Assembly: GCF_002368415.1 (NCBI RefSeq) | Contig: NZ_AP018290.1 | Span: 6,337,614-6,401,613, forward strand | DNA length: 64,000 nucleotides | Direction: 5' to 3' | Source: Calothrix sp. NIES-4105 | GTDB taxonomy: Bacteria; Cyanobacteriota; Cyanobacteriia; Cyanobacteriales; Nostocaceae | Shown here: one piece after another, positions 1-64,000 of the stretch | Numbering within the stretch: the first letter of the stretch is position 1 | How the letters are laid out: each line of letters starts with the position of its first letter | Position numbers and translations under genes: made by a program | The notes under the pieces: generated by a model | The model's input: the letters and a program-made list of their open reading frames with translations, nothing else | The model's database searches: none | Told to the model about the DNA's origin: nothing

Positions 1-229
1 TCACCTTTATCCCAACATTACTGAAGCAAAGCTCATTAAAACCAATTAAGTTTACGCTATCAAGATGTCCTTTTCGCAACAGCATCCCTAACGCGATTTT
101 CTCTAAATCTTCAGGAGATGATGCTAGCCACAAAGAAGGAAATCCTTTTCCCTCCTTAATATCTCTTAAATATCTAGTTGCGTGGTCAGGAGATGGAACA
201 GCTTGCTGCTGTATCCCTGCTTTCCACAT
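1..229 (-). CDS. Hypothetical protein, 3' part beyond the window edge
   Basis: An open frame runs from an ATG at 229 down to base 1 without a stop, so at least 76 residues are present and the C-terminus lies outside the window. It reads MWKAGIQQQAVPSPD at the start, followed by a mixed sequence with no signal peptide or membrane segment. I do not recognise a family. It lies 45 bases after the end of the HEAT-like gene on the same strand, so the two may be co-transcribed. The frame stays open upstream to about 277, so the true start could be slightly earlier (for example a GTG). That it is a gene at all is inferred only from the open frame and the tight spacing. Confidence 0.45.
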   Translation of the reverse strand, partial: MWKAGIQQQAVPSPDHATRYLRDIKEGKGFPSLWLASSPEDLEKIALGMLLRKGHLDSVNLIGFNELCFSNVGIKV

Positions 230-274
230 GGCAAGACTTTTTACACCCCTGTAATAACAGATTGCGCTCACACC

Positions 275-691
275 TTATAATGACTCCAAGTATTCACGTA
301 CAAATGCACTTTCTTCATTTTTAAGCAAATCCTTGGCTTCTGCAAGTACTTCTTCAGCTATTTTCACATCACCTAAAGCATAACTAATTGCCTCTAAAGC
401 AGCATATCTAACTTCGGGTTCAGGATTTTTTAATAAAGTTTTAAGTATTGAAGCTGCATCTTGTGAATAAAGATTCATTTCTAAAAGAGGTCCGATAAGT
501 CTCGCAATGGCTTGTAGACTAAATAAATCAAGCTTTGCTATGCAGTAATGTAATACTTTAATATCTTCTTTTGATAAAGCTGTATGACCTTCAATTAGCG
601 CATCTCTAATTTCTTCAATTCTATCCTCAAACTCAGAAATGTCTGTTATATCAAGAATAGCTTCTGTTAAGAGTGGTTTAGAATATCTCAT
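275..691 (-). CDS. Small HEAT-repeat-like protein
   Basis: This 138-residue, all-helical-looking protein has no signal peptide. Residues about 60-135 show helical pairs with a conserved pattern (NPEPEVRYAALEAISYAL) that is typical of HEAT/PBS-lyase-like repeats, which usually mediate protein-protein contacts. The N-terminal half is rich in Asp, Glu and Ile. It precedes the partial unknown gene at the left edge on the same strand. No catalytic motif is visible, so the function is unknown. The HEAT call rests on pattern only. The start is the ATG at 691, which is the first in the frame. Confidence 0.6.
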   Translation of the reverse strand: MRYSKPLLTEAILDITDISEFEDRIEEIRDALIEGHTALSKEDIKVLHYCIAKLDLFSLQAIARLIGPLLEMNLYSQDAASILKTLLKNPEPEVRYAALEAISYALGDVKIAEEVLAEAKDLLKNEESAFVREYLESL

Positions 692-740
692 ATTCCATTA
701 TATTTGTAAGAGGTTATTGTGCAATTATAAGCCATGAGTT

Positions 741-847
741 AAAAGTACAACTCTTAACTCGCATCGGTGGGCAATGCCCACCCTACAACTACTCAGCACT
801 AAGCACTCATCACGAGCGCACTCATCACGAGCGCACTCAGCACTTTC
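741..847. repeat. Intergenic repeats: GGTGGGCA palindrome and heptamer array
   Basis: A 17-base palindrome (GGTGGGCA-A-TGCCCACC, 766-782) is followed by degenerate tandem ACTCAGC-type heptamers and a duplicated CATCACGAGCGCACT block. Both types recur many times between genes in this window. They resemble the REP-like palindromes and short tandemly repeated sequences known from filamentous cyanobacteria. Confidence 0.8.
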
Positions 848-1627
848 TTAAACCCATTTTGAAAAATCTTGTGAGTATTGCGCTAATGATAACAAATGTA
901 TACGCGCGTCGTTATGAGCAATCAATCGTTCGGATGGTGTATTGTAGCCCCAGTCAGCTAGAAACAGGGTAACATCATCTAAGTCACTTTGTTTCTTAAC
1001 TAATTGTAATGTGTTGAGACGGTCTTCGATAAACCAAATATTTGCTTCGGTCGCATTTGCTTTTAACTCTCTTAATATTTCGTATTTAGGACGCTTGGCT
1101 TCTTTTCCAAATATAACTTCGCGCGGTAATTCAATTCCTTCTTTTTCTAAAAGTTTGTGAGCAAATCTACCTTCTTTTGTTGTGACAATATATATTTTAA
1201 TGCCACTTGAGATAATATTTCTAATTTTGTCTGCTACCCCAGGATAAAATCTGTGTAAACTCATCCAATCTTCTAAATCATTCTCAATCCATTCATCGCG
1301 TAATGTGTCAAGTTTATGTGCAACTTCTGATGACTGAAGATTGTCGTTAGCTAAAATTTTCTTAGTAATATTTGCCCAATCTTTTAATATATTGTCTTCA
1401 GATATACCTTCTACTATTGCTTTAATTAAGACAGGCATTTCCCAACCTGTTTCTATTACAGGTCGCAGACTATAAAATCTCGCTGCGTACTCATCGGATG
1501 CTATAGGCTTCGTCGGCGCCCATATTTGGCAATAAGTTCGCCAAGCGACCTCAAAGTACTCAACCATACCGTCACAAATAACACCGTCAAAATCAGACGC
1601 TAAAATAGTTGGAATATTATTTGTCAT
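848..1627 (-). CDS. HAD-superfamily hydrolase
   Basis: This 259-residue cytoplasmic protein carries the HAD phosphatase signature DFDGVICD near residues 12-19. Asp12 is the expected nucleophile and Asp14 the acid/base. A long helical cap follows, then IYIVTTKEGR (motif II), KEAKRPKYEIL (motif III lysine region) and FIEDRLNTL (motif IV acidic residues) near residues 190-205. HAD enzymes of this type hydrolyse small phosphate esters, and the substrate cannot be told from sequence. The stop abuts the heptamer repeats downstream. The gene stands alone on the minus strand with about 350 bases of AT-rich sequence upstream. The start is the ATG at 1627. Confidence 0.85.
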   Translation of the reverse strand: MTNNIPTILASDFDGVICDGMVEYFEVAWRTYCQIWAPTKPIASDEYAARFYSLRPVIETGWEMPVLIKAIVEGISEDNILKDWANITKKILANDNLQSSEVAHKLDTLRDEWIENDLEDWMSLHRFYPGVADKIRNIISSGIKIYIVTTKEGRFAHKLLEKEGIELPREVIFGKEAKRPKYEILRELKANATEANIWFIEDRLNTLQLVKKQSDLDDVTLFLADWGYNTPSERLIAHNDARIHLLSLAQYSQDFSKWV

Positions 1628-1976
1628 TTCTATCGTACCTGAAACTTTACAATATAATTAATTAAAACCAATTTTGTTTAATAAAATAGTGATTTAAAAC
1701 GCATTTACTATTTTATAAATTCATTTACATAAATCTGCTATTGAGACTTAGATTCCTGACGCATGTAAAAGTTGGCAGGAATTTCATCCGCAAATACATT
1801 AATTTAATTAATATATATAATAACCTGTGACGAAGGATAAATAAAGTATATATCTATTATATCTATAGCAACGTGCGTGCGGAATTGTAAAAAATACCAA
1901 AATGTAGAGACGCGAAATTTCGCGTCTCTACACAATCTGCCTAAACCGGAGGTTTAATAGCAAGGATTTTTATTTC
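1628..1976. other. Gene-free AT-rich stretch with a 28-base palindrome
   Basis: No gene is visible. At 1904-1931 lies a perfect palindrome of the GTAGAGACGCG...CGCGTCTCTAC family, here with AAATTT in the centre. The same element with a different centre occurs at 9241, 43942, 48457 and 53381. The rest is AT-rich and would hold the promoter of the HAD gene. Confidence 0.7.
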
Positions 1977-2684
1977 TTAAACCTTCGCTAATTCTGGAGC
2001 GGGACGTTTGCTGTTACGGATAGCTTCGATTGCTTGTGCATAGTCAGAAGCATTATATACTGCTGAACCTGCGACAATTGCGTTGGCGCCTGCTTCTAAA
2101 ACTTGCCAAGTATTATTCGCTTTTAAACCACCATCCACTTCAATCCAAGGGTCTAAACCACGTTCGTCACACATTTCGCGCAACTTGCGAATTTTAGGCA
2201 CCATCCCAGGAATAAAGCTTTGACCCCCAAAACCAGGGTTAACGCTCATAATTAATACTAAATCGACAATATCTAATACGTACTCAATTAAATCCAACGG
2301 AGTTGAAGGATTGAGAACGACACCAGCCTTTTTGCCATGCTCTTTAATTAAGCCAAGAGTACGGTGCAGGTGCGGAGAAGCATTATGCTCACAATGTACC
2401 GTGATATGGTCGGCGCCAGCTTTGGCAAAATCTGCCACGTATTTTTCTGGCTCTACAATCATCAAGTGGACATCGAGTGGTTTTTTGGTAACTGGACGAA
2501 TTGCCTCAACTATCAGCGGACCAATGGTTATATTTGGAACAAAGCGTCCGTCCATTACATCAACATGAATCCAATCAGCTCCTGCCTCATCTACGGCACG
2601 AACTTCTTCTCCTAAACGGCTGAAATCTGCTGATAATATAGACGGAGCTATTACAATGGGCTTGTCGGATGGCTTATAAGTCAT
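1977..2684 (-). CDS. rpe: Ribulose-phosphate 3-epimerase
   Basis: Rpe interconverts D-ribulose 5-phosphate and D-xylulose 5-phosphate in the Calvin cycle and the oxidative pentose phosphate pathway, in the cytoplasm. The 235-residue TIM barrel has the family hallmarks: [12 protein letters not shown] near the N-terminus, [17 protein letters not shown] with the metal-binding His and Asp, the [10 protein letters not shown] phosphate loop and the EVDGGL catalytic Asp region. The length is normal for the family. It is divergent from the S8 peptidase gene, with 121 bases between the two starts. The start is the ATG at 2684. Identification is secure. Confidence 0.97.
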
Positions 2685-2805
2685 GGCTAGCGCTTAATAG
2701 TTGCTTGAAATTCTGTATGCATTGTAACAAAATATGAGCAGCGGCTCATCTATCTAATTTCATCCTACATTAACCGTTTACAATTATTTACCTTTTTTAA
2801 AGATA

Positions 2806-4398
2806 ATGACGATGGCGAAAAAACAAACCTGGATATTTTGGGGATTGAGTGCGGCTTTATTAAGTACACCAGTTCTAGCTATTAAATTTAGTAGTTCAAT
2901 GGATAGTTTTGGAATTGATGCGCTGAAGTTGCACAAAGCTCCTTATAATTTAACAGGGCATAAAATCGCTATTGGTCAAGTCGAAATTGGGCGCCCAGGA
3001 AAGTTTGGAGTCGATAAAACAGTTTCAAATAATCGCGCATTATCACCGATTGCTGTATTCTTACGAAACATTCCGGCAAAGTCGAACAGTGGTGTTGACC
3101 CGCACGCACACAATGTTGCGGGTGTGATGATAAGTAACGACAAAGCTTTTCCAGGGGTTGCACCAGACGCACGACTTTATTCTTCAGCAGTTGGTTCGAC
3201 AAAAGTTCAGGGTCAACCCGAAGAATGTTTGTCAGCGCAGCATATTGCATCACAAAATGGTGGTGACGTGCGCGCGATTAATTTTAGCTTTGGTGAACCA
3301 CTTAATCGCGACCCGCGTCCCGACCCTGTTCTCGATGGCAACGCTTTATTAACGATGTGTATTGACTGGTCTTCGAGAGTTCATAATTCGCTATATATTA
3401 TTGCAGGAAATCAAGGTAAAGGTGGTATTCCCATTCCCACCGATAACTTCAATGGACTAAACGTGGCGTTTTCCTCGCGTCGCGCTGATATATTTACAAA
3501 AGTTGACGTTTCTAACTTAGCTGCGGTGCCGGAAGGTGCGGCGGCTCGGTTAGCTGGTAAAGAAATTAATATTGGGGTTCGTCGTTCAGTAGGTATTCTT
3601 GCTCCTGGCAGTAATATTCGGATGTTAAACCCTGATGGCAAGATAAATAAAGTTACAGGTACTAGTTTTGCGGCGCCTCACGTAACAGGAACTGTAGCTT
3701 TACTCCAAGAGTTTGGTGATAGACAGATACTAAAAAAGCAGCCCAATTGGAGTATAGCTTCACGTCGTCACGAAGTTATGAAAGCAATTTTACTTAACTC
3801 AGCCGATAAAATAAAAGACAATGGCGATGGTTTACGCTTAGGCATGACTCGAACGATAATTGACAAGCAGAACCTTGACTGGCTTGCTTCTGACGCTTAT
3901 AAAGACCCGAAAATACCACTTCATGCTCAAATGGGCGCCGGACATTTAAACGCAGCGCGCGCTTTACAACAATTTGGCGCCGGACAGTGGCAACCAAACC
4001 AACCTGTACCAGCTTTAGGGTGGGATTATAATACAATCACAGCGAATACAAGCGTAGATTATCAACTTGCAAAACCACTCAAAGCAAATAGTTTTGTTTC
4101 TCTAAGCTTAAGTTGGGATAGATTAGTTGAACTCCAAGACAAAAATAATAATCAGGTGTACGAAGAAGGAGAAAACTTTCGCGACCGAGGTTTAAACAAT
4201 CTCAATTTATACCTAGTCCAAGATACTCCCAACGGTTCCACCTCTATAGCATGTTCCTCAGTTAGCGAAGTTGACAGCGTTGAACATATATTTTGCCCAG
4301 TTCCAACTGCTGGTAAATACAAAATTCGCGTTCAATATACAAAACAAGTAAACGAAGCAAAACAACCCTATGCACTCGCATGGTGGACAGTACAGTAG
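2806..4398 (+). CDS. Exported S8 (subtilisin-type) serine peptidase
   Basis: This 530-residue secreted or periplasmic protease has a signal peptide at residues 1-25 (MTMAKKQTWIFWGLSAALLS, then a VLA cleavage-type motif). Its S8 blocks are in order: IAIGQVEIGRPG (about 54-65, where the catalytic Asp is expected but Glu60 is seen), DPHAHNVAGVM with the likely catalytic His100, AGNQGKGG with the oxyanion Asn, and GTSFAAPHVTG with the nucleophile Ser. A roughly 120-residue beta-rich C-terminal domain may be a P-like or binding module. The Glu at the Asp position is an inference from motif alignment and may be normal for this cyanobacterial subgroup. The substrate is unknown. An ATG six bases later (2812) is an alternative start. 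Confidence 0.88.
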   Translation: MTMAKKQTWIFWGLSAALLSTPVLAIKFSSSMDSFGIDALKLHKAPYNLTGHKIAIGQVEIGRPGKFGVDKTVSNNRALSPIAVFLRNIPAKSNSGVDPHAHNVAGVMISNDKAFPGVAPDARLYSSAVGSTKVQGQPEECLSAQHIASQNGGDVRAINFSFGEPLNRDPRPDPVLDGNALLTMCIDWSSRVHNSLYIIAGNQGKGGIPIPTDNFNGLNVAFSSRRADIFTKVDVSNLAAVPEGAAARLAGKEINIGVRRSVGILAPGSNIRMLNPDGKINKVTGTSFAAPHVTGTVALLQEFGDRQILKKQPNWSIASRRHEVMKAILLNSADKIKDNGDGLRLGMTRTIIDKQNLDWLASDAYKDPKIPLHAQMGAGHLNAARALQQFGAGQWQPNQPVPALGWDYNTITANTSVDYQLAKPLKANSFVSLSLSWDRLVELQDKNNNQVYEEGENFRDRGLNNLNLYLVQDTPNGSTSIACSSVSEVDSVEHIFCPVPTAGKYKIRVQYTKQVNEAKQPYALAWWTVQ

Positions 4399-4717
4399 AA
4401 AGTGCTGAGTTCTGAGTGCTGAGTAAAGTTTGAGTGCTGTAGGTTGGCTACCCCTTCCATGCCTGCGGTGTACACACATCTTTGATAATCATTTTTATAT
4501 TCCCCTCTTTGTGCCACGCCACTTGCCTCAAGTCGGCGCAGCCGCCCACGGCAGTGGCTCCTTTGTGTCTTCGTGGTTCCTTAAAGGAATAAACCACTGC
4601 ATGTCACAAAGGGCACAAAGGAAGAGAAGAAAGGGAAGAAAGGGAAGAAAGATAACTTTGAAAAACTTGTGTGTACACGGTAGCCTGAGAGCGCGGGGGG
4701 TTAGGGGGATCTCCAGT
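4399..4717. repeat. Intergenic repeats (heptamers, CACAAAGG blocks)
   Basis: There is no convincing gene. Directly after the peptidase stop come TGAGTGC-type heptamers (about 4400-4440). Then follow a GTTCCTTAAAGGAATAAACC half-palindrome and purine-rich CACAAAGG and GGAAGAAA tandem blocks (4600-4660). The same CACAAAGG family occurs near 9480, 21200, 46360 and 57050. Short open frames on both strands here are products of the repeats. Confidence 0.7.
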
Positions 4718-6364
4718 TTAATCATTCCCGAAGATTTTTTCGAGTTGCTGACTTGTTAATGACTGCACTAAATCTATATTCAGTGGCGCCCTAGTGATAT
4801 ATCGAGCATAAGCTGCACTCAAATATGGACTGTACTGCTGCTGGTTTAATAAATGAGTTTGAAAGAATGCAACGCTTAATGCTTTAACATACATTTTGGC
4901 AATAGCAGGGTTAGGTCCAATCAAAGCTCTAGGTACTGGTAGAACATTATTAGAAGTATCTAATTTCTCGGAAGTTGAAAAATGAGTCCCATTCTCTATT
5001 AATGCTAAATACTTATTTTGCGATGCTACCCAAGTGAAAGGAATTACCTGTTCGGGAACTGCTGGCGTAATTACATCTTGGCTACCACTTATAAACATTA
5101 TTGGAATTTGAATTCTGCTAAATCCTTTTTGATTCAGTACAACACTACCTAAAGGATTTAAAACCATTACTGCTTTCACACGCGCGTCTTGGAATGGCGG
5201 AATTGGTACTCGTTGCCGTAGTAGCTCATTGGCTCTACACTGTAAAAATACTGATAAATTTAAGGAATTATTCGGATTACATTGTCTAAAAACAGAGTTT
5301 GCATCGATTGTTGCTCCAGCTAATGTTAATGCTGTATAACCACCATAGGAGTGTCCAATTACGCCAACTTCCTCTAGATTAAGTTGCCCCTTAATTTCTG
5401 AATCATTAGAATTTTGCAGGGAGTCAAGTAAAAACTTAATATCTAAAGGACGGTTGATTAACTCGCGCGCTTCGGGTGGACTTGCTAAACCTGCGAAGAA
5501 TTGGCGAATTTTTGTAGCATCACTACCTGGGTGTTCGAGAACTGCGACAGCAAAACCGTAGGAAGCAAGATGCTCTGCTGCATAAGCATATGTTTCGCGG
5601 TCTTCAGCTACACCGTGGGAAATCACAATTAATGAAAATGGTGGTTTAATCGAGGTTGATGCAGCACCTGTTTTAGGTTGCGGTAAATACACATCCACAG
5701 GGAAAGCGCGACTACGAGAAATATCATTCAATTCCAAAGATTTTTTTCTAAAGGCAAAACTCCCTGGTACTCGCAAATCTGCTTGTTGTGAAAAATCAGT
5801 ATTTTGATTTATTGCTTCAGAAGAAGCTATTTCTTTAAGACCGCCAACAACAATATCCCTTCTTCTTAGTAACTCAGATAAATTAGAAAGGATTTCTTGT
5901 CCTTCAGTCAAGTTTAAACGAATTGTGTCTGACGGATAGCGACGAATTACATCAACGATATTTAATCCTTGAGGGTCGGTCGCAGATAATATCAACGATG
6001 CACGCAGCGCATAAAAGCTACCTTTTCCGGTTTCCGTCGTTATCAACTCAGACAACCGTTCCACTAAACTCTTACCCAACTGCGAATAAGTAACTTGTGA
6101 TACTAAAGTTGCACTTAATTTAAAACGGGTATTAAGCAATTGTTGAAATTGCGCGCGTTGTGCAGAGGGAACACGGTTGATGTAAAAAGCAAAATCATCT
6201 GTCACCCTACCAGACTTAGCATAAGTCTCGATGTCATCAGTAGAAATCGTGAACTCCCCAAATGGAGGATAATAAAAAGCAATACGTTCGGCGCCAAGTG
6301 CTGGAGCCGCACTTGCAAGTGTAGATACTATACTAACCAAGGCACCAACTGTACTATACCGCAT
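4718..6364 (-). CDS. Exported alpha/beta hydrolase with DUF1400-type N-terminus
   Basis: This 548-residue protein has a signal peptide at residues 1-24 (ending in APALGA). An N-terminal region of about 130 residues begins AERIAFYYPPFGEFTIS and matches the cyanobacterial DUF1400 module. It is followed by an alpha/beta-hydrolase domain with the nucleophile elbow GHSYGG and a late GTHFS His motif. Such proteins resemble platelet-activating-factor acetylhydrolase or dienelactone-hydrolase folds and probably cleave esters in the periplasm. The substrate is unknown. The gene ends close to the repeat block downstream and has more than 300 bases of gene-free DNA upstream. The ATG at 6364 fits the signal peptide. 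Confidence 0.85.
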   Translation of the reverse strand: MRYSTVGALVSIVSTLASAAPALGAERIAFYYPPFGEFTISTDDIETYAKSGRVTDDFAFYINRVPSAQRAQFQQLLNTRFKLSATLVSQVTYSQLGKSLVERLSELITTETGKGSFYALRASLILSATDPQGLNIVDVIRRYPSDTIRLNLTEGQEILSNLSELLRRRDIVVGGLKEIASSEAINQNTDFSQQADLRVPGSFAFRKKSLELNDISRSRAFPVDVYLPQPKTGAASTSIKPPFSLIVISHGVAEDRETYAYAAEHLASYGFAVAVLEHPGSDATKIRQFFAGLASPPEARELINRPLDIKFLLDSLQNSNDSEIKGQLNLEEVGVIGHSYGGYTALTLAGATIDANSVFRQCNPNNSLNLSVFLQCRANELLRQRVPIPPFQDARVKAVMVLNPLGSVVLNQKGFSRIQIPIMFISGSQDVITPAVPEQVIPFTWVASQNKYLALIENGTHFSTSEKLDTSNNVLPVPRALIGPNPAIAKMYVKALSVAFFQTHLLNQQQYSPYLSAAYARYITRAPLNIDLVQSLTSQQLEKIFGND

Positions 6365-6689
6365 AGAACATATGCCCTATTAAAGAGAAATTAAGCAAAA
6401 TGATTATTTCATTAAATATCTTGCCAATTCATCACCATAACGGGTGATTTTGGTAAAATTTGGAACCATGAATGCTCTACTTATTTTTGCACTTCCAGTA
6501 TATTTTCGGACGATGTTACGAACAAAATCAATAATTTAGTATTTTCACTGAAGCTTATTTAAATATTTATATTTTATAAAATGAAATATATCGCGAACCT
6601 TCTAAAGCCAAACTATATACCGAAAGACTTTGAGCAATCTTGTAACAACAGGGTTGCTCAAATTATAAATAAGCATACAGTATATATAC
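6365..6689. other. Gene-free AT-rich stretch
   Basis: No open frame of note, repeat family or RNA gene was recognised here. It should contain the promoter of the exported hydrolase on the minus strand. Confidence 0.5.
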
Positions 6690-6967
6690 TTAAACTATTA
6701 ACTCATAACGACGAATGTCAGGCGCCATAGCAACCAAACCATCAAGCTTTCCAGCAGCTTCTAAAAAATGTGGTGCTTGAAAGTGTAAATTCAAAGCAGT
6801 TGCTTATTGAGAATTCAAAAGCTTGTAAACCTTATTTTTGCGTAGGGTGGGCACTGCCCACCTTACGTTCCCAATCGAATATGCAAGATGTGAGGTAATG
6901 CCAAAGCTTTAAATTCATTTTCCTTGCCAGGTAACGTGACAACACGGGCAACAACGCGAAGAGTCAT
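6690..6967 (-). pseudogene. Antibiotic-biosynthesis-monooxygenase-like gene, internally deleted
   Basis: Reading leftwards from an ATG at 6967 gives MTLRVVARVVTLPGKENEF, the typical start of a roughly 95-residue ABM-domain (putative quinol monooxygenase) protein. After about 24 family-like residues it runs into a stop at a GGTGGGCA palindrome (6846-6862). Beyond the repeat, the frame ending at 6690 gives HFQAPHFLEAAGKLDGLVAM and then PDIRRYELIV, the typical C-terminus of the same family. The middle third is gone. I infer that repeat insertion or recombination destroyed the gene. Both ends were read directly from the sequence. Confidence 0.7.
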
Positions 6968-6981
6968 AAATGGTAGTTAAT

Positions 6982-7629
6982 CTAAATTCCAGCTTTTTTT
7001 GCTGCGACTATATAACGAAATACAAACTCTGTAATCTCAATATAGTTACGCGCGGTTTCAAGCGAGTTTGCCCAGACTGTAACACCGTGGTTACGAATTA
7101 GTAAAGCAGGTATTTGAGGTTTTTGTGCTAAAAAGCGGGTTTTGATATCATCTGCTATTTGTGGAACCTTGAAGTGGTTATCGAATAAAGGCATAATGCA
7201 ATTAGGATTTTCTTCCCAGACACCCAAACCCTTAATCATTTCTAAAGGTGGCAATGGTAATTCATCACCATCAACAAAGTGCGATACTAAATTAGCATCG
7301 ACTGAATGCACGTGGTAGCAAGCTTGTGCTTCGGGAAACAGTTCGTAAATGCATGAGTGAATAGAAGTTTCTGCTGATGGCTTAATAGATGCAGTTCTAG
7401 GTGCCTCTACACTTCCATCAGAATAAACACGCACAAAATCGTCATGAGTTAGTTTTCCTTTAGACTTTCCACTTGCAGTAATCCAAAAGCTGTTATCGGG
7501 CATTTTTGCTGATAAATTACCTGCTGTACCTAGCATCCAACCTTGTGCGTGGAAATAACTGGCGGCGCCGATAAGTTCAGGACGAGGGTCATAATTAATA
7601 CTAACCGTCTCAAGTAATTCTTGCTTCAT
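6982..7629 (-). CDS. mtnB: Methylthioribulose-1-phosphate dehydratase
   Basis: MtnB dehydrates 5-methylthioribulose 1-phosphate in the methionine salvage pathway. The 215-residue protein belongs to the class II aldolase/adducin fold. It shows GTAGNLSAKMPD near residue 35, a zinc-binding HVH motif in CYHVHSVD, and the third zinc His in RNHGVTVW. The length is normal for the family. It starts two bases after the stop of mtnX and clearly forms an operon with it. The next pathway enzyme, acireductone dioxygenase (mtnD), is not in the window. A degraded monooxygenase gene follows instead. Confidence 0.93.
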   Translation of the reverse strand: MKQELLETVSINYDPRPELIGAASYFHAQGWMLGTAGNLSAKMPDNSFWITASGKSKGKLTHDDFVRVYSDGSVEAPRTASIKPSAETSIHSCIYELFPEAQACYHVHSVDANLVSHFVDGDELPLPPLEMIKGLGVWEENPNCIMPLFDNHFKVPQIADDIKTRFLAQKPQIPALLIRNHGVTVWANSLETARNYIEITEFVFRYIVAAKKAGI

Positions 7630-7630
7630 C

Positions 7631-8266
7631 TTAAGTGTTCCACAATTGTATTAAAGCAGTACGAATATCAAAAAAATCATTCCAAGCAATATAAGGTTTG
7701 TTCCGTTCGTCAAGATATTTAGCTAAACGGTCACGAGCAAATACCACTGGCGCCGTTAAAGCCATGTTTAAATCGGTGACAGAATCACCAATCGCTATTT
7801 TAATATTCGCTGCGTCGTATAAATCCATAACTTTGACTTTATCAACTAACTCAGTTTCACCTTCATATGGTGATACAACGCGAAAATGCGAACCACTCGT
7901 ATCTATATCTATGGCATAAATCGCGTGGGTATGTTTTACTAAAGAATCTAATACAACTTCTACCATCGAACGTAACCCACCTGAAACAACCACAAACGGT
8001 ACTGAGCTATCTTGAAGAAAATCTAATAACTCTGGAAGTCCTGCACGCATTGGTTGGCGCCGAGTAAACTCGATAATTTCGGGCAAACGTGATGATGGTA
8101 TTGATTCTAGTATGCGGCGTACACCATCACGTAATGTTACTTTCAAAGCATACATTTGGGGAATTAACTCTCCTGCAAGTTCGGGTGCAAATTGCTTCAG
8201 GACTGCAACAAAAGTTTCTTGTGCCGTTATCGTACCGTCAAAGTCGCAAAAAATTATATTTTTCAT
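7631..8266 (-). CDS. mtnX: 2-hydroxy-3-keto-5-methylthiopentenyl-1-phosphate phosphatase
   Basis: MtnX is a HAD phosphatase that acts in methionine salvage after the MtnW or enolase step and gives the acireductone. The protein begins MKNIIFCDFDGTITAQETF, with the nucleophile Asp in DFDGT. VVVSGGLRSMV is motif II and IAIGDSVTDLNMA is the motif III/IV region with metal-binding Asp. The frame can be extended to a TTG at 8278, but the ATG at 8266 matches the family N-terminus. It is translationally close to mtnB, one base apart. Confidence 0.92.
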   Translation of the reverse strand: MKNIIFCDFDGTITAQETFVAVLKQFAPELAGELIPQMYALKVTLRDGVRRILESIPSSRLPEIIEFTRRQPMRAGLPELLDFLQDSSVPFVVVSGGLRSMVEVVLDSLVKHTHAIYAIDIDTSGSHFRVVSPYEGETELVDKVKVMDLYDAANIKIAIGDSVTDLNMALTAPVVFARDRLAKYLDERNKPYIAWNDFFDIRTALIQLWNT

Positions 8267-8614
8267 CCCAATATACAAAATTTTATGTAGTATTCTATAC
8301 TGCGTAACAAGATTAAAAAAACTTGCGAATTATTTATAGTTATTTTCGCAAAAATAATCCACAATCTAGTTAGTCAAATTCTTGGTAACTCACATCTTGC
8401 ACCTTCTTTTGGCTTGGGTAAGGTCGTCAGTGACTACGCAAAAATAAGCATTATAAGCTCTTTTATTCGATTGGAAGCTCGTGGTGCATTCCGGTCAGGT
8501 AAGGCTTGTATAGATAAACTCTTAAATGTTTACCTGTATACAAAAAGTTTTAAGGAACTTACAGCCAATATTTGACAAGCCTATAATTAGTCTACATTGG
8601 CGTGAGGATTAAAC
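8267..8614. other. Gene-free stretch upstream of mtnX
   Basis: This should contain the mtnXB promoter. A GGTCGTCAGTGAC sequence near 8423 recurs near 33310. No gene or strong hairpin was recognised. Confidence 0.5.
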
Positions 8615-8779
8615 ATGGAAACAGGAAAAGAGCAAACAGATGTAAACAATCAAGAGAGTAAACAAAATGATTCTATTAAGAAAAGTAAAGGTAAATTTCC
8701 TTGGCTTGTAACAGGTAGTATTTTTATTGGATGTTTCACGTTTAGCCCTTCTTACTTGGTTTACCAGCAGTACTATTAG
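8615..8779 (+). CDS. Short ORF running into a uppP remnant
   Basis: A 54-residue frame starts METGKEQTDVNNQESKQNDS, contains a hydrophobic stretch PWLVTGSIFIGCF, and ends at a TAG inside the uppP-derived sequence, read in the wrong frame. A weak GAGG-type ribosome site lies just upstream (8602-8607). It looks like the 5' part of a small membrane-anchored protein gene that recombination joined to the 3' part of uppP. The original gene is not recognised and the product is probably non-functional. Confidence 0.35.
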   Translation: METGKEQTDVNNQESKQNDSIKKSKGKFPWLVTGSIFIGCFTFSPSYLVYQQYY

Positions 8780-9000
8780 CAGGAGCAGTAGAATTACATG
8801 CTTTATTCAAAGCTGGTTTAGATGCAAACGGTTGGATGGTTCTAGGTATAGGTCTTACTTCTGCCAGTATTTCCGCTTTCTTAGCAATATATGGACTACT
8901 GCGCTACTTAGAAAAACACAACACCTGGATATTCGTTTGGTACCGCTTAGGTATGGGAGTGCTATTAATAGTCGGTTCAATAGTCGGCTTCTTACATTAA
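8742..9000 (+). pseudogene. uppP: C-terminal fragment of undecaprenyl-diphosphatase (UppP/BacA)
   Basis: From about 8758 the frame reads GLPAVLLAGAVELHALFKAG, then GLTSASISAFLAIYGLLRYL and WYRLGMGVLLIVGSIVGFLH, with a TAA at 8998-9000. This is the last third of the membrane phosphatase that recycles the undecaprenyl carrier. The upstream two thirds are missing, and the frame is broken by a TAG and a shift near 8746-8752. It is a relic. The cell must have an intact copy or an analogue elsewhere. Confidence 0.75.
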
Positions 9001-9573
9001 ATAGTAAGGTGGGCATCGCTTCGCTCCGCTCAAGCGCAAGCCTTGCCCTGGTGAAAAAAGGCGCCTGCCTTACTCATTATGATTAATTTTGGGGTATTAA
9101 TTAGCAACGGATACAACGGATGTAACGGATAAGTTATTGTTTACAAACAAAATCTAGTTATCCAAAATCAACCATCCGTTACATTCGTTCATTATCCGTT
9201 GCCAATATTTCTACTCCCAGATTTTTTTACCACAGAGGCAGTAGAGACGCGATTAATCGCGTCTCTACACAGAGGAAAAAGGAATGAACTACAAAGAATA
9301 CGAAGAAAGAAATAAGAGGAGATAATTTAATGTGACATGCATTAAACGGGGATAATATTAGCTCTCTACGATAATTTTATTACGGTTACGCTACCGGACA
9401 TGATATAAGTCATTAAATTATATAGCAGTCCTAAATCATTCGTAAAATTTTAAACATGTATCTTCCTTTTCTTCCTTTGTGTCCTTTGTGTCTTTGTGGT
9501 TCGTCATAGAGATTTAATTTTTCACTTTGCAGTTAGGAATGCTATAACTCACCTTTATTATAACTTTGTTTGT
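9001..9573. repeat. Repeat-rich intergenic region
   Basis: In order this holds a degenerate GGTGGGC-type element just after the uppP relic and a long imperfect inverted repeat built from CAACGGATGTAACGGAT units (about 9103-9202). A perfect 28-base GTAGAGACGCGATTA-type palindrome follows at 9241-9268, and CTTTGTGTCCTTTGTG blocks at about 9470-9500. The CAACGGAT family recurs at about 24990, 48403 and 48650. No gene is seen. Confidence 0.75.
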
Positions 9574-10860
9574 ATGGCTAAACAGCTAGAATTACCTCTT
9601 GAAGGATGTGAAGCGCTTTCAACTCCTTTAAACACTTCCTCAACATTTGCAGACAATATGAAGTTACCTGTTCACCGCTGGTTTCGGTATAGTGCAGGAT
9701 TTTCGGCAATGTGGGTTGAGAGTTTAATTACTCAAGCTAGTAAGCAAGGAAATGTTACAGTTTTAGACCCATTTGCTGGTTCTGGAACAACTTTATTGGT
9801 ATCTGAAAAATTAGGCGCCCAATGTTACGGTGTTGAAGCTCATCCTTTTATTGTGCGTGTAGCAAGGGCAAAGTTATTATACAAAACGGATGTTGATAGT
9901 TATAGAGAGCATATACTTCATATTCTAAAAGTAGCTGATAACATACAAGGCTGTGTGCAAGATTATCCTAAATTAATTCGTAAATGTTTTAAGGATTCCT
10001 CATTAGAATGTTTAGATAAATTACGAAAAGCTTATTTACAGCTAGCTGATAATTCACCTCAATCAGAGTTAGCTTGGTTAACACTTGTAGCTATCCTTCG
10101 CCATGTTTCTCATGTTGGTACTGCACCTTGGCAATACGTTTTACCTAATAAAAGTAAACAATCTTACTTAGAACCAATTGTAGCATTTACTTTAATGGCA
10201 GAAACTATTGCCTCTGATATGATTACCACAAATGCAAAGTCTGTAACAGCGCAGATTATCCAATCAGACGCGCGCTACTGTCAAGGAGTGCCAGATAATA
10301 AATTTAATTTAGTAATTACCTCACCTCCTTACGCTAATAATTATGATTATGCAGACGCTACACGATTGGAAATGTGCTTTTTACAAGAAATTTCTGGTTG
10401 GGGTGATTTACAAACTGCCGCGCGACAATATTTAATTCGTTCATGCTCACAACATGTAACATCAAAAAATGTTAATTTAGATGAGGTTTTAGCATCAAGA
10501 GAATTAGAAGCTATTCAAGGAGCGATTACAGAAGTATGCTATAAATTATCTCAAGAAAGATTATTACATGGTGGAAAGAAAAATTATCATTTAATGATTG
10601 CTTGCTATTTTTTAGATATGGCTAAAGTTTGGATAGCATTGCGTAGAGTTTGTCAAGCAAATGCAAAGATTTGTTTTGTAATTGGAGATTCTGCCCCTTA
10701 TGGTATTTATATTCCAGTTATTGAGTGGCTAGGATTATTAGCTTGTAGTGCAGGATTTAAATCTTTTGAGTTTAAAAAGATTCGCGACCGTAACGTTAAA
10801 TGGAAAAATCGTAAGCATCAAGTTCCTCTTTGTGAGGGTTATTTGTGGGTTGATGGGTAA
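9574..10860 (+). CDS. DNA amino-methyltransferase (probable restriction-modification)
   Basis: This 428-residue protein, counted from the ATG at 9574 (MAKQLELPLEG), has the AdoMet motif DPFAGSGTT near residues 65-73 and the catalytic motif TSPPYANNYDY starting near residue 250. SPPY is characteristic of N4-cytosine or N6-adenine amino-methyltransferases. Motif I before motif IV with about 180 residues between them suggests the alpha-type order with an internal target-recognition region. The next gene is a likely endonuclease on the same strand, so the pair should be a type II system. The target sequence cannot be read from the protein. An upstream in-frame start at 9496 is less likely. Confidence 0.8.
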   Translation: MAKQLELPLEGCEALSTPLNTSSTFADNMKLPVHRWFRYSAGFSAMWVESLITQASKQGNVTVLDPFAGSGTTLLVSEKLGAQCYGVEAHPFIVRVARAKLLYKTDVDSYREHILHILKVADNIQGCVQDYPKLIRKCFKDSSLECLDKLRKAYLQLADNSPQSELAWLTLVAILRHVSHVGTAPWQYVLPNKSKQSYLEPIVAFTLMAETIASDMITTNAKSVTAQIIQSDARYCQGVPDNKFNLVITSPPYANNYDYADATRLEMCFLQEISGWGDLQTAARQYLIRSCSQHVTSKNVNLDEVLASRELEAIQGAITEVCYKLSQERLLHGGKKNYHLMIACYFLDMAKVWIALRRVCQANAKICFVIGDSAPYGIYIPVIEWLGLLACSAGFKSFEFKKIRDRNVKWKNRKHQVPLCEGYLWVDG

Positions 10861-10895
10861 TTGATGGGTAATTGATGGGTAATTAAAAAGGCTTT

Positions 10896-11759
10896 ATGGC
10901 AGAATCATATTCACATAAATGGGGGCAAATTATTGGAAATCTTATCCAAGAGTTTATTCGCGAAACCCTTCAAGAAGTAGCTTTGGCACATGGTTTTTAC
11001 TTAGATTATCAGAAAAAACGCGCTTGCCGAACTAGTAAAAAGGTTTCTTGGCAAGATAGATACGGTAATTTTCATGACCTTGATTATGTGTTAGAACGAG
11101 GTGGAGATGAAAATACCCGTGGACTTCCTGTCGCTTTTATTGAAACTGCTTGGCGCCGTTACACTAAGCATTCTAAGAACAAAGCACAAGAAATTGAAGG
11201 TGCGCTAATTCCCTTATCAGAAACTTACAGTAATCTCAACCCTTTTTTAGGTGTTATTTTAGCAGGAGTTTTTACAAAGGGCGCCCTTGAACAATTAGAG
11301 TCCAAGAAATTTAAGATTCTTTACTTAAAATATGAAAACATAGTTAAAGCATTTGCATCTGTTAGGATTAATGCATCCTTTGATGAAAGTACGCCAGAGA
11401 CAGAGTTTCAAGACAAGATTAATCGTTGGAATAATTTATCTGCTCAAGATATAGCAATTATCAAAACTCAATTACTTAGCTTGGAAAAACCTAATATAGA
11501 TACTTTTGTTAAGGAAGTAAATAAGTCGTTTAGTAGACGTATACAAAGTGTAAGTATTATAGTTTTACATGGATTGATACAGCAATTAGATTCGATTGAG
11601 AATGCAATTGAATATATTCAAAGTTATTCAGCTAGCCAAACTATAGTGGCGCCTATTTTAAAGTATGAGGTTGATATTCGTTACAATAATGGTGATATTA
11701 TTCATGCAATGTTTCAAGATAGGGCTGAAGCTATTAAATTTTTGATGACTTTTGCTTAA
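10896..11759 (+). CDS. Probable type II restriction endonuclease
   Basis: This 287-residue soluble protein follows the methyltransferase after 35 bases made of three near-copies of TTGATGGGTAA. It has an acidic cluster HDLDYVLE at about 60-67, and 20 residues later PVAFIETAWRRYTKHSKNK at about 79-97. That arrangement (Asp, then Glu followed by basic residues) resembles a PD-(D/E)XK nuclease core. The nuclease role is inferred from this pattern and from adjacency to the methyltransferase. I do not recognise a specific enzyme family or recognition site. Codon use and GGCGCC content resemble the neighbours, so there is no sign of recent transfer. Confidence 0.65.
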   Translation: MAESYSHKWGQIIGNLIQEFIRETLQEVALAHGFYLDYQKKRACRTSKKVSWQDRYGNFHDLDYVLERGGDENTRGLPVAFIETAWRRYTKHSKNKAQEIEGALIPLSETYSNLNPFLGVILAGVFTKGALEQLESKKFKILYLKYENIVKAFASVRINASFDESTPETEFQDKINRWNNLSAQDIAIIKTQLLSLEKPNIDTFVKEVNKSFSRRIQSVSIIVLHGLIQQLDSIENAIEYIQSYSASQTIVAPILKYEVDIRYNNGDIIHAMFQDRAEAIKFLMTFA

Positions 11760-12167
11760 TATTTTGATGACATTAGAGTTTTCTAAAAATTTGTAGTTCT
11801 TACTCACATAGAGTTTTCAACTCTATGCTAACAGCATAAGTCCTCTTACAGAGGACTCTAAATTTATTGTTATTTTTATTACTCTAAATTTTAGATTATG
11901 TCGTTTGTACTTAGAGGTGCAAGATGTCAGATAAGGTTTTGTTGGGTTCCGTAAAGCCTCCACCCAACCTACAAATATTCGTGCCGAGCAGTATGAGGAT
12001 TGCTACATATTAGAAGTCGGGCAACTGTTCAGTGAAAAACTTACCAAGCTACCCAACTCAGTTTTATATTCGCAATATTGTTACCAATACCACTGGAGTA
12101 GTTTCTGGACTCTTCTTTTTATCTCTCCTAACAAATTCCCATCTGCTAGCTCGCGAGTAGAAGAGCG
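11760..12167. other. Gene-free stretch between the REase and the DGR template
   Basis: Contains small hairpins (for example CCTCTTACAGAGG near 11842) and a TTGGGTTCCGTAAAGCCTCC repeat of the family that also lies near 21150, 22480, 24870 and 26620. The stretch next to the TR (12090-12167) shows no homology to the target gene. Confidence 0.5.
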
Positions 12168-12282
12168 CTCGCTCCACCAACCACAACCCGAAAACCAACG
12201 TTGTTGTTGTCGTTGTTGTTGTAGTTGCGACACGCCGAACGACAGTTTTCAGGATTGTTGTTCCACGAACCGCCGCGCAGCA
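12168..12282 (-). other. DGR template repeat (TR)
   Basis: A 115-base template that aligns with the VR at 14422-14532. On the minus strand it begins TGCTGCGCGGCGGTTCGTGG and then carries an adenine-rich core of AAC and AAT codons, equivalent to W-N-N-N-P-E-N. Next come C-R-S-A-C-R and then [10 protein letters not shown]. It ends with an adenine-poor block, GTTGGTTTTCGGGTTGTGG..., followed by GGAGCGAG. All 12 substitutions between TR and VR are at TR adenines. The last block differs from the VR just past GGAGCGAG (CGCTCTT versus GACTCTT), as expected for IMH* against IMH. It lies 126 bases downstream of the reverse transcriptase stop. Confidence 0.95.
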
Positions 12283-12407
12283 TCTAAGAGTGCCCACCCC
12301 ATGTTCAGTTTCTTGAAGAGACAGGCAGGGACACCTATCCTACACAGGCAGGGATGCCTGTTCCACAAGAGGTATGAATTACTATTATGTATATCATTGT
12401 TGGGAAT
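12283..12407. repeat. Short repeats between TR and RT
   Basis: Contains two near-copies of CAGGCAGGGA followed by CCTGTTCCACAAGAGG. This family recurs near 22595 and 24950. This interval may be part of the TR transcript. Confidence 0.5.
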
Positions 12408-13457
12408 CTATAATACAAAATCTTCAAAAATCTTTGTACGCAGGCGCCAGGTATCTCCATGTTTTAAGTGAGCTATCCAACTTCTGATCGAGTGCGTAAT
12501 TTGTTCAAGCTCAATTTTACCTTCCTCATACTCTGCTTTAAGCCTTTTTAATCTTCGCTTCGCGCGTCGTAGGTTTTCGGTACGCACCCTAATTCTATCT
12601 GGGAGTACACAAAATCCTAAGAAGTTGGCGCCATGACGAGTTTCAAAGAGTTGGCTTTTGGCTGGGTGGAGTATTAGTCTGAGAGTTGCTAAGTATTCTT
12701 CCATTGCCAGTCTTGCTTCTACTAAAAACTCTCTATCATCTGAAAATAAAGCAAAATCATCGACATAGCGAACGTATTTACTAACTTTGAGATTTTCTTT
12801 GATAAAGTGGTCAAAACCGTTTAGGTAAACATTGCCAAAGAATTGACTGGTTAAATTACCAACAGGCAACCCACGTCGTCGTAAAGGTGAAAGAACATCA
12901 TCACCTGGAAAATATTTATCATCTACATCAATTTGAGGATTGCTGTTATCAATAATTGTATCAATTAGCCATAGAGTATCTTTGCACTTAATTTTACGAC
13001 GCAAGAGAGTTTTTAGGATTTCATGGTCAATGCTGGGAAAATACTTTTTGATATCACACTGTAAGATATAGCGACTCGAACGAGCAAAATCAGTAAAACG
13101 ACGCAACGCACGGTGGGTTCCATAATTTACACGGTTCGCGTATGAATCATTGATATAAGTATTTTCAAAGATTGGTAGTATAATATTGCATAACGCATGA
13201 TGTACAACTCTATCTCGATACGGTGCTGCTGAAATCATACGTGGTCTTGGTTCTAATATCTGGAAAGTTTTATAGGCGCCTGGTTTATAGGTTTTTGATT
13301 CTAATTCAGTTTCCAGTTTTTCCAGTTCTGCTTGTAAGTCAAAGTTGAATTCTAAAACATTGTATCGATTTAGTTTTCCTTTCTGTGCCTTACGCGCGGC
13401 TGAATATAAATTCCAAAAGTCCGTAATTTGTGGGTAAAGATTACCGTGTCTTTTCAT
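12408..13457 (-). CDS. DGR reverse transcriptase
   Basis: This 349-residue enzyme copies the TR RNA into adenine-mutagenised cDNA for insertion at the VR. RT motifs in order are [20 protein letters not shown] (71-90), [12 protein letters not shown] with catalytic Asp135, [18 protein letters not shown] (196-213) and [11 protein letters not shown] with Asp233 and Asp234. The [10 protein letters not shown] motif and the short length are typical of DGR-type RTs rather than group II intron RTs, and there is no maturase or endonuclease domain. The frame extends upstream to 13529 through an intergenic palindrome. The ATG at 13457 ([11 protein letters not shown]) matches the family N-terminus. Avd lies just upstream and the TR just downstream. 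Confidence 0.95.
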
Positions 13458-13513
13458 AGTAATTATTATATTTATACCAAATTTTTTAATACGTATACCA
13501 ATCCAATACGTAT

Positions 13514-13530
13514 GGTGGGCACTGCCCACC
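13514..13530. repeat. GGTGGGCA palindrome between avd and RT
   Basis: A copy of the 17-base GGTGGGCACTGCCCACC palindrome sits between the avd stop and the RT start, within the DGR operon. Confidence 0.85.
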
Positions 13531-13564
13531 CTACAAACTACAAACTCAATAATTATTATTGAAA

Positions 13565-13951
13565 TTATTGACCCTTCTTTATATTTTGCTGCTGCTTAAT
13601 CCATCCACCTAAACCGCAACCAATTTCATTAATTTGCCTTCCAGCACATCTAACTTTGTCTTGATCAAAAACATCCAAATCAAATAGCAACCATGTAAAG
13701 ATCCTTAAAATGTCTACCTTGGCATTTAATCGCTTTAACTTTTCTAATTTATCATTATCGTATCGCGCTTCTGATAAACCTTCCATTAAATCGTAAAGTC
13801 GGTTTACGATTCTATCTCCAAGACCAAACTTATGGTTTTTAGGTAAACGATTGAGAATTGGTACGTACCATATAATTAGCTTATAGGTTTTGTACATAAT
13901 CGGTAAGTCTTTCATAATGGGCAATTCTTTCATAATCGGCAAGTCTTCCAT
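13565..13951 (-). CDS. avd: DGR accessory protein Avd
   Basis: This 128-residue helical, basic protein of the Avd / four-helix-bundle family binds the reverse transcriptase and the TR RNA in DGR retrohoming. The pattern [20 protein letters not shown], then [19 protein letters not shown], is characteristic. The N-terminus contains three tandem copies of a six-residue unit ([18 protein letters not shown]), from an 18-base repeat. Three in-frame ATGs (13951, 13933, 13915) are therefore possible starts, with another Met just after the third unit. A GAGGT ribosome site five bases before 13951 supports the first. It lies 107 bases upstream of the RT start and downstream of the target gene. Confidence 0.93.
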
Positions 13952-14351
13952 GTTGTACCTCGAAAATGGTTAGTACTTCAGGTCTTCTGTTGTAATTTAC
14001 CCCAATCGAATTCGCTGTGGCGGCTTTTGTTATTTTTATTCGCCCAAGTTGATTTAGCTTAATAGTTTGTCTTAAATTAGAACATTTGTTCGCTACTCTC
14101 TCCTTGCAGGAGAGGGGTTGGGGAGAGGTTTTTAAAAATTTAAAAATGCAACAATATATTAATGTCTAGAATCTAATTAATCTTAAAGTGAAATAAAAAA
14201 GTCAATTTTATAAATAAATTTGCAGTACTATTTACTCAAATTATTGTGTAAAATTGTGATGTGACTAAAAATCAATTACACTGCTTGACAAAATTTTGAT
14301 TTTCACAGACAATATATTTAGTCGTGCTATCAAAAAAACAAAAAAAAATCG
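13952..14351. other. Intergenic stretch between target gene and avd
   Basis: AT-rich. It contains a CTCTCCTTGCAGGAGAG hairpin (about 14099-14115) followed by GGGGTTGGGGAGAGG, a repeat common in cyanobacterial intergenic DNA. The avd/RT promoter would be expected here. No gene is seen. Confidence 0.5.
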
Positions 14352-14366
14352 ACCGCCGAAGGCGGT
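14352..14366 (-). terminator. Hairpin downstream of VR followed by T-run
   Basis: On the minus strand ACCGCC-TTC-GGCGGT is followed by CGATTTTTTTTTG, a good intrinsic terminator for the target operon. DGR targets often have a DNA hairpin downstream of the VR that promotes homing, and this one lies about 55 bases past the VR end. It could serve either role or both. Confidence 0.7.
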
Positions 14367-14371
14367 AAGGG

Positions 14372-16942
14372 TTAGAAAAGTGCAAAGAGCAGAGGGCAAA
14401 AGTGTAAAGAATTAAAGAGTCCTCGCTCCACCAACCACAACCCGAAAACCAACGTCGTTGTCGAAGCTGCTGTAGACGCGACACGCCGAACGACAGTATA
14501 CAGGAATGAGGTCCACGAACCGCCGCGCAGCAACTTAAAAGTATTATCATTATCATTTTTAGTTAATTTTTCATCAAGCCAAGAAGAGCCATCTACAGGA
14601 GCATCTTCATAACTATCGTGCCAATCATCATTACACCATTCCCAGACATTGCCATGCATATCAAATAAGCCAAACATGTTAGCTATTTGAAAGCTGCCTA
14701 CAGGTGTTGTCTTTTCTCTAAATTCTCCCTTGGAACCAGAGCCATAAGTTTCGCTGCCATCATAATTCGCTAACTCTGGCGTAATTGTTTCGCCAAAGTG
14801 GAAGGGTGTAGTCGTGCCCGCGCGACAAGCATATTCCCACTCTGCTTCGCTAGGAAGTCGGTAGTTTTTTCCAGTGTATTTTGATAGTCTATCACAAAAT
14901 TCAACAGCATCGTACCAAGTTACATATTCTACAGGTAAATTTTCTCCTTTTTCTTCTTTAAAGTAAGACGGGTCGGGGTCAAGTTCGCGGTTAACCTGTG
15001 GAAGTGTTGCAACTGCCCGCCATTGGGCTTGGGTTATGGTGTATTTTCCCATGAAAAAGGGTGGAACTGTTACTTCGTGTTGAGGACGTTCATCATCAGT
15101 GCTTTCTTTTTCGGTTTTCGGCGCCCCCATCAAAAAGGCGCCTCCAGGTATCTCGACCATATCCAAGGTGACGTTGTTGGGAAGGTATTCTATAAAGTAT
15201 CGGGAGGAATGAGGATTTTTAGTAATGATGATTTGGGGTTTACGGCGCCCTACTTTTTTAACCTCTACTGTTGCCACATCAAATGTAAAAGGTTTGAGCA
15301 GGACTTTTTTACCGTTAATTTCCGCTTGGGTAACTTGCTCCCACTGTTCTTCTATCTCAGAAGCGATGCGAGCATAAATTCCTCCTAAGCGTTTTAACAC
15401 TTTTGCGGAGATTTGAGCAAATGCTTTTGTTTCAACCCCATCTATTTCGGCGAGTTCTGGCTTTCGTAACAAAGCGTAAAATTGATTAATACTCTTACCT
15501 AACCGTTCGGCGAAATGTTTGGAAACAGCATCGAAAACTTTTAAAGAACTTTGTTCAGAGGCAGCTTCTTGGAAATTATCGCGTATTTGTTCGTCGATAA
15601 AGATAAATCGTATATTATCGGGATTTGTATCGGGTGTAATGCCGCCCAAGGGTTTTATAATTCCACCAAGGAATACTTCGGCAACATGGACTTGCTGCGA
15701 TTCTTGAAGTAATTCTTTCTGGATTATATGGACTATGGGTAAGGTAATTACAGGTGCAGCAGAAAGTAAACTTGCGAGCTTGCGTGCCATTGGGGAACTT
15801 GTTAAGCGGAAGCTATTGGCTTGTTGCTCATAATTTGAGTCTTCAGTTTGAAAATCTTTGTCTAGCTCATCTTCAAGTGGCTCAAACTCTGATGGAAAAA
15901 CAAATCCGGTAGCTCTAGCATAGCTTTTTCCCGCTACCATCTCGCTCCAAGTTCTTGCTACCTCTGGTTCTAGGGTTAATACCGGAACTTTAATCCCGGT
16001 CGCAAAATTTATGCTGTCCCATAGTAATATCTCTTTGATGAGTAAACTTTGATTTGGTACTCCTGGCGCCGAATTTCCAAATTGTACCTTTGCTCCTAAG
16101 CTGAGTCCTGTTCTTAACCACATCCATTCGGGTAGCATTTGTACAATTGCAACCGGACTGTGCTTAACCCACATCTCAATTACTGATACGGCTTTTCCAT
16201 TACGCCAAATTTTGTCAACACAATCGCTAACTATTAATATAAGACTGCGACCGCTTGGGTCAATGAGTTCAGGGGGGTTATAGTAACGGTGAGGACGTTT
16301 TTTACTTACTCCTCGTTGCAGGACAACTTTATCTTCTTTATATATTAGTCCCCAAGTTCGTACATCACGAAAGGCGCCGCATTGTTCCAGCAGTTTCTGA
16401 AACTCTCGAATTGTTTTTCGCCAAAAAATCATCGACTCGCTTTCATCTACCACTAATACTAAATCAAACCAAGGTTCTAAGGCTTTTTTGAAGACAGGAA
16501 TAAAAATCTTTTGTTCAGCGGTAAGATTAACAGTAGCTTGCTCATCTAAAACTTTTTTACTACCCGAAGATATTTTTTGCATCAACGGACGCAATGCTCT
16601 GGCAAGTTGTAGAGGTTGCCGTAAAGATGGTGCGTCTGGAAGTGGAATGGGTTGAAAATTACCAGAACCTGATGTTGTACGGTTGCCTTCGGTATATACT
16701 TCAACCTTTGGTTCAATAGGAGGAGTTTCAACAGCGGTTTGGGAGGGGGGAGCAGAGGAAGAGGGTTTTGTGTCGGTTTCTGATTTTATTTCCGGAACTG
16801 ATGGAACATTAGAGGAAGCTTCAGCATTATCTTGATGTTTCAGTAACCAAAGAATATCCGCTATTTCTATGCTAGTTAACTCTAGTTTCTGGCTTAAAGC
16901 TGTAATTAGCTTACCAATACGTTGTGATACGTCCTCAGTCAT
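14372..16942 (-). CDS. DGR target: vWA/SAV_2336-like plus FGS-fold protein, frameshifted in VR
   Basis: 856 residues as read. Residues 1-35 are a short helical domain and 40-100 a Pro/Ser-rich linker. Residues about 140-590 are an SAV_2336/vWA-like domain with a MIDAS-type DESES at 166-170 and an LILIVSDCVDKIW strand. From about 595 runs a formylglycine-generating-enzyme/C-lectin fold domain: VEIPGGAFLMG, PPFFMGKYTITQAQW, RLPSEAEWEYACRAG, MHGNVWEWCNDDW, LLRGGSW. That domain is the usual DGR target scaffold. A net one-base deletion right after the GGSW codons shifts the frame. As read, the tail is TSFLYTVVRRVAST... and ends at 14372. Restoring one base gives C-R-S-A-C-R...[13 protein letters not shown] with a stop at 14412-14414. 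It lies 66 bases after the MoxR gene, so the two are likely co-transcribed. Confidence 0.9.
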   Translation of the reverse strand: MTEDVSQRIGKLITALSQKLELTSIEIADILWLLKHQDNAEASSNVPSVPEIKSETDTKPSSSAPPSQTAVETPPIEPKVEVYTEGNRTTSGSGNFQPIPLPDAPSLRQPLQLARALRPLMQKISSGSKKVLDEQATVNLTAEQKIFIPVFKKALEPWFDLVLVVDESESMIFWRKTIREFQKLLEQCGAFRDVRTWGLIYKEDKVVLQRGVSKKRPHRYYNPPELIDPSGRSLILIVSDCVDKIWRNGKAVSVIEMWVKHSPVAIVQMLPEWMWLRTGLSLGAKVQFGNSAPGVPNQSLLIKEILLWDSINFATGIKVPVLTLEPEVARTWSEMVAGKSYARATGFVFPSEFEPLEDELDKDFQTEDSNYEQQANSFRLTSSPMARKLASLLSAAPVITLPIVHIIQKELLQESQQVHVAEVFLGGIIKPLGGITPDTNPDNIRFIFIDEQIRDNFQEAASEQSSLKVFDAVSKHFAERLGKSINQFYALLRKPELAEIDGVETKAFAQISAKVLKRLGGIYARIASEIEEQWEQVTQAEINGKKVLLKPFTFDVATVEVKKVGRRKPQIIITKNPHSSRYFIEYLPNNVTLDMVEIPGGAFLMGAPKTEKESTDDERPQHEVTVPPFFMGKYTITQAQWRAVATLPQVNRELDPDPSYFKEEKGENLPVEYVTWYDAVEFCDRLSKYTGKNYRLPSEAEWEYACRAGTTTPFHFGETITPELANYDGSETYGSGSKGEFREKTTPVGSFQIANMFGLFDMHGNVWEWCNDDWHDSYEDAPVDGSSWLDEKLTKNDNDNTFKLLRGGSWTSFLYTVVRRVASTAASTTTLVFGLWLVERGLFNSLHFCPLLFALF
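14422..14532 (-). other. DGR variable repeat (VR)
   Basis: 111 bases at the 3' end of the target gene, matching the 115-base TR. Codon by codon from TGG, TR AAC-AAC-AAT-CCT-GAA-AAC corresponds to VR [-]AC-CTC-ATT-CCT-GTA-TAC. After CGC, TR AAC-TAC-AAC-AAC-AAC-GAC-AAC-AAC-AAC corresponds to VR GTC-TAC-AGC-AGC-TTC-GAC-AAC-GAC with one AAC missing. All 12 substitutions are at TR adenines and none at C, G or T. The only other differences are a lost A and a lost AAC. The invariant 3' block before GGAGCGAG should be the IMH. Confidence 0.95.
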
Positions 16943-17008
16943 ATTATCTCCCCTGGCGCCAACTATTAATAATAAAGAATAACGAGGACTATATGCAACA
17001 TTATGTTG

Positions 17009-18145
17009 TTACAGTTCAGCAGTATTAGATAAGCTTTTCCATAACAATTCTTTTAATGCTTCTTTATCTGTTTTAGAACTGACATGTTTTATTAGTAAGT
17101 CAATTGTGTTTAATAACTGATCTGTCGCACAGTTGTCTTTTAGAAGAAATTTTTCAATGAGTTCGTTAATTTCGGTTTCGGCATTTTCAAACTTATCTTT
17201 TTCAGGATCATCTTCAAAATGAGCTTTAACAATAGTTTTCAGTGCAGAAGCATTGGGTTTAGGCATTGTTACCCGTAAACACCGTCGTAAAAAAGCTGGG
17301 GGAAATTCCCGTTCTCCATTACTGGTCATAATAACGATAGGAAACTCAGCACATTGTACACGTCCCTCATAAATAGAAGCTTTGATTCCTGGGTCTTGAG
17401 TTCTAACTTTGACTGCCTTGCTTATAGTACCAATATATGTATCTTTGACCTGGCGAACTAATTCAGAAATTTCAAAAGCACCATCTTCAAAAAGATGTAA
17501 TAGGTCATTAGGTAAATTAATATCACTTTTGTCTATTTCGTCTATTAATAATACTCTTGGCAATTTAGAAGGTAAAAACGCTGTACCAACAGAACCTAAT
17601 TGAATATACTCACCAATACTTTTTTCTTTCTTTAATTGTGCATCCTGTAATCGAGCTATCGCATCATAACGATAAAGTCCATCTTCTAAAGAAGAGCGCG
17701 CTGTAATTGACCAAGTGAGAACAGTGCCTAATTTTAGCTCATGAGCAATTGCATAAGCTAAAGAAGTTTTTCCCGTTCCTGGGTTGCCAGTGACTAACAA
17801 AGGTCTACGTAAATACAATGCTGCATTTACCCCGTCAATAACTTCTTTCCATTCTGGAGCAGATTCTTCTGTTCCATCTTTGTTCGCTATCGTACAAATC
17901 CGGAAATTTTCGCCTTTCTTCTTAGCGCGCGCGTTCTCTGGCAAGTCAGCTAATTTTTGAACATCATCCCAACGGGTTGCTATTTCCTCTTTTTGTTCCT
18001 CGGTCATTTTTTCAATATCCCGAAACATTCGCCAAGGAGGAGGATCAGGAAATTTTTCGGGAACATTATGAGACTTCCCATCACCGTAAAAGCGGCGCCA
18101 TTCTTGAGTTGTTTCTGTTTTTTTTGCTTGCTTGGCTTTTGGCAT
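17009..18145 (-). CDS. MoxR-family AAA+ ATPase
   Basis: This 378-residue AAA+ protein has Walker A GNPGTGKTS at 120-128, Walker B VLLIDEIDK at about 198-206 and a sensor/arginine region EFPPAFLRRCLR near residue 285. MoxR ATPases work with vWA-domain partners as chaperone or remodelling factors. Here the vWA partner is encoded next downstream. The basic N-terminus (KAKQAKKTE) and a roughly 100-residue lead-in are specific to this subgroup. It starts five bases after the stop of the VMAP-like gene, so the coupling is tight. In the vWA-MoxR-VMAP conflict systems described in cyanobacteria this is the NTPase that couples sensing to effector release. That role here is inferred from context. Confidence 0.9.
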   Translation of the reverse strand: MPKAKQAKKTETTQEWRRFYGDGKSHNVPEKFPDPPPWRMFRDIEKMTEEQKEEIATRWDDVQKLADLPENARAKKKGENFRICTIANKDGTEESAPEWKEVIDGVNAALYLRRPLLVTGNPGTGKTSLAYAIAHELKLGTVLTWSITARSSLEDGLYRYDAIARLQDAQLKKEKSIGEYIQLGSVGTAFLPSKLPRVLLIDEIDKSDINLPNDLLHLFEDGAFEISELVRQVKDTYIGTISKAVKVRTQDPGIKASIYEGRVQCAEFPIVIMTSNGEREFPPAFLRRCLRVTMPKPNASALKTIVKAHFEDDPEKDKFENAETEINELIEKFLLKDNCATDQLLNTIDLLIKHVSSKTDKEALKELLWKSLSNTAEL

Positions 18146-18150
18146 TGATT

Positions 18151-19614
18151 CTAAGTAATTAATTGTGCTTTAGTAGTTTTTAGTTTTCTAACCTTGGCTA
18201 TTTTATCAGGGATATCACATACAAACCCTAAATGATATCCTAAATGTTGCTTTGGATTTTTTTCTCTATAAGCTTTGGTACGCATTTCATAGACATGTTT
18301 AATTAATTTTTCTAAATTGTTGTTCAAACATTCCGAGGTTAAATAGCAATCAATTAGTTCTAACTTGCGATTACGAGAAGGTTTACATTTTAACCAAAAT
18401 GCGAATGGCACTCCTCCATTGAAAATTGCTTTTATAAATTCTTGTTGTTCAGTTTCAAAATTTAAAAGAGGTTTAGTCAATTTAATACCAATCTTATTTT
18501 TTAATTCCTTCCCTAATTGCTGCCATTTTAAATTATCGGTTCTATTCACTGTTTTAATATTTTCCTGAATATTTAAACTAGGTTCTTTTGAGGAGAGAAT
18601 ATTCATTAAGTTATTCCATCCCCCTACTAAATACTTGAAATTATAAAGTCCTGTAATCCGGTCGGTTGCATGTACAACTACATGAAAATCTTCTATAATT
18701 GGCACAGACTGCTTATTATCATTTGTATAGCACCAATCACTTACATCTGTATACAATAGCTGATAAGGTAGATATATTTCTATAAGGCTTAAACCAGCAT
18801 TTTTATTCTTTAAAAAGTAAGCAATAATTTCATTTACTTCTTGAGGAATACTTTTCTCTGAACACAAAGTTCCCGTTCTTAATTTATTCTCGTTTTTTGC
18901 AACATAATTTAAAGGTTCTATATTGTCACCTTTAATACACATAGGTTCTAAGCAGAATTTTTCTAGCTCAGGAATAATTATTAGCGCTAAATGAGAATCG
19001 CATTCTTGTGACTCTGATTCTTCAAAACGAATGTCTTGAATATTTAAACTTGTTAAAATCGGATTTAAGTAATTTATTATTTGTTGATAACAGTTATGAC
19101 TTTTTGTTAGGCTCTTGGCAATTTTAATAATCCATTGTACTAAATAAGGAGTATTTTTATCATTTCTTTTTTCGTATCTACTTAAATTATTTATAATATT
19201 ATCTATACTTTTGATCTCAGAGAGTTCTATATTGTCTGTTACAGTGTTTGATGGCAAAGTTTGTAGGTAAGAGTTTTTAAGTAACGTAAACTCTATTTCG
19301 TTTAATAATAATTTTAAATTTTTGATGTCATATTGTTGTGTAACCGAATTTAAATAGGTACTGTTAAACTCATTTAATTTAGGATTTCCAGGGTTTTCTT
19401 TAATTGCAGCTTCTAAAAGTTCTGTGACATTGCCTTTGGCTTCAGCATTCTGAATTAATTTAAATACAATTTCCTCATGATTAGCTCCAGTCGTTATTTG
19501 ATTTAACGACCAATCTAACTTAAAACTTAACATCATTTCTAAACTTTGCTTTGTAGGAAAGGCATCCATTAAAGCGTTATGAAAAAGTTCTCGTTGTTCT
19601 TTAGTCAATCCCAT
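18151..19614 (-). CDS. EAD-domain protein with VMAP-like C-terminal region
   Basis: 487 residues. Residues 1-80 form an effector-associated domain: KEQRELFHNALMDAFPT, then KQSLEMMLSF and LLEAAIKENPGNPKL. It is nearly the same as the C-terminal domain of the adjacent CHAT protein. Residues 85-160 are helical linker. About 165-487 resemble the C-terminal region of vWA-MoxR associated proteins (VMAP-C), with patterns such as EIYLPYQLLYTDVSDWCYTN and FAFWLKCKPSRNRK. VMAP proteins are the third partner in the ternary MoxR/vWA systems. The EAD identity is seen directly. The VMAP-C call comes from family knowledge and context and is less certain. It lies 38 bases after the CHAT gene. Confidence 0.75.
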   Translation of the reverse strand: MGLTKEQRELFHNALMDAFPTKQSLEMMLSFKLDWSLNQITTGANHEEIVFKLIQNAEAKGNVTELLEAAIKENPGNPKLNEFNSTYLNSVTQQYDIKNLKLLLNEIEFTLLKNSYLQTLPSNTVTDNIELSEIKSIDNIINNLSRYEKRNDKNTPYLVQWIIKIAKSLTKSHNCYQQIINYLNPILTSLNIQDIRFEESESQECDSHLALIIIPELEKFCLEPMCIKGDNIEPLNYVAKNENKLRTGTLCSEKSIPQEVNEIIAYFLKNKNAGLSLIEIYLPYQLLYTDVSDWCYTNDNKQSVPIIEDFHVVVHATDRITGLYNFKYLVGGWNNLMNILSSKEPSLNIQENIKTVNRTDNLKWQQLGKELKNKIGIKLTKPLLNFETEQQEFIKAIFNGGVPFAFWLKCKPSRNRKLELIDCYLTSECLNNNLEKLIKHVYEMRTKAYREKNPKQHLGYHLGFVCDIPDKIAKVRKLKTTKAQLIT

Positions 19615-19652
19615 TTCACTCTGCTATAATACTTTAAACAATTTATTTACAA

Positions 19653-21074
19653 TTAAAGGTTACGTAATTTTGGATTTCCAGGATTTTCTTCCTTGGCAGC
19701 TTCCAAAAGTTCTATCAGCTTACCTTTAGCTTCAGCATCCTTAATTAATTTAAATACAATTTCTGAAAGACTACCTCCATCAGCAATATGATTTAATTTC
19801 CAATCCAACCGATAATCTAACATCATTTCTAAACTTTGCTTTGTAGGAAAAGCATCCATTAAAGCTTGATGAAACAGTTCTCGCTGAGATGAATTTATAT
19901 TAACCATGTTAGATATTAATGATTCTTGTTTATTGTCTATGCTAGATTCTGTTTTAAACAAGTAACCATCTTGCACGCGCATAAAGATAACAGGCGCCGC
20001 AAAATCACGTTTCCGATACTGAGTTGCACCCAAAGCTATTGCATACCGACCTTCTTGTACTGCTATATCTACAGCGGCGCCTTGTGCTAATTTTTTATAG
20101 AAGCTACAAGCGAAACGAGATGCTGTAGCGTTACTAACTTCATATTGCATAGCTGTGACAACTGGGATATTTTGCTGTACCACCCTAGAAGCAACCCCAG
20201 CAAAAGCTTGTGATGTAGATAGTTTAGCACCTTCACACGCTTGTAGCATCACGACTCCTGGGCGATGTCGGTTAAATAATTGGCTAAAAAAACCTGCATC
20301 TTCCCACCTTGCTTCACCAGACAAATCATCTACAAATGCTATTTCTCCAACTTCGTGTTTATTTTCATTTTCCAGGCGCCCATGTCCGATAAAGTGAAAA
20401 ATATGTGGCTCTCTAGCTAAAATATCATCAACAGCTCCAGGGTTCGCTTCATTTACAACTGGTAATAATTCAATTCGTGCTGCTTGTTCGATAGCTAATT
20501 TCTCTAAAGCTTCCTGTACTCGCTTATATTCAACATTACCTAAATTATTTGGCGCCGATACAACCAAAGCAATTTTTAGCTTTTCATTTTTGCTTAACTC
20601 AATAGGTGCTGCAGGAGTCCACTGCGAACGGCGACGAGAGAAAATAATATCTGGAGTAGTACCTAACCAAATTGTCCCCGAATTTGCACTTTGGGGTAAG
20701 CACATAAATTCCCAAGGTAATGCAGCTACTTCGGGCAGGTTTTGCTCATCTATATCTAGTTCAACTCGCAGTAATTGCTTTTTCTGTTGAACTACCTCGT
20801 AATAAAAGTTTACAAAATCTTGGCGAAGTACGTCATCAAATAGTAAATCAAATAAAGCTTCTCCAAGTAAGCGCGCTTTGTTACTATCATTTAGTTCATC
20901 TTTATTGGCAAGGTTGAGGAGTTGTGCAATTTCTGAATTATTAGAAAATTTTTCCTGGTAACGAAATTTTCCAGATGGTTGACCAAGGGATTGATGTTGA
21001 GAATCCTGCTTTTCGACTTGCACTAGGCTATGATTAGCTACACGGATGTGGTAAGTGTAATAAACTTTAGGCAT
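19653..21074 (-). CDS. CHAT-domain caspase-like protease with C-terminal EAD
   Basis: 473 residues. An N-terminal roughly 150-residue beta-rich region precedes a CHAT peptidase domain (about 165-370) with the catalytic pair His231 in FHFIGHGR and Cys280 in VMLQACEGA. Residues about 392-473 are an effector-associated domain (SSQRELFHQALMDAFPT..., ENPGNPKL) that matches the N-terminus of the next protein. CHAT proteases act as executioner-type effectors that cleave host or partner proteins. The EAD is thought to couple effectors to partners by homotypic contact. I infer that this is the effector of the system, held by the VMAP-like protein. Transcription runs into the VMAP, MoxR and vWA-FGS genes. 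Confidence 0.88.
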   Translation of the reverse strand: MPKVYYTYHIRVANHSLVQVEKQDSQHQSLGQPSGKFRYQEKFSNNSEIAQLLNLANKDELNDSNKARLLGEALFDLLFDDVLRQDFVNFYYEVVQQKKQLLRVELDIDEQNLPEVAALPWEFMCLPQSANSGTIWLGTTPDIIFSRRRSQWTPAAPIELSKNEKLKIALVVSAPNNLGNVEYKRVQEALEKLAIEQAARIELLPVVNEANPGAVDDILAREPHIFHFIGHGRLENENKHEVGEIAFVDDLSGEARWEDAGFFSQLFNRHRPGVVMLQACEGAKLSTSQAFAGVASRVVQQNIPVVTAMQYEVSNATASRFACSFYKKLAQGAAVDIAVQEGRYAIALGATQYRKRDFAAPVIFMRVQDGYLFKTESSIDNKQESLISNMVNINSSQRELFHQALMDAFPTKQSLEMMLDYRLDWKLNHIADGGSLSEIVFKLIKDAEAKGKLIELLEAAKEENPGNPKLRNL

Positions 21075-21286
21075 AGAGAAGCTCTTTTTGGTTAATCTTA
21101 TTTTTCTACACTACGGCGCCGCGCGATTCAGCAAAAAATTTGTAGGTTGGGTGGAGAAACGGAACCCAACCTAAAATTTCTATAGGTAAGGAATGAACCA
21201 CAAAGGTCACAAAGGACACAAAGGAAGAAAAGAAAGTTATTATTGGCGCCATCCCAGAGCGGGTTGCAACAACCCCAAGCATCGAA
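21075..21286. repeat. Repeat-filled spacer in the conflict operon
   Basis: Contains GTAGGTTGGGTGGAGAAACGG followed by GAACCCAACCT (an imperfect palindrome, about 21143-21174), a CACAAAGGTCACAAAGGACAC block (about 21200-21226) and two GGCGCC sites. Both families recur in the window. Confidence 0.7.
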
Positions 21287-22186
21287 TTATTTTGGTAAAT
21301 TTAACGTCCATTCTTTTTTGTCACCGCGCGAAAGTTCTTTTGCGGCTTCATTCTTGCGTTTAAAGAGGTTTTTGAACTTTTCTTTGAACTCACTAGCAAC
21401 ATCGTGCATATCAGCAAATAGCCAATCCATGTTTGCTTCAGCCCATACTGTACCATCTAAATTAATAGACTTGCATTGTTTAGGGACTTTAAAGACAATG
21501 GCAAATTTGACTGTTGGCATCTGCTGAATATCTGGCGCTTCAATGCGCCAAAAACACTCTGAACTACCTGGACCTTGAGCAAATAGTTCAAAAAACCCAC
21601 CTTTATAAGTGTAGTCAGGTATAGCAATAAATGCTTTTAACTCATTTTTCGTACTTACACTGGCTTTAATATCAGGAATATTAGCAAGTTCAGCAAATGT
21701 AGAGGTATCAAGTCCGGCGCTAAATTCTAAGTTCTCGTTCACACCAAGATTTATCCCAACCCCTAATTTCATTACGGGTCGCCATTTACTTTCTGGAAAA
21801 ATAGTCTGAATAATAGGCTCGTTGCCTGCTCTAGAACTAAATTCAAGCTTACAAAATAGGCACCAAAATTTTGCACTAGCTTTTGGACGCAAGTCAACTG
21901 TGACAGTCATGTAATAAAAATCATAAGTGTCACGCATTTGTTGCCGATAAATGCTATTTAATTCCACCCCAACTTCTTTAAAGGTTTTTTCTGTAAGTAG
22001 TATTAATTTATCATTAGGGTTGCCGAAGCTGACTTTGGTTTCCATTAAGCTTTGAACTGCTGCGGCGCCTCTACCAAGCTCACCTCTTGATGACAGCGTG
22101 CCTTCCCACTTTTGTACTTCTTCAAATAGTTCAGTCAATAAAAGGTCAGAGTCTTGAAGGTTAGGAAGTGTAGTTATATCAGTCAT
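21287..22186 (-). CDS. Unrecognised protein upstream of the CHAT/VMAP/MoxR genes
   Basis: A 299-residue soluble protein without signal peptide or membrane segment. The N-terminal 30 residues are helical. The middle (90-260) is beta-rich with aromatic residues (YDFYYMTVTVDLRPKASAKF, YTYKGGFFELFAQGPGSSE). The C-terminus is strongly basic and helical (FKEKFKNLFKRKNEAAKEL). I do not recognise a family. Position and orientation suggest that it is the first gene of the CHAT-EAD-MoxR-vWA operon, perhaps as sensor or regulator, though 212 repeat-filled bases separate it from the CHAT gene. A broken copy of its first ~45 codons and its upstream DNA lies at 23247-23386. Confidence 0.65.
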   Translation of the reverse strand: MTDITTLPNLQDSDLLLTELFEEVQKWEGTLSSRGELGRGAAAVQSLMETKVSFGNPNDKLILLTEKTFKEVGVELNSIYRQQMRDTYDFYYMTVTVDLRPKASAKFWCLFCKLEFSSRAGNEPIIQTIFPESKWRPVMKLGVGINLGVNENLEFSAGLDTSTFAELANIPDIKASVSTKNELKAFIAIPDYTYKGGFFELFAQGPGSSECFWRIEAPDIQQMPTVKFAIVFKVPKQCKSINLDGTVWAEANMDWLFADMHDVASEFKEKFKNLFKRKNEAAKELSRGDKKEWTLNLPK

Positions 22187-22246
22187 ATTCTTTTTAGCTT
22201 ATGAACTTGACGGCTTACAAATAATATATAAGATTTTGATTATTCT

Positions 22247-22294
22247 ATGGATAAACTAAATTATTACGACTTGGCTGAGATATTGCATATCTAA
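22247..22294 (+). pseudogene. xisI: Remnant of a xisI 5' end
   Basis: The frame MDKLNYYDLAEILHI followed by a stop nearly matches the start of the intact XisI (MEKLNYYDLVEKILQ) at 22829. Only about 15 codons survive. It is the trace of a second, lost xisI copy created by a local duplication. Confidence 0.6.
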
Positions 22295-22655
22295 GTACAA
22301 ACTACAGTAATAGTAAATTCACAGTAATAAAAATAACGTTTTTTTATTTAGAGTAATCCCAAAAATAAATTATCCGCTAGAATAGGTGTCTTGCCTGTCT
22401 TACGGCATTTGACGACGAGATGCATATTATACAATGTTTATCAAAAGCAACCAGCAGTAGTGTAGCAGTGTAGGTTGAGTGGAGGAACGGAACCCACATC
22501 AAAAACAATAAAGCTCATGATGTTATATTGAGTAAAAAAAATCTAAAATTTTCTTGTGGGGTGTAAGTCCCTTATGCCCTGAGTATAGAACGGGCAAGGA
22601 TGCCCATTCCACAAGAGTTTTGAGTATCAGCCTAATAGATGTATGGTGTTGTTAG
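22295..22655. other. Gene-free stretch before xisH relic
   Basis: Contains GTAGGTTGAGTGGAGGAACGG followed by GAACCCAC (about 22470-22497) and a GGGCAAGGATGCCCATTCCAC element (about 22592-22612), both repeat families. No gene was recognised. Confidence 0.5.
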
Positions 22656-22841
22656 CAAGTTTATGTGAAAGCCGTAAAAAAGCAACTAGTTGAATGGACA
22701 GTTTATTTAGCAATTCCAGTAGATATTTACAACGGTTTTTTATTGAGATTTAACTTTATTCGAGAAATGGTTGAGGAGTACGACTTGAAGCTAATTGTTT
22801 TTCATCCTGGCACTAAGGAGATTGTTTTATGGAGAAATTAA
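22656..22841 (+). pseudogene. xisH: 5'-truncated xisH
   Basis: From a TAG at 22653 the frame is open to the TAA at 22839-22841 and reads VKKQLVEWTVYLAIPVDIYN, then FNFIREMVEEYDLKLIVFHP and ending in KEIVLWRN. This matches the C-terminal half of XisH, the partner of XisI named for control of fdxN-element excision. The N-terminal nuclease-like half is missing. Its last 13 bases overlap the xisI start, which is the normal xisH-xisI coupling. Confidence 0.7.
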
Positions 22842-23203
22842 ATTATTACGACCTAGTTGAAAAAATCCTCCAACCGTATGCAAATACTACAGTAGGGGAA
22901 GGAACTGAAGTTCAATTAATAGCAGATAGGGCTAACGGTCATTATTTGATTATGTTTGTTGGTTGGCGGGATCAAGCTCAAGTTTATGGAAGTTTGATTC
23001 ATATCGATATTAAGAATAATCAAATTTGGATTCAGCAAGATGGCACCCAAGAGGGAATTGCTCAACAATTAGTAGAGGCGGGTGTTCCTCAAAGTGATAT
23101 TGTGTTAGGCTATCGTTCGCCTTTTGTTCGGCAATTTACTGGGTTTAGTGTGGGAGTTAAAAATCAATCTGAAGTTAAACCGTTAGAAGGAGCTTCAAAA
23201 TAA
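22829..23203 (+). CDS. xisI: XisI-family protein
   Basis: 124 residues. It begins MEKLNYYDLVEKILQPYA and shows the family motifs VQLIADRANGHYLIMFVGW, HIDIKNNQIWIQQDGTQEGI and AGVPQSDIVLGYRSPFVRQF. XisI was named for its role in excision of the fdxN element of Anabaena, but most copies occur as scattered xisH-xisI pairs unrelated to any element, perhaps toxin-antitoxin-like. Here the protein looks full length, while the preceding xisH is truncated, so the pair is probably not functional as a unit. The start overlaps the xisH stop. Confidence 0.9.
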   Translation: MEKLNYYDLVEKILQPYANTTVGEGTEVQLIADRANGHYLIMFVGWRDQAQVYGSLIHIDIKNNQIWIQQDGTQEGIAQQLVEAGVPQSDIVLGYRSPFVRQFTGFSVGVKNQSEVKPLEGASK

Positions 23204-23246
23204 AAATATCTAAATTAATTGGCGCCTACACAACGAGAGCTATCTT

Positions 23247-23386
23247 AAGCTTTGAACTGCTGCGCCGCCTCTGCCAAGTGTACCTCTCAATGACAGCGTT
23301 CCTTCCCACTTTTGTACTTCTTCAAATAGTTAAGTCAATAAAAGGTCAGACTCTTGAAGGTTAGGAGGTGCAGTTATATTAGTCAT
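23247..23386 (-). pseudogene. Broken copy of the start of the 21287-22186 gene
   Basis: Reading left from an ATG at 23386 gives MTNITAPPNLQESDLLLT, a stop, then LFEEVQKWEGTLSLRGTLGR, GAAVQSLR and a stop. This parallels MTDITTLPNLQDSDLLLTEL of the intact gene. The upstream sequence (to about 23432) also matches. It is a partial duplication, degraded by stops, that may have framed a xisHI copy. Confidence 0.85.
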
Positions 23387-23485
23387 ATTCTCCTAAGCTT
23401 ATAACTTGACGGTACATAGATAATATATAAGACTATTAGCATGTTTATGCTGGCTACGAGTAAATGTAATGAGGAGATTAGATAT

Positions 23486-24859
23486 ATGCCATTACCTAAT
23501 AAGGTTAATAAACCCTTTTTTATTCAGAAGTTGCAGTGGCTTGTTGACCCGATAGGATATATGGAAAGCGCTGTTAAGCAATATCCTGATATTTTTACTG
23601 GTGAGATAATTGGTTTTGGTGGAACTATGGTGTTTGTAAACCATCCCCAAGCAATTCAAGAAATTTTGACCAATGATAGAAAGAAGTTTACTGCTCCAGG
23701 TGAAGATAATAAGATTTTAGAACCTTTACTCGGCAATTATTCAATCATAATGCTGAATGGGGAACCTCACAAGCGACGGCGCCAACTTTTGATACCTCCT
23801 TTTCATGGAGAACGGATGCAAGCTTATGGGCAGTCAATTTGTAAGATAGCTGAACAAGTTTTAAGCCAAATAACTATTAACACACCTTTCGTTGCTCATA
23901 AAGTGACGCAAGAAATTTCCCTAGAAGTTATTTTGCAAACTGTTTTTGGCTTGTATGAGGGAGAACGTTTCCAAAAAATAAAGCAGTTACTAAGAAATAT
24001 GTTGGATGTTTTTCGCTCACCTTTAAGTTCTAGCTTTCTACTTTACCCTTTTCTACGCCAAGATTTAGGCGCCTGGAGTCCTTGGGGTAAGTTTTTACGT
24101 CAGCGTCAGGAAATAGATGATTTACTCTATGCTGAAATTTCTGAACGTCGCTCATCTAAACAAAGTGAGCAAAGTGTTGATATTTTTTCTTTATTAATGC
24201 AAGCGCGCGATGAAAATGGCAATGCGATGACTGATGAAGAATTACGGGATGAGTTACTAACCTTATTATTTGTCGGACATGAGACTACAGCAACAGCAAT
24301 GGCTTGGGGTTTATATTGGAGTCACCATTTGCCGGAAGTTCAGGAAAAGTTATTACAAGAAATAAACTCTCTAGGTAACTCTCCTAACCCAATGGATATT
24401 TTCAGATTACCTTATTTGAGCGCTTTCTGTAATGAGACTTTACGCATTCACCCTGTAGCAATGTTAACTTTTACTCGACTAGTCCAAGAACCTGTTGAAC
24501 TTTTAGGAAAACCGTTAGAACCAGGTACACGAGTAGCGGGCTGTATATATCTTGTACACCATAGAGAAGATTTATACCCAAATTCCAACGAATTTAGACC
24601 TGAGCGTTTTTTAGAACGGCAGTATTCACAGTATGAATTTATGCCTTTTGGAGGTGGCGCCCGTCGTTGCATTGGTGATGCATTAGCAGTGTTTGAAATG
24701 AAATTAGTTATGGCTACTATTCTCTCACGCTACGAAATGAAATTGGTGGCTGGAAATGAAAAACCCCAACGTCGTGGAGTTACACTGGCGCCTGCCAATG
24801 GAGTAAAAATGATTATCACTGGGCAGCGAGTTTCTCAAAAGCAACCAGCAGTAGTGTAG
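23486..24859 (+). CDS. Cytochrome P450 (CYP110-like)
   Basis: 457 residues from the ATG at 23486, which has GAGGAG nine bases upstream. An in-frame start at 23441 is possible but lacks a ribosome site. P450 hallmarks are present: I-helix LLFVGHETTATAM, K-helix ETLRIHP (ExxR), meander RPERF, and the haem loop FMPFGGGARRCIGDALA with the axial Cys. The proline-poor, soluble N-terminus and the overall pattern resemble the CYP110 family of filamentous cyanobacteria, whose members hydroxylate fatty acids, alkanes or terpenes. The substrate is unknown. It stands alone between the relic region and tldD. Confidence 0.93.
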   Translation: MPLPNKVNKPFFIQKLQWLVDPIGYMESAVKQYPDIFTGEIIGFGGTMVFVNHPQAIQEILTNDRKKFTAPGEDNKILEPLLGNYSIIMLNGEPHKRRRQLLIPPFHGERMQAYGQSICKIAEQVLSQITINTPFVAHKVTQEISLEVILQTVFGLYEGERFQKIKQLLRNMLDVFRSPLSSSFLLYPFLRQDLGAWSPWGKFLRQRQEIDDLLYAEISERRSSKQSEQSVDIFSLLMQARDENGNAMTDEELRDELLTLLFVGHETTATAMAWGLYWSHHLPEVQEKLLQEINSLGNSPNPMDIFRLPYLSAFCNETLRIHPVAMLTFTRLVQEPVELLGKPLEPGTRVAGCIYLVHHREDLYPNSNEFRPERFLERQYSQYEFMPFGGGARRCIGDALAVFEMKLVMATILSRYEMKLVAGNEKPQRRGVTLAPANGVKMIITGQRVSQKQPAVV

Positions 24860-25131
24860 TAGTGTAGGTTGGGTTTCGTTCCTCCACCCAACCTACATAA
24901 CTTTGTGTTCTCTGTGCCTCTGTGGTAAAAAAGATACATGGTATGAACAGCCTGGGAAGGCTGTTCCACAATATAGTTATTTAAAATCAACTATCCGTTA
25001 CATCCGTTTATCATCCGTTGCCACTTCGGTATCTTCTACCTTGTGCTTGCCAATGTGTGTTGTACGGATTTGTTAGACTATTCACAACAGAAAGCGTTCT
25101 ATATAAAACTACTCCTCTGGCAGGGCAACTG
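24860..25131. repeat. Intergenic repeats upstream of tldD
   Basis: Directly after the P450 stop lies an imperfect palindrome, GTAGGTTGGGTTTCG followed by CCACCCAACCTAC (24864-24894). A GCCTGGGAAGGC element (about 24951-24962) and an ATCCGTTACATCCGTTTATC block (24993-25012) follow. A frame from 25018 leads into tldD but lacks family similarity. Confidence 0.65.
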
Positions 25132-26604
25132 ATGTTAATTACAGATACTTTACTTTCTAAGCAACTCCCGACTCTCGAATATTCCTCGACGCAGGAAAGA
25201 TTCGATGATACTTGGGAAGCTCCTTTATCTACCCTTTTAGGACTAGGACGCGCGGCAGGCGCCGATTTTTTAGAATTTTTTCTAGAGCGCGTTAACTATA
25301 TTAGTTGTCTTGCTGAGGATGATACTATTACAAGCATTACGCCTCGCCTTTCTACTGGTGCAGGTGTACGTGTGTTTTTGGGCAAAGCTGATTGCTATGT
25401 GACAACTAACGACCTGTCATTTAATGGTTTAAAAGCAGCGTTAGAAAAAGCTCTTGGTATTATGGGCTTGCAGTTACCTGCTCCTAATGCTTTTATTCCA
25501 GAAATTAATTTAGAACTTTTACGTGATTACGCTACCAAACGTGGTAAAGATAGCTGGTTGTCGTTGTGTAGCCCAATCCGCGAAATGGGCGAAGTTCTTA
25601 TTGATGGTACGGCACAACTTCAAAGAACTGCTAGCCATATTCAATCTCGCCGCGCGACTTATTTCCGTGACTGGCAAGAAGTTTTAGTTGCTGCGAGTGA
25701 TGGTACATTTGCTCGTGATATTCGCCTTACTCAGTCGGTAGGTTTTAATTTATTGTGTGCTGACGGCGCCAACCGTACATCTATTGCTGAACGCGCGGGC
25801 AACACAAGTGACCCTAACTTTTTACGGACTTGGGATTATAAAGAAGCATCGGAACATATTTCTGAGTCGGCTGGTAAAATGCTGTATGCCGATTATGTAG
25901 AATCAGGTACTTATCCAATTATCATGGCGAACCACTTTGGTGGTGTAATTTTCCATGAAGCTTGTGGACATTTACTTGAAACAACTCAAATTGAACGTAA
26001 AACTACTCCTTTCGCTGATAAAAAAGGCGAGAAAATTGCTCACGAAAGCTTGACTGCATGGGATGAAGGTCGTTCGGAAAATGCCTTCGGTACTATTGAC
26101 ATGGACGACGAAGGTATGCCAGCACAACGCACTTTATTGATAGAAAAAGGCGTTTTGAAGAATTTCTTGGCTGATAGAGCAGGTTCGATGCGTACTGGAC
26201 ACCCCCGTACAGGTAGCGGGCGCCGCCAAAATTTCACGTTTGCGGCTGCTAGTAGAATGCGAAATACTTATATTGCAACTGGTGATTACACTCTTGATGA
26301 GGTTTTTGCCTCTGTTGATAAGGGTATTTACTGTAAGAAGATGGGTGGTGGTAGCGTTGGCGCCACTGGACAATTCAATTTCGGTGTTGATGAAGCTTAT
26401 TTAATTGAGAATGGCAAAATTACTAAGCCGCTTAAGGGTGCTATTTTGATTGGCGAAGCTAAAGAAATTATGAATAAGATTTCGATGTGTTCGCAAGACT
26501 TATCTTTGGCGCCTGGTTTTTGTGGTTCTGTAAGTGGCAGTATTTATACTACTGTGGGTCAACCTCATATCAAGGTTGATTCGATAACTGTTGGTGGACG
26601 TTAG
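25132..26604 (+). CDS. tldD: TldD metalloprotease subunit
   Basis: 490 residues from the ATG at 25132 ([19 protein letters not shown]). TldD and TldE/PmbA form a heterodimeric zinc protease that degrades unfolded peptides and matures some RiPPs. The catalytic HExxxH motif is visible as HEACGHLLE with His275, Glu276 and His280. Other hallmarks are [23 protein letters not shown] and a C-terminal GxCGSxSGS ([19 protein letters not shown]). pmbA follows on the same strand after a repeat-filled 113-base spacer. The region up to 25132 is open in frame but not family-like, so the internal ATG is preferred. Six or more GGCGCC sites lie in the two genes. Confidence 0.93.
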
Positions 26605-26717
26605 TAGTTTTGTATGTTGGGTTCCGTTCCTCCAACGGCACTTTGCTCAAGCCGGGAAACCCGTCCATGCAAGTGCCTCCCCAACCTACTAATCAATTCA
26701 ATATCTAATATATATAT
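26605..26717. repeat. Repeat spacer between tldD and pmbA
   Basis: Contains TTGGGTTCCGTTCCTCC and the far half CCCCAACCTAC, with extra GC-rich sequence inserted between, i.e. an expanded member of the TTGGGTTCCG palindrome family. Confidence 0.6.
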
Positions 26718-28061
26718 ATGGCAAAAATTCAAGAAATCGCATCTGCTGCGAAGGATAGTGCAGGCAAACTTGGGATTAAGAAGTTTGATATTTATGGTTC
26801 GAGTGTTGATTCTACTAGTGTACAGGTAGACCAAGGTGAACCTAGACAAGTTAAGGCTTCTAATTTATCTGGTGTAACGGTTCGCGTTTGGAACGAAGAT
26901 AATACTGTTGGTGTAACTAGTACTACTGACGTTGACCCCAAAGGTTTGGAGTTAGCTTTAAAAACAGCGTATGAGGCAAGCTTTTTTGGTGTCAAGGAGA
27001 ATGTTCCTGACTTTAGTCCAGAAGCGACAGCACCTTTAAATGTAGATAATTCTACAGAGAAAGTTGAACAGGCACCTGTTAATGAGTTGATTCAAAGTTT
27101 GATATCAGCCGAAAAAGAGTTGATGGGTAAGCATCCAGCAATTAAGGGTGTACCGTACAATAATTTATCGCAGCGTGATGTAGATAGATTTTACCTTAAT
27201 AGTGATGGCGCCCTAAGAACCGAATCGCACTCTTTAGCTTCTGTTTATCTATATAGTAAGACAGAAGAGGAGGGTAAAAAACCTCGAAGTGGAGGTGCGT
27301 TTAGAATTAGTCACGGTGTTAAAAATTTAGATGTCGATGGCTGTATTCAAGAAACTGCCGATAAAACCATTAGCCACCTTAATTACGAAAAAGTTCAAAC
27401 TGGTAAATACACTGTTGTATTTTCACCCGAAGCTTTCTTGAGTTTGTTAGGCGCCTTCTCTAACTTATACAATGCTCAAAGCATTCTCGATAAGCAAAGC
27501 CTTTCAACTCCTGATGATATTGGCAAGCAGATAGCTTCACCTTTACTTAGTGTATATGATGATGCGTTGCACCCGGCGAATGTTGGCGCCGAATCGTTTG
27601 ATGGTGAAGGAACTCCTACACGTAAAGTGTCTCTAATTGAAAATGGAGTTTTAAAAGGATTCCTTCATAGTGCAGGTACAGCAAAACGTCTCAATGCTCA
27701 ACCTACAGGGAATGCGAGTATTGGCGCCAAAGTTAGTGTAAGTCCCAATTTCTATCATGTTTACGCAGGCGCCCAAGCAGAAAAAGAGTATAGCTTGGAA
27801 ACTGCTGAGAATGTGATTTTAATTGATGATTTGCAAGCACTTCATGCTGGTGTTAAAGCGCTTCAAGGTTCGTTCTCGCTTCCTTTTGACGGTTGGATAG
27901 TCAATAAAGGTGTAAAAACGAGCATTGAATCTGCTACTGTTGCAGGTGATTTTCTCTCGGTTTTAAATTCGATTATATATATAGAGAAAGAACCAGAGTT
28001 AACTCCTGGAGGTGTTTGTCCACGAGTTTGGGTTGAAGGTCTTTCAATAACGGGAGAGTAA
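26718..28061 (+). CDS. pmbA: PmbA/TldE protease subunit
   Basis: 447 residues. This is the partner of TldD in the TldD/E protease. It contains the PmbA pattern SGVTVRVWNEDNTVGVTSTT near residue 50, a central FYLNSDGALRTESHSLASVY region and a C-terminal VLIDDLQALHAGVKALQGSF then SLPFDGWIVNKG. It lacks an HExxxH motif, as expected for the non-catalytic subunit. It is transcribed with tldD. Microcin or RiPP substrates are known in other bacteria. None is seen here. The downstream side is a heptamer repeat array. Confidence 0.93.
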   Translation: MAKIQEIASAAKDSAGKLGIKKFDIYGSSVDSTSVQVDQGEPRQVKASNLSGVTVRVWNEDNTVGVTSTTDVDPKGLELALKTAYEASFFGVKENVPDFSPEATAPLNVDNSTEKVEQAPVNELIQSLISAEKELMGKHPAIKGVPYNNLSQRDVDRFYLNSDGALRTESHSLASVYLYSKTEEEGKKPRSGGAFRISHGVKNLDVDGCIQETADKTISHLNYEKVQTGKYTVVFSPEAFLSLLGAFSNLYNAQSILDKQSLSTPDDIGKQIASPLLSVYDDALHPANVGAESFDGEGTPTRKVSLIENGVLKGFLHSAGTAKRLNAQPTGNASIGAKVSVSPNFYHVYAGAQAEKEYSLETAENVILIDDLQALHAGVKALQGSFSLPFDGWIVNKGVKTSIESATVAGDFLSVLNSIIYIEKEPELTPGGVCPRVWVEGLSITGE

Positions 28062-28139
28062 TGAGTGCTGAGTGCTGAGTGCTGAGTATGGTGGGCAGTG
28101 CCCACCGTACAAATACTATGGGTGCCCACCGTACAAATA
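28062..28139. repeat. Heptamer array and GGTGGGCA palindrome
   Basis: GAGTGCT heptamers follow the pmbA stop directly. A 17-base GGTGGGCAGTGCCCACC palindrome lies at 28090-28106, and a second half element (GGGTGCCCACCGTAC) follows. Confidence 0.85.
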
Positions 28140-28598
28140 TTATGGGTTCTCGCCACCAATACCAATTTCAACGTTATAAATTTCGGTTCCTTTCCAGTTT
28201 ACACCGACAACGGTAGCGTTATCGAGTTCTGCGCTGACAAAATGAGCGTTTGTAAGATTAGCGTTAGTTAGGTTTGCATTATTCATACTAACGCTGTTGA
28301 TAAATGCTGATGTTAAGTTTGCAGATTGGAGATTCGCTCCTGTTAAGTCTGCTCCTTCTAAGTTGACGTTTTTGAGATTTGCTCCTTTCAAATTCGCATT
28401 CCGCAAATCTGCTCCGATCAAATGGGCGCCTTGGAGATTTGCACCACTTAAATTACACCCGCTACATTCTCTTGTTTCAATTAAACGACGAACGTTTGCA
28501 CTAATTTCGGTCGTATTTCTTGCCCCTTGTGCTTCAGCAGGAGATACGAAAGCAAAAGCACTAACCAAAGCAACCGCCGCAAAAAATTTAGTTTTCAT
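28140..28598 (-). CDS. Exported pentapeptide-repeat protein
   Basis: 152 residues. A signal peptide at 1-24 (MKTKFFAAVALVSAFAFVSP, cleaved after AEA) precedes a Cys-containing lead (ETRECSGCNLSGANLQGAHL). About 15 pentapeptide repeats of the A(N/D)Lxx type follow and fold as a right-handed quadrilateral beta-helix. Such exported pentapeptide proteins are numerous in cyanobacteria and the function is unknown. The CxxC-like RECSGC motif recurs in this subgroup. It is convergent with pmbA, with 78 repeat-filled bases between. Confidence 0.9.
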   Translation of the reverse strand: MKTKFFAAVALVSAFAFVSPAEAQGARNTTEISANVRRLIETRECSGCNLSGANLQGAHLIGADLRNANLKGANLKNVNLEGADLTGANLQSANLTSAFINSVSMNNANLTNANLTNAHFVSAELDNATVVGVNWKGTEIYNVEIGIGGENP

Positions 28599-28914
28599 GT
28601 TTTTTCCTCCACGCTATCTCACTATCAAGGTGTTTGCACTCAGTGTTCCAAGGTTGGTTTGTTCCAACCTCTTACTTACTTGCTACAACACCATTCTCGC
28701 GCATTCCAGAAAAATCACATCGGTCTTCGGCAGTACTTAAAAATCTTTCGCTGGTTTGAAAGTCTTTCAGGACGATATAAGCCTTATGTATACGTTATAT
28801 GTATAGAGTTTTGTTTTAATATCCATTTAATTTACGTAAATTTGACATACCACTTTAAAAACTGTCACATGTATATTTTATGCTACGCACTTTAACTTGT
28901 AATATTGAATTAAG
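28599..28914. other. Gene-free stretch upstream of the pentapeptide gene
   Basis: Holds the pentapeptide gene promoter. A short inverted pair CCAAGGTTGGTTTG...CCAACC lies near 28648-28670. No gene was recognised. Confidence 0.5.
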
Positions 28915-29382
28915 TTAATTAAGCAAACACCGATCAAGGTAAGCTTGATTTTTATCGTTAAAGCACCTTAAAGATTGGTATGGGATAGTGGGGCTTACAA
29001 ATGCACAGCCAAATTCAATTCCATTTTGTTTTACATAACAGATTGATATTTCAACATCCATGACTTGATTAGCTTTTGTTAGATGCTGTAACGTAAATGT
29101 TACTGAGCCACTAGTTTTAAGCTTTAGCCATGTTTGGTTCCAGTTTTCCAGCAGAATAGATGTATCAATTTCAAACAACGTCATTCTTAGAAGCTCTTCG
29201 CGCGAGTATTGACTCAGACAGCACATTGCCTCATTTATATAGAGAATTTGTCCAATTTCATTAACACAAAATTCTGCTTGGATGGCGCGAACGATGTTGA
29301 AATCAGAGAATATGCTGTCATCATCATCCAATGGCATCAATAGAGGGTAGGCTTCTAAGAAGTCTATATTGTTGAAATCCAC
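28915..29382 (-). CDS. Stand-alone PAS-domain protein beside the scytonemin two-component system
   Basis: 155 residues, GTG start. Residues about 30-130 form a PAS domain (QAEFCVNEIGQILYINEAMC, YSREELLRMTLFEID). It is clearly paralogous to the first PAS of the nearby histidine kinase (DAAFCINESGYFLYVNNAMC, YSREQLMEMSLFDID). There is no output domain. It lies 245 bases downstream of the response regulator on the same strand. It may act as a regulator or decoy of the kinase by PAS-PAS contacts. That is inference. The paralogy is seen directly. Confidence 0.8.
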   Translation of the reverse strand: MDFNNIDFLEAYPLLMPLDDDDSIFSDFNIVRAIQAEFCVNEIGQILYINEAMCCLSQYSREELLRMTLFEIDTSILLENWNQTWLKLKTSGSVTFTLQHLTKANQVMDVEISICYVKQNGIEFGCAFVSPTIPYQSLRCFNDKNQAYLDRCLLN

Positions 29383-29627
29383 TCTTTACTTACCTTTTAG
29401 GTGTATCTGTTCTGTTTGTTTTGTTACCCAGGTTATCTAATTCTACTTATATATGCATTCGTGTCGTCATCTGCCTGAAGTAATATGTTATCAGGATGAT
29501 TTGCATATATTTAATTTAGTCATCTATCATTAGATACATAAGGGTGCATAAATTGGTATGAATATATGGGCAGGTTTATTGTATGTTTCGGTTTTAAATT
29601 AAGTTTCATAAAACCTGCACCCACTAT

Positions 29628-30461
29628 CTAACCGATTAACATGTTTCTTAATCGACGCATTGACTGATGCTTTTTTCGCCAGGTTTGCGGGGGGATGTCG
29701 TGGTGCTGGCGAAATTGACGCGAAAAATGGCAGGCGTTTTGATAACCTAAAGCTGTCGAAATTTGCTCGATAGTTTGTTTGCTCTCTTGGAGTAATTCTC
29801 GTGCTGCAGCCATTCGCCGTTGGACAATCCAACCGTTTACTGTGTCTCCGGTTTGCTTTGCAACTCGATGCGTGAGATATGCAGCTGAGTAACCTACAGC
29901 GCTCGCAACGTCACACAATGTAATCCCCAAGTGGAAATTAGCTTCGATGTAATCAAAAACTTCTTGCAGTTGGGTGTTTTTAGGAAATATTGACTCTGGC
30001 TTTGATGCTGCGTTTTGATTTGGCGAAGCATTTTCTAATATTTGGTTGCATTCGCGCGTGTACCATTCTTTTAGATGTTTTTGCTTTCTCAACTGAGTGG
30101 CAATTGCCCGTGTTAGTTCGTCTATAGTGGAAGGTTTGATAACGTAGTCATCTGCTCCTAGCTCCATACCTTTACGAACGTCTGTTTTATCGCCACTTCC
30201 AGCAAGAAATATAAATGGAATAATTGCAGTTACTGGGTCTTCTTTAAGTGCGGTTAGGACATCATAACCGTTGATGTCTGGCATTGAGATATCACAAACT
30301 ATCAAGTCAGGAAGATGTAATTGCGCTTTTTGAATACCAATTGTACCGTTTTCGGCGCCAATCGTATTGAAACCTTCAGCAGATAACCCATCTATATATA
30401 GGTTACGAGTAACTGCATTATCTTCAATAACGAGAATTGTTTTGGAAGAAACCTGTTTCAT
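29628..30461 (-). CDS. Response regulator with AraC-type DNA-binding domain
   Basis: 277 residues. A receiver domain (1-125) has the phospho-acceptor Asp57 in DLIVCDISMPD, acidic pocket residues near 13-14 (VIEDN), and the conserved Lys in ADDYVIKPS. An AraC-family double helix-turn-helix (about 165-270) follows: ITLCDVASAVGYSAAYLTHR and IEQISTALGYQNACHFSRQF. It lies 90 bases downstream of the histidine kinase. A two-component pair next to scyA is conserved in scytonemin clusters such as that of Nostoc punctiforme, where UV-A induces the cluster. I infer that it is the transcriptional activator of the scy operon. Confidence 0.92.
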   Translation of the reverse strand: MKQVSSKTILVIEDNAVTRNLYIDGLSAEGFNTIGAENGTIGIQKAQLHLPDLIVCDISMPDINGYDVLTALKEDPVTAIIPFIFLAGSGDKTDVRKGMELGADDYVIKPSTIDELTRAIATQLRKQKHLKEWYTRECNQILENASPNQNAASKPESIFPKNTQLQEVFDYIEANFHLGITLCDVASAVGYSAAYLTHRVAKQTGDTVNGWIVQRRMAAARELLQESKQTIEQISTALGYQNACHFSRQFRQHHDIPPQTWRKKHQSMRRLRNMLIG

Positions 30462-30551
30462 AATTAATAATAAAGTTGTGTAAGTGGGTGAAGAGTTAAT
30501 AGTTAATACTGACGACTAGCTACTAACTGTTAAACATTAGAAACAAAAGCC

Positions 30552-32462
30552 TTATTTAGAAGGTAGAGTAACTACAAAGGTAGTACCAACACCAACTTGA
30601 CTATCAAAAGTGATTTCACCACAGTGTAACTCTACCAAGGTTTTTACAATTGATAAGCCTAATCCAGAACCTGGAATACTATCAATATTATTTCCTCGAT
30701 AAAATGGCTCAAATACGTGTGGTCTATCAATTCCCGGAATACCAATACCTGTATCACTGACTCGGAATCTGATACTTTGACTTTGACTTTGACTTTGACT
30801 TTGACTTTCGCGAGTAAGTTCTAAAGTAACTGTACCACCGTTTGGTGAATATTTGATTGCGTTTGATAGTAAGTTATTTAGAATATGCTGCAATAGTTTG
30901 GGGTCTAAACAAGCATTACTGATGTTGTCTTTATTAATAACATCGATTAATTTTTGGTTTCCATCAGCTAGCTGCACTTGTATTGCAATATCGCGGCAAA
31001 ACTTATCTAATTCAAGAGTACGCGGATAAAATTCTAACTTTGCTGCATCTGCTTTACCATATAATAGAATATCATCAAGCAAATGTCCAAGCTGTTCGAC
31101 TGCTGTTAAAATTAAATCTATGTATGAGCGGTTCTTTTCTTCGTTCCATTGATGAATGTGTCGTCTCAATAAATCAGCTGAGAACGAAACTATATTCAAC
31201 GGGGTGCGAAATTGATGACAAAGCATCGAAACAAAACGCTCGCGTAATTCACTTAGCTGTTTTGCTTGCTCAAGTGCTAGCAGTACTTCTGACTCAGCTT
31301 GCTTGTAATCAGTAATGTCGATTGCTGTGATTAGTTCTACATGTTCGTTGTTAAAATCAAAAACACCGTTAGTTAATGTGACAGTACAAGCTAACCATCT
31401 TTCAACTCCAGAGCTAGTAACAATTTGTATTTCCTGATATTCGCTTGCACTGCCATTATCCTTACTGACTTGTCGTAGACGTTTACTTTTAAAAAGTGTA
31501 TCGAGCGAAATTAGAGATAACATCTGTTCAATGGTATATCCAGTTAAAATTTCAGCCGCTGGATTCGCATAGCACAAATGTGAACCTTTTATTAAAAAAA
31601 TACTTGCTTGATTAGTTTCTGCTAAAGACCGAAAACGAGCTTCATTAATTCGTAATGCTTGTTCAGTTTGTTGAGACTCGGTTATATCCCATACACTCCA
31701 GACTCTACCAATGATTTTTCCATCTAAACGGTAGGGTTCTGAGTAGTGTGCGAAGATTCTGCCGTCTTTAAGTTCGATCAGATCATAACGCTCACTATCT
31801 ATTTCTAATGGCATTTCCCAAACGCAGCTAAAAAAGACTTCCGGGTGTTTAACTTGAGATTCAAAAAAAGCTTTCGCTCGTTCACAACTTTTCGTTAAAC
31901 GTACCTCTTTTGGAAGGCGCCACATATCCATATACTTTTGGTTACAACAGAGAACTTCACCTTCAAAATTGACGGCAAGTACTCCATTTACAGAAGATTC
32001 AAGTGTAGAACGTAGCAATGCCAGCGACGTTTCTAGCTCTAGATGTTTCTTTCTATATTCCGAGGAAAATTCACTTGAAATATCATAATTATTACTTACG
32101 GGTTGAGTAACTATATTTGGATGACGAACATATCCACATGCAAATGGGGCATCGTTTCCCTCCGCGTAAGAAATTACTATTTCAACAGGAACTAGTTGAC
32201 TGCTTTCACACCTAAATTGCGAAGCTAATGTCACGCTATGTTGCTTGATTTCTTGCCATACTTTGAGCCAATCAGAGAGCAATGTTTTTACATCAATATC
32301 AAACAATGACATTTCCATAAGTTGTTCGCGCGAGTATCCAGTTAAGTGACACATCGCATTGTTGACATACAGAAAGTACCCTGATTCATTGATGCAAAAC
32401 GCTGCATCCACAGCTTGATTCAATAAAGAATCAGCAAATTTATTGCTTTCCACTACAAACAT
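30552..32462 (-). CDS. Multi-PAS sensor histidine kinase (scytonemin regulation)
   Basis: 636 residues from the ATG at 32462. A TTG three codons earlier is also possible. There are three PAS domains (about 10-115, 150-262 and 275-388) and a DHp domain with phospho-acceptor His416 in MLCHQFRTPL. An HATPase domain follows with the N box LLSNAIKYSPNGG, G1 DTGIGIPG and G2 GSGLGLSIV. No membrane segment is visible, so it should sense a cytoplasmic or cofactor-borne signal. A six-base tandem repeat encodes (SQ)5 inside the ATPase domain. It is divergent from scyA across 1.28 kb and co-oriented with the response regulator downstream. Confidence 0.93.
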   Translation of the reverse strand: MFVVESNKFADSLLNQAVDAAFCINESGYFLYVNNAMCHLTGYSREQLMEMSLFDIDVKTLLSDWLKVWQEIKQHSVTLASQFRCESSQLVPVEIVISYAEGNDAPFACGYVRHPNIVTQPVSNNYDISSEFSSEYRKKHLELETSLALLRSTLESSVNGVLAVNFEGEVLCCNQKYMDMWRLPKEVRLTKSCERAKAFFESQVKHPEVFFSCVWEMPLEIDSERYDLIELKDGRIFAHYSEPYRLDGKIIGRVWSVWDITESQQTEQALRINEARFRSLAETNQASIFLIKGSHLCYANPAAEILTGYTIEQMLSLISLDTLFKSKRLRQVSKDNGSASEYQEIQIVTSSGVERWLACTVTLTNGVFDFNNEHVELITAIDITDYKQAESEVLLALEQAKQLSELRERFVSMLCHQFRTPLNIVSFSADLLRRHIHQWNEEKNRSYIDLILTAVEQLGHLLDDILLYGKADAAKLEFYPRTLELDKFCRDIAIQVQLADGNQKLIDVINKDNISNACLDPKLLQHILNNLLSNAIKYSPNGGTVTLELTRESQSQSQSQSQSIRFRVSDTGIGIPGIDRPHVFEPFYRGNNIDSIPGSGLGLSIVKTLVELHCGEITFDSQVGVGTTFVVTLPSK

Positions 32463-32694
32463 TACTATCAAGCCACCACTAAATCGTTGACAGACACAGA
32501 ACTTTAGAACCTTGCCGTCTTCGACGAACGAAAAAATCTAGTCTCAGACTCACGAGGTTTATTGCTATTAGGTTGTGTAAACTTAGCCGAGTATTGAATT
32601 GTCTTAGAGATACTATAAACAATATTAAGATAATTATATTATTTTGGAAAACAAATTTTATATTTTCTTTATATTTGTATTTGAAGATACATAA

Positions 32695-32746
32695 TATGCC
32701 AAATTTAGGCGTGTCTTTGTAAAAAAAAACGCCTAAATTTGGCATA
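32695..32746. terminator. Perfect 18-bp inverted repeat with A/T-rich loop
   Basis: Arms TATGCCAAATTTAGGCGT (32695-32712) and its exact complement (32729-32746) surround a 16-base loop with eight A. This is too perfect to be chance. It could be a bidirectional terminator or insulator, a small RNA hairpin or a tiny mobile hairpin element. A minus-strand ORF that runs through it is not credible. Confidence 0.6.
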
Positions 32747-32982
32747 CGAGCAGCGATAATGATAATTAATTAAGTTTAAAAATAATTAAAATTTAAATTA
32801 CCAATCCAAATGCAGAAGTAAATTCTTATATAAATCATTGTAGGTAAGTCATTTAAGATTAAGATTTTACTGATTAACTATAAACTAAATACAAAAAATA
32901 ATATACACACTTATCTATTCAAATAGTATAATACAGAAGTATGTCCTACGTATAAATAGAATTATTTTTTGCATCATGTTTT

Positions 32983-33038
32983 ACTCCTTCTGAGATTTAA
33001 CTATAAAGGCATTAAACAAGTCATCCATCAGAAGGAGT
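32983..33038 (+). promoter_or_regulatory. Inverted repeat masking a ribosome-binding site
   Basis: ACTCCTTCTGA (32983-32993) pairs exactly with TCAGAAGGAGT (33028-33038). The right arm contains the AGAAGGAG ribosome site located about 10 bases before the ATG at 33048. In RNA this hairpin would hide the site, as in translational control leaders. Confidence 0.5.
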
Positions 33039-33047
33039 ACAAAAGTC

Positions 33048-33092
33048 ATGAAATATACCAAGTTGACTGTACGCATCTATCGATTGACATAA
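33048..33092 (+). CDS. Possible 14-residue leader peptide
   Basis: ATG to TAA encodes MKYTKLTVRIYRLT, preceded by the strong GGAG site within the hairpin above. It is 650 bases upstream of scyA. It could be a leader peptide or simply chance. The site strength and the hairpin are the only evidence. Confidence 0.25.
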   Translation: MKYTKLTVRIYRLT

Positions 33093-33742
33093 AAATTGTA
33101 TATATATGATGTAGCGGTTGCAACAATAATGCTGAAAAGTAGTTAAAACATAGTCAGAGCATAAGTTTTAACTAATTTAACGAAAAAAGGCTCTTGTAAA
33201 TTATTTAACAAGTAGTGAATAATATAGGAATCCTAAATTATTTTTGAAAAAATCTAAGTATCTGTAAGGTGGGCACTGCCCACCATATTCCTCAGCATAT
33301 CAAGATTTCGGTCGTCAGTGACGAACTTACGTAGTATTCAAAAATCAAACAGGAATCCTATATCAAAAAATATAAAGATTGAGTTTACAGGTGGTTGTAG
33401 ACGTATATCTAATTAAATCGTGAAATTACCAGTTATTGTTCAGATATCACACAGAGAAAAAATTGACAACCAATCAAAAGAAAATTCATTGCGGTATATA
33501 TTGAAGCTTTTGTACTCTTATTACCATGAGAACAAGTTTAACGAACGTTAAATTTCTAGCTTACTACTTAAGCACAGTAAGTATAGAAAATGTCCTCAAG
33601 CTAAATCAAGCTGTTCTATATTTAGTTGTAAGCTTCAAATAGCGGCTCGACGGAATGATTATATGGCTATATAAGGCTATAAGTGTAAGCCCAGCTTGAA
33701 GAATTGACAGCAAGCGATGCAAAGTAACTGGAAATCAATAAC

Positions 33743-35584
33743 ATGGGCCATAACAACACATCTGCAACTACGTCTGTAGTCCAGGCGCGTCAAAGATTTG
33801 CTTCAGTTGATGCGGGTTCAATAGAACCGATAAATATTAGTGAGTCTCAAACTCAGCAATCATTACAACCGCTTAACGTTGCTGAAGCAGTTGTACGAAT
33901 GCTAGAAAATTTAGGAATTGAGAGCGCGCACGGTGTTGCAGGTGGAGCAATGGCGGCATTGTGGGGAGCATTGTCAAATAGCAAAATACAAGTTCTCAAC
34001 TATCGCCACGAAACAGGCGCCGCATTTGCAGCTGCTGAAGCGTACTTCGCCTCAGACTGTCCGACAGTGACTTTCACCACCGCAGGTCCAGGTATTACAA
34101 ACGCCTTAACTGGATTACTTGCCGCGCGTGGTGAGGGAGCAAAGGTTATTTTACTCTCGGCTTGTACTTCTGCTCCACAGCGTGGACGGTGGGCAATTCA
34201 AGAGACAAGTACGTATACTATACCCAACGATGGTATATTTACGTCTGGTACATTATTTAACTACGCGATTACGATTGAATCGCCTGCTCAACTGCCGCAA
34301 ATTTTCCGCCGAATAGCACTAGGTTTAGCGCAACCTGGTGGATTTGTTGCACATTTGAGCATTCCTACAGCAGTTCAAAACAGCCCAGTTGATAGTGTTG
34401 TCATTCCTCAAATTGGAATGCACTCGAATTCAATGGGAGTAAGCGAAGATGTAATCACGCAAACAATTGCGTTGCTTAGTGAAGGACCCTTCGCTATTTG
34501 GTTAGGATTTGGCGCCCGTAATGCAAGTGCAGAAATATTTGAACTTGCCCAACGTACTGGCGCCGCTGTAATGTGTTCACCGCGCGCGAAAGGTATTTTC
34601 CCAGAGAACCATTCTCAGTTTATTGGTGTAACAGGATTAGGTGGACACGGTTCAGTCATGACCTACATGCAGGAACAAACACCACTGCGTACATTAGTAT
34701 TAGGGACTCGTTTAGGTGAACCAACGTCGTTCTGGAATCCTGTAATGATTCCTCCAGGTGGTTTTATTCACGTTGATAGTGACCCAGAAGTTCCTGGAGT
34801 TTCTTATCCGAATGCTCAAACGTTCCCAATTCAATCTGACATCAAAACTTTTGTGCAAGCTCTTCTGCTGCGCTTGCCTACAGATTTTCCTTCCGCACCA
34901 ACATTAACACTTCCCAACCCAGAACTTGACGAAATCAAAGAAGCCACAGTACCACTTGTGCGGCCAGAAGTGTTGATGGAAGCGATTCAAAAAGTAATCG
35001 TTGAAGGTAGTGATGCAATTGTAATGGCGGAGTCAGGAAATTCTTTTACCTGGTCAACGCATTGTCTACGAATTCCAGAGGCAAACCGCTACCGTGTTAG
35101 TACTGGAGTTGGTGCAATGGGTCACGTTGCGACTGGAGTCGTTGGCGCCGCGTTTGCACGTCAAACAAAAGCAGTTGCCATAGTTGGCGACGGTTCGATG
35201 TTGATGAACAACGAAATCAACACCGCCGTTAAATATGGAATTCCTGCTGTGTGGATTATACTCAACGATGCTCGTTACAACATGTGTCACCAAGGTCTGC
35301 AAATGTTGGGAATGACAGGGCCTGATGCAATAATGCCCGAAACTGACTTTGTAATGGTTGCTCGTGGCATGGGCGCCGATGGAGTTCGTGTTGAGGAAGA
35401 ATCAGATTTGGAAAGCGCACTTGAAATAGCGATGAAATCATCTGAACCCTTCGTTGTTGATGTGATGATCGATCCCAGTAGAAAGGCGCCATCTAAAGGA
35501 CGTAACCAAGGTTTAGCATCACTAGGAATTAAATCAGCTCCAAGTAAAGCTCAATCGGCACAAATTTCATTCCCTAATATTTAG
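33743..35584 (+). CDS. scyA: ScyA, thiamine-diphosphate-dependent scytonemin enzyme
   Basis: 613-residue member of the acetolactate-synthase family. ScyA couples indole-3-pyruvate and p-hydroxyphenylpyruvate with decarboxylation to the acyloin-type precursor of the scytonemin monomer. The N-terminal Pyr domain has the catalytic Glu in YRHETGAAFAAAEAY. The C-terminal PP domain carries the ThDP motif VGDGSMLMNNEINTAVKYGIPAVWIILND (GDG near residue 480, ending NN-type). A central domain lies between. A roughly 35-residue polar N-terminal extension precedes the core. It is the first gene of the scy run. Gene order with scyB and scyC makes the assignment secure. Confidence 0.95.
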   Translation: MGHNNTSATTSVVQARQRFASVDAGSIEPINISESQTQQSLQPLNVAEAVVRMLENLGIESAHGVAGGAMAALWGALSNSKIQVLNYRHETGAAFAAAEAYFASDCPTVTFTTAGPGITNALTGLLAARGEGAKVILLSACTSAPQRGRWAIQETSTYTIPNDGIFTSGTLFNYAITIESPAQLPQIFRRIALGLAQPGGFVAHLSIPTAVQNSPVDSVVIPQIGMHSNSMGVSEDVITQTIALLSEGPFAIWLGFGARNASAEIFELAQRTGAAVMCSPRAKGIFPENHSQFIGVTGLGGHGSVMTYMQEQTPLRTLVLGTRLGEPTSFWNPVMIPPGGFIHVDSDPEVPGVSYPNAQTFPIQSDIKTFVQALLLRLPTDFPSAPTLTLPNPELDEIKEATVPLVRPEVLMEAIQKVIVEGSDAIVMAESGNSFTWSTHCLRIPEANRYRVSTGVGAMGHVATGVVGAAFARQTKAVAIVGDGSMLMNNEINTAVKYGIPAVWIILNDARYNMCHQGLQMLGMTGPDAIMPETDFVMVARGMGADGVRVEEESDLESALEIAMKSSEPFVVDVMIDPSRKAPSKGRNQGLASLGIKSAPSKAQSAQISFPNI

Positions 35585-35677
35585 TGAATCTAATTAGTGA
35601 ATCAAATCTCTAATCGTTAATGGTTAATAGTTGATAACCATTAACAAGAGCGCAAGTAGCAAATAGCAATTGGTAAA

Positions 35678-36748
35678 ATGGTTAACTTATTTGAAAACGT
35701 CAGCGAGATGGGTCATGAGCAAGTACTTTTCTGTCATGGTAAAGACCCAGATATCAAAGCAATAATCGCTATCCATGATACAACTTTAGGCCCAGCAATG
35801 GGAGCAACACGTTTATATCCGTATCCAAACGAAGAAGCTGCACTTAATGATGCATTGCGCCTTAGTCGTGGGATGACGTATAAAGCTGCATGTGCAAATA
35901 TTCCTGCCGGTGGTGGCAAAGCTGTAATCATCGCCAAACCCGAACATAAAACCGAAGAATTGCTTCGTGCTTACGGACAATTTATTGAAAGATTGAATGG
36001 ACGTTTTATCACTGGGCAAGATATGAATCTGACCCCAGAAGATGTACGTACAATCAATAAAGAGACAAAATATGTTGTAGGAGTCGAAGAGAAATCGGGT
36101 GGTCCTGCTCCTGTAACCGCTTGGGGAGTATTTTTGGGTATTAAAGCTGCTGCAGAATTTCAGTTAAAAACTGGAGATTTACAGGGTGTAAAAGTTGCCG
36201 TACAAGGTTTAGGGAATGTTGGCAAGAGTGTTTGTCAGCATTTATATGAACACGGCGCCAAATTATATGTTACTGATATAAGTTCTGAAAAAGCTAATGA
36301 AGTAAAACATTTGTTTGGTGCAACAATAGTTGAGCCAGACGATATTTACTCGCAAAACGTTGAGATTTTCTCACCTTGTGCGATGGGTGGTATATTGAAT
36401 AGTCAAACAATACCACAATTGCGCGCTTCCGTAATAGCAGGCGCCGCAAACAATCAGCTAGGACAAGAAAAACTTCACGGTCAAATGTTAACCAATAAAG
36501 GTATTACATATTGTCCGGACTATGTAATTAATGCAGGTGGTCTAATCAACGTTTATAACGAAATGATAGGTTATAACGAAGAAAAGGCTTTCCAGCAAGT
36601 AAATAACATTTACGATACTTTGCTAGAAATATTCAGCCGTGCCCAAGAGCGGGGGATCACAACTAATGATGCCTCGAAACAAATAGGTGAAGACCGAATT
36701 ATGAAAGCTAGGATAAGTCAGCAGCAATTGATGAAGGCTGCTGCGTAG
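35678..36748 (+). CDS. scyB: ScyB, tryptophan dehydrogenase
   Basis: 356-residue Glu/Leu/Phe/Val-dehydrogenase family enzyme. ScyB oxidatively deaminates L-tryptophan to indole-3-pyruvate with NAD+. Visible motifs are GPAMGATRLYPY, the catalytic-lysine region MTYKAACANIPAGGGKAVI, the Rossmann motif VAVQGLGNVGKSVCQHL, and AGAANNQLG. The length matches leucine dehydrogenases. It lies 93 bases after scyA and before scyC. It ends in a GGTGGGCA palindrome (36765-36781) with a small GCTGCGTA triplication at the stop. Confidence 0.95.
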   Translation: MVNLFENVSEMGHEQVLFCHGKDPDIKAIIAIHDTTLGPAMGATRLYPYPNEEAALNDALRLSRGMTYKAACANIPAGGGKAVIIAKPEHKTEELLRAYGQFIERLNGRFITGQDMNLTPEDVRTINKETKYVVGVEEKSGGPAPVTAWGVFLGIKAAAEFQLKTGDLQGVKVAVQGLGNVGKSVCQHLYEHGAKLYVTDISSEKANEVKHLFGATIVEPDDIYSQNVEIFSPCAMGGILNSQTIPQLRASVIAGAANNQLGQEKLHGQMLTNKGITYCPDYVINAGGLINVYNEMIGYNEEKAFQQVNNIYDTLLEIFSRAQERGITTNDASKQIGEDRIMKARISQQQLMKAAA

Positions 36749-36764
36749 CTGCGTAGCTGCGTAG

Positions 36765-36781
36765 GGTGGGCACTGCCCACC
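36765..36781. repeat. GGTGGGCA palindrome after scyB
   Basis: A 17-base palindrome 16 bases past the scyB stop, preceded by three copies of GCTGCGTA. Confidence 0.85.
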
Positions 36782-36831
36782 GTACAAGGGAACAAGGCAA
36801 CAAGATTTAGTTAACTTATCAAGTATTAACG

Positions 36832-37806
36832 ATGGAAAAAAATACATTTGCCACATCGGCTTATATTGCAACCTCACCTGAAACAGCTTTCGACTATCTT
36901 TGTGGTTTGAAAAACTTGGATGAGTGGACATTATATAGTCGAATGGTAGAACAAGTTGATGAAAATACCTGGATGGGAACAGCTTCTGGGTATCATAAAA
37001 ACTTGTACTATCATGTTAAGAAATTAGAGCATCCAAATTTTTACGGTATTGAATGGCATTGTGGACTTGAGTATCAAAAATATTATCAAGTTTACCCTGT
37101 TCTTATTTTCCCTAGCGATTACATCGAACCAGGAACTGATGAAAAAGGCGTTTATTTTCATTGGTTGAGTTTTGTTGATCCCAAACGACAAACTCAGATG
37201 ATTATGCAAGGTATTCACACTGTGCATACCTCTGAATGTCGCTCACTCAAAGGAAATTTAGAACGTAAAGCAGGTTTAAGCGGCGCCGCTAAAGGTAAGT
37301 ATTATATTGATACTGACACTATTTATGTAGATGCTCCGATTGAAGTTGGGGTTGAATATTTGTCAGACCTCAATAATATGAATGACTGGGCACACTTGCT
37401 AAGTCCGGATGGAGAAGTTTCTCATACAGAAGGAAACTATCTTGATGAATATAACCAGAAAGTAAAAGCAACTTTGCGAGTTCAACCTACTAGCAAATGG
37501 TATTTGGTTGAACACGAATTCTTTTATCCTGACTACAACTTTTATCAACGCTGCCCTAGCATGTTAATACCAGCATCTTATGCTTTTGCTGACCCAGAGG
37601 CGCCTGGTTTTATCTTACATCGCATTGCATTTTGGAAGCACGGTGAACAATTACCTCACGGCAAACTTCAAATTGAAGATTTTGGCGCCGAAAGTATGAA
37701 TATCAAGCGTTTAACTGAAGCTAAAGCTGGTAATTTTGATGCGTTTAACCGTGGTCAAAGTTATATTCCTGTAGAAAAACGAGAATTAGCAACAGCTAGC
37801 CGTTAG
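36832..37806 (+). CDS. scyC: ScyC, scytonemin cyclisation enzyme
   Basis: 324 residues. ScyC catalyses cyclisation and decarboxylation of the ScyA product to the tricyclic ketone precursor. The protein is two tandem copies of a START/SRPBCC-like fold: residues about 5-145 (AYIATSPETAFDYLCGLKNL, WTLYSRM) and 155-305 (IYVDAPIEVGVEYLSDLNNM, WAHLLSP). It has no signal peptide. It lies between scyB and scyD on the same strand. The family name rests on context and published work on Nostoc. The internal duplication is visible in the sequence. Confidence 0.93.
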   Translation: MEKNTFATSAYIATSPETAFDYLCGLKNLDEWTLYSRMVEQVDENTWMGTASGYHKNLYYHVKKLEHPNFYGIEWHCGLEYQKYYQVYPVLIFPSDYIEPGTDEKGVYFHWLSFVDPKRQTQMIMQGIHTVHTSECRSLKGNLERKAGLSGAAKGKYYIDTDTIYVDAPIEVGVEYLSDLNNMNDWAHLLSPDGEVSHTEGNYLDEYNQKVKATLRVQPTSKWYLVEHEFFYPDYNFYQRCPSMLIPASYAFADPEAPGFILHRIAFWKHGEQLPHGKLQIEDFGAESMNIKRLTEAKAGNFDAFNRGQSYIPVEKRELATASR

Positions 37807-37812
37807 TAGTAG

Positions 37813-37829
37813 GGTGGGCACTGCCCACC
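37813..37829. repeat. GGTGGGCA palindrome after scyC
   Basis: A 17-base palindrome starting seven bases after the scyC stop. Confidence 0.85.
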
Positions 37830-37923
37830 GTACACTTTTCATAAATACTAGATCGTTACAGAGCTATATGCTTTGTAACTTTTATCTGTAAGGTGATTAA
37901 TTCTTTAAAAATAATTTTAAACC

Positions 37924-39051
37924 ATGATTCAAGAACTTACGGCAACAAAGTTTACAGTACTTGCAGATAATCTTGATAGCCCAAAGGGTCTTTGCTTTGA
38001 TGCTGAGGGAAATCTTTATGTAGCAGAAGCAGGAACAGGAGGCGATGGAGCTTTCATTCCATCAGCAAGTGGTCAAGGTAATTTACACTATGGCACAACT
38101 GGCGCCATTACAAAAATTGATCTTAATAATGGAAGCAATAAAGTTAAACGTGTAATTACTGGGCTACCTTCTGTTGCATTTCCAGATGGCACAGGAGCAG
38201 CGGGTCCTCACGATATAAAATTTGATTTCCAAGGTTTAGCTTATGTATTAATTGGCTATGCTGCGAATCCAGAATTTCGTGATGTACTTGGCAATAGCGA
38301 CCTTGGTAAAATAGCTACTGTTAACTTTGATACAAATTATTTGAATGTTATTGCTGATATAGCTAAGTATGAGCTAATTCACAATCCTGATGGTAATGAT
38401 GTTGTTAGCAACCCCCTAGCCTTCTTAATAGATGAAGAACAAACTTCACAAAAACTTCTTATTACGGATGCTGGTGCTAATGCTATACTCAGTGTAACCA
38501 CCGAAGGAAGTGACCTAAAGGCAAAAGCTGTACTTCCACAACAGGTATTAACTAATCCAATCTTTCCAGGTTTCGGCGCCCTAAATTTTGACAAGGGACA
38601 CACACCACCTAGCAGTGCTTATAGTGATGCGCGACCATCACAAATCACAATTGCACCAGTCCCTACAAGTATTGTCAAAGGTCTTGATAAAGCTTATTAC
38701 GTCAGCACATTCACTGGTTTTCCTTTTCCAGAAGGTGGAGCAAAAATCTACCGTATTGATGCTGATGGTGAAATGACAGTCTTTGCGGATGGCTTTACAC
38801 AACTGATTGACTTAGCTTTCGATGCTTTTGGTAATTTATATGTTTTACAACATATGAATCAATCAGGCTGGAAAGGAAAAAATGAAGGCTCACTAATCAG
38901 AATAGCACCCGATGGCACTCGCACAACTGTTTTGAGTGGTGAAGGGCTAGAGGCGCCTGCTGCTTTAGTGATAGGTCGTGATAATGCCTTTTATTTAATA
39001 AACCGGGGTGGGCGCCCAGGTCAAGGTCAAGTCATCCGCATCGAAAAGTAA
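37924..39051 (+). CDS. scyD: ScyD-family beta-propeller protein
   Basis: 375 residues with an NHL/SMP-30-like beta-propeller pattern of repeated (D/N)xxGNLYV blades (FDAEGNLYVAEAG, FDFQGLAYVLIG, FDAFGNLYVLQH). Unlike ScyE and ScyF it has no visible signal peptide or sorting tail. ScyD/E/F are conserved in scytonemin clusters and are thought to act in later oxidation or assembly steps, with no established reaction. It is paralogous to ScyE, with the same order of motifs. A heptamer hairpin separates it from scyE. Confidence 0.9.
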   Translation: MIQELTATKFTVLADNLDSPKGLCFDAEGNLYVAEAGTGGDGAFIPSASGQGNLHYGTTGAITKIDLNNGSNKVKRVITGLPSVAFPDGTGAAGPHDIKFDFQGLAYVLIGYAANPEFRDVLGNSDLGKIATVNFDTNYLNVIADIAKYELIHNPDGNDVVSNPLAFLIDEEQTSQKLLITDAGANAILSVTTEGSDLKAKAVLPQQVLTNPIFPGFGALNFDKGHTPPSSAYSDARPSQITIAPVPTSIVKGLDKAYYVSTFTGFPFPEGGAKIYRIDADGEMTVFADGFTQLIDLAFDAFGNLYVLQHMNQSGWKGKNEGSLIRIAPDGTRTTVLSGEGLEAPAALVIGRDNAFYLINRGGRPGQGQVIRIEK

Positions 39052-39149
39052 TGAGTAATGAGTGCTGAGTGCTGAGTTTCAAAACTCCGTTCCTCAGAAC
39101 TCAGCACTTAGAACTCAGCACTCTCTTCAAATTATTTAATCTACAAAAC
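39052..39149. repeat. Inverted heptamer array between scyD and scyE
   Basis: GAGTGCTGAGTGCTGAGT (39058-39076) is followed after about 22 bases by ACTCAGCACTTAGAACTCAG, giving a long imperfect hairpin. This is the heptamer repeat in both orientations and may also weaken transcription into scyE. The frame of scyE stays open through it but is not family-like. Confidence 0.75.
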
Positions 39150-40568
39150 ATGAAACTCAAAAATATTACTCTTACATTTGTTGGTCTTTCGGTAGCAATA
39201 TTTGCTGTACCGCAAGCAGCACGAGCAGCTTCACTGACGGTAGTCGCAGATGGTCTTGATAACCCACGCAATTTTGACTGGGATAGTCAAGGCAACCTTT
39301 ATATGGCAACAAGTGGTAAAGGTGGAGATGGAGACGGCGGTCAGAAATGTATTCCATCACCTAGCGCACAATATATTCCATTATGTTCTGGTAATACTGG
39401 TAGCTTGATAAAGATTGCTACCGATGGTACAAAAACAACTGTACTTCCAAACCTCCCATCTTTAGCATTAGTACCCTCTGGAGAACAAGGTGCTGGGCCT
39501 GCGGACTTCAAATTTGATAAGCAAGGTAACGCTTACCTTTTAATGGGTTTAGCTGGTAATCCGGCATCGCGCGATACTACGTTGGCGACACCTGACCTGG
39601 GAAGACTATTTAAAGTAGACTTAGGCACTGGGGCGCTAACATCTCTTGCCGATTTCGGAGCTTATGAAGTCGCAAATAATCCTGATGGAACTGATATAAT
39701 TTCTAACCCTTATTCATTCGCAATTAAGGGTGATAATGCTTACGTCGTTGATGGTGGTGGAAACACTATTTACCAAGTAGGACTTGATGGCAGTGGTATT
39801 AAGAATGTAAAAGCCTTTGCCGAACAACCGGTACAATTAACTCTAGACCAATTACCAGTACTTCCTGAAGGTACAGTAGACCCAACATTAAGACCTGATG
39901 GCACCAAAGCCGAACTACCCCCTGGTTTTTCAGAAGCTCTTAATGGTCTGCCGCAATCAAACCAATCAGTACCTACAGGTATCGCCATTGCTCCAGATGG
40001 AAGTTTAACAGTTTCTGAATACACTTATTTCCCATATCCAGAAGGAAAAGCGCGCGTCTTCAGTATTGACGATAATTTGACAACAACAGGATTAAATGTA
40101 GCTGGTAAACCAACAACAGGTACAGTAATGGATACTGGCTTTACACAGCTAACTGGTGTGACATACGACAATGAAGGCAACATGTATGTCTTGCAACACA
40201 TCAATAGTTCTGAGTGGAAGGAAATTCAACAAGGTGGTGTAGTCACTGGTGATATCAGCGGTTCCATCATCAAAATTGCCAAAGATGGTACTCGCTCAAC
40301 TATTTGGAGCGGTAACGGATTAGAAGCTGCTTCTGGCTTAGAATTTGGACCTGATGGTAACTTATATACTGCAAACGAAGCGCGACTAGCTGGAACAGGA
40401 CAACTTGTCAGAATTAACCTCCAAGGTGGAAGCGAAGGTAGAAAAGTTCCTGAACCTGCAACAGTTGCGGGATTAGTAGCATTTAGCGCATTGGCAACCA
40501 GATTACGCAAACGTAAACGCCAAGAAGAGCTAGGCGAAGAGTTGCTAGCAAAAGTAGAGACACTTTAG
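39150..40568 (+). CDS. scyE: ScyE, exported propeller protein with PEP-CTERM tail
   Basis: 472 residues from the ATG at 39150. A signal peptide (MKLKNITLTFVGLSVAIFAV, cleaved near AARA) precedes an SMP-30/NHL-type propeller similar to ScyD. The C-terminal PEP-CTERM sorting signal is VPEPATVAGLVAFSALATRL followed by RKRKRQ. ScyE is therefore exported and probably processed by an exosortase-type system, in line with periplasmic maturation of scytonemin. An upstream in-frame start at 39069 lies in repeats and would destroy the signal peptide. It is followed by scyF after 171 bases. Confidence 0.93.
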   Translation: MKLKNITLTFVGLSVAIFAVPQAARAASLTVVADGLDNPRNFDWDSQGNLYMATSGKGGDGDGGQKCIPSPSAQYIPLCSGNTGSLIKIATDGTKTTVLPNLPSLALVPSGEQGAGPADFKFDKQGNAYLLMGLAGNPASRDTTLATPDLGRLFKVDLGTGALTSLADFGAYEVANNPDGTDIISNPYSFAIKGDNAYVVDGGGNTIYQVGLDGSGIKNVKAFAEQPVQLTLDQLPVLPEGTVDPTLRPDGTKAELPPGFSEALNGLPQSNQSVPTGIAIAPDGSLTVSEYTYFPYPEGKARVFSIDDNLTTTGLNVAGKPTTGTVMDTGFTQLTGVTYDNEGNMYVLQHINSSEWKEIQQGGVVTGDISGSIIKIAKDGTRSTIWSGNGLEAASGLEFGPDGNLYTANEARLAGTGQLVRINLQGGSEGRKVPEPATVAGLVAFSALATRLRKRKRQEELGEELLAKVETL

Positions 40569-40739
40569 TTTATTACTCCTCACACATTCCGGAGAATTTA
40601 CCAAAAAAACATATTACTACCTTGCAGTTGAAGGTATTTTTATTCATAGCAGGTAGTAATAAAAACTTCCCACCCTAACTACATTGGGAAGCAAATTAAT
40701 CAAAACGAAGAGTATACCTTACAAAACCAAGTATTCACT

Positions 40740-41939
40740 ATGGGATTAGTAAAAAATCTGTCTCTCACAATTGCCAGTGCTGGATGCATGTTCCTAGCAG
40801 CAACCAGTCAAGCGTTCGCAGTGACATTAAGCTATGACAGTTCTATTGGTTCACCTGGCTTTGCTCCTGGACAACTATTTGTTCCCCAAGGTATTGGTGT
40901 ACAGGACTCTACCAATAAGGTTTTTATATCCAACGGTCGAGGCTTGAACCCAGACGGGACCTTTAATGGAAACCTGGGTAATAGTGTCAGTGTATTTGAT
41001 TCTCAAGGTAACTACTTGAGATCCATTGGTACTGGTATACAAGGAAAAGGTGCAGGCTTTGATGAGCCAGCAGACCTGAAATTCCAGCCTGGAACTGGCG
41101 AACTGCACGTAGGTGATGTTTTTAACAGCGAAATCGATGTATACAATCCCAACAGCGGTGAGTATATAAGGTCTTACGGCTCATTTGGTGGTCCAGTACA
41201 GGGCAGATTGTTCTTTGGACCTGGAGGTATGCAATTCGATAAGAATGGCGATTTGTATATTACAGATTTTAGCCAAGATGTAATCAAAAAATATGATGGC
41301 AAGACTGGCGACCTAGTTCAAACTATTGGTGGTCCTGGTAGTGGTCTCGGACAGTTTTCTGGACCTGCGGGCTTAAATATATCCCAAAATACTGGCAATA
41401 TTTATGTAACCGACCAGTACAATAACCGAGTTCAGGTACTCAGTCCAGATGGCACACCTCTATTTGCCTTTGGTTCTAAAGGTTCTGAACCAGGACAGTT
41501 AAGTGAGGCAATTGGTATTGAATTAGACGAGCAAGACAATATTTACGTCTCTGATTCAATTAATAGCCGTGTCCAAGTATTTGATAAAGGTGGAAACTTC
41601 TTAACTGCATATGGCGAACCCGTTCGCAACGCTGAAGGTCAAGTTGTACCACCTCCCGCGTTAGGTGGTCTTCCATTTGGCGACCCTCTCGACCTCTCAC
41701 CTGGTAAATTTAACTGGACTGCTGGCGCCCATTACGACAGAGGCAAGCTCTACGTTGGTGACTTCTTCCAAGGTCGCGTTCAAGTTTTGAATGTTGACAA
41801 TGGCAGTACTAAAGTACCTGAACCAGGTTCACTACTTGCTTTTGGTTTGCTTGGACTAGCTGCTAGTAAGTCAGTAATCAAGCGTCGGCGCCAAAGAATG
41901 TTAGGTGAAAAGTTACTTGCGAAAGTTGAAGTAGTTTAA
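40740..41939 (+). CDS. scyF: ScyF, exported NHL-repeat protein with PEP-CTERM tail
   Basis: 399 residues. A signal peptide (about 1-27, ending SQAFA) precedes six NHL repeats, e.g. PAGLNISQNTGNIYVTDQYN then NRVQVLSPDG, and GIELDEQDNIYVSDSIN then SRVQVFDKGG. They form a beta-propeller. The C-terminus is a second PEP-CTERM signal (VPEPGSLLAFGLLGLAAS followed by KRRRQR). ScyF is conserved in scytonemin clusters and its reaction is unknown. A CCCCCCGTTCTCTTCGGGGGG hairpin shortly after the stop (about 41950-41970) could terminate the scy operon. Confidence 0.93.
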   Translation: MGLVKNLSLTIASAGCMFLAATSQAFAVTLSYDSSIGSPGFAPGQLFVPQGIGVQDSTNKVFISNGRGLNPDGTFNGNLGNSVSVFDSQGNYLRSIGTGIQGKGAGFDEPADLKFQPGTGELHVGDVFNSEIDVYNPNSGEYIRSYGSFGGPVQGRLFFGPGGMQFDKNGDLYITDFSQDVIKKYDGKTGDLVQTIGGPGSGLGQFSGPAGLNISQNTGNIYVTDQYNNRVQVLSPDGTPLFAFGSKGSEPGQLSEAIGIELDEQDNIYVSDSINSRVQVFDKGGNFLTAYGEPVRNAEGQVVPPPALGGLPFGDPLDLSPGKFNWTAGAHYDRGKLYVGDFFQGRVQVLNVDNGSTKVPEPGSLLAFGLLGLAASKSVIKRRRQRMLGEKLLAKVEVV

Positions 41940-41948
41940 TCACCCCTA

Positions 41949-41971
41949 ACCCCCCGTTCTCTTCGGGGGGA
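41949..41971 (+). terminator. Hairpin after scyF
   Basis: ACCCCCCGTTCTC then TTCGGGGGG forms a GC-rich stem, followed by AAAAA rather than T. It is a possible attenuating terminator between the scy genes and eboA. Confidence 0.5.
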
Positions 41972-42016
41972 AAAATCCAAAATATAAATCATATTCTTAA
42001 CCGCAAGTTAATAATT

Positions 42017-42730
42017 ATGTTAGCTACAATTAATTCAGATATAAATAACATTGTTGTTGCTAACCTTTTACAAAGTTGGTTAGCCGCGCGAGTTAGCACA
42101 GAAGCATTTAACTGGCTTGAGACAAAGTGTAATGCAGTCTCAACAGGCGCCCCAGTAAGCATATTTTATGCTGCATTTAGCGCTGTTCCACGTTATACAG
42201 GTAAACAAGATTTAAATTTAACAAGCGAAGAATTAGATGCGGCATTGAATATACACAAAGGTTGGTATCCAAACAATTGGAGTGTAGACCAAGCCGCACG
42301 CACAATACTAGTATTATCTTTCCCAAGCAACAATCAAAAGCAGTATTTACAAACATTGGAGCAATTATTTAACGCTGCTGATGTTGGTGAACTTGTTGCT
42401 TTATATCAAGCTTTACCACTTTTACCTTATCCCGGACGACTACAAAAGCGCGCGGCAGAAGGTGTTCGCAGTAATATGACTGCTGTATTTAACGCTGTGG
42501 CACTTGATAATCCTTACCCAAGTGAGTATTTTGATAACCAAGCGTGGAATCAAATGGTTTTGAAAGCACTGTTTGTAGGCAGTCCTTTATCTCAAATTCG
42601 CGGTTTAGAACAACGTGTAAATCCTCAACTTACACAGATGCTAACTGATTATGCTAGCGAACGTCACGCAGCTAATCGTACTGTGGCGCCTGAACTATGG
42701 CAATTACTGAATAATCAAAAATCCTGTTAG
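42017..42730 (+). CDS. eboA: EboA
   Basis: 237 residues, helical and soluble. EboA is the first product of the ebo operon, which is needed to export scytonemin precursors to the periplasm in Nostoc and which occurs with other natural-product clusters. Visible features are WLAARVSTEAFNWLETKCNA and LALDNPYPSEYFDNQAWNQM. The molecular function is unknown. The last 19 codons and stop belong to a 98-base unit that is repeated twice more downstream. It is adjacent to scyF and followed by eboB. Confidence 0.88.
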   Translation: MLATINSDINNIVVANLLQSWLAARVSTEAFNWLETKCNAVSTGAPVSIFYAAFSAVPRYTGKQDLNLTSEELDAALNIHKGWYPNNWSVDQAARTILVLSFPSNNQKQYLQTLEQLFNAADVGELVALYQALPLLPYPGRLQKRAAEGVRSNMTAVFNAVALDNPYPSEYFDNQAWNQMVLKALFVGSPLSQIRGLEQRVNPQLTQMLTDYASERHAANRTVAPELWQLLNNQKSC

Positions 42731-42966
42731 GTAAGGGCGGGTTTACGAGATATTCGACACCGTTTTTGGATAATCGTACTGTGGCACCTGAACTGTGGCA
42801 ATTACTGAATAATCAAAAATCCTGTTAGGTAAGGGCGGGTTTACGAGATATTCGACACCGTTTTTGGATAATCGTACTGTGGCGCCTGAACTGTGGCAAT
42901 TACTGAATAATCAAAAATCCTGTTAGGTAAGGGCGGGTTTACGAGATATTCGACACCGTTTTTGGA
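42673..42966. repeat. 98-base tandem triplication of the eboA 3' end
   Basis: Three copies start at 42673, 42771 and 42869 with exact 98-base periodicity. Each holds the codons for NRTVAPELWQLLNNQKSC, the TAG stop, and a GTAAGGGCGGGTTTACGAGA tail. Copies differ only at single bases (GGCGCC versus GGCACC, CTATGG versus CTGTGG). Only the first copy is translated as part of EboA. Confidence 0.95.
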
Positions 42967-43021
42967 TGTCTGTTAACCCGCCCCTACGATAATCTAAAAT
43001 CAAAAATCTAAAATCATAACT

Positions 43022-43921
43022 ATGTACATTGATCCTCACATTCACATGAGTTCGCGCACTACCGATGATTACGAGCGGATGCGTGATGCTGGTATTGTTG
43101 CTGTTATTGAACCTGCGTTTTGGTTCGGGCAACCGCGTACTAATATTGGTTCGTTTCAAGATTATTTAAGTAGCTTGGTTGGTTGGGAAAGATTTCGGGC
43201 TTCGCAGTTCGGTATTAAACATTACTGCACTATGGGCTTAAATTCTAAAGAAGCTAATAACGAAGCCCTTGCAGAGCAAGTTATGGAGCTATTACCTCTA
43301 TACGCATGTAAAGAAGGCGTAGTTGCTATTGGTGAAATTGGCTACGATGATATGACTCCTGCCGAGGATAAATATTTTCGCCAACAGCTTGAATTAGCAA
43401 GAATGCTTGATATGTTAGTGCTAATTCATACGCCCCATCGAAATAAGAAAGCAGGTACAAACTACAGTATGGATGTTTGTATCGAACATGGTTTAGACCC
43501 AGCGCACGTAATTGTTGACCATAATAACGAAGAAACTGTGCAGTCTGTGCTTGAGCGTGGTTTCTGGGCAGCGTTTACGATTTACCCGCATACAAAAATG
43601 GGTAACGCGCGCATGGTTGAGATTGTTAGAGAATACGGATGTGAGCGCATTATTGTTGATAGTAGTGCTGACTGGGGTGTAAGTGATCCTTTGGCTGTTC
43701 CTAAAACTGCTCAGTTAATGCGCGAACGCGGTATACCCGAAACTCATATTGGCGCCGTGTGTTATGGAAATGCTTTAAAAGCGTATGGTCAAAGTGGGCA
43801 ATTTAATGAGTCGGATTGGCTTAACCCATTGCCTATTGACCAACGTCAATTATTTCAAGGTAATTCAGTATTGCGTGGGCAGAAACCTGTTGTTAACCGC
43901 GAATTAGCATTGATTGAATAA
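43022..43921 (+). CDS. eboB: EboB, TatD-family metal-dependent hydrolase
   Basis: 299-residue TIM-barrel amidohydrolase. The metal-binding HIHMSSR motif lies at the N-terminus (YIDPHIHMSS), with AIGEIGYDDM, LVLIHTPHR, HVIVDHNNEET and IIVDSSADWG in order. TatD-like enzymes are nucleases or phosphoesterases. In ebo operons the substrate is unknown. It follows eboA after the triplicated tail and precedes eboC. The ATG at 43022 fits the family start. Confidence 0.9.
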   Translation: MYIDPHIHMSSRTTDDYERMRDAGIVAVIEPAFWFGQPRTNIGSFQDYLSSLVGWERFRASQFGIKHYCTMGLNSKEANNEALAEQVMELLPLYACKEGVVAIGEIGYDDMTPAEDKYFRQQLELARMLDMLVLIHTPHRNKKAGTNYSMDVCIEHGLDPAHVIVDHNNEETVQSVLERGFWAAFTIYPHTKMGNARMVEIVREYGCERIIVDSSADWGVSDPLAVPKTAQLMRERGIPETHIGAVCYGNALKAYGQSGQFNESDWLNPLPIDQRQLFQGNSVLRGQKPVVNRELALIE

Positions 43922-43941
43922 AAAATAAAAACGCAGTATAA

Positions 43942-43990
43942 AGACGCGATATATCGCGTCTCTACACTCAGCACTCAGCACTCAGCACTC
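43942..43990. repeat. Palindrome and heptamers before eboC
   Basis: AGACGCGATATATCGCGTCT is followed by four CACTCAG-type heptamers ending at the eboC start codon. No ribosome site is visible between them. Confidence 0.8.
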
Positions 43991-44920
43991 ATGACTACTA
44001 CTATTGTTACGACTAATCGATTTTGGGCTTACCTCCAGTTAATGCGACCAGCGAATGTTATTACTGCGTGGGCGGATATACTTGCTGGGGTTGCCGCTTC
44101 TGGGCTTTTCAGTACATTTTATGAAGAAATCAAACAGGGCGTAGTATTAGTCAATTTTCTACCTTTAGGGTATTTACTTATTGCTACTAGTTGTTTATAT
44201 AGTGGTGGAGTCGTGTTAAACGACGCATTTGATGCTAATTTGGACGCGGTTGAACGACCAGAACGTCCTATACCTAGCGGTAGAGCTTCGCGTCAAGGCG
44301 CCTTTTTTGTCGGTAGCTTATTATTGTGTTTTGGTATAGTATTTGCTTGGGTGGTTTCGCCATTAAGCGCTATTTTAGCTACGTTTGTCGCGGTTGCTGC
44401 TGTTATGTACGATGCTTTTGGCAAACATCATGCGTTATTCGGACCACTCAATATGGGTGCATGTCGAGGTGCGAATCTACTACTAGGTTTAAGTATAGTA
44501 CCAGGAATGGTAAGTAGCTATTGGTTTTTAGCTTTAATTCCAATTATTTATATTGCTGCTGTTACTAACTTAAGTCGAGGTGAGGTTGAAGGTGGTAACA
44601 CTGTTAGCTCAATTGTAAGTATTGTTTTAATGAGTACTGTTTTCGCTGCAATTTTAGGATTGGGGTTGTTTAAAAACAGCTTACTCGCGGTTTTCCCGTT
44701 TGCTTTACTTCTAGCAATTAGAGTATTCCCACCTCTATTTACAGTACTGCGCGAACCAAGTCCCGCGAAAATTCAGTTAGCTATACGTGCATGTGTCTTG
44801 TCGATGATTGTTTTAAATGCTACATTGAGTACTAGTTTCGCTGGTTTGTTATATGGTTTATTAGTACTGGTTTTATTACCAGTTTCAATGAAGTTAGCTT
44901 CATTGTTTGCAGTTACTTAA
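43991..44920 (+). CDS. eboC: EboC, UbiA-type prenyltransferase-like membrane protein
   Basis: 309 residues with eight or nine hydrophobic segments. The UbiA motif NDAFDANLDAVERPERPIPS near residue 78 (N-D-x-x-D-x-x-x-D) is followed by a second Asp motif YDAFGKH near 138. UbiA enzymes transfer prenyl or similar groups to aromatic acceptors in the membrane. EboC is thought to make part of a lipid or carrier used for precursor export, but its product is unproven. It lies between eboB and the glycosyltransferase. The CDS starts immediately after a heptamer array. Confidence 0.92.
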   Translation: MTTTIVTTNRFWAYLQLMRPANVITAWADILAGVAASGLFSTFYEEIKQGVVLVNFLPLGYLLIATSCLYSGGVVLNDAFDANLDAVERPERPIPSGRASRQGAFFVGSLLLCFGIVFAWVVSPLSAILATFVAVAAVMYDAFGKHHALFGPLNMGACRGANLLLGLSIVPGMVSSYWFLALIPIIYIAAVTNLSRGEVEGGNTVSSIVSIVLMSTVFAAILGLGLFKNSLLAVFPFALLLAIRVFPPLFTVLREPSPAKIQLAIRACVLSMIVLNATLSTSFAGLLYGLLVLVLLPVSMKLASLFAVT

Positions 44921-45006
44921 TAGATATAAGGATTTGATATGTAATACTTACTTTTCCAAAAATACAAATTATTCTCACTATCTAATCGTTTAAAAAATAG
45001 TGTCCC

Positions 45007-46275
45007 ATGCATATTCTAATTTATTCCTACAACTACTATCCAGAACCAATCGGTATTGCTCCGTTAATGACCGAGTTGGCAGAAGGGTTAGTAGAAAGGG
45101 GACATGAAGTTCGAGTAATTACAGGAATGCCGAACTACCCTGAACGAGAAATCTACGAGGGGTATAAAGATAAATGGTATGTTACAGAAAAGAAAAACGG
45201 TGTAACGATTCAGCGTTGTTTTCTGCGGATTAAATCGAAACCTAACTTGTTGGATAGACTCTTACTTGAATTGAGTTTTGTAGTTAGTAGTTTGCCGCAA
45301 GCACTCAACGGTTGGCGCCCAGATGTAATCCTGTTAACAGTGCCACCATTATTCGTAACTTTACCTGCATGTTTTCTTGGTTGGCTTTACAATTGTCCGG
45401 TAGTACTGAACGTACAAGATATATTACCAGAAGCAGCCGAGCGGATTGGATTAATCAAGAATAAGTGGATGATTCGCGTTTTATCAGCATTAGAAAAGTT
45501 TGCTTATAAAAACGCTCATACAATAAGTGTTATTGCAGAAGGTTTTGTAGATAATTTAATAAAAAAGGGTGTGAGTGCAAGTAAAATAGCTTGCATACCT
45601 AACTGGGTAGATATTAACTTTATTCGTCCTTTACCGAAAGAAAATAAGTTTCGTCAAACTCATAATTTAGAAAATAAGTTTGTTGTACTTTATTCGGGAA
45701 ATATTGCTTTAACACAGGGTTTAGAGACTGCAATTGCTGCTGCTGGCAAACTGCGTCAAGTCAAAGATATTGTCTTTGTCATTGCTGGTGAAACCAAAGC
45801 GTTAGAGCAATTGAGAAAATGCTGTAATAAGTACGGCGCCGATAATGTATTGTTACTACCTTTACAAAAACGTATCGAACTTCCAAGAATGTTAGCGGCA
45901 GCTTCGGTTGGTCTGATATTGCAAAAACGAAACGTTGTTTGCTTTAACATGCCTTCTAAAATTCCCTTACTGCTAGCTAGCGGGCGCCCAATTATTGCAT
46001 CAGTTCCTAAATTAGGTACAGCAGCTTCATCGATTAAGAAAAGTGGAGGTGGTATAGTTGTGGCGCCGGAGTCACCAAGTGCGCTAGCTAATGCTGTAAT
46101 GGAGTTATACAAGAATCCTGCGAAAGCAGCAATGTATGGTGCAAAAGGGCGAAAGTATGCCGTTGATAAATACTCCTTTGAAAGTGCAATAGCTCAATAC
46201 GAAGCTTTATTTAGTAATGCAGTAGCAAGCAAAGCAAGCGATTTAGAAGTTTTACCACTAACTAAATCTACGTAG
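45007..46275 (+). CDS. Family 4 glycosyltransferase of the scytonemin locus
   Basis: 422-residue GT-B glycosyltransferase of the WbuB/WcaI-like group. The N-terminal domain starts HILIYSYNYYPEPIGIAPLM and contains the PDVILLTVPPLF and NVQDILPEAAERIG motifs. The C-terminal domain shows VLYSGNIALTQGLE and PSKIPLLLASGRPIIASVPK. A glycosyltransferase is found in the scytonemin cluster of Nostoc punctiforme too. It may decorate a carrier or the sheath. Its TAG stop is formed by the start of a GGTGGGCA palindrome (46276-46292). It sits between eboC and tyrA. Confidence 0.9.
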   Translation: MHILIYSYNYYPEPIGIAPLMTELAEGLVERGHEVRVITGMPNYPEREIYEGYKDKWYVTEKKNGVTIQRCFLRIKSKPNLLDRLLLELSFVVSSLPQALNGWRPDVILLTVPPLFVTLPACFLGWLYNCPVVLNVQDILPEAAERIGLIKNKWMIRVLSALEKFAYKNAHTISVIAEGFVDNLIKKGVSASKIACIPNWVDINFIRPLPKENKFRQTHNLENKFVVLYSGNIALTQGLETAIAAAGKLRQVKDIVFVIAGETKALEQLRKCCNKYGADNVLLLPLQKRIELPRMLAAASVGLILQKRNVVCFNMPSKIPLLLASGRPIIASVPKLGTAASSIKKSGGGIVVAPESPSALANAVMELYKNPAKAAMYGAKGRKYAVDKYSFESAIAQYEALFSNAVASKASDLEVLPLTKST

Positions 46276-46378
46276 GGTGGGCACTGCCCACCGTACTTTC
46301 CTGCGTCCTCTGCGCCTCTGTGGTGAAAAAAAATTTCTTTTATTACCACATAGACCACAGAGTTCACAGAGAAAAGAA
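46276..46378. repeat. GGTGGGCA palindrome and CACAGAG repeat before tyrA
   Basis: A 17-base palindrome (46276-46292) is followed by TCTGCGCCTCTGTGGTGAAA and ACCACATAGACCACAGAG, which form an inverted pair. The tyrA frame is open through it, but the family N-terminus starts at 46379. Confidence 0.75.
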
Positions 46379-47206
46379 ATGATACATGAACTTTTAGCTG
46401 ATTTAACTATTCGTACTAATGCCCCCCAAAAAAATCCTAAAACTATCACCATCATTGGTGGAAATGGTAGGATGGGCAAGTTCTTCAATAATCAATTAAC
46501 AGTAGCAGGTCATCGAGTTAATATACTTGGAAGCAATTGGCTTGGCGCCGATAGTTTACTTCCTCAAGCTGATTTAGTATTAATAAGTGTTCCAATAGAA
46601 CGTACTTGTGAAATAATTGAGCGTGCGGCTGAATATCTAACTCCTAATATAGCCCTTGCTGACATTACTAGCGTTAAAGTAGAACCTGTAAAAGCGATGC
46701 TAGAATATCATTCTGGCGCCGTGATGGGGTTACATCCAATGTTTGGACCAAGCGTTGAATCGTTTGCACAACAGAAAGTAGTAGTATGTTCAGGACGAAA
46801 TGACGCAGCGTTCGATTGGTTATTAGATTTGATGCAAAATCAGCAAGCGGAACTAATCTTTTCGACACCTGAAGAACATGACCAAATGATGGTGATGATT
46901 CAAGCAACACGACACTTTTGCCGTTTAACCCAAGCTGTTTATCTAGCTCAGGAAAAAGTCGATATTGACAAGAGTTTATCAATGTCGAGTCCTGTTTATC
47001 GTCAAGAAATTGATATTCTCAAGCGTCTGCTAAATCAAAACCCCGAATTGTGTGTTGATATTATGCTCGCTACCCAAGAGCGATGTCAAGCAATTCGATT
47101 ACTTGCCGACACTTATAACCGTCTGGCACAACTTATCGAAAATAATGACCGTAAAGGGTTAATTAAAGAAATTGAAACAACTCAAAACTTTTTTAGTAAG
47201 AAATAA
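46379..47206 (+). CDS. tyrA: Prephenate dehydrogenase (TyrA)
   Basis: 275 residues from the ATG at 46379, which follows a GAGAAAAGAA purine stretch. It oxidises prephenate to p-hydroxyphenylpyruvate, the second ScyA substrate. It resembles the dehydrogenase half of the enteric T-protein, with the Rossmann motif TIIGGNGRMGKFF, DITSVKVEPV, MGLHPMFGP and IQATRHF. The chorismate mutase half is absent. It is one of the pathway-dedicated aromatic enzymes of scytonemin clusters. eboD starts 12 bases after its stop. Confidence 0.93.
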   Translation: MIHELLADLTIRTNAPQKNPKTITIIGGNGRMGKFFNNQLTVAGHRVNILGSNWLGADSLLPQADLVLISVPIERTCEIIERAAEYLTPNIALADITSVKVEPVKAMLEYHSGAVMGLHPMFGPSVESFAQQKVVVCSGRNDAAFDWLLDLMQNQQAELIFSTPEEHDQMMVMIQATRHFCRLTQAVYLAQEKVDIDKSLSMSSPVYRQEIDILKRLLNQNPELCVDIMLATQERCQAIRLLADTYNRLAQLIENNDRKGLIKEIETTQNFFSKK

Positions 47207-47218
47207 AGAGTTAAAAAA

Positions 47219-48412
47219 ATGGTAGTAGACGTTAGACCAACAAATACACTGAGCTTACAACCAATTCAGCAGCGTGTTCAAGTTAGCTTTGAATATCCAG
47301 TACATTTCACAACGGGTTTATTTCACCTGCGGAACTCTTTACTCGCGGATGTTCTAGCTGGTGATGAAATTAAACCTAAAAAAGTTATCGTCATCATTGA
47401 TGAAGGTTTTTTAGAGTGTCATAAGGGGTTAATATCTCAGATTAATGCATACGAGAAACGTTACGCTAGCATTATGACACTAATGGCGAAACCAATGGTT
47501 GTGCCCGGAGGTGAAGCTGCTAAAAATGATAAGTCACTGATAGATCAAGTTCATAGCTTAATTAATGAGGTCGGATTGTGTCGTCACTCATATATATTAG
47601 CTATTGGTGGCGGCGCCGTTCTCGATATGGTCGGGTATGCTGCTGCAACAGCACATCGAGGTATCCGTCTCATCCGTATCCCAACTACTGTACTGGCACA
47701 AAATGATTCGGGTGTCGGTGTGAAAAATAGCGTCAACGCATTTGGGAAAAAGAACTTTTTTGGTACATTTGCACCTCCATATGCAGTGTTGAACGACTTT
47801 AACTTTTTAACTACTTTAGGAGATGCTGATTGGCGTTCGGGTGTTGCTGAAGCTATTAAAGTTGCTTTAATTAAAGATGCTGACTTTTTTGATTTTATAG
47901 CTACGCGCGCGGCTAAAATCGCCAACCGTGATATGGATGCCATGCAAAATGTGATTTACCGATGCGCGCAATTACATTTAAAACATATTGCAACAAGTGG
48001 CGACGCTTTTGAAATGGGTTCATCGCGTCCCTTAGATTTTGGACATTGGGCAGCACATAAGCTTGAACAACTCACGTTCTACGATTTACGTCATGGTGAA
48101 GCTGTTGCAATTGGTATTGCGTTAGATAGTACATACTCGTACTTACTTGGCTTACTAAGTCGTAAAGATTGGCAGCAAATATTAAATACACTCAAAGTAT
48201 TAGGTTTTACCTTATACGTTCCCGAACTAGGCGAAGAACTGTTTGATTTTGAAAATGCACGCTGTATTTTCCGAGGTTTGGAAGAGTTTCGCGAACACCT
48301 TGGAGGTACGTTGACTATAACGCTTTTAGAATCGATTGGCAGAGGGGTTGAAGTTAATGAAGTCAATCTATCTTTGTATAGAGAAGCTGTGAAAGTTCTT
48401 GGCAACGGATAA
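47219..48412 (+). CDS. eboD: EboD, sugar-phosphate cyclase-like (dehydroquinate synthase family)
   Basis: 397-residue NAD- and zinc-dependent cyclase-fold protein: the NAD loop AIGGGAVLDMVGYAAATAHR, RIPTTVLAQNDSGVGVKNSV, DWRSGVAEAIKVALI, and the zinc ligands Glu, His (DFGHWAAHKLEQL) and His (LRHGEAVAIG). It differs from housekeeping AroB in length and loops and is the eboD member of the ebo set, whose product is unknown. A role in making a precursor for the lipid or carrier of export is inferred. The stop TAA is part of a CAACGGATAAGAACGGATG repeat. Confidence 0.9.
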   Translation: MVVDVRPTNTLSLQPIQQRVQVSFEYPVHFTTGLFHLRNSLLADVLAGDEIKPKKVIVIIDEGFLECHKGLISQINAYEKRYASIMTLMAKPMVVPGGEAAKNDKSLIDQVHSLINEVGLCRHSYILAIGGGAVLDMVGYAAATAHRGIRLIRIPTTVLAQNDSGVGVKNSVNAFGKKNFFGTFAPPYAVLNDFNFLTTLGDADWRSGVAEAIKVALIKDADFFDFIATRAAKIANRDMDAMQNVIYRCAQLHLKHIATSGDAFEMGSSRPLDFGHWAAHKLEQLTFYDLRHGEAVAIGIALDSTYSYLLGLLSRKDWQQILNTLKVLGFTLYVPELGEELFDFENARCIFRGLEEFREHLGGTLTITLLESIGRGVEVNEVNLSLYREAVKVLGNG

Positions 48413-48710
48413 GAACGGATGTAACGGATGATTTATTTGTTTGTATTGAACACGTTGTAGAGACGCGATTAATCGCGTCTCTACCAGCATTAATCGCGTC
48501 TCTACCAGCATTAATCGCGTCTCTACCAGCATTAATCGCGTCTCTACCAGCATTAATCGCGTCTCTACCAGCATTAATCGCGTCTCTACCAGCATTAATC
48601 GCGTCTCTACCAGCATTAATCGCATCCTGACCACCAAAAACAACACATCCGTTACATCCGTTACATCCGTTGCTAATTAGATTCCTTGTTTAGAAATAAC
48701 TATCATATAT
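48403..48710. repeat. CAACGGAT repeats flanking an eight-copy 21-base array
   Basis: A CAACGGATAAGAACGGATGT block (48403-48430) and an ATCCGTTACATCCGTTGC-type block (48643-48673) in inverse orientation flank a 28-base GTAGAGACGCG palindrome (48457-48484). The 3' half of that palindrome, ATTAATCGCGTCTCTACCAGC, is tandemly repeated with a 21-base period from 48468 to about 48635 (eight starts, last copy degenerate). Confidence 0.95.
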
Positions 48711-49928
48711 ATGAAACTAGATAACTACCACCTGACTTATTGTACAAACATACATCCAGGTGAACATTGGAATGAAGTTTTTGCAAATTTACAGCAGTAC
48801 ATTCCAGCATTGAAATCGCAACTTGGTTGGGAAAAACCTTTTGGTATTGGTTTGCGTTTAGCTGATGTAGCGACGCGCGAGTTGTTGGAACTCGATGCTT
48901 TAACAAATTTCCAAGATTGGTTACAACAAAATGACTTATATGTATTTACCCTAAATGGGTTTCCTTATGGTGGTTTTCATTTTTCAGTTGTGAAAGACAA
49001 AGTGTATGCACCAGATTGGACGAAACCTGAAAGGCTGGAGTATACATTAAGATTAGTAAAGATTTTGGCACCGTTACTGCCGGATGGAGTAGAAGGAAGT
49101 ATTTCTACGCTACCACTTTCGTATAAACCTTGGTTTAAGAATAATAAATCAGATTTATTATCGACAACGGTAAGTGCAACCCTCAATCTTGTACAAGTTG
49201 TCATGGAAATGGTTCGTATCAAGCAAGAAACTGGAAAGGTATTACATTTGGGGTTGGAACCAGAACCAGATGGGTTGATTGAAAATGCCGCAGAAGTAGT
49301 TAAGTATTTTCAAGATTTTTTGATACCAATTGGGAGTTCATACTTAGTAGAACATTTGGGAGTCTCGGAGAGTTACGCAAAAACGCTTTTACTTGAGCAT
49401 GTGCGTATATGCTACGATACGTGTCATTTTGCAGTTGAATACGAAAACCCGGTTACTGTTCTAAAGCAATTTCAGGAAGTCGGTATAAAAATTAGCAAAA
49501 TTCAAATCAGTGCTGCCTTGCAAGTTAATTTACCAAACGATACTAAGCAAAAAAGTATATTAAAACAAAAGTTAGTACCTTTTGCAGAGTCTACGTATTT
49601 ACATCAAGCAATAGCGCGCAAAGCTGGTATATTAAGCCGCTATTCTGATTTAGATGCAGCTTTGACTGATTTTGAAGGCGCCGAGGAATGGCGAATTCAC
49701 TTTCATGTACCAATTTTTATTCGCGATTTTGACGGTTTGCAATCAACTCAAGATGATATTTTAGATGTTTTGGATTTGCTAAAAAATGATAATTTTTGCA
49801 ACCATCTAGAGATAGAGACTTACACGTGGGAAGTTTTACCATCAATAATGAAGTTAGATTTGTTAGCTTCGATTCGGCGCGAGTATGAATGGGTGTTAAA
49901 GTATCTTTTGAGCAATTTTATGAATTAG
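48711..49928 (+). CDS. eboE: EboE, xylose-isomerase-like TIM-barrel protein
   Basis: 405 residues. It begins MKLDNYHLTYCTNIHPGEHW, a signature of the EboE family, and shows LHLGLEPEPDGLIEN, YDTCHFAVEYENP and LEIETYTWEVLP, which carry the metal-binding Glu, Asp/His and Glu of AP-endonuclease/xylose-isomerase-like barrels. It belongs to the ebo set that supports export of scytonemin precursors. The reaction is unknown. It follows eboD with the repeat array between. No eboF-like phosphodiesterase gene is present in the window. A GGTGGGCA palindrome (49939-49955) follows the stop. Confidence 0.92.
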   Translation: MKLDNYHLTYCTNIHPGEHWNEVFANLQQYIPALKSQLGWEKPFGIGLRLADVATRELLELDALTNFQDWLQQNDLYVFTLNGFPYGGFHFSVVKDKVYAPDWTKPERLEYTLRLVKILAPLLPDGVEGSISTLPLSYKPWFKNNKSDLLSTTVSATLNLVQVVMEMVRIKQETGKVLHLGLEPEPDGLIENAAEVVKYFQDFLIPIGSSYLVEHLGVSESYAKTLLLEHVRICYDTCHFAVEYENPVTVLKQFQEVGIKISKIQISAALQVNLPNDTKQKSILKQKLVPFAESTYLHQAIARKAGILSRYSDLDAALTDFEGAEEWRIHFHVPIFIRDFDGLQSTQDDILDVLDLLKNDNFCNHLEIETYTWEVLPSIMKLDLLASIRREYEWVLKYLLSNFMN

Positions 49929-50325
49929 ATATACGTAAGGTGGGCATTGCCCACCCTACAAGAGCTACGAAACAGAAATCTCTATATCTAACTTTAGGAA
50001 GAAGCAAAATTTTCGCGTCGGGGTGCGAAAAAATAGAAACAGAGTACCTAGAGCATTATCAAAAAAACTGACACATCTAGCAAAAGAATGTTCATGGAAT
50101 ACGTGTAAAACATTAAGCATTGTTGGACTAATATAAAGTAGCAATTGAAAGATTTGATTTGAACACATCTCCGTACAATATTGACTTTCAAATTTTACGT
50201 ACTTAAAGGTACATGATTATTATATTTTTAAACATCTTATAGCCCGAAATGAGGTTTATGAAGTCAAAATCCTAAATGACTTTTGACCGACAAATGACGA
50301 AGAACTAATCTGAAAATTACTGCTC
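49929..50325. other. Spacer between eboE and trpE
   Basis: Contains a GGTGGGCATTGCCCACC palindrome (49939-49955), then AT-rich sequence. No gene or clear trp leader peptide was recognised. It is the longest gap within the ebo/trp run, so a trp promoter here is likely. Confidence 0.55.
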
Positions 50326-52536
50326 ATGACTGACACTTATTCCTACATAACAGCTGGTGGCGTTTGCGTCTCGCGTTGCATCACCGAGGTTAAAATGGAT
50401 ACTGCACTCGATGATATACTATTTCGTTTAGATTCACAGCGTGGTGGGTTGCTTAATAGTAGCTACGAATACCCTGGTCGATATAAACGCTGGGCTATTG
50501 GGTTCGTAAATCCACCCTTAGAATTAGCGACGCGCGAAAAAAGTTTTACGTTTACAGCGCTTAACGAGCGAGGTAAAGTTTTCATCCCGCTACTTTACGA
50601 ACATTTATCAGCGCATGAGCAGTTATGCGAAGTCGTTCAAAGTCATAACTGTGTTACTGGAAATATTTTGGCTGCAACTGAGACGTTTTCAGAAGAAGAG
50701 CGCAGCAGGCAACCCTCGGCGTTTAGTGTGATTCGCGAGATTTTACGTGTATTGGCTAGTGATGATGACGAGCATTTAGGGTTTTACGGCGCCTTCGGTT
50801 ATGATTTAGTTTTTCAGTTTGAACCAATTGAGCAACGCTTGCAACGTCCAGATGACCAGCGCGATTTAGTATTGTATTTACCTGATGAGCTTGTAGTAGT
50901 TGATTATTATCAGCAAAAAGCGTACCAGGTGGAGTATGAATTTGATGTACAAGGACATAGCACAAATCATTTACCGCGCGTTGGTGAGTCGATTAACTAT
51001 CGCGGTCAAAATACTCAAGTAACTTCAAGAGCAGACCATGCACCAGGAGAGTATGGTTCTTTAGTAACAACAGCGCTCGATTATTTTAAACGTGGCGATT
51101 TGTTTGAAGTTGTTCCGAGCCAAAGCTTTTTTGAAAGTTGTGACGAGTTACCAAGTAATTTATTTCAAACTTTAAAGCAAATTAACCCTAGTCCTTACGG
51201 GTTTCTATTTAACCTTGGTGGCGAATATTTAATTGGCGCCTCTCCAGAGATGTTTGTGCGAGTTGAAGGCAGACGAATCGAAACTTGTCCGATTAGCGGT
51301 ACTATTACGCGAGGGCAGGATGCTATTGATGATGCCGACCAAATTCGTCTACTACTCAACTCATATAAAGATGAGTCAGAGTTAACGATGTGTACCGATG
51401 TTGACCGTAATGATAAGTCACGCATTTGTGAACCTGGTTCAGTACGAGTTATTGGTCGGCGCCAAATCGAATTGTACAGTCATTTGATTCATACTGTAGA
51501 CCACGTTGAAGGTATATTGCGTCCAGAATTTGATGCTTTAGATGCATTTTTAACGCATACATGGGCTGTAACTGTAACAGGTGCCCCAAAACGTTGGGCA
51601 ATGCAATTTGTCGAACAGCACGAACGCAGTGCTAGACGTTGGTATGGTGGCGCCGTTGGCTGGTTAAGCTTTAATGGTAATTTTAATACCGGATTAATCT
51701 TGCGAACAATTCGATTAAAAGATACTGTTGCGGAAGTGCGAGTTGGCGCCACAATACTCTATGACTCAATACCGCAAGCCGAAGAACAGGAGACAATTAC
51801 TAAGGCAGCGGCATTATTTGAAACAATACGCCGTTGTAAGCAAAAAGATGTGTTGGTAAAAGACAAACCAAAAGCAATCACTACAACTTCATATATTGAC
51901 TCTAACAGTCATGTTGAACCAGGTAAACGTATCTTATTAATAGACTACGAAGACTCGTTCGTTCACACCCTTGCAAATTATATTCGCTGCTGCGGCGCCA
52001 CAGTGAAAACCCTACGACACGGCTTTAGTGAATCAGTATTCGATAGCGAACGTCCAGATTTAGTAGTATTATCCCCAGGACCTGGCAAACCAAGCGATTT
52101 TAAAGTTCCCGAAACAGTCCATGCTTGTGTAAGCCGCAACATTCCAATATTCGGAGTTTGCTTAGGACTGCAAAGCATAGTAGAAGCATTTGGAGGGGAA
52201 TTAGGGGTCTTAGATTATCCCCAACATGGTAAACCTTCACAAATAACTATAAAAGATACGAACAGCACATTGTTCAAAGGTTTGCCGGAAAGCTTCACGG
52301 TTGGTCGCTATCATTCGTTATATGCTCTACCGTCTAAGCTACCATCTCAACTTCGGGTAACAGCAGTAACTGAAGATGATGTAATTATGGGAATTGAACA
52401 TCAATCACTACCCATTACAGCAGTACAGTTTCATCCGGAGTCAATAATGACACTAACCGGCGATGTCGGTTTAGCAATGATTAAAAACGTAGTTGCTAAA
52501 TATACACAATCGAAACAGCCGTTAGTTATTTCGTAA
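50326..52536 (+). CDS. trpE: Fused anthranilate synthase (TrpE-TrpG)
   Basis: 736-residue fusion. The component I part (about 1-510) has the chorismate-binding motifs [57 protein letters not shown] and the late [12 protein letters not shown]. The glutamine amidotransferase part (about 525-736) has [28 protein letters not shown] with the catalytic Cys, and QFHPESIMT with the catalytic His. It makes anthranilate from chorismate and glutamine. A dedicated TrpEG fusion is typical of scytonemin clusters. Because the feedback-site residues were not assessed, its inhibition by Trp cannot be judged. trpC starts 14 bases after the stop. Confidence 0.95.
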
Positions 52537-52550
52537 AGCAACTCTTGATC

Positions 52551-53384
52551 ATGAAACTAGATACCCGTAAGAATCACATTCTTGAAGAGATTGTGTTGCA
52601 TAAAGTTAAAGAAGTTGCACAAATGCAATCGGAACTGTCATTAACTTCTTTGCAACAACAATTAAAAGTCAATCCACCTCAAGCAGTGCGGAATTTCCTT
52701 TCTGCATTACAGCAAAGTCCCTATCGACCAAGTTTAATTGCTGAAGTTAAAAAAGCTTCACCCAGTAAGGGAATAATCAAAGAAAACTTTGACCCTGTAG
52801 AAATTGCGCGCGCATACGAACGTAGTGGTGCAGCTTGCATCTCCGTCCTTACTGACCAAAAGTTCTTTCAAGGTAGCTTTGACAATCTTCGTAAGGTTCG
52901 ATTCTCAGTTGAAATACCTTTACTCTGCAAAGAATTTATTATTGACCCATACCAAATCTACTTTGCACGAAATAATGGTGCAGATGCAGTATTGCTGATC
53001 GCTGCCATTTTAAAAGACTCCGAACTTCAAGCATTCCTAGAAATCATTCATGGTTTAGGAATGACAGCATTAGTCGAAGTACACACCCTAGAAGAACTCG
53101 ACCGCGCGCTTAAAATAGACGGAATATCTCTAATTGGCATCAACAACCGCAATTTAGATAACTTTACCGTCGATATTCACCTAACCCAACAACTACTCAG
53201 CCAGAGAAAGCAACAAATACAATCGAACATAACCATTGTTAGCGAATCTGGTTTATATACCAATGCCGACTTATCTCTTGTAGCTTTATCAGGCGCACGC
53301 TCAGTTTTGGTAGGAGAATCATTAGTTAAACAAACCAACATCGAACAAGCAGTACAAACTTTGTTAAACAGTGCGCGCGTGTAG
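52551..53384 (+). CDS. trpC: Indole-3-glycerol-phosphate synthase (TrpC)
   Basis: 277 residues from the ATG at 52551 ([20 protein letters not shown]). A TTG two codons earlier also opens the frame. The TIM barrel has [20 protein letters not shown] with the catalytic Lys, [32 protein letters not shown] and [12 protein letters not shown]. It closes the indole ring in tryptophan synthesis. The stop TAG is bases 2-4 of a 28-base GTAGAGACGCG palindrome (53381-53408), so the repeat supplies the end of the gene. Confidence 0.95.
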
Positions 53385-53408
53385 AGACGCGATTAATCGC
53401 GTCTTTAC
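53381..53408. repeat. Palindrome overlapping the trpC stop
   Basis: GTAGAGACGCG-ATTAAT-CGCGTCTTTAC, with one mismatch, overlaps the last four bases of trpC. It is followed by a GTAAGGGCGGGTTAACAGAT element (about 53438) and its inverse AACCCGCCCGTAC (about 53486). Confidence 0.9.
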
Positions 53409-53567
53409 ATGAAGTAAACTAAAATCCCCATATCCTGTAAGGGCGGGTTAACAGATATCCTAATTATTAATTTAAAATCTACATAAACCCGCCCGTACCA
53501 AAATCTAAAATCCATTCATCCATTCATATACGTAAACGTAGTTTTCCCGAAGGGTAGTAAAATCAAT

Positions 53568-54398
53568 ATGACCTGCATATCTGAACGCTTTCAAACTCTT
53601 AGAAACCGCAATCAATGCGCCCTAATTCCTTTTATTACTGCCGGCGATCCGGATTTAGAAACTACAGCAGAAGCACTTCGTATTTTAGATAGTAATGGTG
53701 CAGATTTCATCGAGTTGGGTGTTCCCTATTCTGATCCTCTTGCGGATGGCCCTGTAATTCAAGCAGCAGCAACGCGCGCGCTGCAACGGGGAACCAAATT
53801 AGAGCAAGTGTTAGAAATGTTAGCAGAAGTTAGCCCTAACTTGCAAGCGCCGATAATTTTATTTACATACTACAATCCCATTTTGAATTTGGGAATTCAG
53901 TCATTTTTGGCAGAAGTTGCAAGTGTTGGAGTCAAGGGTTTAGTCGTTCCAGATTTACCACTTGAAGAAGCTTCACAGTTAATTGAGACGGCTAAAGAGT
54001 TTGGAATTGAGGTCATTTTATTAGTGGCGCCTACGAGTTCCAAAGAAAGAATAGAAGCGATAGCACACCAATCACAAGGATTTATTTATTTGGTGAGCGT
54101 GACAGGTGTCACAGGAATGCGGAACCAAATTCAAGACCGAGTGGAAAACTTACTTCAGGATATGCGAAGTGTAACTGATAAACCTATCGGTGTTGGCTTT
54201 GGTATTTCTGGTATAGAACAAGCTCGTCAAGTAACTGATTGGGGTGCAGACGCTGTAATTGTTGGTAGTGCTTTTGTTAAACGGCTTGCTAGTGGAACTC
54301 CATCTGAAGGACTTCAAGCTCTCGAAGAACTTTGTCGCGAACTCAAAACTGCAATTTCTTCTACTAAATCTCTTGAGCAAGTTGCTGTTGCTAAGTAA
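53568..54398 (+). CDS. trpA: Tryptophan synthase alpha subunit
   Basis: 276 residues. TrpA splits indole-3-glycerol phosphate to indole and G3P. It has [16 protein letters not shown], the catalytic Glu in [19 protein letters not shown], the catalytic Asp in VPDLPLEEA, and [10 protein letters not shown] and [13 protein letters not shown]. The length is normal. It lies between trpC and trpB in the dedicated aromatic block. A hairpin of the AGATTCCCGACTTC family (54410-54442) follows the stop. Confidence 0.96.
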
Positions 54399-54409
54399 CT
54401 TGAATTTTA

Positions 54410-54442
54410 AGATTCCCGACTTCTTAAATAAGTCGGAAATCT
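54410..54442. terminator. AGATTCCCGACTT hairpin after trpA
   Basis: AGATTCCCGACTTCTTA and TAAGTCGGAAATCT form a stem. A near-identical hairpin lies at 61988-62020. It is probably an intergenic repeat and may act as a weak terminator or RNA stabiliser between trpA and trpB. Confidence 0.6.
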
Positions 54443-54473
54443 AACCCTAACAATTTATATAGGATTTAAAACC

Positions 54474-55715
54474 GTGGTTAGTACTCCAGATATTCAAAGC
54501 CAAATCACATCACAAACACAACTTCCTGACTCGTTGGGTAGATTTGGAAAATTCGGTGGTAAATACGTCCCCGAAACTTTAATGCCTGCTCTAGCGGAAC
54601 TTGAAACTGCATTTTATCAGTATCGCAATGATCCCGACTTCCAAGCCGAACTGCAAAATCTACTCCGTGACTACGTTGGTAGACCTAACCCTTTGTATTT
54701 TGCTGAACGTCTCACCGCTCATTACGCGCGACCCGATGGAACAGGACCGCAAATCTATCTAAAGCGTGAGGATTTAAATCATACAGGCGCGCATAAAATA
54801 AATAATGCATTGGCACAGGTGTTACTAGCCAAACGCATGGGCAAACAAAGGATTATTGCAGAAACTGGGGCAGGACAGCACGGTGTTGCAACCGCTACAG
54901 TATGCGCGCGTTTCGGTCTTGATTGTGTCATCTACATGGGTGTTCAAGACATGGAGCGGCAATCTCTAAACGTGTTCCGGATGCGGTTGATGGGCGCCGA
55001 GGTGCGTCCAGTAGAAGCTGGTACTGGAACGCTCAAGGATGCAACATCAGAAGCGATACGTGATTGGGTAACGAATGTTGAAACTACACATTACATCCTA
55101 GGTTCAGTTGCTGGTCCGCATCCATATCCAATGATAGTACGCGACTTCCACGCGATAATTGGTAAGGAAACGCGCGTTCAGTCTAAGGAAAAATGGGGTG
55201 GACTGCCTGATATCTTGGTTGCTTGTGTAGGTGGAGGTTCCAACGCAATTGGATTATTCACTGAATTCGTCAACGAATCTTCAGTACGTATAATCGGTGT
55301 TGAAGCTGCTGGTGAAGGAGTTGACACAGACAAACATGCCGCAACTCTAACATATGGACGTGTAGGAGTTTTGCATGGTGCAATGAGTTACCTATTGCAA
55401 GATAGCGACGGTCAGGTCATTGAGGCACACTCGATTAGTGCTGGTTTAGATTATCCTGGCGTTGGTCCCGAACATAGCTACTTGAAAGAAATTGGGCGAG
55501 TTGAATACTACAGTATTACTGATGAAGAAGCTTTAGAAGCATTCCAACGTCTCTCCAAACTTGAAGGAATCATTCCGGCTTTGGAAACTTCCCACGCTAT
55601 TGCTTATTTAGAAAAACTCTGCCCAGAACTCGAAGGTAGCCCACATATTGTGATTAATTGTTCGGGTAGAGGTGACAAGGACGTGCAAACTGTCGCTAAA
55701 GTTTTGAATATTTAG
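54474..55715 (+). CDS. trpB: Tryptophan synthase beta subunit
   Basis: 413 residues with a GTG start and AGGA ten bases upstream. This PLP enzyme joins indole and serine to form tryptophan. Motifs are [19 protein letters not shown], the PLP Lys in [30 protein letters not shown], and the phosphate loop [12 protein letters not shown]. It is full length. Three tandem 36-base copies of a GGTGGGCA palindrome unit follow the stop and separate it from trpD. Confidence 0.97.
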
Positions 55716-55822
55716 TAAGGTGGGCACTGCCTACCCTACATGGTATTTCAGTAAGGTGGGCACTGCCCACCCTACATGGTATTTCAGTAAGGTGGGCACT
55801 GCCCACCCTACATGGTATTTCA
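55715..55822. repeat. Three tandem 36-base palindrome units
   Basis: Units starting GTAAGGTGGGCACTGCC at 55715, 55751 and 55787, each followed by CCCTACATGGTATTTCA. The first copy has one base change (CTACC for CCACC) and overlaps the last base of the trpB stop codon. Confidence 0.95.
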
Positions 55823-55844
55823 AAAATTAAATAGGAATCCTATA

Positions 55845-56945
55845 ATGGTTGCAGTTACACAAGTCTCCACTTCTATGCCCGTTATTCCTGATTCTGATTG
55901 GTCAGGAATATTAAAACAATTACTCAACTGCCAGTCGCTTTCTGTAACCCAAGCTACCGAACTTATGCATGGTTGGCTTAGAGAGGCGATTCCTCCTGAA
56001 TTGTCAGGCGCCATTCTTACGGCGATTCAAGCCAAAGGTGTGTCTTCTGATGAGCTTGTGGGTATGGCGCGCGTTTTGCAAGCGCAGTCAAAAGGTCAGT
56101 CGGCAAGTAATTTCGATTCGACCAATTTTGATACTCTTATTGATACCTGTGGAACTGGTGGTGATGGCGCCTCAACGTTTAATATTTCTACTGCTGTTGC
56201 GTTTGTTGCCGCAGCAGCAGGAGTGAAAGTTGCTAAACATGGTAGTCGTTCGGCTTCGAGTAAAACAGGTTCGGCTGATGTTCTTGAATGTTTAGGTATA
56301 AACCTTAACGCTTCTGAAGCAAAAGTAAGAGCAGCTGTAAACGAGGTAGGCATTACATTTCTATTCGCTCCTGGTTGGCATCCTGCACTTAAATCTGTAG
56401 CTTCTCTGCGGAAGTCGCTTAAGATACGTACAGTTTTTAACTTGCTTGGTCCTTTGGTAAACCCGATGCGTCCCACTGGACAGATAATCGGTGTATATAA
56501 TCCACTGTTGTTAGAAACAGTAGCCAAAGCATTATCACAGTTAGGAACCAGACGCGCGCTGATACTTCACGGACGTGAAAGATTAGATGAAGCTGGTTTA
56601 GCTGATGTTACAGACTTAGCAATATTACAAAACGGACAAGTTAGCTCAGGTGTACTGAATCCACAAGAAATAGGTTTATCGCCTGCGCCAACCGAAGCTC
56701 TGTGCGGTGGAGAAGTCGAAGAGAATGCTGAAATATTAAAAGCGGTGCTACAAGGTAAAGGTACGCAAGCGCAACAAGACGTAGTTGCTTTAAATACAGC
56801 TTTAGCTCTTGAAGTCTCAGAAATATTCGACGATACACCTGATTTCACAGAGCGTTGTCTAAAAGGCGTTTTACTAGCCAAAAAAGTTCTCCAAAGCGGA
56901 GAAGCATGGACAAAGCTAGAAAAACTAGCCCAGTTCCTCAAATAA
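55845..56945 (+). CDS. trpD: Anthranilate phosphoribosyltransferase (TrpD)
   Basis: 366 residues from the ATG at 55845, with AGGA nine bases upstream. The frame opens 33 bases earlier inside the repeat. TrpD adds phosphoribose to anthranilate. It has [20 protein letters not shown] for PRPP binding, [18 protein letters not shown], and [20 protein letters not shown]. The length and motifs are normal. It lies between trpB and aroG. Confidence 0.96.
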
Positions 56946-57170
56946 AACACCCCTCCCCGCAACCTACCGTGTACACATAAGTCTCTCTTTCTTCTCTTTC
57001 TTCTTTTTCTTTGTGTTCTTTGTGTCTTTGTGGTTCTTTAAAGAGATAAACCACAAAGAACACAAAGGTCACAAAGGGGGGAAAAGAAGGAGTTATTAAA
57101 GATGTGTGTATACGACAGCCCCGCAACGGGGAGGGGTTCCAAAAACCAAAATCATACAATCCAAAATCTT
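56946..57170. repeat. CACAAAG inverted repeats before aroG
   Basis: TTTGTGTTCTTTGTGTCTTT then GTGGTTCTTTAAAGAGATAA is followed by ACCACAAAGAACACAAAGG, a long inverted pair (about 57008-57076). The split CCCCTCCCCGCAACCTACCG (56952) pairs with CGGGGAGGGG (57127). The frame of aroG is open through it, but the family start is at 57171. Confidence 0.75.
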
Positions 57171-58238
57171 ATGTTAGTAGTACTCAAAGCTGGTATTCCA
57201 GCAATCGAAATTGACCATATCACTGAAGAAATTCGTTCCTTTTTGAACGTTTCAATCGAGAAAAGCGTTGGAAAGCATAAAATAGTGCTGGGACTGATTG
57301 GTGATACTGCCACTGTTGACCCATTTCATGTGCAAAAAGTTAGCCCTTGGATTGAACAAGTATTCCACATTGAAAAAGCATTCAAACGCGCGAGTCGTGA
57401 ATACCGTTATGGTGAAGCTAGTGAAATTATTGTTCCCACTCCCAACGGTGATGTTTACTTTGGTGAAAACCATCCGGTTGTTTTGGTAGCAGGACCTTGC
57501 TCGGTTGAAAACGAAGCAATGATTGTTGAAACCGCAGAAAGAGTTAAAGCTGCAGGAGCGAAGTTTTTACGAGGAGGCGCCTTTAAACCTCGTACTTCAC
57601 CATATGCATTCCAAGGACATGGCGAAAGCGCGCTCGAATTATTAGATACAGCGCGTAAAGCTACAGGTTTAGGCATCATTACCGAAGTAATGGATACTGC
57701 TGATTTACCAGCCATTGCAAAATTTGCCGACGTAATACAAGTCGGCGCGCGGAACATGCAAAACTTCTCGCTGCTGAAAAAAGTTGGCGCCCAAGATAAA
57801 CCAGTGCTACTAAAACGCGGCTTATCTGCCACGATTGATGAATGGTTGATGTCAGCAGAATATATTCTTGCAGCAGGAAACCCGAATGTAATTTTCTGCG
57901 AGCGCGGAATCAGAACATGTGATGATAAGTACACCCGCAATATATTAGATTTATCAGCGATTCCTGTGTTGCGTCAGTTAACACATCTTCCAATTATGAT
58001 AGACCCTAGCCATGCAACAGGTAAATCCGAATTAGTTGCACCAATGGCAAAAGCAGCTATAGCAGCAGGCGCCGATTCGTTAATGATTGAAGTACATCCT
58101 AACCCAGCAAAAGCACTATCTGATGGTCCTCAATCTTTAACTCCTGACAGTTTCGACAAGCTGGTTAAAGAAATTTCGGTTTTTGGTAAAGCAGTTGATC
58201 GTTGGGAACAACCAACTCAAGTACCTGCATTAGTTTAG
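57171..58238 (+). CDS. aroG: DAHP synthase (3-deoxy-7-phosphoheptulonate synthase)
   Basis: 355 residues from the ATG at 57171 (MLVVLKAGIPAIEIDHITEE). The first roughly 70 residues form the ferredoxin-like regulatory domain of AroF/AroA(Q)-type enzymes, before the TIM barrel. The barrel has VAGPCSVENEAMIVE, KFLRGGAFKPRTSPYAFQG, KPVLLKRGLSATIDEW, ERGIRT and DPSHATGKSELV. It condenses PEP and erythrose 4-phosphate at the entry of the shikimate pathway and feeds the dedicated Trp and Tyr branches. It is the last gene of the locus. A strong hairpin follows at 58262-58290. Confidence 0.95.
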   Translation: MLVVLKAGIPAIEIDHITEEIRSFLNVSIEKSVGKHKIVLGLIGDTATVDPFHVQKVSPWIEQVFHIEKAFKRASREYRYGEASEIIVPTPNGDVYFGENHPVVLVAGPCSVENEAMIVETAERVKAAGAKFLRGGAFKPRTSPYAFQGHGESALELLDTARKATGLGIITEVMDTADLPAIAKFADVIQVGARNMQNFSLLKKVGAQDKPVLLKRGLSATIDEWLMSAEYILAAGNPNVIFCERGIRTCDDKYTRNILDLSAIPVLRQLTHLPIMIDPSHATGKSELVAPMAKAAIAAGADSLMIEVHPNPAKALSDGPQSLTPDSFDKLVKEISVFGKAVDRWEQPTQVPALV

Positions 58239-58261
58239 GTTAAAACCTAGCTTGCTACTAT

Positions 58262-58290
58262 AAACCCGGTTTTTCCATGAAATCGGGTTT
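58262..58290 (+). terminator. Terminator-like hairpin after aroG
   Basis: AAACCCGGTTT (58262-58272) pairs with AAATCGGGTTT (58280-58290) over 11 positions with one G-T, and CTTCTC follows. It fits an intrinsic terminator closing the scytonemin/ebo/trp run. The remaining AT-rich bases up to 58532 hold the promoter of the next gene. Confidence 0.75.
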
Positions 58291-58532
58291 CTTCTCAAGT
58301 TCAACAAAATTGACAGACAAATCGAAAAATTTTTCATTGTCATCGTTTACATATATATTGTACATTTCTATTGAAGAGAGTGACATCTAAGTTTCAAAAT
58401 TAGATAAAGCTAAACAAAGCTTCTTTAGGAATCAAACAATAATTAAGCAGACAAATAATCGTATATATAGTATTTTTTTGTTTGCATAACATCGCATCAA
58501 AATATTGCCCTAAATAATTGAGGAATAATACC

Positions 58533-59660
58533 GTGGTTACACCTATGGATAGTAGTAGTAATCCCCTTACTACTTCGTTGGATAGTACTAGTCCTTTTGG
58601 AAGTCTTGGTAATTCATTGAGTACCGATAGCAATGTTTTTCCAAGCAATACATCTTTCGGCAGCAGTAGTAGCAGCATCCCAACTTCAGATTCAATCCTC
58701 TCTGAAATTTCTAATAGATTTGATACTGAAGGTAATAATCTACCTTTAACAAGTACAACTAGTGCTGAAAATCCCTTTACAAGTCAAGGAAATGGCGCCC
58801 AAAACTTCGGTCTAAGAATCCGAACTGCTATTGACAGCATGGTAGGGGGTGTAGGTGGTTCCGGTGCTGGTATACCAGTAGGCGGCACAGGTAGTGAATC
58901 AAGTGGTAATGGCACTCCAACAACAGGTAACAATGGTTCCGGTAGCGACAGACCCAACCTTGGACCCTTCGACCGCCTGCTTGATATCCCAGGTGTAAAC
59001 GGAGTAGAAGATATATTTGGTGGTCTTGGTGGTGGAGACGGCAGCGGTGGTAACGGTGGTTCTTTTGGTGGTGGTGCCTCTGGAGGTAGTCCCTTTACTG
59101 GCTTTGGTGACCCCAATGCGCCTGGTAGCGCACTTTTTGGCGGTCAAAACCCTTGGAGTGCTATAAATACTGCCCAAGCAGGTGCAGATAATGGCAGTGG
59201 TGGCAGTCCTGTCGCGGGTGGCAACTCATTTGGTAGCGGTAGCGGTAGCGGTAATCCTTTTACTAGTGGAGTCAGCACTCCAGTCGCAGCAGACGCAGGC
59301 ACAACGGCGCCAAATATTGGTGGAGATTCATTTAGTGGTCAATGGACATGGGATTTTGCTGAATTAGAAAATGGCGGTGGCATCCCATCCTTTGGTGGTG
59401 GAAGCGGCGGTGAAATACCATCCTTTGGTGGTGGAAGCGGCGGTGGAATACCATCCTTTGGTGGTGGAAGCGGCGGTGGAATGCCATCCTTTGGTGGTGG
59501 AAGCGGCGGTGGAATGCCATCCTTTGGTGGTGGAGAGCGGCGGTGGAATGCCATCCTTTGGTGGTGGAAGCGGCGGTGGAATGCCATCCTTTGGTGGTGG
59601 AAGCGGCGGTGGAATGCCATCCTTTGGTGGAAGCGGCAGTGGAATCCCATCATTCGTTAA
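58533..59660 (+). CDS. Gly/Ser-rich repeat protein, frameshifted in its repeat array
   Basis: The GTG at 58533 has GAGGAA eight bases upstream and gives about 375 residues as read. The N-terminal half is Ser/Asn/Thr-rich (MDSSSNPLTTSLDSTSPFGS), the middle Gly/Ser-rich, and the end an 11-residue tandem repeat, (I/M)PSFGGGSGGG, from a 33-base unit (about 59386-59630). At about 59535 one unit has an extra G (GGAGAGC for GGAAGC). The frame then gives RRWNAILWWWK repeats and stops at 59660. Without the extra base it would continue as further PSFGGGSGGG units to IPSFVNGQNSFA at 59682. The family is not recognised. There is no signal peptide. It is paralogous in style to the next gene. Confidence 0.7.
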   Translation: MVTPMDSSSNPLTTSLDSTSPFGSLGNSLSTDSNVFPSNTSFGSSSSSIPTSDSILSEISNRFDTEGNNLPLTSTTSAENPFTSQGNGAQNFGLRIRTAIDSMVGGVGGSGAGIPVGGTGSESSGNGTPTTGNNGSGSDRPNLGPFDRLLDIPGVNGVEDIFGGLGGGDGSGGNGGSFGGGASGGSPFTGFGDPNAPGSALFGGQNPWSAINTAQAGADNGSGGSPVAGGNSFGSGSGSGNPFTSGVSTPVAADAGTTAPNIGGDSFSGQWTWDFAELENGGGIPSFGGGSGGEIPSFGGGSGGGIPSFGGGSGGGMPSFGGGSGGGMPSFGGGERRWNAILWWWKRRWNAILWWWKRRWNAILWWKRQWNPIIR

Positions 59661-59686
59661 TGGTCAAAACTCGTTTGCTTAATAAC

Positions 59687-59757
59687 GGGCAGCACAGATA
59701 GCAGTTTTATAGGTGATGGTAGCTCTTTAAGTGATACCAATCCATTTGCAGGTTAAA
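59687..59757 (+). pseudogene. C-terminal relic of a NPFAG-type protein
   Basis: Past the stops, another frame reads GSTDSSFIGDGSSLSDTNPF then AG and TAA (59755-59757). NPFAG is the core motif of the next protein's repeats. It seems to be the former C-terminus of this gene or of a fused paralogue, cut off by frameshifts. Confidence 0.5.
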
Positions 59758-59767
59758 CCGTAAGTAA

Positions 59768-59792
59768 AAACGCTCTTGTAAAAAGAGCGTTT
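59768..59792 (+). terminator. Intrinsic-type terminator
   Basis: AAACGCTCTT-GTAAA-AAGAGCGTTT is a perfect 10-bp stem followed by CTGC. It separates the two repeat-protein genes. Confidence 0.8.
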
Positions 59793-59937
59793 CTGCTAAA
59801 GGCTTTAGAACGAGTCTGCATAAAAAATGGAATGAATATTGAATAACTAAATATTCGCGCTGTCGGCTTATTTTTTCTATTGAATGTTGATTTATACTAC
59901 AAACTTTTGTTCTATTAAATATAAAGGGTTATTGTTA

Positions 59938-61956
59938 ATGGAGACAGGATTTTCAGTTACATCGCTTAACGATAATGCTAATACAGTTGCTACTACCTCT
60001 TTATCTGGTGGTGCCAACTTAAGCGCAAGTAGCAGTTCAATATCGATTAGCAGCAGTAATTCTTTACTTGGTGGCACTTTATTCGGTAAAAGTAGTAGTG
60101 GTGGTTTTGGAAGTCGCGCGTTTGGTGGCAACATAATTGTTGGTAACAACGAATCAGTAATTCCAGGAGATAATCCACAGGGTTTTGCGACACAAGCAAG
60201 AAATACTCTTAATAACTTTGTTAGCGTAATTTTTGATAAGCTTAATGAGAAATTTGTAAGTGAGGGCGGTGATAAAAAGACTTACTCAGTTGCAAATGAA
60301 AACCCATTTGCTAATGGTAACAATCCTTTTGGTGAAGGCAATATGCCTGAACTCCCAGCTTTAGACTTTCTAAAGTCGCAATATGGTGAAAACTTTCCTC
60401 TACCATCAGCAACTGATAACGGTAATGCATCTAGTGATAGCAGTAGTATATATTTAAGCGGTAATAGTCCAACTGTTGATAGCGGTGACGATAGCTTAAT
60501 AGCCGCTACAGTCAGTGGTAATGCATCTGTGAGCGCTAGTAGTGATGACTCAGTAACTAGTGGTGGCAACCCATTTGCAGGCGGTGCTAGCGGTGGCAAC
60601 CCATTTGCAGGCGGTGCTAGCGGTGGTAACCCATTTGCAGGCAGTGCTAGCGGTGGCAACCCATTTGCAGGCAGTGCGAGTGGTGGCAACCCATTTGCAG
60701 GCGGTGCTAGCGGTGGCAACCCATTTGCAGGCGGTGTGAGTGATGCCAACCCATTTGCAGGCGGTGCTAGCGGTGGCAACCCATTTGCAGGCGGTGCTAG
60801 CGGTGGCAACCCATTTGCAGGCGGTGCTAGCGGTGGCAACCCATTTGCAGGCAGTATGAGTGGTAATCCTGTAACTGGTGGAGCTAGCGATAATCCTGTA
60901 ACTGGCGGTGGTAGTGATAACCCATTAGTGGGTGCTTCGTTGACGGATACTCTTTCAGGTACCTTAAACTATGTACTAGACTTAAGAGAAAGTTTTAGAA
61001 GCATGGGTTCCAATAGCCTGTTTGGAGGTACAGATAATAACGAATCGCCACTAAAATCTCCTTCCGATCTTTTAAGGCTTTTCCGGTCAGATATGACTGG
61101 TTTTGGTCTTACCGTTGATTCTTTTAGCAATTTGGTTGATGACAATAACCCGTTTGCTGGTTCAGATAATCCGTTTGCTGGCACAAACCCATTTGCTAGT
61201 AATGATAACGGAACTTCAACAGATAACCTTGATGGCAGACTCTTCAAATTCTTGGGATGGGCACTTGATGGAGTTTTACCAGTCACTGGCACTCCTAATG
61301 TTTTCCAAACTCCCGAAGGCGAATTACCTATAGGTTACGGCAACAGAGACTTTGGTTCTGGCAACGCTGTTATTGGTAATGCGAATAGAGACTATGGAAG
61401 CAACAACGGCAGCATCGGTAACAACAATTGGAACTGGGATCACGCCACTGGTAACGCAACCATTGGTAATGGTAACTGGAATTTCTCAAGTAATAATAAA
61501 ACAGTTGGTAATGGCAACTTTAACTTAGATTACAGTAGCGACAATAACACTTTTGGTAATGGGAACTGGAATATTGGAAGGGATAACTCAACGCTTGGCA
61601 ATGGTAACTATAACTTCGGAAGTAACAACCTAGTCATTGGTGATGGTAACTGGGTATTTACAAGTAATAGTATTGTCATTGGTAATGGTAACTGGTCTGT
61701 TGTTCTCGACAACACACCCGCTAATCAACTTACCGTTTCTAGCTTACTTGAAAAAGTTAACAACTTAGCACTAGGGGCACAAATCAAGAGTGTTGTTGAC
61801 GACTTGGTTAGTACAACAGTTCAAAAAATGGGTAATGTCTTTTATGGGTTAACAGATGACTTCGACTCTTCACAGAAACAAACTTTCGATAACGTCATTC
61901 GCGATAAAGACACTTTAACTATGCAAAACCCATTTGCATACCTAGCAAGCACCTAG
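59938..61956 (+). CDS. Asn/Gly-rich repeat protein (NPFAG and GNGNW repeats)
   Basis: 672 residues from the ATG at 59938 (METGFSVTSLNDNANTVATT), with AAAGGG upstream. An in-frame start at 59884 is less likely. Residues about 205-305 are a dozen tandem copies of the 10-residue unit SGGNPFAGGA (30-base unit, 60562-60860). Degenerate copies are NPVTGGASD and, later, NPFAGSDNPFAGTNPFA. Residues about 475-595 are a second repeat of about 12-17 residues with cores IGNGNWNF, VGNGNFNL and FGNGNWNI, suggesting a solenoid or beta-helix. The ends are helical. No signal peptide, membrane segment or cysteine cluster is seen. I do not recognise a family. A surface, sheath or condensate-forming role is only a guess. 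Confidence 0.75.
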   Translation: METGFSVTSLNDNANTVATTSLSGGANLSASSSSISISSSNSLLGGTLFGKSSSGGFGSRAFGGNIIVGNNESVIPGDNPQGFATQARNTLNNFVSVIFDKLNEKFVSEGGDKKTYSVANENPFANGNNPFGEGNMPELPALDFLKSQYGENFPLPSATDNGNASSDSSSIYLSGNSPTVDSGDDSLIAATVSGNASVSASSDDSVTSGGNPFAGGASGGNPFAGGASGGNPFAGSASGGNPFAGSASGGNPFAGGASGGNPFAGGVSDANPFAGGASGGNPFAGGASGGNPFAGGASGGNPFAGSMSGNPVTGGASDNPVTGGGSDNPLVGASLTDTLSGTLNYVLDLRESFRSMGSNSLFGGTDNNESPLKSPSDLLRLFRSDMTGFGLTVDSFSNLVDDNNPFAGSDNPFAGTNPFASNDNGTSTDNLDGRLFKFLGWALDGVLPVTGTPNVFQTPEGELPIGYGNRDFGSGNAVIGNANRDYGSNNGSIGNNNWNWDHATGNATIGNGNWNFSSNNKTVGNGNFNLDYSSDNNTFGNGNWNIGRDNSTLGNGNYNFGSNNLVIGDGNWVFTSNSIVIGNGNWSVVLDNTPANQLTVSSLLEKVNNLALGAQIKSVVDDLVSTTVQKMGNVFYGLTDDFDSSQKQTFDNVIRDKDTLTMQNPFAYLAST

Positions 61957-61987
61957 TTTAAGATTCCTTAAGATTCCTAATTCCTTA

Positions 61988-62020
61988 AGATTCCCGACTT
62001 CTTTAAGAAGCCGGGAATCT
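61988..62020 (+). terminator. AGATTCCCGACTTC hairpin
   Basis: AGATTCCCGACTTCTTT and AAGAAGCCGGGAATCT form a long stem 31 bases after the stop. It is the same family as the hairpin at 54410. Confidence 0.75.
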
Positions 62021-62098
62021 AACACTTGACTTGACATTCCTTAATATAACTTTACATAATATATGAAGACCTAGATACTAAAGTTCAAAATCAAAAAT

Positions 62099-62293
62099 AT
62101 GACAAAGCATACCTTTAGTAATGATATTCAAGGTTTGGTTAATGCCCAAGACCTAGGTTATATCGTTTTTGACAAGCGTGAAGCCAAACGTGCCAATGGT
62201 GCAAAACGGCGCCGTCGCTATGAAAATAGACTGCTTAATTATCAGACAGATAACTATTCTGAAAATTTAGGTTCATATTGCCTTCATCATTAA
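62099..62293 (+). CDS. Small basic hypothetical protein
   Basis: 64 residues: MTKHTFSNDIQGLVNAQDLG, then YIVFDKREAKRANGAKRRRR with a strongly basic patch (residues 27-43), ending in NLGSYCLHH. No ribosome site is obvious. The basic patch suggests nucleic acid binding at most. The family is not recognised. It is kept because the frame lies in a position with spacing like a gene and the N-terminal half reads as natural protein. Confidence 0.45.
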   Translation: MTKHTFSNDIQGLVNAQDLGYIVFDKREAKRANGAKRRRRYENRLLNYQTDNYSENLGSYCLHH

Positions 62294-62407
62294 ACCTTAT
62301 GAACTTCATTAAGAATTGTAAACATTTAAAGCTAACTAGTGCTTGGTAACATGATGATTATGTTATAACGGCTACTACGAAAAGTCACAATTTTTGCACG
62401 AGGTAAT

Positions 62408-62740
62408 ATGACTCTGCGTCATTTGAAAGAGTCCATCAAAATCAAAGAGCATTGTACTGGTAGACTTGGAGAGCTACTAGATAAATGTTTTATACATATA
62501 ATTACAGAACCAGAGTATCAAGAATGGGAATTAATAGCAGCCATATTTTTTCCAGACTCGATAGAAAGTGAACTTAACTCTTATCAAGCAGTTATTGAGG
62601 AATTAAGCAATCAGTTAAAAATTTGGCTTGTGCTAGTAAGGGCAAGAGATGTTCTTGAAAGTAAGAGGCGAATTGCTTTGAATAGTGATAATTTAGAAGA
62701 AAAAATTGTTTACCTTGAACTGCAAAGAATTGCCTCATAA
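62408..62740 (+). CDS. Small helical hypothetical protein
   Basis: 110 residues, predicted helical (TLRHLKESIKIKEHCTGRLG, YQAVIEELSNQLKIWLVLVR). Start ATG at 62408 with ACGAGG seven bases upstream. No signal peptide or metal motif. The family is not recognised. An ACTTACGCA...TGCGTAAGT hairpin lies 13 bases after the stop. It stands alone between the repeat protein and the ABC-F gene, which faces it. Confidence 0.6.
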   Translation: MTLRHLKESIKIKEHCTGRLGELLDKCFIHIITEPEYQEWELIAAIFFPDSIESELNSYQAVIEELSNQLKIWLVLVRARDVLESKRRIALNSDNLEEKIVYLELQRIAS

Positions 62741-62752
62741 AATAATTACAGG

Positions 62753-62795
62753 ACTTACGCATGAAAAACTAGAAACCAGGTTTCTTTGCGTAAGT
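62753..62795. repeat. ACTTACGCA inverted repeat
   Basis: ACTTACGCA and TGCGTAAGT surround a second pair, AGAAACC-A-GGTTTCT. It is a compact hairpin between the convergent genes, likely a terminator or intergenic repeat copy. Confidence 0.7.
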
Positions 62796-62838
62796 TCTTA
62801 AATAATTCTTTTCAAATAATCTAAAGTTTAAAATTCGA

Positions 62839-64000
62839 CTAAAATTCAACAGGTACCAACATAGATGATTCAAAGGATAAAATTGTACGTGCGTTTTTGG
62901 CGATAAATTGACGGTCATGGCTGATAAACACCATACCACCAGGAAAATCTTCGAGTAATTGCTCTAAAACTTCCAGCGACTCGATATCTAAATGGTTCGT
63001 AGGTTCGTCTAAAAACAGAAACTCAACTTTGGCAAGAATAGCACTAACAATTGCCGCGCGCATTAATTCTCCGTAACTTAGATTTGAAACTGGCTGCAAT
63101 ACTCTATCGCGTCGTAACTTGGCGGCGCCTAAAAACTGACGTACTATTGTTTCTTCAACTCCGTATATCATTAGATTATCAAGTAGAATTTCTGTTTGAA
63201 AATAATCTTGAATATTTTGGGGAAGGTAAAGCCATTTTACATAGTCATTACGAGATACAGTACCGCTATCTGGTTGCAGGCGCCCTAACAAGCATTTCAT
63301 CAATGTAGTTTTGCCGCTACCATTAGAGCCAATAATAGCCACTCGGTCATGTGTACTAACTTGCAGCGTTACATCTTCAAAGATTTTACGACTACCAAAC
63401 GTTTTAGATAAGTTTTTAGTTGAGAGCATTTCTCTACTAACAACTGTATAGTTAGCGAACGATAGATTTAACCTTTTTTCGACGAATGGCTTTTCGGCTT
63501 TAAGTTTATCCATCAAAAGCAGCTGTTTACGTTCTACTTCTTTACCACGTTTAGCTAAAGCAGCAGCGCGCGCACCTACAAACCCTTTATCTGCGGCGCC
63601 TATTTTTTCTTTTTCCTTGCGACCTGCCCAAACTTTCTTTCGTCTAGCTTCACGTTCAAGTTTATTGATTTTATCCTGAATTTCAATAGATAATTGTTGC
63701 CGACTTTGAAATTCTTGTTCAAGATGTGCTTGTACTTGAGAATAACCTCCTTGAACTAAAACACTTTCTCCGCGTTGAATACACAGAGTACGGTCAGCTA
63801 TCTTATCTACAAAAACTCGGTCATGGCTAACAATGATAAAAGAACGTCCTTTGTGTTTTTCTATGTTAATAACTTCTTCTAAGTAAAGCCGCATTGAAAT
63901 ATCAAGATGATTAGTAGGTTCATCTAAAATTAATAGCTGTGCTTCACTTAGAAACAGTCGCAGCAATGCAAAAATTCGCTTTTGCCCTTCAGAGAAGCAA
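62839..64000 (-). CDS. ABC-F type ATPase, 5' part beyond the window edge
   Basis: At least 387 residues. The frame is open to the right edge and the first ABC domain is cut before its signature motif. The visible part begins FSEGQKRIFALL (a degenerate signature) and continues LLILDEPTNHLDISMRLYLE and FIIVSHDRVFVDKIADRTL. A charged linker follows (KLEREARRKKVWAGRKEKEK), then a complete second ABC domain: Walker A IGSNGSGKTTLMKCLLG, signature NLSYGELMRAAIVSA, Walker B EFLFLDEPTNHLD. Two ABC domains and no membrane part are typical of ABC-F ribosome-associated factors, including antibiotic-resistance types. The specific role is unknown. Confidence 0.9.
   Translation of the reverse strand, partial: CFSEGQKRIFALLRLFLSEAQLLILDEPTNHLDISMRLYLEEVINIEKHKGRSFIIVSHDRVFVDKIADRTLCIQRGESVLVQGGYSQVQAHLEQEFQSRQQLSIEIQDKINKLEREARRKKVWAGRKEKEKIGAADKGFVGARAAALAKRGKEVERKQLLLMDKLKAEKPFVEKRLNLSFANYTVVSREMLSTKNLSKTFGSRKIFEDVTLQVSTHDRVAIIGSNGSGKTTLMKCLLGRLQPDSGTVSRNDYVKWLYLPQNIQDYFQTEILLDNLMIYGVEETIVRQFLGAAKLRRDRVLQPVSNLSYGELMRAAIVSAILAKVEFLFLDEPTNHLDIESLEVLEQLLEDFPGGMVFISHDRQFIAKNARTILSFESSMLVPVEF

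Follow-up and report, generated by a model that had tools for sequence, protein, structure and literature searches.

Diversity-generating retroelements (DGRs) of cyanobacteria combine a reverse transcriptase (RT), an Avd protein and a template (TR) that lies after the RT, and their target carries a C-terminal C-type-lectin-like FGE domain and has dispersed paralogues (Vallota-Eastman 2020, PMC7517822; clade 5E, Dore 2024, PMC10907252). Linkage of DGRs to the VMAP ternary conflict operon is already published (Kaur 2020, PMC7159879; Dore 2024, PMC10907252). VMAP conflict systems contain an AAA ATPase, a VMAP-C protein with EAD1, and an EAD1-linked effector, and where they are linked to DGRs, a fusion of vWA-like and FGE parts is the DGR target (Kaur 2020; Dore 2024). 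Here, we describe a locus of Calothrix sp. NIES-4105 with these traits, found on the minus strand of a 64,000-nt window, the whole stretch of DNA that was analyzed and to which all coordinates refer. We think it likely that the locus is a cyanobacterial DGR whose target is the sensor of a conflict operon, frameshifted within the variable copy of the template (VR). Within this cyanobacterial group, both the DGR and its association with a ternary conflict operon are expected.

Unlike the cyanobacterial DGRs, this one has a 1-nt gap inside the VR core, which is absent from the other 78 pairs in a survey of 79 TR/VR pairs, to which 59 of 80 related loci contributed besides the window. Unlike the DGR-linked VMAP systems, its sensor is frameshifted, and its ATPase and vWA parts drew no calls from MoxR- or vWA-specific models. 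The frameshift is the useful part: it offers a natural case of a template in frame and a target out of frame, in which one may ask whether null alleles can be products of DGRs and whether subsequent homing overwrites such alleles. Counts from the survey, in turn, give a baseline for gaps in VR cores. No report of an out-of-frame VR was found in the literature searched, which included passages of PMC10907252, PMC12875486, PMC8144416 and PMC3521204. Frameshifted RT genes in DGRs are reported in PMC3521204, and PMC12875486, citing Wu et al. 2018, notes an earlier proposal that AAC repeats slip by multiples of three.

Machinery of the element

RT, Avd, TR and VR were all found on the minus strand, where the original prediction had located them. 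The RT gene (12408 to 13457, minus strand; Pfam RVT_1, 5e-20) runs from an ATG at 13457 to its end at 12408; this start is conserved in relatives in an alignment of 18, and the listed open reading frame opens further upstream, at 13529. The Avd gene (13565 to 13951, minus strand) encodes 128 amino acids that match NCBIfam DivGenRetAVD (NF033474) at 119.6 bits, with a cut-off of 80, and Pfam bAvd at 3.8e-14. It is the only Avd above the cut-off in the whole genome, and comparison of the protein with solved structures gave no meaningful match. Avd accessory genes are common in DGRs, if not universal, and the DGR of Bordetella phage BPP-1 also has one. The BPP-1 element resembles this one in its RT (34.7% identity, 93% query coverage), in its adenine mutagenesis, and in TR/VR differences at the 3' boundary. 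The TR, however, stands before brt in BPP-1 and after the RT here, and the target is a phage tail in BPP-1 and a cellular sensor gene here.

Could the RT be something other than a DGR enzyme, so that a duplicated FGE end merely adjoins the RT of a group II intron or a retron? NCBIfam lists group_II_RT_mat and retron_St85 and no DGR RT model among the matches, but the scores (134.5 of 300 bits and 57.2 of 235 bits) are far below the curated cut-offs. Moreover, in a midpoint-rooted tree with long phage branches, the RT clustered with those of 17 cyanobacterial relatives and of two phages (BPP-1 brt and BalMu-1 RT), and a split with 100/100 support set this cluster apart from the four further RTs of the genome that were included, out of its eight other RT matches. 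A profile search against the PDB found 8ub7, which we take to be the BPP-1 RT, as the best match (1.9e-61), and the best group II-type RT followed at 8.5e-23. Together with the presence of Avd and the adenine-only changes described below, the tree and the profile search oppose a non-DGR origin, which we regard as extremely improbable, and the adenine-only changes, the profile search and the tree refute a group II intron or retron identity for the RT. The RT is 88 to 90% identical to those of Calothrix HK-06 and PCC 7103; beyond the closest copies in the genus, its identity to relatives from across the order is 58 to 73%.

Comparison of TR and VR

The TR core (12168 to 12280, minus strand; 113 nt) reads in frame as LRGGSW...GFRVVVGGA, and the VR core (14422 to 14530, minus strand) is 109 nt long. 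On realignment, 12 of the 25 aligned TR adenines were substituted in VR versus none of the 84 aligned non-adenines (one-sided Fisher p 1.7e-9), and the gaps take in three TR adenines and one C. The original prediction that every change falls on a TR adenine thus stands, since the core holds no non-A substitution, and its count of 12 substituted among 26 adenines, with three in deletions, comes close to ours; the 1-nt shift of frame was missed. Non-A changes and a grouping of the RT with group II or retron RTs had been named in advance as counting against a DGR; both were checked, neither occurred, and the assignment is supported. A longer BLAST alignment differed at 13 of 27 adenines and 2 of 94 non-adenines, and both of the latter lie at the 3' boundary. 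That boundary is IMH-like at the VR (14415 to 14428, minus strand; GAGCGAGGACTCTT) and IMH*-like at the TR (12161 to 12174, minus strand; GAGCGAGCGCTCTT), with GA in VR and CG in TR, and TR/VR differences here are regular across the surveyed loci.

When the copying took place can be judged from letters other than adenine. Three VRs each match the TR of their own strain at lineage-specific non-A sites (17/17), and because the VR letters track the strain's own TR, we conclude from this pattern that TR was copied into VR after the related strains split. The earlier claim of activity in the lineage is borne out in this sense, as past activity. The RNA fold of the TR stretch (12040 to 12410) was better than those of shuffled sequences (z -3.1; 0/100 as good). 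An Rfam scan of the window gave no match at gathering scores, and no tRNA was found in the window.

The target and its frameshift

The target open reading frame (14372 to 16942, minus strand; 856 amino acids) joins a SAV_2336/vWA-like N-terminal part (SAV_2336_NTERM, 424 bits, cut-off 200) to a C-terminal FGE-sulfatase domain of the C-type-lectin-like kind (Pfam FGE, 8.3e-54). VR sits in the last part of this FGE-domain gene, whose product has a ligand-binding fold; among other FGE folds, the domain matches TvpA, a variable protein of a DGR (2y3c, 1.4e-14). There was no Pfam vWA match, and the vWA assignment is made without a vWA-specific model; the sequence VVDESESM in the protein resembles a vWA metal site. 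The neighboring minus-strand genes encode a 378-amino-acid AAA ATPase (17009 to 18145), a 487-amino-acid protein with EAD1 and VMAP-C (18151 to 19614), and a 473-amino-acid protein with CHAT and EAD1 (19653 to 21074), the putative effector. The ATPase stands in the position of a MoxR-like ATPase and exceeds the cut-offs for AAA (9.6e-10) and AAA_5 (2.8e-8), with no MoxR-specific family among its matches. VMAP-C (PF20028) scored 63.8 bits with a cut-off of 27 (2.9e-17), CHAT matched at 7.9e-18, and EAD1 was above the cut-off in both the VMAP-C gene (1.7e-23) and the CHAT gene (2.9e-22). PADLOC returned no system-level match for the target, the VMAP-C gene or Avd. From these domains, the target is predicted to belong to a VMAP ternary conflict operon of CHAT-EAD1, EAD1-VMAP-C, AAA, and vWA-like/FGE genes.

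In this reading, RT and Avd would make cDNA from TR RNA, introducing errors at adenines, and this cDNA would replace the VR that lies at the 3' end of the adjoining target gene. The variable lectin face of the target may sense an invader and signal through the ATPase, with the CHAT-EAD1 protein as the likely effector.

In this assembly, the target is not in frame through VR; an in-frame VR is a usual trait of DGRs, not a defining one. VR is 4 nt shorter than TR, with one 3-nt gap and one 1-nt gap, the latter in a stretch of 8 nt in VR and 9 nt in TR (14505 to 14512, minus strand). Because of these gaps relative to the in-frame TR, the tail of the target is out of frame: a three-frame reading places the open reading frame outside the TR frame downstream of the stretch, once the first mutable codons have been passed, and tblastn puts the change at residues 811-812 compared with relatives L074 and L075. 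The codon changes listed in the original prediction (AAC to CTC and others) do not reflect how the gene is read, since its frame departs from that of TR past 14505 to 14512. The present frame does not use the TR-frame stop codon (14412 to 14414, minus strand), and the FGE match stops at model position 236 of 255 with the domain end lost, whereas it reaches 250 to 254 in 10/10 scanned paralogues. We infer a loss of target function, and a protein with such a tail is probably no working sensor. Since TR is in frame, subsequent homing might rewrite VR. The description of the element as complete thus applies to the machinery and not to the sole cis target gene, which is frameshifted inside VR.

The 1-nt gap may have arisen as an error of mutagenic copying in an adenine-rich stretch or by later mutation. 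Alternatively, it could be an artifact of sequencing or assembly that hides an intact target and an ordinary complete DGR. The gap is indeed unusual, being the sole non-triplet gap inside a VR core among the 79 pairs (triplet gaps occur in seven, the window's included), and an assembler could also be misled by a mixture of VRs in the culture. The genome, however, is in 8 contigs with a completeness of 100, no neighboring frames looked like the two parts of a single shifted gene when 20 window proteins were scanned by eye, and 14 of 15 FGE matches in the genome lack an internal stop, with the lone TAA past the natural stop. We consider an artifact doubtful. Decay is a somewhat better contender, if still unlikely: the target would be a pseudogene, the frameshift an ordinary mutation along the way, and the DGR either running on or idle. 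In line with decay, a stop codon precedes the VR of L074, a relative in the same genus, and at least 6 of the 79 surveyed VRs lie in genes that look broken. Against it, RT, Avd, TR, and the remaining operon are open frames, and the non-A core letters of VR match TR at 84/84; because of this identity, the last homing seems recent relative to drift.

Perhaps homing at times produces an out-of-frame VR and so silences a costly conflict sensor, and later homing from the in-frame TR restores the sensor with a new specificity. If true, this would be phase variation driven by a retroelement, and we hold it to be improbable. Even less probable is that TR mainly serves the VRs of other FGE genes and that the cis VR is dispensable. 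TR-like ends occur in five further FGE genes of the genome, 5/5 in frame, and four are enriched for changes at TR adenines (p 0.0008, 0.0002, 0.022, and 0.00007; 0.24 for the fifth), but variable positions of a common fold would give a like enrichment. Moreover, each of the five carries 8 to 18 non-A substitutions relative to TR, so none stems from the present TR alone, and we rejected them as VRs written by it.

Observations from the related loci

A 6-bp hairpin (stem ACCGCC/GGCGGT; 14352 to 14366, minus strand) lies downstream of VR and is a candidate terminator or homing structure. The window, L074, and L075 have the stem in common with differing loops, and stems of similar length also occur 3' of TRs. 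The idea of a downstream hairpin specific to VRs found no support: the mean longest stem was 5.4 after VRs, 5.3 after TRs, and 4.3 in shuffled sequences (78 pairs).

L133 was rejected as a second frameshifted VR, since its +1 gap lies 3' of the GFRV motif. Loci L094 and L137 are too close to a contig end for judgment of frame. In L080, TR and VR carry a common frameshift, and thus a broken frame can lie in the template itself. Twelve VRs were flagged, seven of them without a GFR-type match; by eye, six of the seven keep the frame and show a different motif (GFRA, GLR, or GFC), and L148 has upstream stops.

Identity of the element

The window encodes a real diversity-generating retroelement (DGR) of a known kind. 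In DGRs, reverse transcriptase (RT) and the accessory protein Avd copy the template repeat (TR), and the variable repeat (VR) is replaced. The minus-strand genes run in the order CHAT-EAD1, EAD1-VMAP-C, AAA ATPase, SAV_2336/vWA-like plus FGE (a C-type-lectin-like domain), Avd (13565-13951), RT (12408-13457), and TR (core 12168-12280, 113 nt). The FGE gene is the cis target, and its 3' end contains the VR core (14422-14530, minus strand, 109 nt). Avd scored above its cutoff, unlike two weaker hits at other sites of the genome. A search of the genome with the RT gave eight further matches, the best at 7.8e-11. In a tree of 24 RTs, with long phage branches and a midpoint root, the window RT grouped with 17 cyanobacterial relatives, BPP-1 brt, and the BalMu-1 RT, a side split 100/100 from the four of those eight genomic matches that were included. 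A profile of 18 RTs matched PDB entry 8ub7, which we take to be the BPP-1 RT, at 1.9e-61 versus 8.5e-23 for the best group II-type RT, and NCBIfam group II and retron models matched the window RT far below their cutoffs. These results are in keeping with the original prediction of a DGR.

Of 291 genomes of the order, 54 gave an RT match at or below 1e-60, and 5 of 7 in the genus have an RT match. The survey by Vallota-Eastman et al. deals with the RT clade of cyanobacteria, with its targets and their dispersed paralogues, and reports the RT group from cyanobacteria alone (PMC7517822). RTs 64 to 68% identical to that of the window also occur in at least six records (L093, L102, L114, L117, L132, and L148) labeled Parabeggiatoa, Thioploca, Thiotrichaceae, or Thiomargarita, which may reflect either gene exchange or misbinned contigs.

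RNA of the TR region (12040-12410, minus strand) is predicted to fold better than shuffled sequences (z = -3.1). Genes predicted to encode a type II methyltransferase and a restriction enzyme adjoin the DGR (9496-11759, plus strand; PADLOC MTase_II, 6e-124; REase_II, 7e-68). Near the DGR of Calothrix PCC 7103 there is a 92% match to the methyltransferase (L075, 11465-12781) and none to the restriction enzyme gene.

Frameshift of the cis target in the assembly

The substitutions within the cores of the window pair fall at TR adenines alone, as originally predicted: 12 of 25 adenines differ and none of 84 other bases (one-sided Fisher P = 1.7e-9). What the prediction missed is the gap lengths, as the VR lacks 3 nt at one place and 1 nt at another, the latter at 14505-14512 among the first mutable codons. 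As assembled, the cis target reads LRGGSWTSFLYTVVRRVAS, then an unrelated tail ending at the stop at 14372-14374, and the TR-frame ending of the VR region, with its stop at 14412-14414, lies in a different frame. Moreover, the Pfam FGE match of the cis target stops at model position 236 of 255, whereas it reached 250 or 254 in all 10 paralogue frames scanned (the genome has 14 other FGE matches in 13 frames). Finally, residues up to 811-812 and the remainder match the two nearest relatives in different frames. Taken together, the three-frame reading, the short FGE match, and the frame change indicate that the cis target is frameshifted within the VR, at least in the present assembly. With the VR as it now stands, the sensor would probably be nonfunctional until the VR is overwritten. 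What is of interest is less the element itself than its frameshift and the baseline that the survey provides.

TR/VR pairs at related loci

Scanning with the RT alignment revealed at least 80 loci. Self-comparison gave 79 pairs, from the window and 59 of the 80 listed loci, and no pair in the other 21. Over the longest pair of each of the 59, 855 of 1,818 adenines and 90 of 5,684 other bases were changed, a contrast partly fixed by the filter, because it kept adenine-biased pairs (at least five adenine changes, and no more than a quarter as many non-adenine changes). Among the matches listed, 8 of 79 pairs contained gaps: triplet gaps in L074 (Calothrix HK-06), L082, L087, L101, L118, L146, and the window, and a +1 gap in L133, past the GFRV motif. 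Only the window had a nontriplet gap inside the core among the 79 listed pairs, a count limited by local alignment, which may stop at an indel and shorten an out-of-frame VR; reading the frames guards against this in part. Slippage in steps of three nucleotides at AAC repeats is cited in PMC12875486 as an earlier proposal.

Upstream frame reading placed at least 6 of the 79 listed VRs in broken-looking genes, and two further VRs (L094 and L137) lie too close to a contig end for such a reading. Besides the window, these are L074, in which the orthologous target (2110-4653) has a stop codon ahead of the VR; L131, with a stop within the FGE domain; L092 and L148, with upstream stops close to contig starts; and L080, in which TR and VR have one extra base in common relative to L081. 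Many adenine changes are still present in such VRs (17 of 32 adenines in L074, despite the upstream stop, and 10 of 30 in L080), and therefore either homing proceeds without a functional target or the lesions arose afterwards. In L080 the one-base frameshift relative to L081 is common to both repeats (8629-8757 and 10351-10479), such that the template itself is out of frame.

At eight ungapped columns, differences separate the TRs of the window, L074, and L075. Wherever one strain's TR carries a non-adenine letter that is missing from another's, the VR of that strain shares the letter (17 of 17). Such agreement would be expected if the VRs had been overwritten from their own TRs after the strains split. 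Near the 3' end, GGA[CT]T was present in the VR of 56 of the 79 listed pairs and in the TR of one, and GC[AG]CTC in the TR of 51 and the VR of two. This regular boundary difference resembles that between TR and VR at the BPP-1 IMH, as described in PMC3240598. Downstream of the VR, the window, L074, and L075 share a 6-bp hairpin stem that bears a different loop in each, but TRs are likewise followed by stems about as long.

A predicted conflict operon

Kaur et al. report that roughly 80% of the VMAP systems of cyanobacteria and gammaproteobacteria are linked to DGRs, with the vWA part mostly fused to the diversified domain (PMC7159879). Dore et al. propose the diversified target as an antigen sensor that signals via the ATPase (PMC10907252). 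In the window operon, EAD1 contacts would let the sensor act on the CHAT-EAD1 protein. EAD1 matches above the cutoff number 11 in the genome, and 7 of the 10 scanned FGE paralogue frames have an additional domain: TIR, CHAT, caspase, kinase (two), GUN4, or phosphorylase.

The operon is modular. L074 matches the window in VMAP-C (66%), AAA ATPase (81%), target (78%), Avd (88%), and RT (90%), its contig beginning inside the VMAP-C match and giving no reading for CHAT. L075 retains CHAT-EAD1 (79%), Avd (75%), and RT (88%), with a distant ATPase (38%) and a target match limited to the FGE part. Immediately past the window operon lies an XisI-family gene (22829-23203, plus strand; Pfam, 8.1e-38).
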